Positions 1 to 30,612 of a stretch of 30,612 bases of DNA are shown here, in pieces (position 1 is the stretch's first letter; each line of letters starts with the position of its first letter). The translations under genes and the position numbers were made by a program. The stretch is taken from IMG/VR virus record IMGVR_UViG_3300036985_002287, positions 1 to 30,612 of that record; one strand, given 5' to 3'. Source of the stretch: a virus. The notes below the pieces were generated by a model. That model saw nothing but the letters and a program-made list of their open reading frames with translations, had not been told where the DNA came from and made no database searches.

Positions 1-315
1 GTAGGCCATACCATCTTCGATCTTAGTAATTACCCCGTATTCGTTCTCGCCTTCCCCTTCTGTATCTGCACAGCAGCGGTCCCCGACTTTGGGATAGTCG
101 CCGGCATCCGAACCCTCCTCGTCTTCGGGATCTGTTGTGTTGTCCATCAACGTGCAGAGCAGGTTGTTGTAATCACCCGCCATGCACTTGAAGATCACAT
201 CCGAGATCTCATCTGCTGTCCAGCCCTGCTTACGCGCAGCAGTCTTGAATGCACCCATAAGGGAAAACGCATTGCCGTCAATGCCTACGAGCGTCAGTTT
301 AACTTTGTTTGCCAT
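1..315 (-). CDS. Hypothetical phage protein, C-terminus outside window
   Basis: The ATG at 315 follows the cassette leader and an AAAGGA ribosome binding site, and the frame stays open for 105 codons to the window edge. The product starts MANKVKLTLVGIDGNAFSLM, continues with a helical segment (KTAARKQGWTADEISDVIFK), and then becomes acidic (DPEDEEGSD). I do not recognise a domain. It is the first gene behind the promoter at 340-368, and its 3' end is missing here. Confidence 0.85.
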   Translation of the reverse strand, partial: MANKVKLTLVGIDGNAFSLMGAFKTAARKQGWTADEISDVIFKCMAGDYNNLLCTLMDNTTDPEDEEGSDAGDYPKVGDRCCADTEGEGENEYGVITKIEDGMAY

Positions 316-339
316 ACAGTCCTTTGTTGCGATGAGTGT

Positions 340-368
340 AGTATAGCAGGATGTTTCCATCCTGTCTA
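340..368 (-). promoter_or_regulatory. sigma70-type promoter cassette with hairpin spacer
   Basis: The -35 is TAGACA (363-368), the spacer 17 bp, and the -10 TATACT (340-345). The spacer and its flanks form CAGGATG-GAAA-CATCCTG at 347-364, a perfect 7-bp dyad with a GNRA-type loop. The conserved leader follows. It drives the gene starting at 315. Confidence 0.85.
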
Positions 369-374
369 TCTATT

Positions 375-1211
375 TTATGCGTGTTGTGGAACGCCGCAGC
401 GTGCAGCATTGTTCTTGTAATACGAAGCAGCAAGATTGCGCGGGTGCCCATTGGCAATCATAATTGCTTGGATAATCTGCTCGTATGTCTGTCCTGCACG
501 ATGTCCTTGCACCATCAATGCACGAGCAATGTCTGCTTTGCTACCGCCTGTCACTGCGGGCGTTACAGGGGCAATGCGGGGCACTGGTGTAATAACTACA
601 GGGCGCTGTACCTGCACAGGGATAATGGTAGCCGGAGCCACTTCCTTTGTGGGTGCTACTTGCTTGACCACAGGAGCAGCAAACGAACGCCCTTGCGCTC
701 CAACAACACTGTATGCACATTGTTGGGTAACGGTGCCCAAACCCTTGCGATAGGACAGTGTACGCCCCGACTGGATGTGTGCATGGCGGCGATCATTCAA
801 GCGAACTTTGTGGCCACGATCCGTCGTGTATTCGTATGTGGTGCCCTTGCCGTACACGACATCCATGCTGTGTGTGCGATTGCCTGTGCCGCCCAAGCTG
901 CGATCTACGCGAGCCCAGCCGCTGTCATGATTGCGTCCCAATTCAGGCTTCATGAAACAAACGATGTGTGCAATTTCGTGCGGGACAACAACATTAACCA
1001 TTTCGTCTGTTTCACGCAACAGCATATCGTAATTGAAGCGCATATGATATGCACGAGAAAGGAAGCCGCCACGCGCACTGGCTGTACCGCCAACACGGCC
1101 CTTCAAGTCGAAGCGGATAGCAACCTTGCTCAAATCTGTTCCGTACAGTTCCATTGCACGGGCAAACACTTCTTTGCATTTTGCGAGCACTTGCGCTTGT
1201 GGGGTTGTCAT
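375..1211 (-). CDS. SprT-like zinc metalloprotease with C-terminal DNA-binding-like module
   Basis: The protein has 278 aa. It carries an HExxH zinc-protease motif, HEIAH at residues 78-82, followed by RNHDSGW near 93-99 with a candidate third zinc ligand. This arrangement is typical of SprT/Spartan-like peptidases, which in cells degrade DNA-protein crosslinks. A Pro/Val-rich linker spans about 173-212. The last 60 residues (ADIARALM...IANGHPRNLAASYYKNN) resemble the helical module of the proteins at 14743, 16967 and 30326, which suggests a DNA-targeting domain. The promoter at 1244-1272 precedes it. The protease call is fairly sure; the role of the tail is inferred. Confidence 0.88.
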   Translation of the reverse strand: MTTPQAQVLAKCKEVFARAMELYGTDLSKVAIRFDLKGRVGGTASARGGFLSRAYHMRFNYDMLLRETDEMVNVVVPHEIAHIVCFMKPELGRNHDSGWARVDRSLGGTGNRTHSMDVVYGKGTTYEYTTDRGHKVRLNDRRHAHIQSGRTLSYRKGLGTVTQQCAYSVVGAQGRSFAAPVVKQVAPTKEVAPATIIPVQVQRPVVITPVPRIAPVTPAVTGGSKADIARALMVQGHRAGQTYEQIIQAIMIANGHPRNLAASYYKNNAARCGVPQHA

Positions 1212-1243
1212 TTTGTGTGACCTTTGTGTGTTGCGATGTGTTT

Positions 1244-1272
1244 ATTATAAGGCCAAAGAAACCGAGTGTCTA
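1244..1272 (-). promoter_or_regulatory. sigma70-type promoter for SprT-like gene
   Basis: The -35 is TAGACA (1267-1272), the spacer 17 bp, and the -10 TATAAT (1244-1249). The TAG of the -35 is the stop codon of the preceding gene. The leader contains ACACATCGCAACAC. Confidence 0.8.
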
Positions 1273-1473
1273 CCTGAAATTGAAACTTCTTATCCACTCG
1301 AAGCGAGTAGTGGCTGGATACCATTTGATATTGGCTCTGGTAGAACCCGTCATGTCGGGCGCACCGAGCTCTGGATCTACCAGAACCCAGCCTTTGTCCG
1401 GCGAGAACTTTACGTCCTGTGCAATCTTAACGATCTCTACAATCTTGTTCCCCATCTTTGCCACGATTGTCAT
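1270..1473 (-). CDS. Hypothetical phage protein (67 aa)
   Basis: This small basic protein starts MTIVAKMGNKIVEIVKIAQD and contains WVLVDPELGAPD. I recognise no domain. The ATG is separated from the stop of the preceding gene by one base (TAGTATG), so translation is probably coupled to 1475-1837. Its own TAG stop lies inside the -35 box of the next promoter. Confidence 0.75.
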   Translation of the reverse strand: MTIVAKMGNKIVEIVKIAQDVKFSPDKGWVLVDPELGAPDMTGSTRANIKWYPATTRFEWIRSFNFR

Positions 1474-1474
1474 A

Positions 1475-1837
1475 CTAGCCTACTTCCTTTTCCCATGCCA
1501 TATCATCATGGCGCCCATACGCTTCATAGGCATACGACCCGTATGCAGGGCGTGTAGTGCACCAGTAATCCAAATTAACAGTGCCTGCCTCAAGAACTTT
1601 AGCTGCAAGAGCATTACACTGTGCTTGGGCCTCTTCGCGAACGTCTTTGAATCCTACTGCCCATTCGTTTTCCCACTTCTCCACACCAGGAAACTCTTTG
1701 CCGTGAACCCAACGATTACCTTTTGCATCTGTAACATAGACACAATAGACTTCGCCGATGAAGGACTCACCGTCTTCAGTGTAGCCAAAGTCCTTAAGAT
1801 AGGACCATACACTAACGTCACATCCTGCTAAATCCAT
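1475..1837 (-). CDS. Hypothetical phage protein (120 aa)
   Basis: This acidic soluble protein begins MDLAGCDVSVWSYLKDFGYT and ends in a Tyr-rich tail (AYGSYAYEAYGRHDD). I see no known motif. The ATG at 1837 has an AAGGAG site in the cassette leader. It is the first gene of a two-gene unit with 1270-1473. Confidence 0.8.
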   Translation of the reverse strand: MDLAGCDVSVWSYLKDFGYTEDGESFIGEVYCVYVTDAKGNRWVHGKEFPGVEKWENEWAVGFKDVREEAQAQCNALAAKVLEAGTVNLDYWCTTRPAYGSYAYEAYGRHDDMAWEKEVG

Positions 1838-1863
1838 TTTGTGCTCCTTGCTGCTATGTAAGT

Positions 1864-1892
1864 ATTATAGCGCAATCGGAACCGACAGTCAA
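1864..1892 (-). promoter_or_regulatory. sigma70-type promoter
   Basis: The -35 is TTGACT (1887-1892), the spacer 17 bp, and the -10 TATAAT (1864-1869). The leader is a variant with ATAGCAGCAAGGA. The spacer holds a short palindrome, TCGGTTCCGA. Confidence 0.8.
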
Positions 1893-2082
1893 CACTTATT
1901 CCAGTCATGCGAAAGCCGGCATACCCAATGGTACAAGCCGGCCCTCTATCTATTAATGTATTATATAAATATTAACTTACTGCATTGGTGCTCACCTCCA
2001 AGGAGCTTAACTATGTAAGGCCTAAGGGTTAATGTTAAATGGGATTGTAAGTCCCTCCCGGTTGCGGCAGTCGCCTCCTCTT
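1893..2082 (-). other. Non-coding, structured intergenic region
   Basis: No gene is visible in these 190 bases. A GCCGGC/GCCGGC hairpin (1915-1920 with 1937-1942, inner stem TACC/GGTA) followed by TTT could be a weak minus-strand terminator for the gene at 2083. Further right, imperfect arms AACATTAAC and GTTAATATT enclose about 55 nt that contain a GCTC/GAGC hairpin. This resembles the other bracketed elements at 16835, 18120 and 21286. Confidence 0.45.
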
Positions 2083-2232
2083 CTACAGATTCTTCCAGTG
2101 ATCCGGACCCGTTTGGACAGTGTACTTGTACACCGGTGCACCATCGGGCCCATTCACACGCTCGCCACGAGCAGCCTTGGCCGCGGCCTTGGATGCATAG
2201 AACTCACCGTTGACTTTGAAAAGACGCTTCAT
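2083..2232 (-). CDS. Small basic phage protein (49 aa)
   Basis: The product begins MKRLFKVNGEFYASKAAAKA and ends TGPDHWKNL. Proteins of this form (MKxLFKVxxxFxxSKxxAK...GPDH) are common among uncharacterised small phage proteins. A promoter 30 bp upstream (2262-2290) and the ATG at 2232 support it. The function is unknown. Confidence 0.8.
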   Translation of the reverse strand: MKRLFKVNGEFYASKAAAKAARGERVNGPDGAPVYKYTVQTGPDHWKNL

Positions 2233-2261
2233 ATTTACTCTCCACGTTGTTGTAAAAGTGT

Positions 2262-2290
2262 ATTATAGCAGGGAGTTTCCTCCCTGTCTA
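2262..2290 (-). promoter_or_regulatory. sigma70-type promoter cassette with hairpin spacer
   Basis: The -35 is TAGACA (2285-2290), the spacer 17 bp, and the -10 TATAAT (2262-2267). A perfect 7-bp dyad with a GAAA loop, CAGGGAG-GAAA-CTCCCTG, spans 2269-2286. Confidence 0.87.
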
Positions 2291-2294
2291 CCGT

Positions 2295-2573
2295 TTAGTC
2301 CACCAGACGGACAATAAAACTCTTGCCGCCCATGCGATCCGTTGCGCGGATAAACATGCCATAGAGGTAGCGGCCCTGGAACTGACGCTTCAGTTGACGC
2401 TCCAACTCCTGTTGTGCAAACAGCGGAGCATGGAAGATATGTTCGCCATTCCACAGCTTCAGGCGGCGCGTACCGTCCTTAGCCTTGTCATTGAACACAG
2501 CGGGCGCCCAGGGATTAGCTTGGCGGAAGCCAGCATCCTTAAATGCTTGGCGAAGCTTCTTTGTATCAGACAT
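2295..2573 (-). CDS. Hypothetical phage protein (92 aa)
   Basis: It starts MSDTKKLRQAFKDAGFRQAN and has a basic middle (QQELERQLKRQFQGRYLYG). The ATG at 2573 was chosen over the longer open frame because it follows the promoter and its leader. I recognise no domain. It is a single-gene unit. Confidence 0.8.
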   Translation of the reverse strand: MSDTKKLRQAFKDAGFRQANPWAPAVFNDKAKDGTRRLKLWNGEHIFHAPLFAQQELERQLKRQFQGRYLYGMFIRATDRMGGKSFIVRLVD

Positions 2574-2600
2574 TACTGTCTCCTTTGTTGCGATGCGTGT

Positions 2601-2629
2601 ATTATAGCAGGGAGTTGCCTCCCTGTCTA
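2601..2629 (-). promoter_or_regulatory. sigma70-type promoter cassette with hairpin spacer
   Basis: The -35 is TAGACA (2624-2629), the spacer 17 bp, and the -10 TATAAT (2601-2606). A perfect dyad, CAGGGAG-GCAA-CTCCCTG, spans 2608-2625, again with a GNRA-type loop. Confidence 0.87.
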
Positions 2630-2634
2630 CCACT

Positions 2635-2904
2635 TTATGCCAGTACGCAGCGAACAGTGACACCCGGCAGGCCGCCACTATAGCCGAAGCCCGACGGGTA
2701 ATTCAAGCCACCGTCCGTCAGCGTGACATTCTTCTTGCCACACTTCTTCTGCAATGCCTTCAGCATCTTCTTGTTGCCGTTGTAATAAGCCTTCACGCGG
2801 CGGTTAGGGCCTTCATAGCCCGTCGTCTTGTTCGTGTAAGCAGGGTAGCCGCCATGCTTACGCATGATTTTGCGGACTTGGAGTGTGGTAAGCAGTTTCT
2901 TCAT
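2635..2904 (-). CDS. Basic hypothetical phage protein (89 aa)
   Basis: A strongly basic protein (MKKLLTTLQVRKIMRKHGGY, YYNGNKKMLKALQKKCGKKN) with a Gly-rich C-terminus. The charge suggests nucleic-acid binding, but no domain is recognisable. The start at 2904 follows the leader and an AAAGGA site. Confidence 0.8.
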   Translation of the reverse strand: MKKLLTTLQVRKIMRKHGGYPAYTNKTTGYEGPNRRVKAYYNGNKKMLKALQKKCGKKNVTLTDGGLNYPSGFGYSGGLPGVTVRCVLA

Positions 2905-2934
2905 TCTCTATCCTTTGTGTGTTGCGAAGTATGT

Positions 2935-2963
2935 ATTATAGCACCAAAGCGGTTTATTGTCAA
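2935..2963 (-). promoter_or_regulatory. sigma70-type promoter
   Basis: Consensus -35 TTGACA (2958-2963), 17-bp spacer, -10 TATAAT (2935-2940). The leader is a variant (ACATACTTCGCAACACAC). The spacer has only a 3-bp dyad. Confidence 0.85.
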
Positions 2964-3209
2964 CTAATAGTCAGCAATAAACTTCTTCTTGCCTTCATCC
3001 CATGTCACAAAGATGACAGCAGTTCCTACACCCTCGGGCGCATCATCCCACGGGAAGTTAATAGTGTACACGAACTCTGCACCATTTGCAATGCCTATGA
3101 ACTTGCGCTCACTCACCCTGTCACCCTCGTAGCCACCGGCATGCAATGCCCAAGCAAGCTCACGAGATCCAAGGTTAATACCTTGTATGATAGTCTCTGC
3201 CTTAAGCAT
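2964..3209 (-). CDS. Hypothetical phage protein (81 aa)
   Basis: It begins MLKAETIIQGINLGSRELAW and ends in a predicted beta-rich tail (GTAVIFVTWDEGKKKFIADY). Its TAA stop abuts the -35 of the next promoter. I recognise no domain. It is transcribed from 3238-3266. Confidence 0.78.
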   Translation of the reverse strand: MLKAETIIQGINLGSRELAWALHAGGYEGDRVSERKFIGIANGAEFVYTINFPWDDAPEGVGTAVIFVTWDEGKKKFIADY

Positions 3210-3237
3210 GTTATACTCCTTTTACGTCGTTGTTGGT

Positions 3238-3266
3238 ATTATAACAGGTAGGAACCTACCAGTCAA
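3238..3266 (-). promoter_or_regulatory. sigma70-type promoter with palindromic spacer
   Basis: The -35 is TTGACT (3261-3266), the spacer 17 bp, and the -10 TATAAT (3238-3243). The spacer contains GGTAGGTTCCTACC, a perfect palindrome. The leader differs from the common one but keeps AAAAGGAG. Confidence 0.83.
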
Positions 3267-3271
3267 CCAAT

Positions 3272-3475
3272 TTAGGAGACTTTAGCGATCTTGCCTTCTT
3301 TCATCGTCACTTCGGCAAACCACTTGCGTTCGTACGCACTGGGCCCTACCACTGCGAACTTGCCGTCTGCCTTGTACTCCGGGCCGAACATGCTTGTTTC
3401 GCTGAAGCCAAGCGGCTTGCCAATGCATGCCTTCAAGTCCTTCTTCGTCTTGTAACCGGATGCTGCGAGTGTCAT
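3272..3475 (-). CDS. Hypothetical phage protein (67 aa)
   Basis: It starts MTLAASGYKTKKDLKACIGK and includes FAVVGPSAYERKWFAEVTM. AGGAG lies 8 nt before the ATG at 3475, and the gene follows 3497-3724 after 21 bp, so the two share an mRNA. The function is unknown. Confidence 0.8.
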   Translation of the reverse strand: MTLAASGYKTKKDLKACIGKPLGFSETSMFGPEYKADGKFAVVGPSAYERKWFAEVTMKEGKIAKVS

Positions 3476-3496
3476 ATAGACTCCTGTGTAGTTAAT

Positions 3497-3724
3497 TTAC
3501 CAACGATTGTCACGCTCTTCTGCGCCAATAGCATCGCAGATATCCTTTGCTTCCTTCAGGCCCAGCCCATACTGCTGGCGGATGAACTTGATTGCAAGGA
3601 CCTTTTGACCAGCACCACCGTTGCTGGGATTGAAGAGATTCCATACCAAGTCGAACTCAGCGACAGTCACTTCCTGAGTTGCGTAATTGTGTACCGGATA
3701 CTTAACAGTCTTCATCTGTGCCAT
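3497..3724 (-). CDS. Ribosomal protein L7/L12 C-terminal-domain-like protein
   Basis: In this 75-aa protein, residues 46-64 (KFIRQQYGLGLKEAKDICD) match the signature of the bL12 C-terminal domain (VIR..TGLGLKEAKDLV), which binds translation factors on the ribosome. The N-terminal dimerisation domain and hinge of true L12 are absent, so it would be a free CTD-like protein. A second copy of the motif is at 16420-16788. AAGGAG precedes the ATG at 3724. The fold is likely; a role on the ribosome is inferred only. Confidence 0.83.
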   Translation of the reverse strand: MAQMKTVKYPVHNYATQEVTVAEFDLVWNLFNPSNGGAGQKVLAIKFIRQQYGLGLKEAKDICDAIGAEERDNRW

Positions 3725-3750
3725 TGTAGACTCCTTGTTGCGATGTATGT

Positions 3751-3779
3751 ATTATACTAGATAGAAGCCAGCCTGTCAA
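3751..3779 (-). promoter_or_regulatory. sigma70-type promoter
   Basis: -35 TTGACA (3774-3779), 17-bp spacer, -10 TATAAT (3751-3756), with conserved leader ACATACATCGCAACAAGGA. The stop codon of the preceding gene (TGA) lies inside the -35. Confidence 0.87.
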
Positions 3780-3928
3780 CGGCCTGTTACCAAAGCTTTC
3801 GTTTCTTTTCCGGTAACTGGGCAAACAAATGTCAGCAAGTCCCTACCTTGCGGGTCTTCCTCGATGTTGACAAACACAACATCGGCGGGATCGTGAGGCT
3901 CGTGGCACTCAGGACATTGTACTTGCAT
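3776..3928 (-). CDS. Small zinc-ribbon-like protein (50 aa)
   Basis: The product starts MQVQCPECHEPHDPADVVFV and contains FVCPVTGKE. A CxxC knuckle at residues 5-8, a nearby His and Cys around 36 suggest metal binding. The ATG overlaps the stop of 3928-4155 by one base (TAATG), so the pair is translationally coupled. Confidence 0.8.
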   Translation of the reverse strand: MQVQCPECHEPHDPADVVFVNIEEDPQGRDLLTFVCPVTGKETKALVTGR

Positions 3929-4155
3929 TAGCCGAAGTACCCGTATTTGATCTCGTTAAGGAAATCACTCACTGTGCAGATTGCCCAGACTGTTAGTACA
4001 ATCGCCCCCACACCGGTGCCTGCTACAAAGAACACTGTCACCAGCAACGGTAGTGAAGACCAGAGTAAGTACAGTGCAACACTGCCTCCCACCAGCAGCC
4101 AGGCGCCGGCAACCCATACCTGCCATTTGATTTGTTTGAGTGTTGGAAGTTTCAA
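3928..4155 (-). CDS. Small two-helix membrane protein, TTG start
   Basis: This 75-aa protein has two hydrophobic segments (about 13-34 and 36-60) and a short polar tail (NEIKYGYFG). No ATG or GTG exists in frame. A TTG at 4155 sits 6 nt behind a strong AGGAG, which decides the start. It is probably an inner-membrane protein. It could be holin-like in form, but nothing else supports lysis. Confidence 0.78.
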   Translation of the reverse strand: MKLPTLKQIKWQVWVAGAWLLVGGSVALYLLWSSLPLLVTVFFVAGTGVGAIVLTVWAICTVSDFLNEIKYGYFG

Positions 4156-4184
4156 ATTGTTCTCCTAAAACATATGGGACAGCA

Positions 4185-4260
4185 CTAATCTAGATGCACA
4201 GCAATGCACCCTTCGCCGTATTGCTGCACAGCCGCTTGTAAGACGCCAGTGCGGTCTCAT
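4185..4260 (-). pseudogene. Possible frameshifted 24-codon gene
   Basis: An ATG at 4260 lies 14 nt behind the -10 at 4275-4280. Reading straight gives an Arg/Cys-rich 31-residue peptide. Skipping one A after the ATG gives a far more protein-like product, MDRTGVLQAAVQQYGEGCIA plus four residues, ending at 4185. This suggests a one-base insertion, a sequencing error, or no gene at all. Confidence 0.3.
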
Positions 4261-4274
4261 ATCCTCTATGCCTT

Positions 4275-4303
4275 ATTATAGCACAAATCTAAGCGTATGC
4301 AAT
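4275..4303 (-). promoter_or_regulatory. Weak promoter
   Basis: The -10 is TATAAT (4275-4280), with a poor -35 (ATTGCA, 4298-4303) at 17 bp. There is no conserved leader. It probably serves 3928-4155 and 3776-3928. Confidence 0.5.
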
Positions 4304-4699
4304 TTGTTTTGATGGCCAACGCTGTTTATTTTGGTACACCCGGAGCTCCTTGCTTGTACCAAACACCTTCTCTGCCCTATACATTTCATGCACTTCTGCT
4401 TCCTTAGAGTGCATAATAACCACTTTCGTATTCTTAAAGGTGTCGAATTGTGTTGCAGTTACATCTAAAACATGGTCTTCTATTACGATGTAGCAGTGTG
4501 ACCCCATATAATGCTCCGTACTTACACATATATCAGCCTTAATGCCTTCCTTCTTCAGCCGCTTATGTAGTTCAGCAGAAGCAATTGCACACCATCCTAA
4601 TAGGTTATCCGGATGATAGTTCTTACGGAATGCTTCCTTTTCAACCCAGTCACGCACTGTATATGCTATCGTCGTGGCCGTGACAAGTGTGTTCTTCAT
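4289..4699 (-). CDS. Papain-like / transglutaminase-like protein (136 aa)
   Basis: The order is GWCAIASAELHKRLK (C37), then SHCYIVIEDHVLDVTATQF (H68, D75 or D79). A Cys heading a helix followed by His-Asp on strands is the layout of papain-fold (transglutaminase, NlpC/P60-like) hydrolases. The protein at 13276-13770 has the same layout. The promoter at 4706-4734 and CTCCTA-complement site AGGAG support the start at 4699. The substrate is unknown. Confidence 0.8.
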   Translation of the reverse strand: MKNTLVTATTIAYTVRDWVEKEAFRKNYHPDNLLGWCAIASAELHKRLKKEGIKADICVSTEHYMGSHCYIVIEDHVLDVTATQFDTFKNTKVVIMHSKEAEVHEMYRAEKVFGTSKELRVYQNKQRWPSKQIAYA

Positions 4700-4705
4700 G
4701 CTCCT

Positions 4706-4734
4706 ATTGTAAGGTAGTGTTAGGCAAATGTCAA
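4706..4734 (-). promoter_or_regulatory. sigma70-type promoter
   Basis: -35 TTGACA (4729-4734), 17-bp spacer, -10 TACAAT (4706-4711). The leader is very short and lacks the conserved sequence. It reads out of the left edge of the repeat-rich non-coding region. Confidence 0.75.
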
Positions 4735-5471
4735 CAAGGTAGAGATGCAGTCATACCTCGCTATACAATCTTCTGCCATTGAGCCTTGGTCTACCGAGAC
4801 ATTTGCAGGCCTCGGTAACATCTATGAGCACTGGGAAAAACAGTTAGCGAGGTATTAATACCGGGCCGCAGCCTCGGTAACTTTAAGCTTACTGGGCCAA
4901 CCTGCTACCGAGACTGAAACTCTTCGGTAAGTAAGCACCAACTAACCCTATCGAAACCCTTTCTATCGAAATTCGAAACTCTCGATACCCATTTCACCTT
5001 TCGATAGAGTTTCGGTATTCGAGTTTCGGTTTTCTATATTGAAAAGGATTTCATAATGATACCCTATCAAAGAGTATCTATAGAGTATCAGATAGATAGA
5101 AATTCTCTGCGGACATAGTATAAACTGTAGGCATAGTATAGATAGGATTTCACAAATGGCGATAGGGCCTTGATGCCCTTTATTAAATTAACTATATCCA
5201 TCGCATGACGAAACATTGGCGCGTGCAGGCATATATGTAAATCAATATCGCTTTCTGCATTATATGCGATATCCGCAACTAACTATAGGACTCAATACCT
5301 ACTGGTTTATCATTTATTATTCGCTGTTATACCTGTTTGCGAAATGTAATAGATATGTGATAGAACTTCTAACTGCTGGCCAATGCTCGTAAGCGACTTT
5401 AAGAATAGCATATCTATCTAATTTACTACAATGTTATTTATCATATAGAGCATCAATGTGTACTACTGTTC

Positions 5472-5661
5472 GATAGAGTATCTACCTGATGCCAGTTGCT
5501 ATACCTTCATGATGGTGCAGGTGATACAGTGTTTACGGTAGCTGTAGTGTAAGATAGGGTATCGATAGAGTATCAGAAGGTGTTCAGATAGGGGTATGTG
5601 TTTAGGTAGAGGTATGTGTATAGGGTATCTACCTTGTGTGCATAGCGATAGATAGAGTATC
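5472..5661. repeat. GATAGRGTATC direct repeats
   Basis: Copies lie at 5472-5482, 5553-5563, 5564-5574, 5620-5629 (first base changed) and 5651-5661. Three are followed by TACC or TACCTT. The two copies at 5553 and 5564 are exactly adjacent. The spacing elsewhere is irregular, so these look like protein-binding sites rather than a satellite. Confidence 0.7.
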
Positions 5662-5884
5662 TACCTTAAGCAATGATAGCCAATGAGATAGGTAGAAATG
5701 CATACACGCACACATCTATCGAGCGCGAATGCGAAATCCGCGTGCGAATCTGCGCCCAAAACCCTATCTAGAAATGTCGCCTAGGATTCCTATCTAGAAT
5801 TCCTACCTTAAAGACCAAATCTGACCTGGAAATCTACCGAGAGAGGCGAGCTCGAATTCATTCAAACCATATACGTTGATAAAA

Positions 5885-5910
5885 TTGCACATCTTTGCAC
5901 TTTATTGCAC
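5885..5910. repeat. Three helically phased TTGCAC repeats
   Basis: TTGCAC occurs at 5885-5890, 5895-5900 and 5905-5910, each copy 10 bp after the last and so on the same DNA face. Confidence 0.7.
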
Positions 5911-6050
5911 TTCACTACATCTACCTGCCCTTGCATACACTTCTGTGCCCACTTTTACCTGCCCTTACAGTGCTCTAACGTCCCCTACCTTCCCCTATCT
6001 TTCTCTATTGCTACCCTTGCCTTATCCCAGCTTTTATGCTTACTTGAGTA

Positions 6051-6341
6051 TCATTTACTTTCATCTTCGTCCATTTGTTTCAACGGTTCTTCATATTCTC
6101 TTATTCTCTTTCTTAATGAGTCTAAGTATCTTCTTCTATAGTGTGCTTGAAACATTCCACCATTATAATAGTGAGCAGTCAACTTCATATGCTCGTGTAT
6201 CCATGTTGGAGCAGACAGCATTGAATCTGTACCTAATTCTTCTCTACACCAATCACATAGTATTTGCTGAGGTATTCGTCTTAAGTCTTCTATTAGAAAG
6301 TCTTCGTCTATGCGACACTTGATAACATCAAATAGGCTCAT
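6051..6341 (-). CDS. FDVIR-family paralog 7 (96 aa)
   Basis: The start MSLFDVIKCRIDEDFLIEDL is followed by RRIPQQILCDWCREELG. It is the last gene of the tandem array. Its ATG region (ATGAGCCTATTTGA) also encodes the end of 6328-6588. Where its siblings stop after EPI, this copy reads on (EYEEPLKQMDEDESK) because the overlap sequence has decayed. The function is unknown; the family is defined here by N-terminal M(S/T)(L/I)FDVI(R/K), a central IP, and C-terminal EYD/EPI. Confidence 0.85.
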   Translation of the reverse strand: MSLFDVIKCRIDEDFLIEDLRRIPQQILCDWCREELGTDSMLSAPTWIHEHMKLTAHYYNGGMFQAHYRRRYLDSLRKRIREYEEPLKQMDEDESK

Positions 6342-6588
6342 AATCGAGTAATACCTTTTTGAATATGGGATACTTAAGATGATTATCTTCCATCCATTTT
6401 ACTGCCAGGTAACTAGCTTGTGACTCAAGACTATGATTCTCGATTATATCTAATAACATATCTCCAGTATGAAAATAAGCATATGACGCACGTTGATAGG
6501 CTGCGAATATATCTGGCGGAAGGTTAGCTATTTCGTCTCTACTATTTAAATCGATATCGCCATATCGTATAACATCAAATAGGCTCAT
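6328..6588 (-). CDS. FDVIR-family paralog 6 (86 aa)
   Basis: It starts MSLFDVIRYGDIDLNSRDEI with LPPDIFAAYQ in the middle and ends LLDYEPI. The last residues are encoded by the first 14 nt of the next gene in another frame. No separate ribosome binding site is clear, so translation is probably coupled to the gene before. Confidence 0.85.
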   Translation of the reverse strand: MSLFDVIRYGDIDLNSRDEIANLPPDIFAAYQRASYAYFHTGDMLLDIIENHSLESQASYLAVKWMEDNHLKYPIFKKVLLDYEPI

Positions 6589-6775
6589 CGTATTCCGATA
6601 GAAGTGTTATTAGGATATTGCGAATTTGTTCTGGTGGCTTGTTGAATTTATTATTAATAGAAAGGCTGTTCCAATATCTTGTGTATCTATAGCGAACTTG
6701 TTCAGGCAGAGATTCGAACTCCTTAACCAGCACTGGTATGCTTAATGGATACTTGATAACATCAAATAGGCTCAT
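6575..6775 (-). CDS. FDVIR-family paralog 5 (66 aa)
   Basis: It starts MSLFDVIKYPLSIPVLVKEF, has SLPEQVRYRYTRYW, and ends LSEYDEPI. This is one of the two shortest members, lacking much of the central region. It has a 14-nt overlap at each end with its neighbours. Confidence 0.85.
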   Translation of the reverse strand: MSLFDVIKYPLSIPVLVKEFESLPEQVRYRYTRYWNSLSINNKFNKPPEQIRNILITLLSEYDEPI

Positions 6776-7019
6776 ATTCGGCTATGGCCTTTCTTGCTTG
6801 TTTGATTTGTTTCTTAATCGCATCGGAGTTTGGGGCGCGCCATAGGTGATCGAAGTAGATATGGTTTACGAGAAGTTGAAATTGAGCCTGTGTGCTTATG
6901 TTTTTTCTTACACCGAATATATCGAACATTTTCAATAGCAGATCATCAGGCAATCGACTAAACTCTTCTTTTGTCGGTATGTCACTTAGTGGATATCGTA
7001 TAACATCAAAGATAGTCAT
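6762..7019 (-). CDS. FDVIR-family paralog 4 (85 aa)
   Basis: It starts MTIFDVIRYPLSDIPTKEEF, then RLPDDLLLKMFDIFG, and ends AIAEYEPI. A longer frame begins at 7037, but the ATG at 7019 matches all siblings and gives the same 14-nt overlap with the preceding gene, so it is preferred. Confidence 0.86.
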   Translation of the reverse strand: MTIFDVIRYPLSDIPTKEEFSRLPDDLLLKMFDIFGVRKNISTQAQFQLLVNHIYFDHLWRAPNSDAIKKQIKQARKAIAEYEPI

Positions 7020-7278
7020 CGTCGTCCCACTTAGCAATAAGTCTTCTTAGAAAGGAGACTTCGGCTTTATCCGCTGCTATAGCATCTTCTGTCCTGAGAT
7101 TCTCTTGTGTACAAGGTCTCCAGTACCAGGACGCCATGCCGGCTGGCGAAACTGTTCCATGTTCTCTCCAGACAGTATTATCACGCCACATCTGTATTAT
7201 GGGTTTAGGTATTCGTTGGAGTTCTTCTACAGTAGGCTTATCGCTTACTGGATAACGTATTGCGTCAAATATCGTCAT
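7006..7278 (-). CDS. FDVIR-family paralog 3 (90 aa)
   Basis: It starts MTIFDAIRYPVSDKPTVEEL, then QRIPKPIIQMWRDN, and ends IAKWDDDDYL. The final DYL-stop is read from the overlap that gives MTIF to the next gene. The middle carries a Trp-rich insertion (MASWYWRPC). The function is unknown. Confidence 0.86.
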   Translation of the reverse strand: MTIFDAIRYPVSDKPTVEELQRIPKPIIQMWRDNTVWREHGTVSPAGMASWYWRPCTQENLRTEDAIAADKAEVSFLRRLIAKWDDDDYL

Positions 7279-7516
7279 ATTCTTTCAATCTTTTCTTTAA
7301 TGCAGCTAAAACTATATCACGATGTTCACTCCATCCATACCATTTCTTATCTGCATTCAATGTCATATAATTATAGATTGATTGCGCGTTAGCCGGCTTA
7401 ATGAGAATGCCTAGATCTTCGTAACACCATTTTTCTAATATAGGTGAAGGAATTCGTTCCAGATCTGCTAAGAGAAATCTACTATCGATGTGGCACTTGA
7501 TAACATCAAATATCAT
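7265..7516 (-). CDS. FDVIR-family paralog 2 (83 aa)
   Basis: It starts MIFDVIKCHIDSRFLLADLE, then RIPSPILEKWCYEDLG, and ends LKKRLKEYDDI. It is closest to paralog 7 in the FDVIKC.ID...IP..IL..WC.E.LG pattern, which suggests a recent duplication. The start lacks one N-terminal residue of the siblings, so the upstream overlap is 11 nt. Confidence 0.85.
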   Translation of the reverse strand: MIFDVIKCHIDSRFLLADLERIPSPILEKWCYEDLGILIKPANAQSIYNYMTLNADKKWYGWSEHRDIVLAALKKRLKEYDDI

Positions 7517-7694
7517 CTTCGTGCCTAAGTATCATCCATCTAATTAGCGCAGTTCCTTCTTCGCTAAAGATTTGAACACCAGATTCTTGTATTGCCTTGA
7601 GTATCTCTACCTTTAATGGATTGGAGATCGCGTGAAGTTCTTCCAGGGTAGCTGGATTGCTTATTGGATATCTTATAACATCAAATAGGCTCAC
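7506..7694 (-). CDS. FDVIR-family paralog 1, GTG start (62 aa)
   Basis: The family start SLFDVIRYPISNPATLEELH is preceded by GTG at 7694; a TTG at 7703 would add three residues. GTG is chosen because it aligns with the siblings and lies one base behind the stop of 7696-7884 (TAGTGTG). It ends LRHEDDI. It is the first member of the array. Confidence 0.8.
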   Translation of the reverse strand: MSLFDVIRYPISNPATLEELHAISNPLKVEILKAIQESGVQIFSEEGTALIRWMILRHEDDI

Positions 7695-7695
7695 A

Positions 7696-7884
7696 CTATT
7701 CAATTACTCGTAATACTTTTAACCATTTATTGAAATCGCGCAGCTTCCATTGGCCGGTCTTAACCCATTCAAATACATGGCTCGTACTTATGCTGGCGAT
7801 CTGATCATCAGTAAGCCTGTTTTCGTGCTTAATGTCTTCAGAACGAATTTTACGAGCAATGCGGGCTTCTAGTTCAGGTATCAT
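7696..7884 (-). CDS. Hypothetical phage protein (62 aa)
   Basis: It starts MIPELEARIARKIRSEDIKH and has HVFEWVKTGQWKLRDFNKWL near the end. It is probably all alpha-helical. The ATG at 7884 is 2 nt behind the stop of the preceding gene (TAAATATG). It sits just ahead of the FDVIR array in the same operon. Confidence 0.8.
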   Translation of the reverse strand: MIPELEARIARKIRSEDIKHENRLTDDQIASISTSHVFEWVKTGQWKLRDFNKWLKVLRVIE

Positions 7885-7886
7885 AT

Positions 7887-8132
7887 TTATAGTTTTTCGA
7901 CGATCATGATTTTGTTGCCTGGATGGAACCATTGAATATGACCACGTGTCGTGGCATTATATAGATCGACCATTCGTACACCTATGATCAACTCATCTGT
8001 GCAGTTATATCCAAACTCAGCTACTGTGCCCAATTCTAATTGATTCCCTTTTATCGTGATCACTACCTTATCGCCGATATTGAATTCGGCAAAGGTAATC
8101 TTATTTTGTTCCATCTGTTGTTTGGATATCAT
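7887..8132 (-). CDS. Hypothetical beta-rich phage protein (81 aa)
   Basis: It contains FNIGDKVVITIKGNQLELGT and IQWFHPGNKIMIVEKL, a pattern of small beta-barrel (SH3-like) proteins. The ATG at 8132 overlaps the preceding stop by 4 nt (ATGA) with AGGTGTGG just upstream; an ATG at 8114 is an alternative. The function is unknown. Confidence 0.78.
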   Translation of the reverse strand: MISKQQMEQNKITFAEFNIGDKVVITIKGNQLELGTVAEFGYNCTDELIIGVRMVDLYNATTRGHIQWFHPGNKIMIVEKL

Positions 8133-8386
8133 TCCACACCTTTCAGAATGTAGATTTCGCTGTCAAGATCAAGCCGCCACAGTGTTCCCGGGCTGTAGCT
8201 TTTGTCAGCTTCGGTTGCTTGGAAGGTCTTGCGATTTATCTTTGTGACGACTGCCGTTACTTGATAATGGCCACCGCGACCGCGTCCGTTGCAAGTAAAC
8301 TCTACCTTGTCACCTACATATAGTTGGTAGATAGGTACTTCTTCGTACACCCAACCAAGTAATGGAGTAAGGGTTTTAGTTTTCAT
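8129..8386 (-). CDS. Hypothetical beta-rich phage protein (85 aa)
   Basis: It starts MKTKTLTPLLGWVYEEVPIY, then LYVGDKVEFTCNGRGRGGHY. The DKV/F plus Gly-rich arrangement resembles the next gene, so the two may be distant paralogs. It is the first gene of the ten-gene operon ending with the FDVIR array. The ATG at 8386 is chosen because it follows the promoter. Confidence 0.8.
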   Translation of the reverse strand: MKTKTLTPLLGWVYEEVPIYQLYVGDKVEFTCNGRGRGGHYQVTAVVTKINRKTFQATEADKSYSPGTLWRLDLDSEIYILKGVE

Positions 8387-8416
8387 ATAACTGTCTTTGT
8401 TTGCTGCGATGAGTGT

Positions 8417-8445
8417 ATTATATACTAGATGTTGGATGGTGTCAA
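8417..8445 (-). promoter_or_regulatory. sigma70-type promoter of the FDVIR operon
   Basis: -35 TTGACA (8440-8445), 17-bp spacer, -10 TATAAT (8417-8422). Leader ACACTCATCGCAGCAAAC. No other good promoter is seen before 6051, so it probably serves all ten genes. Confidence 0.83.
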
Positions 8446-8458
8446 CCACTAACAGGTC

Positions 8459-8827
8459 TCACTCATCTGGAACCTCCTTAGTATCTGCACCATTCCATCT
8501 AGGGTCAGGGCATTTAAGATAAAGCACACAATCTGTGCCCCAAAAATCAATTCCCTCGACTCTTGCGTACATACCAACTACTGGTTGCACTTTCCAAGGG
8601 CAGAGATTGGGGTGTTGGCAGGGAGGTTTCTTACGGCCTCCATTCATACCCTGCAAATGCCCGTCACGAAGTAACAGGCGTATCTCTATAAGATTAGAGT
8701 TAATCTTTTGCCGTATCGGGGTATCAGCAATAGCGTCATTCTCTCGCTCTAGCTTGTTTACACTCTTCTGCATACTTGCAAGTTGCGTGGCAGTGACGCC
8801 TAGTTCTGCTTGTCCCATATCGATCAT
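8459..8827 (-). CDS. Hypothetical phage protein (122 aa)
   Basis: The first 65 residues are helical (MQKSVNKLERENDAIA...), a likely coiled coil. The second half has four Cys, a Pro-Trp motif (CQHPNLCPWKVQPVVG) and LKCPDPRWNGAD, possibly metal binding. AGGAG lies 5 nt before the ATG at 8827, which excludes the longer frame. It is cotranscribed with 8836-9003. Confidence 0.8.
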   Translation of the reverse strand: MIDMGQAELGVTATQLASMQKSVNKLERENDAIADTPIRQKINSNLIEIRLLLRDGHLQGMNGGRKKPPCQHPNLCPWKVQPVVGMYARVEGIDFWGTDCVLYLKCPDPRWNGADTKEVPDE

Positions 8828-8835
8828 AATAACTC

Positions 8836-9003
8836 CTAAAGTGAAGCACAATCAACTGGAACATCGGCAAGAACGACCGCTACTTCGTAGGATTTCTGAG
8901 GTTTTACCTTGAAAAACTTTGCTGCTTCTTGTTGTGCGGCATAGCTGGATTCGGCAATGACAGTGACTGTCTTACCATGATAAAACGCTTTGTATGTACG
9001 CAT
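8836..9003 (-). CDS. Small conserved-type phage protein (55 aa)
   Basis: It starts MRTYKAFYHGKTVTVIAESS and continues with YAAQQEAAKFFKVK. Proteins of this kind (KGKTxxVxAxSSYxAQxxAA..FK) recur in many phages; the function is unknown. Two adjacent ATGs exist at 9006 and 9003; the second has better spacing to AATAGG. Confidence 0.82.
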   Translation of the reverse strand: MRTYKAFYHGKTVTVIAESSYAAQQEAAKFFKVKPQKSYEVAVVLADVPVDCASL

Positions 9004-9033
9004 CATTGACCTATTGTTTGTTTGTGTAAATGT

Positions 9034-9062
9034 ATTATACAATAGGATCAACCTACTGTCAA
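9034..9062 (-). promoter_or_regulatory. sigma70-type promoter with dyad spacer
   Basis: -35 TTGACA (9057-9062), 17-bp spacer, -10 TATAAT (9034-9039). Dyad CAGTAGG-TTGAT-CCTATTG, 7 bp including one G.T pair that would be tolerated in RNA. The leader is of another type (ACATTTACACAAACAAAC). Confidence 0.82.
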
Positions 9063-9120
9063 CTGTTAATGATAAACTGACTGATATAGACAGTAAAGCC
9101 GATGATAGGTAGCGCACATA

Positions 9121-9261
9121 TCAACCCTGCAAGACCGGTTTTTCAATTTTAGCGAACTGATGCCAGTAACCGTTGCCCGACCGATTGTATCCTACGTAGA
9201 TCAAACGCTCGGGCTGACCTTTCCAATTGTAACGACCACCAACTTTGAATTGTTTGTCCAT
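9121..9261 (-). CDS. Small conserved-type phage protein (46 aa)
   Basis: It starts MDKQFKVGGRYNWKGQPERL and includes NGYWHQFAKIEKP. This small basic, aromatic-rich protein is of a kind common in phages. The ATG at 9261 is one base behind the stop of 9263-9568 (TGAAATG), with GGAGT upstream. Confidence 0.82.
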   Translation of the reverse strand: MDKQFKVGGRYNWKGQPERLIYVGYNRSGNGYWHQFAKIEKPVLQG

Positions 9262-9262
9262 T

Positions 9263-9568
9263 TCACATACTCCAATACGTTTCAGAAGAAACATCACAAC
9301 AGAGCGGAGTGTTCACTGATTGGATAACTGGCTTACCTGACATCAGGTTAATGACCGTTTCTTTCTTTTCGATATGCTCGTAGAAGTGTTTGGCCTCGGC
9401 TATCGCATAGTCATCCTTGTTGCGAATGTATGCCGGATGCCGGATGCCATAGCACGTTGCAGAACGAGTCAATCCAGCCTTTGCAGCAGCTTCGGATCCA
9501 TAAGCATTCATACCATTCTTCTTCTTAAGGATTTTGGTGGTTGCTTTGTTGTAAACTATGTAGGACAT
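9263..9568 (-). CDS. Conserved-type phage protein (101 aa)
   Basis: It starts MSYIVYNKATTKILKKKNGM and then AYGSEAAAKAGLTR. The MSYIVYNKxTTKxL...AAKAxLTR pattern is widespread among uncharacterised phage proteins. AAGGAAAACACA precedes the ATG at 9568. It is in an operon with 9579-9725 and 9121-9261. Confidence 0.84.
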   Translation of the reverse strand: MSYIVYNKATTKILKKKNGMNAYGSEAAAKAGLTRSATCYGIRHPAYIRNKDDYAIAEAKHFYEHIEKKETVINLMSGKPVIQSVNTPLCCDVSSETYWSM

Positions 9569-9578
9569 TGTGTTTTCC

Positions 9579-9725
9579 TTATTCGTTTTCGGCCTTGACG
9601 ATGATACGCGGGTCATAGCCGTCGTGATTGATCAATGAAGTCCGCACTTGTTCTGCTGTGACAGCATCATTGAAGAATACTTTGTCAATCCACTTGAAAC
9701 ACAAATAAACGTCCCAACCAAGCAT
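9579..9725 (-). CDS. Small conserved-type phage protein (48 aa)
   Basis: It starts MLGWDVYLCFKWIDKVFFND and ends SLINHDGYDPRIIVKAENE. The WDxY...IDxVFF...VRTSLINHDGY pattern is typical of a common unnamed phage family. It is the first gene of the unit driven from 9752-9779. Confidence 0.83.
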   Translation of the reverse strand: MLGWDVYLCFKWIDKVFFNDAVTAEQVRTSLINHDGYDPRIIVKAENE

Positions 9726-9751
9726 GATCTACTCCTTGTTGCTATGTGTTT

Positions 9752-9779
9752 ATTATAGCACCTTTTTGAGAGTTGTCAA
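9752..9779 (-). promoter_or_regulatory. sigma70-type promoter, 16-bp spacer
   Basis: -35 TTGACA (9774-9779), 16-bp spacer, -10 TATAAT (9752-9757). Leader AAACACATAGCAACAAGGA. The TGA stop of the preceding gene is inside the -35. Confidence 0.83.
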
Positions 9780-10057
9780 TCCCAATTAATAGTTAAGCTA
9801 TCACCATCACGCTGATCTGAAAAGACTGATAAGGCATATCCTAACCCTGTGAGACGATCGATGATAACCTGATCGGTGCAGTCTTTGGAATAAATGGTGA
9901 CAGAAGTCTGTCCCTTCTCAGCAGCCTCTTTGACTGAAAGCAATATAACCTTAGTCTGTTCTCGCTTGTATGCACCAAGAAGCCCACGCGCAACCGCTGC
10001 CAGGCTGCGAGCTTCGTCTACCGTTAAGAACTTGTCAAGCTTCTTCATATCTTGCAT
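9776..10057 (-). CDS. Hypothetical phage protein (93 aa)
   Basis: It is mainly helical (VDEARSLAAVARGLLGAYKR) with a C-terminal strand pattern (LGYALSVFSDQRDGDSLTIN). The ATG at 10057 overlaps the preceding stop by one base (TGATG), with GAGG upstream. No domain is recognised. Confidence 0.8.
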   Translation of the reverse strand: MQDMKKLDKFLTVDEARSLAAVARGLLGAYKREQTKVILLSVKEAAEKGQTSVTIYSKDCTDQVIIDRLTGLGYALSVFSDQRDGDSLTINWD

Positions 10058-10230
10058 CAATACACCTCTTTGAAGGTATCGAACAGCGTAGATGGATACT
10101 TCTCTATAAACGCTTCAGACTTCACGTATTCGTTGTATTCTTTTGCAGTAAAGAACACCTTATAGAATACGCTACCAAGTTTACCTTTTGGGGTAACGGT
10201 TAAATGAACGGATGTCGCTTTGCCTGCCAT
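10057..10230 (-). CDS. Small hypothetical phage protein (57 aa)
   Basis: It starts MAGKATSVHLTVTPKGKLGS, then VFYKVFFTAKEYNEYVKSEA. AAAGGAA precedes the ATG at 10230. The sequence before it keeps a decayed cassette (TATTAT with no -35), so it is probably read from the promoter at 10823. Confidence 0.78.
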   Translation of the reverse strand: MAGKATSVHLTVTPKGKLGSVFYKVFFTAKEYNEYVKSEAFIEKYPSTLFDTFKEVY

Positions 10231-10262
10231 ATTGATTCCTTTGTTTGTGGTATAATACTAAT

Positions 10263-10463
10263 TTATCGCCAGCCGTGTGCATCGTCGATTTCGTCTTCAG
10301 TGAGGGTTTCGGGGCACTGCACAACGATGTGCTCTTCACCAATCCACACGCGGACACCATCGGGTCCAACTGTGCCGGTCTCGTTGCCAATCCATCCTTG
10401 AAGTTCTCCTTCATCGAGATAGCGGCTACTGCCTTTGTAGAGTTCAATCAACAGGTATTTCAT
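10263..10463 (-). CDS. Hypothetical acidic phage protein (66 aa)
   Basis: It starts MKYLLIELYKGSSRYLDEGE and includes GVRVWIGEEHIVVQCPETL. AGGGG lies 7 nt before the ATG at 10463, and that ATG overlaps the preceding stop as ATGA, so the longer frame is rejected. It is coupled to 10460-10795. Confidence 0.8.
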   Translation of the reverse strand: MKYLLIELYKGSSRYLDEGELQGWIGNETGTVGPDGVRVWIGEEHIVVQCPETLTEDEIDDAHGWR

Positions 10464-10795
10464 TTCTTTTCCCCTGTCGAGCATTCACGGATATGAATTG
10501 TGCCCCATTCTTCGGGTTCGTCTACAAGCAGAGGCTCTGTTTCGAAATCTTCAAGACATGGTTCCATTGCGTCCCATTCTTCGTCGTCATCCTCGTCGCT
10601 ATCGTCGTCATCCTCGTCCTCTTCGAACAGTTCGCTCAGATGTCGGTTGCAGAATTGTTTAACATCGGCTTCATCCATCCAGCTGAGCAGATCTTCTATC
10701 AGACCTTTCTGATCCAACGCACCTTGATCTACCAGATCCAATATGGCGCAGGTATAGGCACGTGATTTGCGTGTATCTACTTTGATGAACGACAT
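10460..10795 (-). CDS. Acidic conserved-type phage protein (111 aa)
   Basis: It starts MSFIKVDTRKSRAYTCAILD and then LIEDLLSWMDEADVKQFCNR, followed by a run of Asp/Glu (about residues 58-75) that could mimic nucleic acid. The N-terminal half is of a kind seen often in phages. It is the first gene behind 10823-10851. Confidence 0.83.
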   Translation of the reverse strand: MSFIKVDTRKSRAYTCAILDLVDQGALDQKGLIEDLLSWMDEADVKQFCNRHLSELFEEDEDDDDSDEDDDEEWDAMEPCLEDFETEPLLVDEPEEWGTIHIRECSTGEKK

Positions 10796-10822
10796 CTTGT
10801 GTTCCTTTGTTGCTATGTGTTT

Positions 10823-10851
10823 ATTATAGCGTAGAGATTGGGTTTGGTCAA
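10823..10851 (-). promoter_or_regulatory. sigma70-type promoter
   Basis: -35 TTGACC (10846-10851), 17-bp spacer, -10 TATAAT (10823-10828). Leader AAACACATAGCAACAAAGGA. The stop TGA of 10848-11312 is inside the -35. Confidence 0.82.
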
Positions 10852-11312
10852 CCCTTATTTGATTTTTTTGCCTGAAGTTTTGCAATAAAGTCATCCAGCG
10901 CATCTTTGGCAGGTGCTACAATAGTAGGATCGTCGCTGTCGATAACCATACCCAGATTATATTCCAAGCGAGCCCGTTCGTCTGTCTCTACCTTATTCTT
11001 CTGTGCAGCCTTTTCTTGTGCAACTTCCAACAGCTGACCTGCATAGATTCCGATACGCATTGCTCCGGACTTGTCTTTCATGCGCCAGTAGGCCACTTGT
11101 TTCGGAGTCAAATATCCTTGACGTTCAAAGAACTTAGACATTGACGCACCCATACGCGCATGACAAGGACGATAACCGCGCCCATTTAAGTAGCGCGTCT
11201 GCTCGCTTACCTGCTCATCGGCCGTTTGACGTGCTGTGAGCACAACAAGGGCGCGAGCAACCGCCTTGTCATTCGTTTGCAAGAGGCTAACGATAGATTC
11301 CTTAGTAATCAT
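10848..11312 (-). CDS. Conserved-type phage protein of unknown function (154 aa)
   Basis: It starts MITKESIVSLLQTNDKAVAR, contains LNGRGYRPCHARMGASMSKF and LTPKQVAYWR, and ends basic. The GRG(F/Y)RPCHARMG...FFER..YL(T/S)PKQVAYWR block is familiar from many phages without a known role. The ATG at 11312 follows the promoter; the longer frame is not needed. Confidence 0.85.
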   Translation of the reverse strand: MITKESIVSLLQTNDKAVARALVVLTARQTADEQVSEQTRYLNGRGYRPCHARMGASMSKFFERQGYLTPKQVAYWRMKDKSGAMRIGIYAGQLLEVAQEKAAQKNKVETDERARLEYNLGMVIDSDDPTIVAPAKDALDDFIAKLQAKKSNKG

Positions 11313-11343
11313 TTCAACTCCGTTTGTATGTTGCGATGAGTGT

Positions 11344-11372
11344 ATTATAGCGCAAAAAGGGCTACCGGTCAA
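11344..11372 (-). promoter_or_regulatory. sigma70-type promoter
   Basis: -35 TTGACC (11367-11372), 17-bp spacer, -10 TATAAT (11344-11349). Leader ACACTCATCGCAACATAC. The stop TGA of the preceding gene lies inside the -35. Confidence 0.82.
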
Positions 11373-11617
11373 CCAAATTTCTTTTGCAAGCGTTCATATT
11401 GAACACGATCACTCTCTTCACGAGCAATTTCATATTTCTCTTCGTACATGATACGATTATTCATTTGTGCATCGCCGCATTCGTTCTTCAGTTCGGCATC
11501 AGGGCCATACTTTTCAATCAAATACTGAATTCGTTTTAGTGCGGAGGCTAAAGATGTATCGAGCTCAGCACTTTCTTTCTCGGTGCTAATCATCTTACGG
11601 TTACGGTTCACTGCCAT
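11369..11617 (-). CDS. Hypothetical helical phage protein (82 aa)
   Basis: A highly charged, probably helical protein (SALKRIQYLIEKYGPDAELK, IAREESDRVQYERLQKKFG). ATGs exist at 11620 and 11617; the latter has better spacing to AGGAG. No known motif. Confidence 0.78.
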   Translation of the reverse strand: MAVNRNRKMISTEKESAELDTSLASALKRIQYLIEKYGPDAELKNECGDAQMNNRIMYEEKYEIAREESDRVQYERLQKKFG

Positions 11618-11643
11618 CATCTACTCCTTGTTGCGATGTGTTT

Positions 11644-11649
11644 ATTATA
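11644..11649 (-). promoter_or_regulatory. Degenerate promoter with extended -10
   Basis: TGCTATAAT supplies an extended -10 and the leader AAACACATCGCAACAAGGA is intact, but no -35 is found at 16-18 bp. The cassette may have decayed or rely on the extended -10. Confidence 0.55.
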
Positions 11650-11657
11650 GCAGGAAT

Positions 11658-11918
11658 TTAGACTTCGCCTAGAACTTTTTGAATTGCACGTTTAGCTTCG
11701 GACACTGAGCTGAATCGACCTGTTCCTTCACACAAGCTCTGCGGGACAAATTTATCTTCTACCAAATCGAATTTCTGTACGTGGATACTATGCACCCAAA
11801 ATAGGTCGATAATACTTGTCCTCTTAACATACACACCGTTTTCTCTCTCGAAGAAGCGATACTTCCACTCGCCTTCCACACATTCGTAGATTGTTTCGAC
11901 TACACGGGTGTTGAACAT
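11658..11918 (-). CDS. Hypothetical phage protein (86 aa)
   Basis: It starts MFNTRVVETIYECVEGEWKY and ends in a helix (SSVSEAKRAIQKVLGEV). GAAGG lies 7 nt before the ATG at 11918, and the gene overlaps the end of 11900-12097 by 19 nt. Function unknown. Confidence 0.77.
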   Translation of the reverse strand: MFNTRVVETIYECVEGEWKYRFFERENGVYVKRTSIIDLFWVHSIHVQKFDLVEDKFVPQSLCEGTGRFSSVSEAKRAIQKVLGEV

Positions 11919-12097
11919 TGCATTGCCTTCTTTCTCTTTTGAAACATTCGCTTGGTACGCCAACGAGCATAATCCAGTTGATTACCGCCGGAGTAGAAAC
12001 CAAGTGTGCCTATGCTAATGACAGCGTCGAGCAAAATGACCAACCCGAACATCAGGTTAGACCAGAATCCCCATTCACTATTCGTGCGGCGTATCAT
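11900..12097 (-). CDS. Single-pass membrane protein (65 aa)
   Basis: One hydrophobic segment at about 12-34 (WSNLMFGLVILLDAVISIGT) is followed by a basic cytoplasmic-type tail (ARWRTKRMFQKRKK). The ATG overlaps the preceding stop (ATGA). Probably an inner-membrane protein. Confidence 0.77.
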   Translation of the reverse strand: MIRRTNSEWGFWSNLMFGLVILLDAVISIGTLGFYSGGNQLDYARWRTKRMFQKRKKAMQCSTPV

Positions 12098-12405
12098 TTA
12101 GAGAATTCTTCAATCAACAATTTCATCCAGGCCTTGCGATATGCTTGTAACTTACGATAACCGATACGCTTCACACCCTGAGCTTCCAACCAGTCTTCCA
12201 CTGTACTGTACGGGGCGATACGCTGGTGTATCACTGCCTTGGCAGCGGCGACCGCATTGCTGGCGCGGCCCAAACCCCACGTCCGGTCGATTGCGAAACA
12301 GATATATTCTGTCTTCTCGTTACCCCAGATGCCGCGACCATTCCACAAATATGGGAGGCCAGCACGAATTGCATTGGCAATTTTCTGACGATCAGCTTGT
12401 TTCAT
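12094..12405 (-). CDS. Conserved-type phage protein, paralog of 21967-22302 (103 aa)
   Basis: It starts MKQADRQKIANAIRAGLPYL. It shares with 21967-22302 the blocks ICxAI, AAKxxxxAIHxRL, (T)xExWL and (L/M)QAxRxxWxKxLIxE(F/Y). It is a helical protein of unknown function and first gene of a three-gene unit with 11900 and 11658. Confidence 0.83.
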   Translation of the reverse strand: MKQADRQKIANAIRAGLPYLWNGRGIWGNEKTEYICFAIDRTWGLGRASNAVAAAKAVIHQRIAPYSTVEDWLEAQGVKRIGYRKLQAYRKAWMKLLIEEFSK

Positions 12406-12432
12406 ACTTTAATTCCTTGTTGCGGTGTGTTT

Positions 12433-12461
12433 ATTATAGCAGACCGAAGCCTACCTGTCAA
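12433..12461 (-). promoter_or_regulatory. sigma70-type promoter with UUCG-type spacer hairpin
   Basis: -35 TTGACA (12456-12461), 17-bp spacer, -10 TATAAT (12433-12438). The spacer folds GTAGGC-TTCG-GTCTGC, 6 bp with two G.U pairs, closed by the stable C(UUCG)G tetraloop. Confidence 0.83.
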
Positions 12462-12467
12462 CAACTA

Positions 12468-12755
12468 TTATGACTCGAGTGAAAGACCTAATGCTGCGAC
12501 TATCTCCGGACCGACAGGCAATGCTTCAGTCTCTGTACGCAGAAACAAGTGATCACCTCCACGCCAATCTTCGCCATATGCTGTAACAGCAACAATCATT
12601 CGGTCGTCCGAAGCAACCATACGAAAGATGTTTCCGCTGTATGAGCCGTCCTGCATCTTCACAGCGGTTGCAACACCACACCCGTCTTCAATGACACGAG
12701 TTTTTGGCAGAAAGCGAATATAAAATAGTTCGCCTTTACTTGGTAACCAAGACAT
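12468..12755 (-). CDS. Hypothetical phage protein (95 aa)
   Basis: It starts MSWLPSKGELFYIRFLPKTR and contains ASDDRMIVAVTAYGEDWRGG. Predicted beta-rich. AGGAG lies 7 nt before the ATG at 12755 and overlaps the TAG stop of the preceding membrane-protein gene. Confidence 0.8.
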   Translation of the reverse strand: MSWLPSKGELFYIRFLPKTRVIEDGCGVATAVKMQDGSYSGNIFRMVASDDRMIVAVTAYGEDWRGGDHLFLRTETEALPVGPEIVAALGLSLES

Positions 12756-12764
12756 AGTTTTCTC

Positions 12765-13064
12765 CTACAGAAACAGTGTAACGATCCAGCCGAAGAACAA
12801 TGCGAAAGCTGGGTGCAATATCCCGAGCGATATGCCTTCGATAGCTTTATCTTTTACACTTCGGTCATCCACTGTATGGATGAATTGATATGTTAGAAAG
12901 CTAACCACCATCGATAGACCAATTGCAAGTGGTATGCTCAACACAGGGAGCCCAAAGATAGGTACAATGAACCAACCCCAGAGAATGCTGAAGGCATAAC
13001 CACGCCAAATGGATCCTAGAAATGCCAGTCCGAAGAAAGAAATAATAAGAGAAAGAGCTACCAT
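12765..13064 (-). CDS. Multi-pass membrane protein (99 aa)
   Basis: About three hydrophobic segments (2-18, 24-60 with a kink, 78-99) and a WGWFIVPIFGLPVLSIPLAI block seen in small phage membrane proteins. A single charged loop (TVDDRSVKDK) lies before the last helix. AAGGAA precedes the ATG. Role unknown. Confidence 0.82.
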   Translation of the reverse strand: MVALSLIISFFGLAFLGSIWRGYAFSILWGWFIVPIFGLPVLSIPLAIGLSMVVSFLTYQFIHTVDDRSVKDKAIEGISLGILHPAFALFFGWIVTLFL

Positions 13065-13079
13065 TGTGATTTCCTTAAA

Positions 13080-13250
13080 TTAAATTGCCACAGAAGCAAC
13101 GTCGTTGACGCATCGCTCCACACACCGACCAATTCCAACAAGTGTTTTATCACCCCACTCAGTATCGTACCGGCCGGTTATCTTGTTTGGTTTCAGGCCG
13201 AGAAAATGTACGATAGATTTACCAAGTTCTTCGTATTGTTCATCAGTCAT
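13080..13250 (-). CDS. Small conserved-type phage protein (56 aa)
   Basis: It starts MTDEQYEELGKSIVHFLGLK, then GRYDTEWGDKTLVGIGRCVE. The GRYDTxWGxKTxxGLxRxxxR ending is common in small phage proteins. The ATG at 13250 follows the promoter and leader. It heads the unit with 12765 and 12468. Confidence 0.83.
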   Translation of the reverse strand: MTDEQYEELGKSIVHFLGLKPNKITGRYDTEWGDKTLVGIGRCVERCVNDVASVAI

Positions 13251-13274
13251 TTTGTGTTCCTGTTGTATGTCTTT

Positions 13275-13304
13275 ATTATAAAGCAGGAATAGGAGCCTTG
13301 TCAA
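13275..13304 (-). promoter_or_regulatory. sigma70-type promoter, 18-bp spacer
   Basis: -35 TTGACA (13299-13304), 18-bp spacer, -10 TATAAT (13275-13280). The TAA stop of the preceding gene lies within the -10 hexamer. The conserved leader is missing. Confidence 0.72.
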
Positions 13305-13770
13305 CCTTTAAGTAAAATTTGACAAGTTTACGAATTGCCGGTATGTCTTTACGGCGAAATGCAGGATTCCATCCCGGCTGACGCGCCGCAATTGACTTCA
13401 TCTCTTCCAACTTCATACGTCCTTTGTAGACAGGAATACCACCGAAGGCATTCGTAGCCTTTTTGACACCACCTGTATCATAGTGATGTTTCTTATTGCC
13501 CATCGTAAACTCGACAGCCACGTGCCAGAAAAAGACACCGTTGTTCTGCCATTCGTTTACAGTATTAGTCTTTATCAAAGGACGGACTTCATCGATATGT
13601 ATGGAAGACCTGGCACCAGAATCTATTACAATACCTGAAGCCTTAATTCCTTGCTTCTGCAATTCATTCACGACCATTGCAGCGAATACACAACACCCGC
13701 CGTTATTGATATTAGGATACAGGTCGGAAACAACTTCACCCAGCTCGTCGAGCTTCTCTATGATAGACAT
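13276..13770 (-). CDS. Papain-like fold protein (164 aa)
   Basis: The NNGGCCVFAAMVVNELQKQG segment puts C26/C27 at the head of a helix. H83 (FWHVAVEF) and D98 (HHYDTGG) follow on strands. This is a Cys-His-Asp order like that of 4289-4699 and of papain-like hydrolases. GGAG precedes the ATG at 13770 but directly follows the U-tract of a terminator, so expression may depend on readthrough. Substrate unknown. Confidence 0.8.
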   Translation of the reverse strand: MSIIEKLDELGEVVSDLYPNINNGGCCVFAAMVVNELQKQGIKASGIVIDSGARSSIHIDEVRPLIKTNTVNEWQNNGVFFWHVAVEFTMGNKKHHYDTGGVKKATNAFGGIPVYKGRMKLEEMKSIAARQPGWNPAFRRKDIPAIRKLVKFYLKVDKAPIPAL

Positions 13771-13782
13771 GATTGTTTGCTC

Positions 13783-13820
13783 CAAAAAAAGAAATCCCAC
13801 ACCTGTTGCCAAGTGCGGGA
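13783..13820 (-). terminator. Intrinsic terminator
   Basis: Minus strand: TCCCGCAC-(10-nt loop)-GTGTGGGA (13813-13820 with 13795-13802), 8 bp with one G.U, then a U-rich tail with seven T in a row. It lies between 13826 and 13770. Confidence 0.85.
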
Positions 13821-13825
13821 ATCAA

Positions 13826-14038
13826 TTACTCGAAACGAGACAAGTCGTTGAGTACCTTCGGGTTCACTTGGAACCCGTTCCGCAGAGCCGCATCACGCAG
13901 CTTGAACGCTGATGGCAGCGTGGGGTTATTCAAACCAGCAAAGAGCTGGTTAATATCCTTCTGCACTTCTTCGCGTTGTTCACGCAATTCCACCGCAGTA
14001 CCGATAGTATCATGAGTTTCCTCAATCACTTCGACCAA
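13826..14038 (-). CDS. Hypothetical helical protein with unclear start (70 aa or more)
   Basis: From the TTG at 14038 the product reads MVEVIEETHDTIGTAVELRE and ends FQVNPKVLNDLSRFE. The frame remains open and clearly protein-like up to 14132 (including NPYREYILHWRYIIESRAFI) but contains no ATG, GTG or TTG there. A promoter and AAGGAG lie just upstream of that extension. The true start is therefore unsettled: a rare ATT at 14095, a lost start codon, or the TTG. Confidence 0.65.
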   Translation of the reverse strand: MVEVIEETHDTIGTAVELREQREEVQKDINQLFAGLNNPTLPSAFKLRDAALRNGFQVNPKVLNDLSRFE

Positions 14039-14138
14039 CCCAGCCGCATAGCGGATAAATGCCCTTGATTCGATAATATATCTCCAATGCAGAATGTATT
14101 CCCGATATGGGTTGAAGTTATCTGCTCCTTCAAATTAA

Positions 14139-14167
14139 ATTATAATATAAACACTTAATGATGTCAA
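14139..14167 (-). promoter_or_regulatory. sigma70-type promoter partly inside the homing endonuclease gene
   Basis: -35 TTGACA (14162-14167), 17-bp spacer, -10 TATAAT (14139-14144). The -35 is the complement of the first codons of the homing endonuclease. The conserved leader is absent but AAGGAG follows. Confidence 0.78.
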
Positions 14168-14730
14168 GTGATAAATATCATATGCCTTACATTTATCGTG
14201 TCGAAAATTTAGTGACAGGTCAATTTTATTACGGTGCTCGTTATATTGAAAAAACTACTCCGGAGCTCGACCTTTGGTTAAAATACTTTACTTCCTCTAA
14301 GGATGTAAAGAAATTAATAAAGGAATATGGTGTTCAGTCATTTACTAATCTTATCTTAGAAACTCATGCAGACGCCGATATTTGCTATCAAAAAGAACAG
14401 GATTTTATAAAAGAATATATCGATAATCCGCTATGTCTGAATAAACAATATACAATGTGTGGAAAGAAGATATTTCTATGCAAAGGCCATACGAATGAAA
14501 CAAAGGAAAAGATGAGTATTGCTAATAAAGGCAAACCGGCATGGAATAAAGGCATCTCCCCGTCCGACAATACGAGGCAAAAAATATCTCTTTCTGGAAA
14601 AGGTGTTGCAGGGTCCAAGAAAGGTGTAAAGAAAGGACCACGATCATTGGAAACTCGCCGGAAGATCTCGGAAACTAATATTCGAAAAAATGCAGAGCGT
14701 AGATTATTGTCTGACTCGTTTATCGAGTAA
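14158..14730 (+). CDS. GIY-YIG homing endonuclease with NUMOD3-type repeats
   Basis: The only plus-strand gene. Residues 9-26 (MPYIYRVENLVTGQFYYG) are the GIY-YIG core, followed by AR and later by an EQDFIKEY..NPLCLN segment with candidate catalytic Glu and Asn. From about 108 come NUMOD3-type motifs (TNETKEKMSIANKGKPAWNK, TRQKISLSGKG, LETRRKISETN), which bind DNA. The gene is AT-rich compared with its neighbours and has no clear ribosome binding site. ATG at 14182 is an alternative start. It is probably a mobile SegA-like gene inserted in an intergenic promoter. Confidence 0.92.
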   Translation: MMSSDKYHMPYIYRVENLVTGQFYYGARYIEKTTPELDLWLKYFTSSKDVKKLIKEYGVQSFTNLILETHADADICYQKEQDFIKEYIDNPLCLNKQYTMCGKKIFLCKGHTNETKEKMSIANKGKPAWNKGISPSDNTRQKISLSGKGVAGSKKGVKKGPRSLETRRKISETNIRKNAERRLLSDSFIE

Positions 14731-14740
14731 GGCATCAGCC

Positions 14741-14746
14741 TGTCAA
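14741..14746 (-). promoter_or_regulatory. Orphan -35 box, remnant of a split promoter cassette
   Basis: TTGACA containing the TGA stop of 14743-15225 is followed by the dyad AGGC-TGAT-GCCT but no -10 at 17 bp. This is the cassette layout interrupted by the endonuclease insertion. Confidence 0.6.
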
Positions 14747-15225
14747 GCCGTTACTTCTTCTTTCTTGTAACGCTTGATAATCTTTTCGCCTGTTTCGAGT
14801 TTGAACTCATCGCCCGAATTCGGGCCAAGTCCTTGGATCATCACCCATTCGTTATTGGACCAAGTTTCGATCTTGGAATCGAAGTCTTCACTCGCATCGC
14901 CCTGCATGAGGAACGGGTAGCACCGTGCAACCTTATCGTCCACAAGTTCAATCACTGTGAAGCATTCATTGTCGTCTTGAAGCTGTTCCTTGGTGCCAGG
15001 CTTGCCGGGTTTACGCACACCTTTCGGTACTGGTGCTCGCCCAAGCCCGTCAATCGGATCGTGTGCCTTTTTGCAGTTGTTATAATAGGTGCTGGCAGCG
15101 GCCCCTGTACACCCGATCTCAGCCATGATTTGCTCGCGCACAGTGCGACGGAACAGACGGCCGTCAGTGCCAGCAAGAGCAATATGCTGCTCATAAATTC
15201 GTGTTGCTTTTTCTTTTAGAGTCAT
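14743..15225 (-). CDS. Helix-turn-helix-like DNA-binding protein (160 aa)
   Basis: The N-terminal module FRRTVREQIMAEIGCT plus GAAASTYYNNCKK (about 25-53), followed by GLGR and a Lys/Pro/Gly tail, is shared with 16967-17389, 30326-30612 and the C-terminus of the SprT-like protein. Such modules occur in phage proteins presumed to bind DNA. The C-terminal half (WSNNEWVMIQGLGPNSGDEF) is different. The ATG at 15225 follows the promoter. Confidence 0.83.
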   Translation of the reverse strand: MTLKEKATRIYEQHIALAGTDGRLFRRTVREQIMAEIGCTGAAASTYYNNCKKAHDPIDGLGRAPVPKGVRKPGKPGTKEQLQDDNECFTVIELVDDKVARCYPFLMQGDASEDFDSKIETWSNNEWVMIQGLGPNSGDEFKLETGEKIIKRYKKEEVTA

Positions 15226-15251
15226 GTCAGTTCCTTTGTTGCGATGTGTGT

Positions 15252-15280
15252 ATTATAACAGGATGTTACCACCCTGTCAA
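15252..15280 (-). promoter_or_regulatory. sigma70-type promoter cassette with hairpin spacer
   Basis: -35 TTGACA (15275-15280), 17-bp spacer, -10 TATAAT (15252-15257). Dyad CAGGGTG-GTAA-CATCCTG (15259-15276) with one G.U pair and a GNRA-type loop. Leader is the full consensus. Confidence 0.9.
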
Positions 15281-15285
15281 TACAT

Positions 15286-15756
15286 TTACCAGCTTGAATG
15301 ATATTCGAAGTTCCAGTCATCGGGCCATGCAAGACACTCGTCGATTTCCTTGGCTGTACGTTCCAGATCGCCGAAGTAGTATTCGTCAAACTCCGTGCCA
15401 CCGAAGAAGAAGCCCGATTGCGAAGGAAGCAATTCTGCTGCCTTGCTGTGATCGGCTAGCACTTCTTTGCACTTATCGCGAAGTTCGGTTAGCAAATCAC
15501 GATCGGCATAATAGTTACCACAATCGTCGACGCCGCCCTGCACATTTTTCACAAACCATGCATGAATGGCATTAGCCTTGCGCCAATAGATTGCCCGTGC
15601 GCTAATTTCATTCACACGAGGACCCGGTGTGCCAAATTCGATGTGTGGTGTCAGTTCCGGGAACATTGCCGACACATCGGTGGCAATCTTCTTGTCCGGA
15701 TGGTCACCCGAACTCCACAGATAACGCTTACCACTCAGATACATATCCAAACCCAT
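15286..15756 (-). CDS. Conserved-type phage protein (156 aa)
   Basis: It starts MGLDMYLSGKRYLWSSGDHP, contains YWRKANAIHAWFVKNVQGGV and SGFFFGGTEFDEYYFGDLER. The MGLDMYL...YWRKAN.IH.WFV.NVQ...GFFFG pattern is widespread in phages and some bacteria without an assigned function. It is a single-gene unit behind 15784-15812. Confidence 0.88.
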   Translation of the reverse strand: MGLDMYLSGKRYLWSSGDHPDKKIATDVSAMFPELTPHIEFGTPGPRVNEISARAIYWRKANAIHAWFVKNVQGGVDDCGNYYADRDLLTELRDKCKEVLADHSKAAELLPSQSGFFFGGTEFDEYYFGDLERTAKEIDECLAWPDDWNFEYHSSW

Positions 15757-15783
15757 GATTGACTCCTTTGTTGCGATGTGTGT

Positions 15784-15812
15784 ATTATAAGGGAAAATTC
15801 CCTACCTGTCAA
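15784..15812 (-). promoter_or_regulatory. sigma70-type promoter with palindromic spacer
   Basis: -35 TTGACA (15807-15812), 17-bp spacer, -10 TATAAT (15784-15789). The spacer contains AGGGAATTTTCCCT, placed off centre. Consensus leader. Confidence 0.88.
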
Positions 15813-15826
15813 TGACTATTTGATAA

Positions 15827-16222
15827 TTAGCTGCCAATACAGAACTTGATGATCTTCTTTTCGGTATCGATTTCGATTTGCTCGAAGTAAAGATCGCTCA
15901 AGCAGTGACCCCAAATACCGTACGGACCTTCGGACGAATCACGATTGAGCATACCCGGAATGTTGGGTGTTTCGCCAACGGCTGCATCTTCAGCAGCATA
16001 GATATCCTCGTAGTCCTTCTTTGCCAGGAGCAAGATATCGATTGCGCTTGTCAGCCTGATAAGAGGGTGTGGGATACCGACTTCGACTGAAAGTGGGTAA
16101 CGATACATAAACGAATAAGTACCCACCAATCCAAGAGGCGTGTCATCTACCAAATAGCGTTCTTCCTCGCCAATATCTTCACGGGAGAATGAAGCGACAT
16201 GGTGGTTGCAATCAATTTTCAT
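15827..16222 (-). CDS. Hypothetical acidic phage protein (131 aa)
   Basis: It starts MKIDCNHHVASFSREDIGEE and contains YPLSVEVGIPHPLIRLTSAI and ILLLAKKDYEDIYAAEDAAV. No motif is recognised. It follows 16235-16402 after 12 bp with only a weak AAAGAAAG site. Confidence 0.8.
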   Translation of the reverse strand: MKIDCNHHVASFSREDIGEEERYLVDDTPLGLVGTYSFMYRYPLSVEVGIPHPLIRLTSAIDILLLAKKDYEDIYAAEDAAVGETPNIPGMLNRDSSEGPYGIWGHCLSDLYFEQIEIDTEKKIIKFCIGS

Positions 16223-16234
16223 AGTGTGCTTTCT

Positions 16235-16402
16235 TTAACAAGATTCTAAATCAAATTGGAGGCGATAAGATTCTTTGATAGCATCTTCATCGTTGGTTGC
16301 CTTGAGGAGGAATTCGTCACCACACCAGTAAAAGAAATAGTGACCCGTATCTTTCCAATACGAAACACGATCGGTAACTTCACGAATATTAGATTCTGGC
16401 AA
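16235..16402 (-). CDS. Small hypothetical protein, TTG start (55 aa)
   Basis: A TTG at 16402 lies 6 nt behind AAGGTG. The product reads MPESNIREVTDRVSYWKDTG, then HYFFYWCGDEFLLKATNDED. A GTG three codons upstream is in frame but lacks a site. It is the middle gene between 16420-16788 and 15827-16222. Confidence 0.75.
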   Translation of the reverse strand: MPESNIREVTDRVSYWKDTGHYFFYWCGDEFLLKATNDEDAIKESYRLQFDLESC

Positions 16403-16419
16403 GTTATTCACCTTTTAGG

Positions 16420-16788
16420 TTATTGTTTCCGACGCAGCTTCTCTGCAGTAATCAACTGCAAGATTTCGCTTGCCAACTCATCCTCGCCCTGCTTCATAGC
16501 TTGAGTGGCAAGAACACGGAGCTCAGCAAGTATGCTATAAACGGGAGATGTAATTTTGCAGCCATTACGCTCCAACATCTTGAAAGCAGTAAAGACATCA
16601 TCGTTCAATATACCGATCAACCCAATTGTCTGCGGGCTTGTGATTTCGGAAATATCTTTAGCTTCCTTGAGACCACATCCAGACAATTGCCGGATCGTCC
16701 TGATAACAGGGACCTTACCGATATCGCTATCATAATGCCCGATAGACAGATACTCTTTCGGGAAGGTAATTGTAAAGTGTTTGTCCAT
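16420..16788 (-). CDS. Second L7/L12 C-terminal-domain-like protein (122 aa)
   Basis: Residues 25-48 include PVIRTIRQLSGCGLKEAKDI, the bL12 CTD signature also found at 3497-3724, here followed by about 70 helical residues (SILAELRVLATQAMKQGEDE). The ATG at 16788 begins 6 nt after the -10, so the mRNA is probably leaderless. The cellular target is unknown. Confidence 0.82.
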   Translation of the reverse strand: MDKHFTITFPKEYLSIGHYDSDIGKVPVIRTIRQLSGCGLKEAKDISEITSPQTIGLIGILNDDVFTAFKMLERNGCKITSPVYSILAELRVLATQAMKQGEDELASEILQLITAEKLRRKQ

Positions 16789-16794
16789 GTGTGT

Positions 16795-16824
16795 ATTATA
16801 TACTGAGCTAATGGATGAAGTCAA
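16795..16824 (-). promoter_or_regulatory. sigma70-type promoter giving a leaderless mRNA
   Basis: -35 TTGACT (16819-16824), 18-bp spacer, -10 TATAAT (16795-16800). Only ACACAC separates the -10 from the ATG, so transcription should start at or next to the start codon. Confidence 0.78.
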
Positions 16825-16834
16825 CCTATTTGTT

Positions 16835-16929
16835 TAGTTAGTGCTCTTATCTGCCTGCCTGCACCCTCCGGATGGATAGCATCGACCCGTATACGGAACT
16901 CGCCCGACTTCAGTCTAGAGGCACTAACC
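16835..16929 (-). ncRNA. Possible structured RNA element closed by a long stem
   Basis: GTTAGTG and CACTAAC arms (stem extended through CTCT/AGAG with one bulge) enclose about 70 nt. Inner hairpins include TCCG-TATA-CGGG and CATCC-GGA-GGGTG. There is no ORF and no own promoter. It could be a processed RNA or a 3' UTR structure downstream of 16967-17389. Confidence 0.4.
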
Positions 16930-16955
16930 AAACAAGGCTCCCATGAGCCTTGTTT
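16930..16955. terminator. Bidirectional hairpin terminator
   Basis: A perfect 11-bp stem, AAACAAGGCTC with GAGCCTTGTTT around a 4-nt loop. The minus-strand tail is TTGTTTGG. It follows the end of 16967-17389. Confidence 0.75.
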
Positions 16956-16966
16956 CACCGTTTGGA

Positions 16967-17389
16967 TTAAGCTGTCGCAGCTTCGGTGGCCACCTCGACT
17001 GCCGGAGCAGCTTCGATGGTCTTGATTGCCAGCTTGGCCTTGTGCTTGGCAACAGCAGTGGTAATCAGCAAGTTGGCAGCGCCTTTGGAAATGCCGCTGA
17101 CCACCACTTCACCCGTCTTCACTTTGATGACATCGACAGTAACCAAAGGTTTGCGGCCGCCTTTTTTGCCTTCCGGACGACCCAAGCCTTCAACCGACTT
17201 GGGATTAGCCAAGCGAGCTACCTTCAGGCTGTGATTGTAATGTGTTGCAGCAGAAGCAATGCTAATGCCGAAGTTCATTACAGTTTCTTCCATCACGCGA
17301 CGACGGAAACCGGTGTCGCCCAACTCAGCACGTTCTGCCAAATACTTGCTGAAGTTGGCATTTGTAAAATCACGAATTCCTTGTGTCAT
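16967..17389 (-). CDS. Helix-turn-helix-like DNA-binding protein (140 aa)
   Basis: FRRRVMEETVMNFGISIASA plus ATHYNHSLK (about 28-57), then GLGRPEGKKGGRK, an AT-hook-like basic stretch, and an Ala-rich C-terminus. It is a paralog of 14743-15225 in the N-terminal module. The ATG at 17389 has AAAGG; an in-frame ATG at 17446 begins 6 nt after the -10 and could give a longer leaderless product. Confidence 0.82.
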   Translation of the reverse strand: MTQGIRDFTNANFSKYLAERAELGDTGFRRRVMEETVMNFGISIASAATHYNHSLKVARLANPKSVEGLGRPEGKKGGRKPLVTVDVIKVKTGEVVVSGISKGAANLLITTAVAKHKAKLAIKTIEAAPAVEVATEAATA

Positions 17390-17452
17390 ATAAACCTTTC
17401 TGTTGATAAGTAAACAATTCTTTTCTGGACTGTTTTTGCTGTCCATGTCGTT

Positions 17453-17481
17453 ATTATATGATAGGATGAGTCTATGGTCAA
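17453..17481 (-). promoter_or_regulatory. sigma70-type promoter
   Basis: -35 TTGACC (17476-17481), 17-bp spacer, -10 TATAAT (17453-17458). The transcribed leader is longer (about 60 nt) and does not match the common one. Confidence 0.8.
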
Positions 17482-17499
17482 TAGGTTTTAACAAGAATT

Positions 17500-17531
17500 T
17501 TGCCAAAAAGAAAGCCTACACAAGGTAGGCT
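17500..17531 (-). terminator. Intrinsic terminator
   Basis: Minus strand AGCCTAC-CTTGT-GTAGGCT (17513-17531) followed by TTCTTTTTGG. It ends the unit of 17553-17798. Confidence 0.88.
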
Positions 17532-17552
17532 GTTCTTTATACGGGTGGTAGG

Positions 17553-17798
17553 TTAAGCGTAAATCTTACCTTGAACACCGGCTTGGTCTCTACGGCTAAC
17601 TGTGTAAGCAGTATTGCCAACAGTGTTACGAGTGTTGGTGACTTTCAAACCTGCAGCACGCATTTCGCAGATGCGAGCGCGGAGATTCAAAATACCGTAT
17701 GTTTCACGAGCTTGGGCAGACGACATAGCCCGGCCCGTGCCTCGCAAGTGTTGTTCCAAGAATGTTTTCTGTGTCGAGACTAATTTTGTAAATGCCAT
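17553..17798 (-). CDS. Helix-turn-helix protein (81 aa)
   Basis: SSAQARETYGILNLRARICE plus MRAAGLKV (about 27-53) matches the small HTH fold in which A(R/E)ETYGI.NL..RI.ELR.AG forms the first helices (HTH_39-type), followed by NTAYTVSRR. AAGGAG lies 8 nt before the ATG. It probably acts as a DNA-binding regulator and is a single-gene unit flanked by terminators. Confidence 0.85.
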   Translation of the reverse strand: MAFTKLVSTQKTFLEQHLRGTGRAMSSAQARETYGILNLRARICEMRAAGLKVTNTRNTVGNTAYTVSRRDQAGVQGKIYA

Positions 17799-17825
17799 AT
17801 TATGGACTCCTTATTAAGTGTTCTA

Positions 17826-17854
17826 ATTATAACAGCCTCGCTAACGAAAGTCAA
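17826..17854 (-). promoter_or_regulatory. sigma70-type promoter
   Basis: -35 TTGACT (17849-17854), 17-bp spacer, -10 TATAAT (17826-17831). It starts within the tail of the terminator at 17855-17888. Confidence 0.82.
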
Positions 17855-17888
17855 GAAAAAGCGGCAACCATTTGCATAGCTGCCGCTT
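17855..17888 (-). terminator. Intrinsic terminator
   Basis: Minus strand AAGCGGCA (17881-17888) pairs with TGCCGCTT (17859-17866) around 14 nt, followed by TTTTTC. It isolates the HTH gene from upstream transcription. Confidence 0.88.
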
Positions 17889-17960
17889 AGTAGGTTAGAA
17901 CAGTTGATCCATAAAGGCGCTGTAAACCAGGTATAGAGTCAGTCACGAACCTTTCTACCT

Positions 17961-17992
17961 TATAATAAAAAGGGAGTTTCTAATGATTCCCT
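17961..17992 (-). terminator. Probable intrinsic terminator
   Basis: Minus strand AGGGA-(12 nt)-TCCCT followed by TTTTATTAT. The stem is short, but the U-rich tail is good. It would end transcripts from the promoter at 18232. Confidence 0.6.
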
Positions 17993-18107
17993 ATATTTAG
18001 AATTCTTACTGTGAAGGCTAACTTCTCTAGCGCAAGCAGCGCATCCTGGTTCACGCCAGTTCGGTTATGCAGGGGCCAGGTTGCTCAGGCCTTCTTATAC
18101 TCGGTCG
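17993..18107. other. Non-coding, hairpin-rich
   Basis: No gene is seen. It contains perfect inverted repeats GCGC-AAGCA-GCGC and CTGG-TTCACG-CCAG and longer CCTGG/CCAGG arms. It may be the 3' part of the RNA initiated at 18232. Confidence 0.4.
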
Positions 18108-18225
18108 GTAAAATAATTCACCAAATTAGAATGCACAAATCTATCACCATCGGCAAACAGTGATGTCGCAGGGTTGCCGCCCTACCGCCCCGCTGGGCGT
18201 CTATACACTCTAATTTGGTATCTTA
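18108..18225 (-). ncRNA. Probable small structured RNA with a four-way junction
   Basis: A consensus promoter (18232-18260) lies just upstream. The RNA is closed by a perfect 11-bp stem, ACCAAATTAGA (18209-18219) with TCTAATTTGGT (18120-18130), followed by GAATTATTTT. Inside are three hairpins: CGCCC-AGCG-GGGCG; GTAGGG-CGGCAA-CCCTGC (one G.U); ATCAC-(12 nt)-GTGAT. There is no ORF. It is not a canonical tRNA (no TTCGA arm, no CCA). Function unknown. Confidence 0.7.
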
Positions 18226-18231
18226 GCCGTA

Positions 18232-18260
18232 ATTATATGATAAAATATACAAACTGTCAA
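18232..18260 (-). promoter_or_regulatory. Consensus promoter of the structured RNA
   Basis: -35 TTGACA (18255-18260), 17-bp spacer, -10 TATAAT (18232-18237). No ribosome binding site or gene follows, which supports an RNA gene. Confidence 0.83.
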
Positions 18261-18278
18261 CAAGTATTTAGTCAAACA

Positions 18279-18300
18279 GAAAGCGTCCGAAGACGCTTTC
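18279..18300 (-). terminator. Terminator hairpin with UUCG loop
   Basis: Minus strand GAAAGCGTC-TTCG-GACGCTTTC, a perfect 9-bp stem with a C(UUCG)G loop, followed by TGTTTGAC. It ends transcription from the AAA+ ATPase gene. Confidence 0.82.
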
Positions 18301-18302
18301 AA

Positions 18303-18486
18303 GGGCTGAACCGATCACCTTGTTATGCAGACACCATACTGAATCCTAGGTATCCGGGTCACAAAGTCCTTCCCTTATAATGTGGGAAGTGGAAGCCGGG
18401 CTCTCAATAATAGCCTCTCTATTCGGGGTGGAGCTCTCCAGTGCCTACTCCACCCACGTTAATGCCAAGCACAGCACAGGGTTCTT
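18303..18486 (-). other. 3' UTR of the ATPase gene, hairpin-rich
   Basis: No gene is seen. It contains GGGTGGAG/CTCCACCC (8 bp), GGCT/AGCC and TTCCC/GGGAA stems. It lies between the ATPase stop and the terminator at 18279. Confidence 0.5.
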
Positions 18487-19623
18487 TTATACGTCCGCGA
18501 GTACCATTCCCGCACGTTCCGCCTGTTGACGTTTCTCCAACAGACGCTTAAACTTCGCTTCACGTACCAGCGTCGTTGATTCTGCCAACGAACGCCATTC
18601 GTATTGGTCCACTTTGACGAAGTCCGCGATCTTTTTCACTGCGCGTAGGCTAACTTCACGCATAAATTCCGCATTACTTACAACGAAGTCCAAGATCTCC
18701 GCTTCTTGTAGTGGCGTAAATTGGTATGATTCCAACATTCCGTCACGAACGATCTGCTTGATACGCAACAACTTGTCACGCATAGACCCAATCTCCAAGT
18801 CCAAGTAGTGACAACGTGACATAATTGCTTCTAAGTGTTGCGAAATGCGCGACCCTTTTGCAATGGTACGTTCGAAGTCGATGTTCGACAAGAAGATAAC
18901 GCTACCCTCAAAGTCAAACGCATTTGGAATTTCGCCGTCGCCAAGTACACGACTTTCTTTATTCCAGCAGATACGGCGCGTGTCGCCACTGTTCAATGCA
19001 GTCTTCATCAAGTTAAGGCATTCTTCTTCAAACAGCACACCATCCGCATCATCAAACACAAGCACCTGTTCCGGGCTGCGATTGTAATAAAGCTTCTGGT
19101 ACAAGCCGATGCTCGAAACACCGCCGCTGACAACTTCATACTTCGGATCTTGCCCTGCAAGTTTACGAAACATATTTGCCTTCTTCAGCTGCTCTTCGAC
19201 GCCGTAAGACTTGCCAATACCCGGAGGGCCTGACACAACAAGGCCACGCACTACGCCCTGGGCGCAAGCGTCTGTGATCTTATCGAGCATTGCGAATGTT
19301 TCGCTAATACGCTCCATAGCATCGTCATCTGTTTCAGCAGAAACAAATGCTTGCTCGTAATTCGTGCCAGTTTCGATCTTTCCGCTGCCCGTTGCGATAG
19401 TGACGTGTTCTGACAGCACTTCACCTGCTTCATCCAACAGTGTAAAATCGCCAGGCATAACTTTGACACGCTGATGCGATACTGCACCTTTCTTTGGTGC
19501 GGGGTTATAGATGGTAACAAAACCACCAAAAGCACCTTCTTGGTAGGGTTTAATGAGTGGGAAGATGCCAGAGACAACTTCATTGCGATGGAAACCTTTA
19601 ACGATACTTACTTTAATAGTCAT
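18487..19623 (-). CDS. AAA+ ATPase (378 aa)
   Basis: Walker A GPPGIGKS at 132-139, Walker B VLVFDDAD at 187-194, a sensor-1-like VIFLSNIDF at 242-250 and a possible Arg finger at 269-270 (MSRC). The N-terminal 110 residues are a separate beta-rich domain (FGGFVTIYNPAPKKG, VKVMPGDFTLLDEAG), and the C-terminus is charged and helical. This architecture occurs in phage-encoded AAA+ proteins of unknown role, possibly remodelling of DNA or protein complexes. It is the largest gene here and monocistronic. Confidence 0.93.
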   Translation of the reverse strand: MTIKVSIVKGFHRNEVVSGIFPLIKPYQEGAFGGFVTIYNPAPKKGAVSHQRVKVMPGDFTLLDEAGEVLSEHVTIATGSGKIETGTNYEQAFVSAETDDDAMERISETFAMLDKITDACAQGVVRGLVVSGPPGIGKSYGVEEQLKKANMFRKLAGQDPKYEVVSGGVSSIGLYQKLYYNRSPEQVLVFDDADGVLFEEECLNLMKTALNSGDTRRICWNKESRVLGDGEIPNAFDFEGSVIFLSNIDFERTIAKGSRISQHLEAIMSRCHYLDLEIGSMRDKLLRIKQIVRDGMLESYQFTPLQEAEILDFVVSNAEFMREVSLRAVKKIADFVKVDQYEWRSLAESTTLVREAKFKRLLEKRQQAERAGMVLADV

Positions 19624-19649
19624 TAAATACCTTTCTTGTTTAAGTATGT

Positions 19650-19678
19650 ATTATACAGCATTTGGTCGATTCGGTCAA
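19650..19678 (-). promoter_or_regulatory. sigma70-type promoter of the ATPase gene
   Basis: -35 TTGACC (19673-19678), 17-bp spacer, -10 TATAAT (19650-19655). The stop TGA of 19675-19893 is inside the -35. Confidence 0.82.
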
Positions 19679-19893
19679 CCGTTTTGTTCAACATACTCTT
19701 TGGCATATCGAAGATGGCTAAACTCGGCCTCCTTAAGACCGTCATTAGCCCTTGTCCAAGAATACCATTTGTCGGGAATCATTTCTCGTTTACCTGCCCA
19801 GATCTTTCTGCGGAACTCTCTGCGAATTTCTCCGCAGATTATTCCGTTCCGGAAAACAAATAACCCGTTCTCAGACTTCTGATACGAGACCAT
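19675..19893 (-). CDS. Basic hypothetical phage protein (72 aa)
   Basis: It starts MVSYQKSENGLFVFRNGIIC and has REFRRKIWAGKREMIPDKWY. The ATG at 19893 lies inside the preceding gene (23-nt overlap). A longer open frame exists, but its upstream part is only the shadow of 19871-20134. Function unknown. Confidence 0.75.
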   Translation of the reverse strand: MVSYQKSENGLFVFRNGIICGEIRREFRRKIWAGKREMIPDKWYSWTRANDGLKEAEFSHLRYAKEYVEQNG

Positions 19894-20134
19894 CTGCTTC
19901 AGGATCCGCAGGGATCTCCATCTCCACCAGTTTGTGGAAGCATTCTTGCCCTTCGAGCGTAACATCTTCGAACTCGATGGCATATTCTTCATACGATTCT
20001 TCGTCGTGGCACTGAAAATATCCACTCTCCATATCACAGAAGTCCATACGCAACCACTTGCCGGATGGATCCACATAGAAGCAGGCACGTTCCGCCATAT
20101 CGGCGATTTGGTCATCGTGTGTAATTTTGCTCAT
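19871..20134 (-). CDS. Acidic hypothetical phage protein (87 aa)
   Basis: It starts MSKITHDDQIADMAERACFY and contains DPSGKWLRMDFCDMESGYFQ and many Asp/Glu. The ATG overlaps the preceding stop (ATGA). No known domain. Confidence 0.8.
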   Translation of the reverse strand: MSKITHDDQIADMAERACFYVDPSGKWLRMDFCDMESGYFQCHDEESYEEYAIEFEDVTLEGQECFHKLVEMEIPADPEADGLVSEV

Positions 20135-20460
20135 GCCATCACTTTTACGTTGACGCCTGCTTTTGCAAGCGTATCGAATACACAATCCACTGCTTCACCA
20201 CGAGTGCCACCGATGTGCCAGCAAGTGACCTGCTCCTTCGGAGTGCCTTCACCTTCGCCATTGTAGGAATCGCCTTCCTTCCAGTCGTAAATGGTTGCAT
20301 AGGTGCCGTCTTCGAATGTCAGATTCCATTCAGCTTGGACTTTGTACCCGTCGCCGTCGGAATGCTCGGCACCGAATACCTTAACCAACTCGTCGTAAGT
20401 GGTCTTGATTTCGCCCTGAAGCCAGCTTGATTGCCATTCAGATGCAGGAGTAAACTTCAT
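20131..20460 (-). CDS. Conserved-type phage protein (109 aa)
   Basis: It contains GYKVQAEWNLTFEDGTYATI and WHIGGTRGEAVDCVFDTLAK. The K(V)xAEWNL.FEDGT.ATIY.WK...W.IGG pattern recurs in phages; function unknown. The ATG at 20460 follows the promoter. It is the first of three genes. Confidence 0.84.
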   Translation of the reverse strand: MKFTPASEWQSSWLQGEIKTTYDELVKVFGAEHSDGDGYKVQAEWNLTFEDGTYATIYDWKEGDSYNGEGEGTPKEQVTCWHIGGTRGEAVDCVFDTLAKAGVNVKVMA

Positions 20461-20491
20461 ATCGTGTCCTTTAATGTGTTGCGAAGTGTTT

Positions 20492-20520
20492 ATTATACGG
20501 CCAAACAGAAGCCTTGTCAA
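20492..20520 (-). promoter_or_regulatory. sigma70-type promoter
   Basis: -35 TTGACA (20515-20520), 17-bp spacer, -10 TATAAT (20492-20497). Leader AAACACTTCGCAACACATTA. Confidence 0.85.
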
Positions 20521-20522
20521 CA

Positions 20523-20837
20523 TTAATCTCCAGAATCAATCTGGTATGTATCGCCGCAGTGGGCACAGACATATTCGTGCAAACAGTTGCCAACAGTCTT
20601 GCCGCTATAGGAGTGGGTACAGCTCTCGCCGTTGCGATTAATACCAACATACCCGCGGGCCTGACCAAACATATATTGGCCACCACAGTTGTTACAGCTA
20701 AGAGTATCGTCGGATGCACGATAACCAGCCATAACATTAGCATATCGCCGCATATCTTCGGGTAATGGACGCCGCCCCGTACCCTTACAAACGGGACATA
20801 TACATTTACCTTCGGGTATAATTAGTTTTGTTTCCAT
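20523..20837 (-). CDS. Multi-Cys zinc-ribbon protein (104 aa)
   Basis: Three Cys pairs: CICPVCKGTGRRP (DnaJ-like CxxCxGxG), SCNNCGGQYMFG, and CLHEYVCAHCGDTYQIDSGD. This suggests two zinc sites. Similar proteins occur in many phages. GGAG lies 5 nt before the ATG at 20837, one base after the preceding stop. Confidence 0.85.
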   Translation of the reverse strand: METKLIIPEGKCICPVCKGTGRRPLPEDMRRYANVMAGYRASDDTLSCNNCGGQYMFGQARGYVGINRNGESCTHSYSGKTVGNCLHEYVCAHCGDTYQIDSGD

Positions 20838-20838
20838 T

Positions 20839-21276
20839 TCAACTCCTTGCGGCTTTAAGAATACGAGCAACTGACTTGTCCGCAATGTCGGACCAATCCT
20901 TAGGCATAACAATACGCTCAGGCAGTTTAACACCGGGCGCGAAGTTCCAAACATTGGAGAAGTGATCCTCCACTAGATCTGATACTTCAAACATCATCGA
21001 ATACAATGCGTCGGCAATATTTTCTTTGCCGTCCTTGAAAGCCCAGTAAGACTTGATTGAGCGATAGTCGCACCTTGCTGGCATCCTGTCCATCGCACGT
21101 GACAACTCACCATCTGTATCGAACGGATGGAAAGTGTCTGTCTCAAACAGCTGAGTATTGAAGTATTCCATGAAGTCTTCGCTGATGTTCTTGTCGTCAC
21201 GCTGCGAATACAGCTTGACTTGCGAAGACATAATCTTGCGAAACTCTGTAACGACAGCGGGCCAATTATATTTCAT
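20839..21276 (-). CDS. Hypothetical phage protein (145 aa)
   Basis: It starts MKYNWPAVVTEFRKIMSSQV and contains MDRMPARCDYRSIKSYWAFK. No domain is recognised. No ribosome binding site precedes the ATG directly; an AAGGAG lies about 95 nt upstream, beyond a structured element whose closing stem could bring it close. Confidence 0.8.
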   Translation of the reverse strand: MKYNWPAVVTEFRKIMSSQVKLYSQRDDKNISEDFMEYFNTQLFETDTFHPFDTDGELSRAMDRMPARCDYRSIKSYWAFKDGKENIADALYSMMFEVSDLVEDHFSNVWNFAPGVKLPERIVMPKDWSDIADKSVARILKAARS

Positions 21277-21285
21277 GATATATTA

Positions 21286-21373
21286 AGTAGATAAGATAAG
21301 ACTACCTGCCATGGAGCACACCGGTACGTCAGTGTGCTTAGGACTCGAACCTTTTAGCCTTAACTTATCTACT
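21286..21373 (-). promoter_or_regulatory. Structured 5' leader element between ribosome binding site and start codon
   Basis: AGTAGATAAG (21364-21373) and CTTATCTACT (21286-21295) form a 10-bp stem enclosing 68 nt, including an AGCACAC/GTGTGCT hairpin. The 5' arm overlaps the AAGGAG of the cassette leader. The 3' arm is 9 nt from the ATG of 20839-21276. Confidence 0.6.
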
Positions 21374-21391
21374 CCTTGTTGCGATGTGACT

Positions 21392-21420
21392 ATTATAACA
21401 AGGTTCTTAGGCCTTGTAAA
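21392..21420 (-). promoter_or_regulatory. sigma70-type promoter with dyad spacer
   Basis: -35 TTTACA (21415-21420), 17-bp spacer, -10 TATAAT (21392-21397). Dyad ACAAGG-(8 nt)-CCTTGT. Leader AGTCACATCGCAACAAGGA. Confidence 0.8.
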
Positions 21421-21423
21421 CAA

Positions 21424-21666
21424 TTAAACGAAAAGAAAGTTTTTAGATAGAAACTTGAGCACTTTGTTGTAGCCGTGCTCCTTAATCAGTTCCCCGATCA
21501 ACTTGTCAGCTTCAGGAGCTTCGGCGCACGTGGTCAACCGGTCTGCATCGATGCACATTTCAATGGCACATTCGTTGTCGTCGACCATGCAATCTGAACC
21601 AATATAGTTCCACACAAGCCACATCGGGTGCCTTAACTGATCTACTACTGCTTTGTCTAACTGCAT
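21424..21666 (-). CDS. Hypothetical phage protein (80 aa)
   Basis: It starts MQLDKAVVDQLRHPMWLVWN and contains DDNECAIEMCIDADRLTTCA. No domain is recognised. It is a single-gene unit with AAGGAG before the ATG at 21666. Confidence 0.8.
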   Translation of the reverse strand: MQLDKAVVDQLRHPMWLVWNYIGSDCMVDDNECAIEMCIDADRLTTCAEAPEADKLIGELIKEHGYNKVLKFLSKNFLFV

Positions 21667-21691
21667 ATCTACTCCTTGTTGCGATGTGTTT

Positions 21692-21720
21692 ATTATAACA
21701 GGATGCTACCATTTTGTCAA
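21692..21720 (-). promoter_or_regulatory. sigma70-type promoter with partial dyad
   Basis: -35 TTGACA (21715-21720), 17-bp spacer, -10 TATAAT (21692-21697). ACAAAATG-GTAG-CATCCTGT pairs at six of eight positions and resembles a decayed copy of the GGATG-type cassette. The leader is conserved. Confidence 0.86.
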
Positions 21721-21801
21721 TAACTGAATCGCAATACTTACGATAACAGCAACGGCAAATGGTATGGAGGCAAATAGCACCGCTGCCACAGCCAGTGTCA
21801 T
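21706..21801 (-). CDS. Tiny membrane protein (31 aa)
   Basis: It starts MTLAVAAVLFASIPFAVAVI and ends in TKW: almost one transmembrane helix. The ATG overlaps the stop of 21798-21911 (ATGA). The gene runs through the -35 and spacer of the next promoter. Overlap and composition support it. Confidence 0.65.
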   Translation of the reverse strand: MTLAVAAVLFASIPFAVAVIVSIAIQLLTKW

Positions 21802-21911
21802 TTCAAGTCTTTCACTGAATTCACTGCGTGAATAGCTAAGATAATTACCAACGGGCTAACAAACAGGGCGAGCGTAAACGCCGCCAACACCGTGCCAATA
21901 ATGTATTCCAT
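21798..21911 (-). CDS. Tiny membrane protein (37 aa)
   Basis: It starts MEYIIGTVLAAFTLALFVSP and ends NSVKDLK: one transmembrane helix and a short polar tail. It follows a promoter (21938-21966) with the conserved leader and AAGGAG. It forms a pair with 21706-21801. Confidence 0.72.
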   Translation of the reverse strand: MEYIIGTVLAAFTLALFVSPLVIILAIHAVNSVKDLK

Positions 21912-21937
21912 AACCTACTCCTTGTTGCGATGTGACT

Positions 21938-21966
21938 ATTATAGCAACAAGGAGCGAGTCTGTCAA
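21938..21966 (-). promoter_or_regulatory. sigma70-type promoter
   Basis: -35 TTGACA (21961-21966), 17-bp spacer, -10 TATAAT (21938-21943). The stop of 21967-22302 abuts the -35. Leader AGTCACATCGCAACAAGGA. Confidence 0.86.
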
Positions 21967-22302
21967 CTACTTTGTTTCATATTCCTTGATAAGCATTTTC
22001 AGCCACTTGTGGCGATGCGCTTGCATCCGGTCAAATGTAATATCTGCCGGAGGTACACCTTTCTTATTGATAAGCCAACCCTCCATTGTTTCACAGCCTT
22101 CCAGGCGCGCATGGATTGCAGACTTGGCCCGTTTTGCTGCATCTGTGTATCTGTAAGGATTCGTACTCAAGTTGGCATCCTCGATAGCATGGCAGATGAA
22201 CTCATTCATAAACCAGCGACTGGTATAATCTTTGCCACTACCTTTTGCCAGCCGTTCAACAGCCTTACGCATCGCCTTGGCAATTCTTGCACGAGAAGTC
22301 AT
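21967..22302 (-). CDS. Conserved-type phage protein, paralog of 12094-12405 (111 aa)
   Basis: It starts MTSRARIAKAMRKAVERLAK. It shares ICHAIED, AAKRAKSAIHARL, MEGWL and MQAHRHKWLKMLIKEY with 12094-12405. Helical; function unknown. The ATG at 22302 follows the promoter; the longer frame reads through the promoter. Confidence 0.83.
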   Translation of the reverse strand: MTSRARIAKAMRKAVERLAKGSGKDYTSRWFMNEFICHAIEDANLSTNPYRYTDAAKRAKSAIHARLEGCETMEGWLINKKGVPPADITFDRMQAHRHKWLKMLIKEYETK

Positions 22303-22327
22303 ATCGTTCCTTTGTTGTGATGTGTCT

Positions 22328-22356
22328 ATTGTAGCAGCATGGGATCTACCTGTCAA
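22328..22356 (-). promoter_or_regulatory. sigma70-type promoter
   Basis: -35 TTGACA (22351-22356), 17-bp spacer, -10 TACAAT (22328-22333). Leader AGACACATCACAACAAAGGA. Confidence 0.83.
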
Positions 22357-22515
22357 AGGTTATATGCAGTAAATGAAGGGCTGACCGCTTGTATATAGTA
22401 TGGTTGGTAGATCTATAGTAACCTCGCTGGTTGACCAAGGCATGACTACGAGATATCTGACCGGACCTACTGACCGTTGCCCAAAAACCACACCATCAAT
22501 TGAAACCCGACAGAC

Positions 22516-22590
22516 GAAACTCTTTGATTGAAACTCTATGATTGAAACTCTATGATTGAAACTCTTTGATTGAAACTCTTTGATTGAAAC
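22516..22590. repeat. 14-bp tandem repeat, 5.4 copies
   Basis: Units GAAACTCTTTGATT or GAAACTCTATGATT begin at 22516, 22530, 22544, 22558 and 22572, with a partial unit at 22586. There are no spacers, so it is not a CRISPR array. GAAACTCT also recurs around 4916-5027. Confidence 0.92.
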
Positions 22591-22602
22591 TTATGTCGAA
22601 AA

Positions 22603-22630
22603 TCATTTAACAACGTATATCGTTAAATGA
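22603..22630. repeat. Inverted repeat TCATTTAAC/GTTAAATGA
   Basis: Perfect 9-bp arms around 10 nt, with a nested AACG-TATAT-CGTT. It lies right after the tandem array and before the stop of 22649-23272. It could be a terminator without a U-tract or a protein site. Confidence 0.75.
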
Positions 22631-22648
22631 ATTTATATATCGAAGTTC

Positions 22649-23272
22649 TTATCTTTCAAAAGTGACAGTAAAATCTGGACAGTCTCTATACATTTGAGGT
22701 ATAAGATTGCCTTCTGCTGCAATCATTAATCCCAAATTATGTAATTCTTTATCATAGTTAGCTGTTTTTAAGGCATCTAACACAACCTCCACACAGCTGA
22801 CTCTAGTAGAATCGGACAGGTCGAAAAGGTCGTCGTATGGTTTTCCAACTTGCTTTACTAGAGAATCGATAATTGCCGTCCATTCACTGTTCTCTATATT
22901 AGCAGGTGTCAATAAGCACACATTATCACAAGAGAAAACTTCGTCAAAAGTTGTATAAACGACACCCTTTACATCGGCTTCCACAAACTTAAATCCACTA
23001 CGGTTTAGTGGATCTTCTATGTTATCACAATTCATTAGAGCGTGACTATATTTTGCCCACTTACCTGTCTTAATCCACGATAAGAAACTAACAAGGACGC
23101 TACTCAGATGAGATTTATTGCCTGTAAGAATGATATAATATCCTTTCGAGAGTACAGCAGCCAAATGGTCTTTATCATGTTCGTCTACTGCATGTTTGTT
23201 GCTCCAACGAATTTTAGGTGGCAGTTGGGCAAGCCAGTGATATGTGCGATAGAGTATTGTATTGTATTTCAT
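22649..23272 (-). CDS. Permuted papain-like (YiiX/NlpC-P60-type) hydrolase (207 aa)
   Basis: H77 in YSHALM, an acidic residue in FKFVEAD (E98), GVVYTTFDEVF, then GKPYDDLFD (143-151) and C160 in TRVSCVEVVLDAL. The His-first, Cys-late order is that of circularly permuted NlpC/P60 proteins such as YiiX, which may be amidases or acyl-hydrolases. The start at 23272 lies on the 3' flank of a hairpin that holds its AGGAG. AT-rich compared with the surrounding operons. Confidence 0.83.
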   Translation of the reverse strand: MKYNTILYRTYHWLAQLPPKIRWSNKHAVDEHDKDHLAAVLSKGYYIILTGNKSHLSSVLVSFLSWIKTGKWAKYSHALMNCDNIEDPLNRSGFKFVEADVKGVVYTTFDEVFSCDNVCLLTPANIENSEWTAIIDSLVKQVGKPYDDLFDLSDSTRVSCVEVVLDALKTANYDKELHNLGLMIAAEGNLIPQMYRDCPDFTVTFER

Positions 23273-23293
23273 AATGGTAGTCTCCTACCATTA
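23272..23293 (-). promoter_or_regulatory. Hairpin sequestering a ribosome binding site
   Basis: Minus strand TAATGGTAG-GAGA-CTACCATTA, a perfect 9-bp stem with a GNRA-type loop. AGGAG spans the stem/loop border, and the last stem base is next to the ATG of 22649-23272. Confidence 0.75.
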
Positions 23294-23400
23294 TTTATCG
23301 CAGTTGGATATGTATATGTATTCCTATATAGGATTATCGTGCAAGATTCCTATTTAAGATTTGGAATATGAATCTTAGATAGAAATCTGACCTTGAAAAG
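23294..23400. other. AT-rich intergenic region
   Basis: No gene is seen. It contains the 12-bp palindrome TCCTATATAGGA (23326-23337 region). A weak promoter (TTGCAC, 18 bp, TACATA on the minus strand) is possible. Confidence 0.4.
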
Positions 23401-23712
23401 TCACTGCGAATCGTATGCAGCAATTATCTTCTTCAAGCTATTAGTGTATCTTTTTTTATGGAGTCCAATTAAGATATCTATTGTATCCCATCTTGCTGTA
23501 TAGGATGTTTCTTTTATCTTTGTAAGCATTATGTTATAAATTATAACTGAAAAATCATTTCTTTTATCTTTAAGATTTAATTCGAATGGATAATTAACAT
23601 CTTCTATACATTCGGCGATCCATGTTTCTAATATTTCTCGTGGAATATTTTTCAGATCGTTGTTATTAGCTATGTCGGGATTAGAGAACCGCAACGTATC
23701 AAAGATTGTCAT
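23401..23712 (-). CDS. FDVIR-family paralog 8, orphan copy (103 aa)
   Basis: It starts MTIFDTLRFSNPDIANNNDL, then KNIPREILETWIAECIED, and ends SLKKIIAAYDSQ. The N-terminus, central IP and C-terminal AYD match the array at 6051-7694. The ATG overlaps the stop of the toxin-like gene by one base (TGATG), so it is the third gene of that operon. Confidence 0.85.
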   Translation of the reverse strand: MTIFDTLRFSNPDIANNNDLKNIPREILETWIAECIEDVNYPFELNLKDKRNDFSVIIYNIMLTKIKETSYTARWDTIDILIGLHKKRYTNSLKKIIAAYDSQ

Positions 23713-24092
23713 CAATCAAATTTCTGTTTATTAAACCTAGATGCTACTTGCTGTTGTGTTCTGATTTTAGAAGCATTACCTGTTCCTAATTCTGCATGTG
23801 AGAAAATTCCATATAAATCTATTAGGGTAGGTCTGCTATGTATTCTGTAACAGATGGCAAGATCTTGTGTAAGATGTGCATGGGACATATTTAGTCCTAA
23901 TTTTCCGATAGGGCCAGCAGAAACAAATAGAGAATCTTTAATTAGTCTTGCGGCAGGATTAGCTACCTTGGCTGTCATAAAATCATTCAACTTTTGTACA
24001 GCCTCTGGATGAGCAGCGATTGTTTCGAGATGCAATTTACACATCCTGATTGAAGCACTCGCAGGCGCAATGTTGGATTTATTTGTTGCCAT
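23712..24092 (-). CDS. RelE/YafQ-like toxin (126 aa)
   Basis: Residues 70-85 (SHAHLTQDLAICYRIH) and 90-103 (LIDLYGIFSHAELG) follow the YafQ/RelE pattern of a basic His-rich strand, YRI strand and a C-terminal (G/F)(T/S)H(A/S)(E/D)L. Such proteins cut mRNA on the ribosome. The N-terminal 60 residues are an extra helical part. TAAGATG links it to the small upstream gene, as expected of an antitoxin-toxin pair. Activity is not proven by the sequence. Confidence 0.75.
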   Translation of the reverse strand: MATNKSNIAPASASIRMCKLHLETIAAHPEAVQKLNDFMTAKVANPAARLIKDSLFVSAGPIGKLGLNMSHAHLTQDLAICYRIHSRPTLIDLYGIFSHAELGTGNASKIRTQQQVASRFNKQKFD

Positions 24093-24093
24093 C

Positions 24094-24261
24094 TTATGCT
24101 ATTCCGGCCGCTTTATTTGTCATTGCAATAGCTTCTTCTAATGACATAGGTTTGGACCAAGCCGATTCGCCTTGCTGTGCAACAGCAATAATACGAGCCT
24201 CATCCTCTTGGCTGATAGGAGATTGTGGGAGTTCCGGTGCTACGAATTCATCTAGGCGCAT
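24094..24261 (-). CDS. Putative antitoxin (55 aa)
   Basis: It starts MRLDEFVAPELPQSPISQED and ends SLEEAIAMTNKAAGIA. Small and acidic, directly upstream of the toxin-like gene and coupled to it, with a palindrome in its promoter. These are features of an antitoxin. No DNA-binding fold is obvious in the sequence. Confidence 0.68.
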   Translation of the reverse strand: MRLDEFVAPELPQSPISQEDEARIIAVAQQGESAWSKPMSLEEAIAMTNKAAGIA

Positions 24262-24287
24262 AATAAGATTCCATTTAATAAGTATAT

Positions 24288-24316
24288 AATATAACACACT
24301 TATTGAATTAATTCAA
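24288..24316 (-). promoter_or_regulatory. Promoter with palindromic operator upstream of the toxin-antitoxin-like operon
   Basis: -35 TTGAAT (24311-24316), 17-bp spacer, -10 TATATT (24288-24293). The -35 is half of a perfect 14-bp palindrome, TTGAATTAATTCAA (24303-24316), a good candidate for autoregulation. Confidence 0.72.
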
Positions 24317-24322
24317 ATGGTG

Positions 24323-24499
24323 TTATGCATATTTATCAGTTAATGCTTCCTTGCGTTCTCCTTCGATATCACTGATTGCTTCCTTCAGCGTCTTGCCACA
24401 GGTACCTACATATTGTTCGCCATCTTTCCACCATGCATACAATCGTACACCTTCGACGATGCCGTTAAAGTATTCATGGATGCGTCCTGCATCTTTCAT
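24323..24499 (-). CDS. Small hypothetical phage protein (58 aa)
   Basis: It starts MKDAGRIHEYFNGIVEGVRL, contains YAWWKDGEQYVGTCGKTLKE, and ends acidic/helical. The ATG overlaps the stop of 24496-24741 (ATGA). It is the last gene of the operon read from 26851. No terminator is seen before the next promoter. Confidence 0.8.
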   Translation of the reverse strand: MKDAGRIHEYFNGIVEGVRLYAWWKDGEQYVGTCGKTLKEAISDIEGERKEALTDKYA

Positions 24500-24741
24500 T
24501 CTACCACTCCAAAATGTTCTAAAATCTGGTCTCGGGCAGCACCTAGCACTGCACTATCACCACCCTCAACATCTTCCAGGTCAGTATTGCGGGCAACGAT
24601 GGCACACTCGCGCACTATCAACTCGGCGAATTTTTCGGGGTTCAGTTCGTATCCTTCAAATTCAGGAGATCCGTTGTAAGGGTTGTTGCCCCACACTTCA
24701 TCAGAAGCATCGCTGATCAGTTCTTTAATTCGTTCGTTCAT
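24496..24741 (-). CDS. MNERIKEL-family protein (81 aa)
   Basis: It starts MNERIKELISDASDEVWGNN, then EKFAELIVRECAIVARN and ends ILEHFGVVE. This family (N-terminal MNERIKEL, central EKFAELIVREC, C-terminal I..HFGVE) is very common in phages; function unknown. Adjacent ATGs at 24744 and 24741; the second aligns with the siblings. Confidence 0.87.
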   Translation of the reverse strand: MNERIKELISDASDEVWGNNPYNGSPEFEGYELNPEKFAELIVRECAIVARNTDLEDVEGGDSAVLGAARDQILEHFGVVE

Positions 24742-24938
24742 CATTTTGTCTTAGGTTGGTAAGAGTTGATTATTGTTACAAAGAATTTATTGTAAGCAGT
24801 TTCGAATCCACGCTTGTAGTCGTCCGCTTCGACTTCTTCTCCTGGCTGGTCATATATCTGCTGCCACATCAATCCCTCCCGGCCATCCGCATACCCTTGC
24901 TCATAAGGGGTTTTCATTCCTGCATTGCCGGTTGCCAT
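24741..24938 (-). CDS. Small protein with ribosome-modulation-factor-like motif (65 aa)
   Basis: TPYEQGYADGREG (about 10-22) resembles the YxxGYxAGxxG motif of RMF-like proteins, and a second aromatic stretch (DDYKRGFETAYNKFF) follows. The ATG overlaps the preceding stop by one base (TAATG). A role on ribosomes is only a possibility. Confidence 0.75.
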   Translation of the reverse strand: MATGNAGMKTPYEQGYADGREGLMWQQIYDQPGEEVEADDYKRGFETAYNKFFVTIINSYQPKTK

Positions 24939-25201
24939 TATGCGGTTACCTCATTCAGTCGTTCCCGCGCAGCACCCGCAAAGGAAGAGATGTTGCCACA
25001 CTTGTCTTCCCAGCGCAGGAGATTGCGGCAAGTGTATGCAATATCTTTACGATCCCAACACACAGCTTCCTGATTCAACTCTCCATTTAGGAATACTCGG
25101 CAGTGAAACTCGCCGTTTATATTTCGAACTGTGACTTCATGCTCACACTCACCTTGGAGGACTTTCTGCATTTCCATGAGTTCTTTATACCTGTGTTTCA
25201 T
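24938..25201 (-). CDS. Hypothetical phage protein (87 aa)
   Basis: It starts MKHRYKELMEMQKVLQGECE and contains FHCRVFLNGELNQEAVCWDR and LLRWEDKCGNISS. Four Cys, not in a clear zinc pattern. ATGA overlap with the gene before. Confidence 0.78.
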   Translation of the reverse strand: MKHRYKELMEMQKVLQGECEHEVTVRNINGEFHCRVFLNGELNQEAVCWDRKDIAYTCRNLLRWEDKCGNISSFAGAARERLNEVTA

Positions 25202-25476
25202 TCTTCAACTCCGAAAACATGTTCTCTGATTTCCTGAGCAACACACTGACACGTGGAGTGATAAACCATACGGTTAGCGTCCGGCATATCTTTCGGATCA
25301 ATGTCTGGATGAATACGCTTGTTTTCCATAGAAAACATTGACGCGGTTCTAGCACACTCACGCACGATTAACTCGGCGAATTTCTCAACACCACTGCGGT
25401 CACCGGCAAGGATATCGTTGTGTGTGGAGAATCGGAGGCCTGCTTCCCAGGCAAGTTCTCTCATACGTTCATTCAT
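25198..25476 (-). CDS. MNERIKEL-family protein (92 aa)
   Basis: It starts MNERMRELAWEAGLRFSTHN, then VEKFAELIVRECARTASMF, and ends IREHVFGVEE. It is a family member with a variable central segment. TAATG overlap with 25476-25700. Confidence 0.87.
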   Translation of the reverse strand: MNERMRELAWEAGLRFSTHNDILAGDRSGVEKFAELIVRECARTASMFSMENKRIHPDIDPKDMPDANRMVYHSTCQCVAQEIREHVFGVEE

Positions 25477-25700
25477 TATTCAACTCCAAAATGTTTCTTT
25501 AACATCATTGCCGCGGTCTCCATAGACTGGGCTTGTATTTCACGCCCTTGGAGGGCATCAAGGCGAAACATTTCCGTATGAAATATTTTAACGCCTTCTT
25601 TAATAATCAACTCGGCGAACTTTTCTTCACGGCTAGTATCACAAGTACCATCAACAACATAGTTGCATTTGGTCATAAGTTCTTTAATTCGTTCGTTCAT
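25476..25700 (-). CDS. MNERIKEL-family protein (74 aa)
   Basis: It starts MNERIKELMTKCNYVVDGTC, then EEKFAELIIKEGVKIF, and ends MLKKHFGVE. The ATG at 25700, not the longer frame, matches the family and overlaps the preceding stop (ATGA). Confidence 0.86.
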   Translation of the reverse strand: MNERIKELMTKCNYVVDGTCDTSREEKFAELIIKEGVKIFHTEMFRLDALQGREIQAQSMETAAMMLKKHFGVE

Positions 25701-25849
25701 TCTTCCACCTCGCAGTAAACAATTCGCTTCCACTTTCTATCGTCACCATCCCATTCATCGCGCGTTTCCTTGAAAACCCAGTGACCGTCCCCCTCGGGGT
25801 CTCCATCTTCGGACCAGTCAATTTCCCAATATAGCCATGCAAGTTTCAT
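25697..25849 (-). CDS. Small acidic aromatic phage protein (50 aa)
   Basis: It starts MKLAWLYWEIDWSEDGDPEG, then HWVFKETRDEWDGDDRKWKR, and ends IVYCEVEE. Overlaps on both sides (TGATG upstream, ATGA downstream) fix its place in the operon. Function unknown. Confidence 0.82.
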   Translation of the reverse strand: MKLAWLYWEIDWSEDGDPEGDGHWVFKETRDEWDGDDRKWKRIVYCEVEE

Positions 25850-26301
25850 CATACCTTAAACTGTTTAGTTACATCTTCCATTCTGATTTCGTGCGGAATA
25901 TGTTCGACCTTGGCGCGTTCGTACACGCGGTACGCATAGTCCGGACTGCACTCCAAGAACGCACAGACAACATCCGAGAACCCTTCGTCGGCGTATTCCT
26001 CTTCGGGAATGATTGGCGTGTCAAGCACCTCAATTTCTTCGAGGGTCAGCACAGCACGATGCTTTTCCATAACTGCGCGGATGGCCTCTGCCACTTCTTC
26101 GCGTTCAATTTCGCTTGGGTCATACATATTTCCGAAGCAGCCTTTGCGTTTCTTGCTTTTGAACAGTTTACACAGTTCCAGAATATATTCCACTCGCTCC
26201 TCTTCGAGCCCTTCGTGGACAGTCGTTTGATAATTGTCGGCATCGTTTTCCCACGATGTGACGGAGAGGCGATAACCTGCGGGGATGATTGTTTGTGTCA
26301 T
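25849..26301 (-). CDS. Conserved-type phage protein (150 aa)
   Basis: It contains GYRLSVTSWENDADNYQTTV, then LEEERVEYILELCKLF and a highly acidic middle. The RLSVTSWENDxDNYxT...G(L)....Y(I/L)..L.K.F pattern is familiar from many phages; function unknown. ATGA overlap with 26298-26594. Confidence 0.86.
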   Translation of the reverse strand: MTQTIIPAGYRLSVTSWENDADNYQTTVHEGLEEERVEYILELCKLFKSKKRKGCFGNMYDPSEIEREEVAEAIRAVMEKHRAVLTLEEIEVLDTPIIPEEEYADEGFSDVVCAFLECSPDYAYRVYERAKVEHIPHEIRMEDVTKQFKV

Positions 26302-26594
26302 AGATATTCGTCCTTAGTTTCTATCGGTGCTCTATCAGCACGCTTCATTTGACCAATACGACTGGACTTATTCCAATCGTACACTTCACCGTCGGGTGTT
26401 TTACCATCTTTGACTTCATCCACCCCGTTTTGACCAACCTGGTCTACATTTTCTGCAGACATGGTAACAAACCGCATACCTTGACGGCGATGTAGTTCGG
26501 CATGTCGCAGAGCAGCATTCAAGTCAGTATGTTTCGCACTTGCTGGCTGGTCGTTAGACATTGTCCAATAGACCATATATTCTGTTTTGTTCAT
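26298..26594 (-). CDS. Conserved-type phage protein (98 aa)
   Basis: It contains YMVYWTMSNDQPASAKHTDL, RRQGMRFVTMSAENVDQVGQ and PDGEVYDWNKSSRIG. YWTMSNDQP...RRQG.RFVT.S.E.VDQVG...PDG..Y.WKK is a frequent phage pattern. ATGA overlap with the gene before. Confidence 0.86.
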   Translation of the reverse strand: MNKTEYMVYWTMSNDQPASAKHTDLNAALRHAELHRRQGMRFVTMSAENVDQVGQNGVDEVKDGKTPDGEVYDWNKSSRIGQMKRADRAPIETKDEYL

Positions 26595-26845
26595 GATACT
26601 TTCAACATTTCATTATTTTGTATATGTAGATCTTCCCGGGTCATTTTAACTATCTTTGTTAAGTCCGGAATTGTCAGCGTCTTAAAAACAGTTATGCCTA
26701 GTACGGTGTTGCTCGAGTCAAGTGTACGCAGGAATACGCCTAAATCCGGCATATTTGCCCGCATATAGATGTCTTGTACTATTGTGTCGCCTGCCCAAGA
26801 TTCGCCTGACAATAGCTTGACGGTAATCATATAACTGTATATCAT
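26591..26845 (-). CDS. Hypothetical phage protein (84 aa)
   Basis: It starts MIYSYMITVKLLSGESWAGD and contains TLTIPDLTKIVKMTREDLHI. The ATG at 26845 begins 5 nt after the -10, so it would be leaderless; an internal ATG at 26830 has no clear site either. Function unknown. Confidence 0.77.
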   Translation of the reverse strand: MIYSYMITVKLLSGESWAGDTIVQDIYMRANMPDLGVFLRTLDSSNTVLGITVFKTLTIPDLTKIVKMTREDLHIQNNEMLKVS

Positions 26846-26850
26846 GATGC

Positions 26851-26879
26851 ATTATATACTAATGCACGATCAAAGTCTA
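26851..26879 (-). promoter_or_regulatory. sigma70-type promoter, probably leaderless mRNA
   Basis: -35 TAGACT (26874-26879), 17-bp spacer, -10 TATAAT (26851-26856). The TAG of the -35 is the stop codon of 26877-27269. It drives the ten-gene operon down to 24323. Confidence 0.75.
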
Positions 26880-27269
26880 GTGGGCGAAGGATTCTACGTC
26901 CACGCCTTTAAGTACCATCACAATTTCATCTGCTTCGGTATATATTAAATTCTTACCTTCCAGTATGGTACGGCGATTCAAATCCGGTAGTTTTGTCCAT
27001 TCTTCTACCTTCTCATAAGACCCCCAGCATATACTCGGTGCCATATTAAGAATCCAGACAACTAGATATTTTAGAGCTTGAATAGTATTAGAAGGGTGGG
27101 AATGTACTATGGCTCCAGTGCAATCGTTGGCTAATACCGACGTAAAGAAGCTACCGGGTGAAAATCCGTGAACAAGGTAGTTATACATAACATCAGCGTA
27201 CTCTTTAGGTACATGATAGCTATCAAAATTTTTATGGATCTTGTATTTGCTGTAGTCGGATATATTCAT
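26877..27269 (-). CDS. Conserved-type phage protein (130 aa)
   Basis: It contains YADVMYNYLVHGFSPGSFFT and LANDCTGAIVHSHPSNTIQA. The YLV.GF.PGSFFT.VLANDL.GA...SHP.N.I..L pattern is widespread in phages without a known function. The ATG at 27269 overlaps the preceding stop (ATGA); a TTG at 27290 is less likely. Confidence 0.86.
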   Translation of the reverse strand: MNISDYSKYKIHKNFDSYHVPKEYADVMYNYLVHGFSPGSFFTSVLANDCTGAIVHSHPSNTIQALKYLVVWILNMAPSICWGSYEKVEEWTKLPDLNRRTILEGKNLIYTEADEIVMVLKGVDVESFAH

Positions 27270-27427
27270 TTTTGTTGCCGTCTCTTCCAAAGCAGTTCTT
27301 CTAACTCTTGATCATAAACATACGGGTGCAGCCAATACTCATTATCCTTCATCAATTCATCAGCTTTGGCAAGCCACGCAAGCATGGCCTTTTCGGCATC
27401 TGATTGATTGGGTTCGGACTCATTCAA
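27266..27427 (-). CDS. Small acidic helical protein, TTG start (53 aa)
   Basis: TTG at 27427 behind AGGAA gives MNESEPNQSDAEKAMLAWLA, then KADELMKDNEYW, ending LEELLWKRRQQK. It overlaps the preceding gene by 8 nt. The longer frame upstream is only a shadow of 27420-27653. Confidence 0.7.
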   Translation of the reverse strand: MNESEPNQSDAEKAMLAWLAKADELMKDNEYWLHPYVYDQELEELLWKRRQQK

Positions 27428-27653
27428 ATCTTTTCCTAATCTTTTCCACTTGTTTGTTGTAATCGTCAATTGCCAGATCACTGACAAAGCAGTCCTCGGA
27501 CCAAAATGCTTTCTTGCAGTCCTCGATGATTAGGTGGGCGAACTTTTCCAGAGCGTCACCGTTGGCTAAAACTGTGGCTGGAGTCGGGTCAAAATATCGT
27601 TTGTAATATGTCGCTCCTGCCTGTTCGGCAAGTTCTTCAATTCTTTTGTTCAT
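27420..27653 (-). CDS. MNERIKEL-family protein, divergent (77 aa)
   Basis: It starts MNKRIEELAEQAGATYYKRY, then LEKFAHLIIEDCKKAF, and ends VEKIRKRFE. The HFGVE tail is missing. ATGA overlap with 27650-27928. Confidence 0.85.
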   Translation of the reverse strand: MNKRIEELAEQAGATYYKRYFDPTPATVLANGDALEKFAHLIIEDCKKAFWSEDCFVSDLAIDDYNKQVEKIRKRFE

Positions 27654-27928
27654 TCTTCAACTCCAAAATGTTCCTTAATCTCGTCATCTGTCAATTCACC
27701 GGCTTCCATTTCTAGGAATAGAACCACATCATTACCTGTAAATCGGTCTTCGCCAACTGCCGCATACTTTTTAGCAGAATAAAGCATACCTGCACGAAAC
27801 GCTTCTGCCACAATCAACTCGGCGAATTTTTCTTGTTGTTCTACCCACGCTTCACAATATTCTCTGCCGTGAAAATCTAAAAACTTAATATCAGCCTGTT
27901 CAGCAAGTTCTTTAATTCGTTCGTTCAT
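27650..27928 (-). CDS. MNERIKEL-family protein (92 aa)
   Basis: It starts MNERIKELAEQADIKFLDFH, then EKFAELIVAEAFRAGM, and ends EIKEHFGVEE. The usual Cys after the EKFAELIV motif is replaced by Ala. Three bases separate it from the preceding stop. Confidence 0.87.
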   Translation of the reverse strand: MNERIKELAEQADIKFLDFHGREYCEAWVEQQEKFAELIVAEAFRAGMLYSAKKYAAVGEDRFTGNDVVLFLEMEAGELTDDEIKEHFGVEE

Positions 27929-27931
27929 TCT

Positions 27932-28195
27932 TCAACTCCGAAATGTTTCTTCAATCTCACGCATACAAGTATAAACTACTTGTTCTTGCGTCGGTGGCAC
28001 AAAATGTCTAATCTCATTTGCTCTGCTACAAGCCTCTAAACATTCTGCCACAATCAACTCGGCGAACTTTTCCACGTCAAGTGTACGAGAGTCTATATCA
28101 CCAGTGTCAGACCAAGAGCCTGCTGCATGTGAAGTATACCCACCGCATACAGTTGCTCCAGCTTGTTCGGCAAATTCTTTAATTCGTTCGTTCAT
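27932..28195 (-). CDS. MNERIKEL-family protein (87 aa)
   Basis: It starts MNERIKEFAEQAGATVCGGY, then VEKFAELIVAECLEAC, and ends REIEETFRS. The first of three consecutive family members. Two bases lie between it and the preceding stop (TAAGTATG). Confidence 0.86.
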   Translation of the reverse strand: MNERIKEFAEQAGATVCGGYTSHAAGSWSDTGDIDSRTLDVEKFAELIVAECLEACSRANEIRHFVPPTQEQVVYTCMREIEETFRS

Positions 28196-28197
28196 AC

Positions 28198-28671
28198 TTA
28201 ACCTGTAATTTCGGTATAACTATTCTTGAAGATCTTTTCATCGACTACCCACATATCAGTGTGGTCTTCACGATTGCGAACAATATAATCGCCCGCCTTG
28301 TATCTTTGAATATTTTTATACTCGCCGAATGTTTCGCCCCAGTTGCCTTGCAAGAATCCTGTGAACGACGTTTGTGCAAATTCTACACTGTTTTCCATTT
28401 TCGGATTACATACCATCCAACCTTCGTGATCGATGGCATCAACTGTGTATTTCGATAAAAGCTTCTTAGCCGATTGTTGCCATGCATCGTTGCTTTCACC
28501 GATACAGAACATTGCATCAGCATGGACAGGCTCTTTTGCTTCCAGTGTGTCAACTAAGAACTTGGACATTACGGTTCGGTCAACCAACAGTGTCACCATT
28601 GGCTTAGCCCGCAGGCCTTTCGTCTTTTTCGCTACACCAAAATTCAGTGTGTTTGCATCAAGTAAAATCAT
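28198..28671 (-). CDS. Conserved-type phage protein (157 aa)
   Basis: It contains GESNDAWQQSAKKLLSKYTV, IDHEGWMVCNPKMENSVEF and GDYIVRNREDHTDMWVVDEK. The ESNDAW..S.KKLL.KY.V..IDH.GW.VC.P(K)..N(S/A)V.F pattern recurs in many phages. Function unknown. ATGA overlap with 28668-29132. Confidence 0.87.
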   Translation of the reverse strand: MILLDANTLNFGVAKKTKGLRAKPMVTLLVDRTVMSKFLVDTLEAKEPVHADAMFCIGESNDAWQQSAKKLLSKYTVDAIDHEGWMVCNPKMENSVEFAQTSFTGFLQGNWGETFGEYKNIQRYKAGDYIVRNREDHTDMWVVDEKIFKNSYTEITG

Positions 28672-29132
28672 GGTTCAATCTCCCCCAGAACTTCTGCTTC
28701 TTCCAGCTGATACCATTCACCGTCAATAATTTTCAGACTGATGTATTTGCCTACCATTCCGCCACGCACATAATCACGCCCACCGTCAATGAAAGTGGAA
28801 CCGTCTGTCGATGTGCGATAGTCGTGTCGATAGCGACTATAGATAACTTCGCCGTCGAGTGCAATCACGCCGTCGATGATACCTTCCACAGCACTTGCGC
28901 CGCTTGTAATATATGTTCCACCATTTTGGTAAATCAGTGCGAAGTAGTTCGAATAACCTTCTACCGGAGGCGTTTCCTGGTAATACACATCGCCGCAGTC
29001 GTCGCCGTGCCAGCCGCCACCCGCAGTTCGCAGGCAAAGCTGTCCAACGAATTTAGCCTTATATTTTTCTTCGACTTTTTCGATATTGAACTTAGCATCT
29101 GCCCGTCCATTGTTTACGATAATCTTTTTCAT
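28668..29132 (-). CDS. Conserved-type phage protein (154 aa)
   Basis: It contains RTAGGGWHGDDCGDVYYQET, then YSNYFALIYQNGGTYITSGA, and ends ISLKIIDGEWYQLEEAEVLG. A beta-rich protein of a type found in phages. It is coupled to the genes on both sides by ATGA overlaps. Confidence 0.84.
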   Translation of the reverse strand: MKKIIVNNGRADAKFNIEKVEEKYKAKFVGQLCLRTAGGGWHGDDCGDVYYQETPPVEGYSNYFALIYQNGGTYITSGASAVEGIIDGVIALDGEVIYSRYRHDYRTSTDGSTFIDGGRDYVRGGMVGKYISLKIIDGEWYQLEEAEVLGEIEP

Positions 29133-29311
29133 TTCATTGCCCTTATGCGATTAATTACTTCATTGGCTTCGGTGAAGTTTTCGTCTGCAACATCTTTTTC
29201 TTCCCAATCTTGTGGTCCTAAGCCACCTATTGCATCGTTCAACTTTTTGGTCAAACCATCTTTATACTCTTGTGTCCAACTGAAATTATATTTGATTTTA
29301 TCTGGGTTCAT
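29129..29311 (-). CDS. Small hypothetical phage protein (60 aa)
   Basis: It starts MNPDKIKYNFSWTQEYKDGL and ends EANEVINRIRAMK. Probably helical. A strong AGGAG lies 6 nt before the ATG at 29311; 23 bp separate it from the preceding stop. Confidence 0.8.
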   Translation of the reverse strand: MNPDKIKYNFSWTQEYKDGLTKKLNDAIGGLGPQDWEEKDVADENFTEANEVINRIRAMK

Positions 29312-29334
29312 AGTATTCTCCTGTTACTGCTATT

Positions 29335-29598
29335 TTACAGCAGACCTTTTAGGATAGCAATAGATAATGCTTGTTCTGCTTCTTGTATTGTATCGTATCG
29401 CCATGCAAATATCCACCAACTACCTGTTTGACCGCGGCAGCCGAAGAGATTGTATAATTTATCAATCCATTCGGGATTGATATCTATGCCTTTAGTAAAG
29501 ATATTAACTATGAATTCGTTGTTCTTACCTTTTATACCACGCCAGGATTGAATACTATAATTCCTGCCTTTTTTTATTGTTTTTGTGCGGCGTCTCAC
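29335..29598 (-). CDS. Basic phage protein, GTG start (87 aa)
   Basis: GTG at 29598 overlaps the preceding stop (GTGA). The N-terminus is very basic (RRRTKTIKKGRN). Then come NEFIVNIFTKGIDINPEWID and GCRGQTGSWWIFAWRYDTIQ. The C.GQT.SWW.FAW..D....AE.A ending is familiar from phages; function unknown. Confidence 0.82.
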   Translation of the reverse strand: MRRRTKTIKKGRNYSIQSWRGIKGKNNEFIVNIFTKGIDINPEWIDKLYNLFGCRGQTGSWWIFAWRYDTIQEAEQALSIAILKGLL

Positions 29599-29894
29599 AG
29601 AATTTCCAATACCTTCAAACTATTGGCTGTGTACCAAATACCGCCCTGACTTTCTGGACGAATGTGTTTTGTGCAGCCTTTAACTTCAACCTTGCACCAA
29701 ACACGGCCTTTTTTAGACAAGTGTGGAGCAAGTGGTTCAGCGCAACAGTGCCAGCCTGGGCGAACCTTATAGCCTTTGGTCGGATGGAATTCCGCCATAT
29801 ACTTCTTTCCAATCTCCACACGCAGGCGAGCATTGATAAAGAGTGGGCCTAACGAACCATCCTTCCGTTGTTTGAATAGCTTATACGCGATCAT
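29595..29894 (-). CDS. Conserved-type phage protein (99 aa)
   Basis: It starts MIAYKLFKQRKDGSLGPLFI, then EFHPTKGYKVRPGWHCCAEP and LSKKGRVWCKVEVKGCTKH. The KLFK.RKDGSLGPLFIN....RPGWHCC..P.APHL pattern is widespread in phages; the Cys/His content suggests metal binding. It is the first gene of the operon read from 29916. AGGAG precedes the ATG. Confidence 0.88.
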   Translation of the reverse strand: MIAYKLFKQRKDGSLGPLFINARLRVEIGKKYMAEFHPTKGYKVRPGWHCCAEPLAPHLSKKGRVWCKVEVKGCTKHIRPESQGGIWYTANSLKVLEIL

Positions 29895-29915
29895 AAAAAT
29901 ATCTCCTACCTGTCT

Positions 29916-29944
29916 ATTATAACAACATAGGAGATTATGGTCAA
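29916..29944 (-). promoter_or_regulatory. sigma70-type promoter flanked by an inverted repeat
   Basis: -35 TTGACC (29939-29944), 17-bp spacer, -10 TATAAT (29916-29921). ATCTCCTA (29901-29908) and TAGGAGAT (29928-29935) bracket the -10, and one arm is the ribosome binding site of the first gene. Confidence 0.8.
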
Positions 29945-29956
29945 CTGGAAGTTGAA

Positions 29957-30217
29957 TTAGCCGACTGTGATAAGCCCTTTGGCTTCTTTGATCAACTTAC
30001 GGCGGGCCACTGCCTTCTGCATGTTGGCCTTTGCTTTACCGGGATTGGCAAGATTCCATACTTGCGTATAGATAGCTGCCTTCAGTTTGAATGCTTCCTC
30101 GCCCATTTCCTTCCTGATCTTCTTGGCATACTTTGCCTTCGAAAGCGTGATACGATTCACCGGGCGAATTTCGCCAGTGCGTGGGCGACCAATTGGATAA
30201 CCTGTAGCTTGTGTCAT
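29957..30217 (-). CDS. Basic protein with AT-hook-like motif (86 aa)
   Basis: GYPIGRPRTGEIRPV (6-20) has a GRPR core like an AT-hook, and the rest is Lys/Arg-rich and helical (KAKYAKKIRKEMGEEAFKLK). Probably binds nucleic acid. The ATG at 30217 follows the promoter at 30244-30272. Confidence 0.82.
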   Translation of the reverse strand: MTQATGYPIGRPRTGEIRPVNRITLSKAKYAKKIRKEMGEEAFKLKAAIYTQVWNLANPGKAKANMQKAVARRKLIKEAKGLITVG

Positions 30218-30243
30218 GTGGAAAGTCCTTTGTGTAAAATTGT

Positions 30244-30272
30244 ATTATAGCATCTTAGATAGATGCAGTCAA
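30244..30272 (-). promoter_or_regulatory. sigma70-type promoter with palindromic spacer
   Basis: -35 TTGACT (30267-30272), 17-bp spacer, -10 TATAAT (30244-30249). The spacer is GCATCT-ATCTA-AGATGC, a perfect 6-bp dyad. The common leader is absent. Confidence 0.86.
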
Positions 30273-30280
30273 TAAGTACC

Positions 30281-30308
30281 TAAAAGTATAGGGACCGTAG
30301 TCCCTATA
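30281..30308 (-). terminator. Intrinsic terminator
   Basis: Minus strand TATAGGGA-(6 nt)-TCCCTATA (30287-30308), followed by CTTTTAGG. It ends the unit of the partial gene at the right edge. Confidence 0.85.
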
Positions 30309-30325
30309 TCTTCGTTTGCAGCATC

Positions 30326-30612
30326 TTAGGCTGCAACAGCTTCTGCAACCGGCTCAGTAGCAGCGGGCACTTCGGCCTTCGTTGCATTCTTCGAACCAGC
30401 GGGGCGGCCACGCTTGCCAGTGCCAGCAACCTTGACCTTCTTCGGATCACGGCCGAGCGTAACGGTACCAGCAGTTTCAGCTTCCTTCTTGAAGGAGTTG
30501 TACATCGTCGATGCACTGGCGCGTGATACGCTCAGTTCGGTTTCGATGGCGCCCAAAATTGCAGCACGGAATTCCTTGTTGGAAGCGTACAGGCCTTGTG
30601 AACGTTCGTCCA
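30326..30612 (-). CDS. Helix-turn-helix-like DNA-binding protein, N-terminus outside window
   Basis: The visible 94 residues include EFRAAILGAIETELSVSRAS plus ASTMYNSFKKEAE, the same module as 14743-15225 and 16967-17389, then GTGKRGRPAGSKN, an AT-hook-like core, and an Ala/Glu-rich end. The frame is open to the window edge, so the start is not seen. Probably a phage DNA-binding protein. Confidence 0.85.
   Translation of the reverse strand, partial: DERSQGLYASNKEFRAAILGAIETELSVSRASASTMYNSFKKEAETAGTVTLGRDPKKVKVAGTGKRGRPAGSKNATKAEVPAATEPVAEAVAA

Follow-up and report, generated by a model that had tools for sequence, protein, structure and literature searches.

The locus analysed here raises the question of how a row of small, overlapping phage genes might change in content and order without its reading frames being broken. 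The window, by which we mean the whole 30,612-nucleotide stretch of DNA that was analysed, belongs to a 101,324-bp record that itself covers part of the genome of an uncultured jumbo myovirus, and at positions 7694 to 6051 it carries seven tandem minus-strand genes, all of them complete ORFs. These are member 1 (7506-7694, 62 aa, with a GTG start), member 2 (7265-7516, 83 aa), member 3 (7006-7278, 90 aa), member 4 (6762-7019, 85 aa), member 5 (6575-6775, 66 aa), member 6 (6328-6588, 86 aa) and the last, member 7 (6051-6341, 96 aa). The original prediction of seven paralogs joined by a dual-coding overlap was thus borne out as to the genes and their positions, all on the minus strand. The overlap itself was predicted to be 14 nt throughout, and it is so at five junctions: 2-3 (7265-7278, ATGACGATATTTGA), 3-4 (7006-7019), 4-5 (6762-6775), 5-6 (6575-6588) and 6-7 (6328-6341), the last three all reading ATGAGCCTATTTGA. 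Since member 2 starts with MIFDV, the first joint, 1-2 (7506-7516, ATGATATTTGA), measures only 11 nt, and with member 3 reading FDAIR instead of FDVIR, the proposed common start M(S/T)(L/I)FDVI(R/K) holds generally rather than without exception. Likewise, the motif is both a start and an end at the internal joints, whereas the last member has a C-terminal extension in place of the overlap tail and ends in ...YEEPLKQMDEDESK.

Scanning IMG/VR by pattern, protein and profile brought up the family in six more records, here called G001 to G006, with the window's own record as G000. The comparison set is therefore seven metagenomic records, at most three of which are near enough for comparison at the level of single junctions. 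Copy number in these related phages, which the original prediction proposed to count, ranges from 3 to ~12 per array: 3 in G001, ~12 in G002 (including one decayed member), ~9 in G003, 6 in G004, 5 in G005 and 6 in G006, beside the 7 of the window. Singlet members outside the arrays are found as well, one each in G000, G001, G002, G005 and G006. The one in the window is an isolated eighth member (23401-23712, minus strand, 103 aa, MTIFDTLRF...) without the 14-nt overlap, and G001 and G006 conserve it, likewise as a singlet, with a more distant singlet in G005. Close to this gene, positions 22649-23272 give a weak match to a permuted papain-like amidase (Peptidase_C92, E=1.2e-4, below the cut-off), and positions 24496-28195 hold a second tandem paralog family, MNERI(K/R)ELAEQAG..., also seen in G005 (L097:2854-3792). 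By its DNA polymerase the window record is 86% identical to G006 (a 210 kb record) and 81% to G003 (369 kb), both array-bearing, while the nearest cultured DNA polymerases, those of Sinorhizobium phage Phosso and Agrobacterium phage Atu_ph07, are ~43% identical.

A profile built from the eight members matches these eight and nothing else in the 101,324-bp record, and a scan of all IMG/VR contigs with a 29-base degenerate start motif gave matches confined to the known family-bearing records. The original prediction had not recognised the family, and searches of Pfam, NCBIfam, PHROGs, PADLOC, PDB and BFVD likewise gave no significant match common to several members. Blastn and tblastn searches of INPHARED found no family homolog, the sole matches being at E>1; a pattern-limited contig scan of GTDB bacterial genomes found no relative; and a profile search of six cultured jumbo phages found no convincing member, a weak Atu_ph07 match (E=0.007, inside a 537-aa frame) being set aside among matches that were single or inconsistent. 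Matches to IBV_3A, Ourmia_CP, colicin immunity and PADLOC Orf5 were similarly rejected as weak, single or inconsistent among members. A further candidate was Tad6, an inhibitor of type I Thoeris, to which member 2 matches through PF25188 (E=0.0003, 21.3 bits). That score lies below the curated 27-bit cut-off, only 1 of 42 members matches, and none of the six related records gave a PF25188 match at E<=1; we take this to be a chance match, refuted as a family assignment by its failure to replicate in relatives, and regard a kinship with Tad6 as very improbable. As judged from these searches, the family is a previously undescribed one of small proteins.

ATGA start/stop overlaps are ordinary in phage operons, and the joints of G003 and G004, which mostly use a 4-nt ATGA version, resemble them. 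The main joint differs in that it extends to 14 nt, adds a second stop (TTTGA) and is conserved in sequence at every start, including those of first genes and singlets. Across all arrays, the within-array junctions tallied comprise 23 of 14 nt, 1 of 11 nt and 13 of 4 nt, the few remaining ones being gapped (-2, -246) or involving a broken gene. Of the three frames, the motif starts one and terminates both others: ATGA supplies a TGA in the second and TTTGA a TGA in the third. In the five records whose joints are mostly 14 nt long, 36/36 starts carry TTTGA, the stop in the third frame, and 35/36 carry the second-frame TGA; the 36 include those of first genes and singlets, which lack an upstream partner in need of a stop. 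Isolated homologs lacking the overlap, the case set against the original prediction, do exist, five records having one singlet apiece, yet all of them keep TTTGA. For comparison, phenylalanine codons in other sampled genes of the window stand at TTT:TTC = 33:33 (50% TTT). In G003 and G004, TTTGA is found at 2 of 15 starts, both of which end an upstream gene, a pattern showing that the use of TTT tracks the need for a stop. The starts counted belong to related genes with shared ancestry and are not independent, so simple probabilities overstate significance; even with significance inflated by kinship, the conservation of TTTGA appears far beyond chance.

Ordinary tandem duplication followed by vertical divergence would explain the joint differently, as a conserved N-terminal peptide combined with close packing of genes and with no role in exchange. 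Phages often have tandem paralogs and short overlaps, and the conserved F4-D5 pair, together with the singlets, shows the N-terminus to be important to the protein as such. What this account does not readily explain at the level of the joint is that G003 and G004 keep TTT only where a stop is needed.

Gene order was compared between the records. The G001 array consists of orthologs of members 1, 3 and 7 only, 94-96% identical in nucleotide sequence to those of the window (95% in amino acids for member 1), with member 2, whose nearest relative is G006.6, being absent. At its 1-3 junction, where the same start that opens member 3 in the window joins member 1 directly to member 3, the sequence switches in or next to ATGA, and at its 3-7 junction the crossover falls in TTTGATGTTAT, which in the window adjoins joint 3-4. 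In G006 the order is 3-5-4 instead of the window's 3-4-5, the ortholog of member 5 (G006.3) preceding that of member 4 (G006.4), and the blocks of similarity end inside the motif. Nucleotide identity between these two phages is 92% for member 5, 78% for member 4 and ~68% for member 3, with dS values of 0.22, 0.83 and ~2, respectively. Such unequal dS values for adjacent cassettes in the same two phages mean that neighbouring cassettes have different histories. Member 6 is without a clear ortholog.

The C-terminal tails of orthologs switch along with the gene that follows, as in the pairs HEDDI/HEDDDI, WDDDDYL/WDDYESI and SEYDEPI/SEYNDPI. G006.1 and member 1 have only the first ~40 nt in common, a likeness so limited that exchange may also fall slightly inside a gene. 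A tree of the family, weakly resolved overall, clusters clear orthologs across records and not by array, and the presence of one decayed member in G002 and another in G003 fits turnover. Among decayed family members, that at L092:5085-5346 has a frameshift and that at L095:6001-6276 an in-frame stop. As far as these records can be compared, the comparison shows the joint to be dual coding and whole genes to be gained, lost and reordered at it, with a direction of change that is not strictly polarisable. This agrees with the original suggestion that the array could grow by unequal recombination without broken frames, since both the 1-3-7 and the 3-5-4 arrangements have their breaks in the motif. 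Some pairs, namely G003.8/G003.9 (52%) and G005.3/G005.5 (47%), do resemble plain duplicates, but the order 4-5 against 5-4, the exact loss of cassettes at the motif and the unequal dS of adjacent cassettes all argue against duplication and vertical divergence as the whole account, and we consider it unlikely.

The proteins of the family are ~62-111 aa long. Residues 1-32 are conserved as M[ST][LI]FD-V-I-[RK]-Y-P-I-S...PT.EEL..LP......W, as is the last helix (LR..I.EY), and the middle varies in both sequence and length; the divergence of the bodies noted in the original prediction therefore lies between two conserved ends. Two AlphaFold2 models, one of them of member 3 (meaf14e9ccc84), contain four to five short helices; confidence is moderate overall (pLDDT 78 and 81, pTM 0.67) and low at residues 1-5 and in the C-terminal tail, the parts encoded by the overlap. 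The predicted product is thus a small four-helix domain whose overlap-encoded ends would be flexible. Foldseek returned no PDB match for either of the two models and no BFVD match for the first. Strong acidity of the kind seen in DNA mimics was considered and ruled out as a uniform trait, the pI ranging from 4.1 to 8.0 across members, which are mostly acidic.

Conserved ends flanking a variable middle could also be read as the mark of subunits of one hetero-oligomer, in which the ends make contact, the middle is specific to position and the overlaps couple production. Both ends, FDVI(R/K)YPI and LRxxIxEY, are placed as this would have them, and the conserved N-terminus is predicted to lack structure on its own, which might suit a segment that binds a partner. 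However, a copy number running from 3 to ~12, together with the decayed members, argues against a fixed stoichiometry, and no structural homolog was found in PDB or BFVD; we hold an oligomer to be a little less likely still than simple duplication.

Positive selection, which the original prediction had led us to look for, did not emerge. Between array orthologs, dN/dS is 0.17-0.41 on few substitutions, and these orthologs are, by such ratios, under purifying selection. The comparison genes (the singlet and two neighbours) have lower values of 0.03-0.07, from small counts. In silent-cassette arrays for antigenic variation, most copies are without start and stop signals and unexpressed. The members in the window are all complete ORFs, and the sampled orthologs have dN/dS values below 0.5.

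In G000, G001, G005 and G006 the array sits at one conserved place, between an MKTKTL gene and a YunG-like gene, the former being followed by an MIPELE gene in G000, G005 and G006. In the window, the upstream neighbour MIPELEARI... (7696-7932, minus strand) likely starts at the ATG at 7884 or nearby, and the downstream neighbour (4289-4699, minus strand) has a weak YunG-like match and forms a right flank conserved in G001, G005 and G006. A presumed operon leading into the array opens with the minus-strand gene MKTKTLTPLLGWVYEEVP... (8129-8386), also found upstream of the array in G001, G005 and G006, and is preceded by a predicted sigma-70 promoter, TTGACA-17-TATAAT (8417-8445, minus strand), with 12/12 consensus bases. 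Within the array, the minus strand showed no terminator-like site, and its single promoter-like site is weak (9/12). Shine-Dalgarno pairing at internal array starts has a median of -3.6 to -4.0 kcal/mol, compared with -5.4 in other genes and -2.5 at random positions; such weak internal sites are compatible with translational coupling and by themselves no proof of it. Judged from promoter sequence, the array may be expressed early.

Other features of the surroundings deserve mention. About 27 near-consensus promoter-like sites of the form TTGACA-16/18-TATAATAC are spread over the minus strand from 368 to 30272 (e.g., 3779, 8445, 15280 and 21720), nearly one per gene or small operon, most of them with a similar leader downstream, for example CATCGCAACAAAGGAG. 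Just after the array, ~1.35 kb (4700-6050) is almost without coding potential and has repeats around GATAGAGTATCTACCT, and a similar low-coding gap follows the array in G001. A plus-strand ORF at 14158-14730, amid minus-strand genes, reads like a GIY-YIG nuclease, and L093:3716-4195 and L096:8628-9056 encode low-complexity proteins with Ala/Trp/Tyr-rich repeats (WDAAREAA, NAAYAAYAAY).

Several known systems offer points of comparison. Integron cassettes are interchangeable single-gene modules in a row. The array, too, is such a row, but it lacks an attachment site and intergenic DNA (its genes overlap by 11-14 nt), its modules all belong to one family and its joints are homologous coding sequence. 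The closest likeness is to the modular shuffling mediated by PeSLs in T4-like phages (Arbiol 2010, Comeau 2014, as cited in PMC4503421 and PMC3950731), PeSLs being described there as promoter-plus-stem-loop elements between small early ORFs. As far as those accounts describe it, that system shares with ours the use in myoviruses of short repeats between small early ORFs as joints for cassette exchange, with repeated short homology bordering the exchanged modules, here at breakpoints in the start/stop motif. On the same accounts, the array differs in that its joint codes in two frames, the genes overlapping without intergenic space, and in that its joints are without a promoter-plus-stem-loop and its modules are all of one family. 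Bacillus phage G, with ~35 zinc-ribbon copies as a lineage-specific expansion in a jumbo phage (PMC7824862), likewise has a large phage genome with numerous paralogous genes for one small protein. The protein is unrelated, and what sets the present case apart is that the genes stand in one tandem array, share a joint and are reordered as cassettes between relatives.

We therefore favour, as the probable explanation, a row of exchangeable modules, all from one new family of small proteins, in a jumbo-phage lineage, with recombination joints. A cassette would consist of one body plus the start of the neighbouring gene, and the 14-nt motif ATGANNNTNTTTGA would act as the start of one gene and the stop of the previous one. 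Since the motif stops both alternative frames, an incoming body should end at once in any phase except that of an in-frame fusion. Crossovers within the motif and the ~10 nt that follow it (TTTGATGTTAT), whether by unequal exchange within one phage or by exchange between phages, could then delete, import or reorder whole genes without damage, altering only a few residues at the C-terminus of the preceding gene. Both the route of recombination and a coupling of translation at the joint are what we infer from this arrangement. An early-looking position, small size, a variable middle and a variable copy number would fit accessories for early host takeover or counter-defence, which the promoter context makes the probable role of the products. 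The further step, that their variable middle binds different host proteins, we find plausible though somewhat short of an even chance. It is possible, and we propose this more tentatively, that the start/stop element evolved as a frame-tolerant joint that keeps an early anti-defence repertoire refreshed by gene swaps between phages.

On this explanation, the array would be a natural case of genes made interchangeable by overlapping, the joint lying in the code itself with both wrong frames closed and the damage from exchange confined to a few flexible terminal residues. Reshuffling of phage gene arrays would then be possible without intergenic signals, and an undescribed family of small phage proteins would be placed where host-takeover genes often lie.
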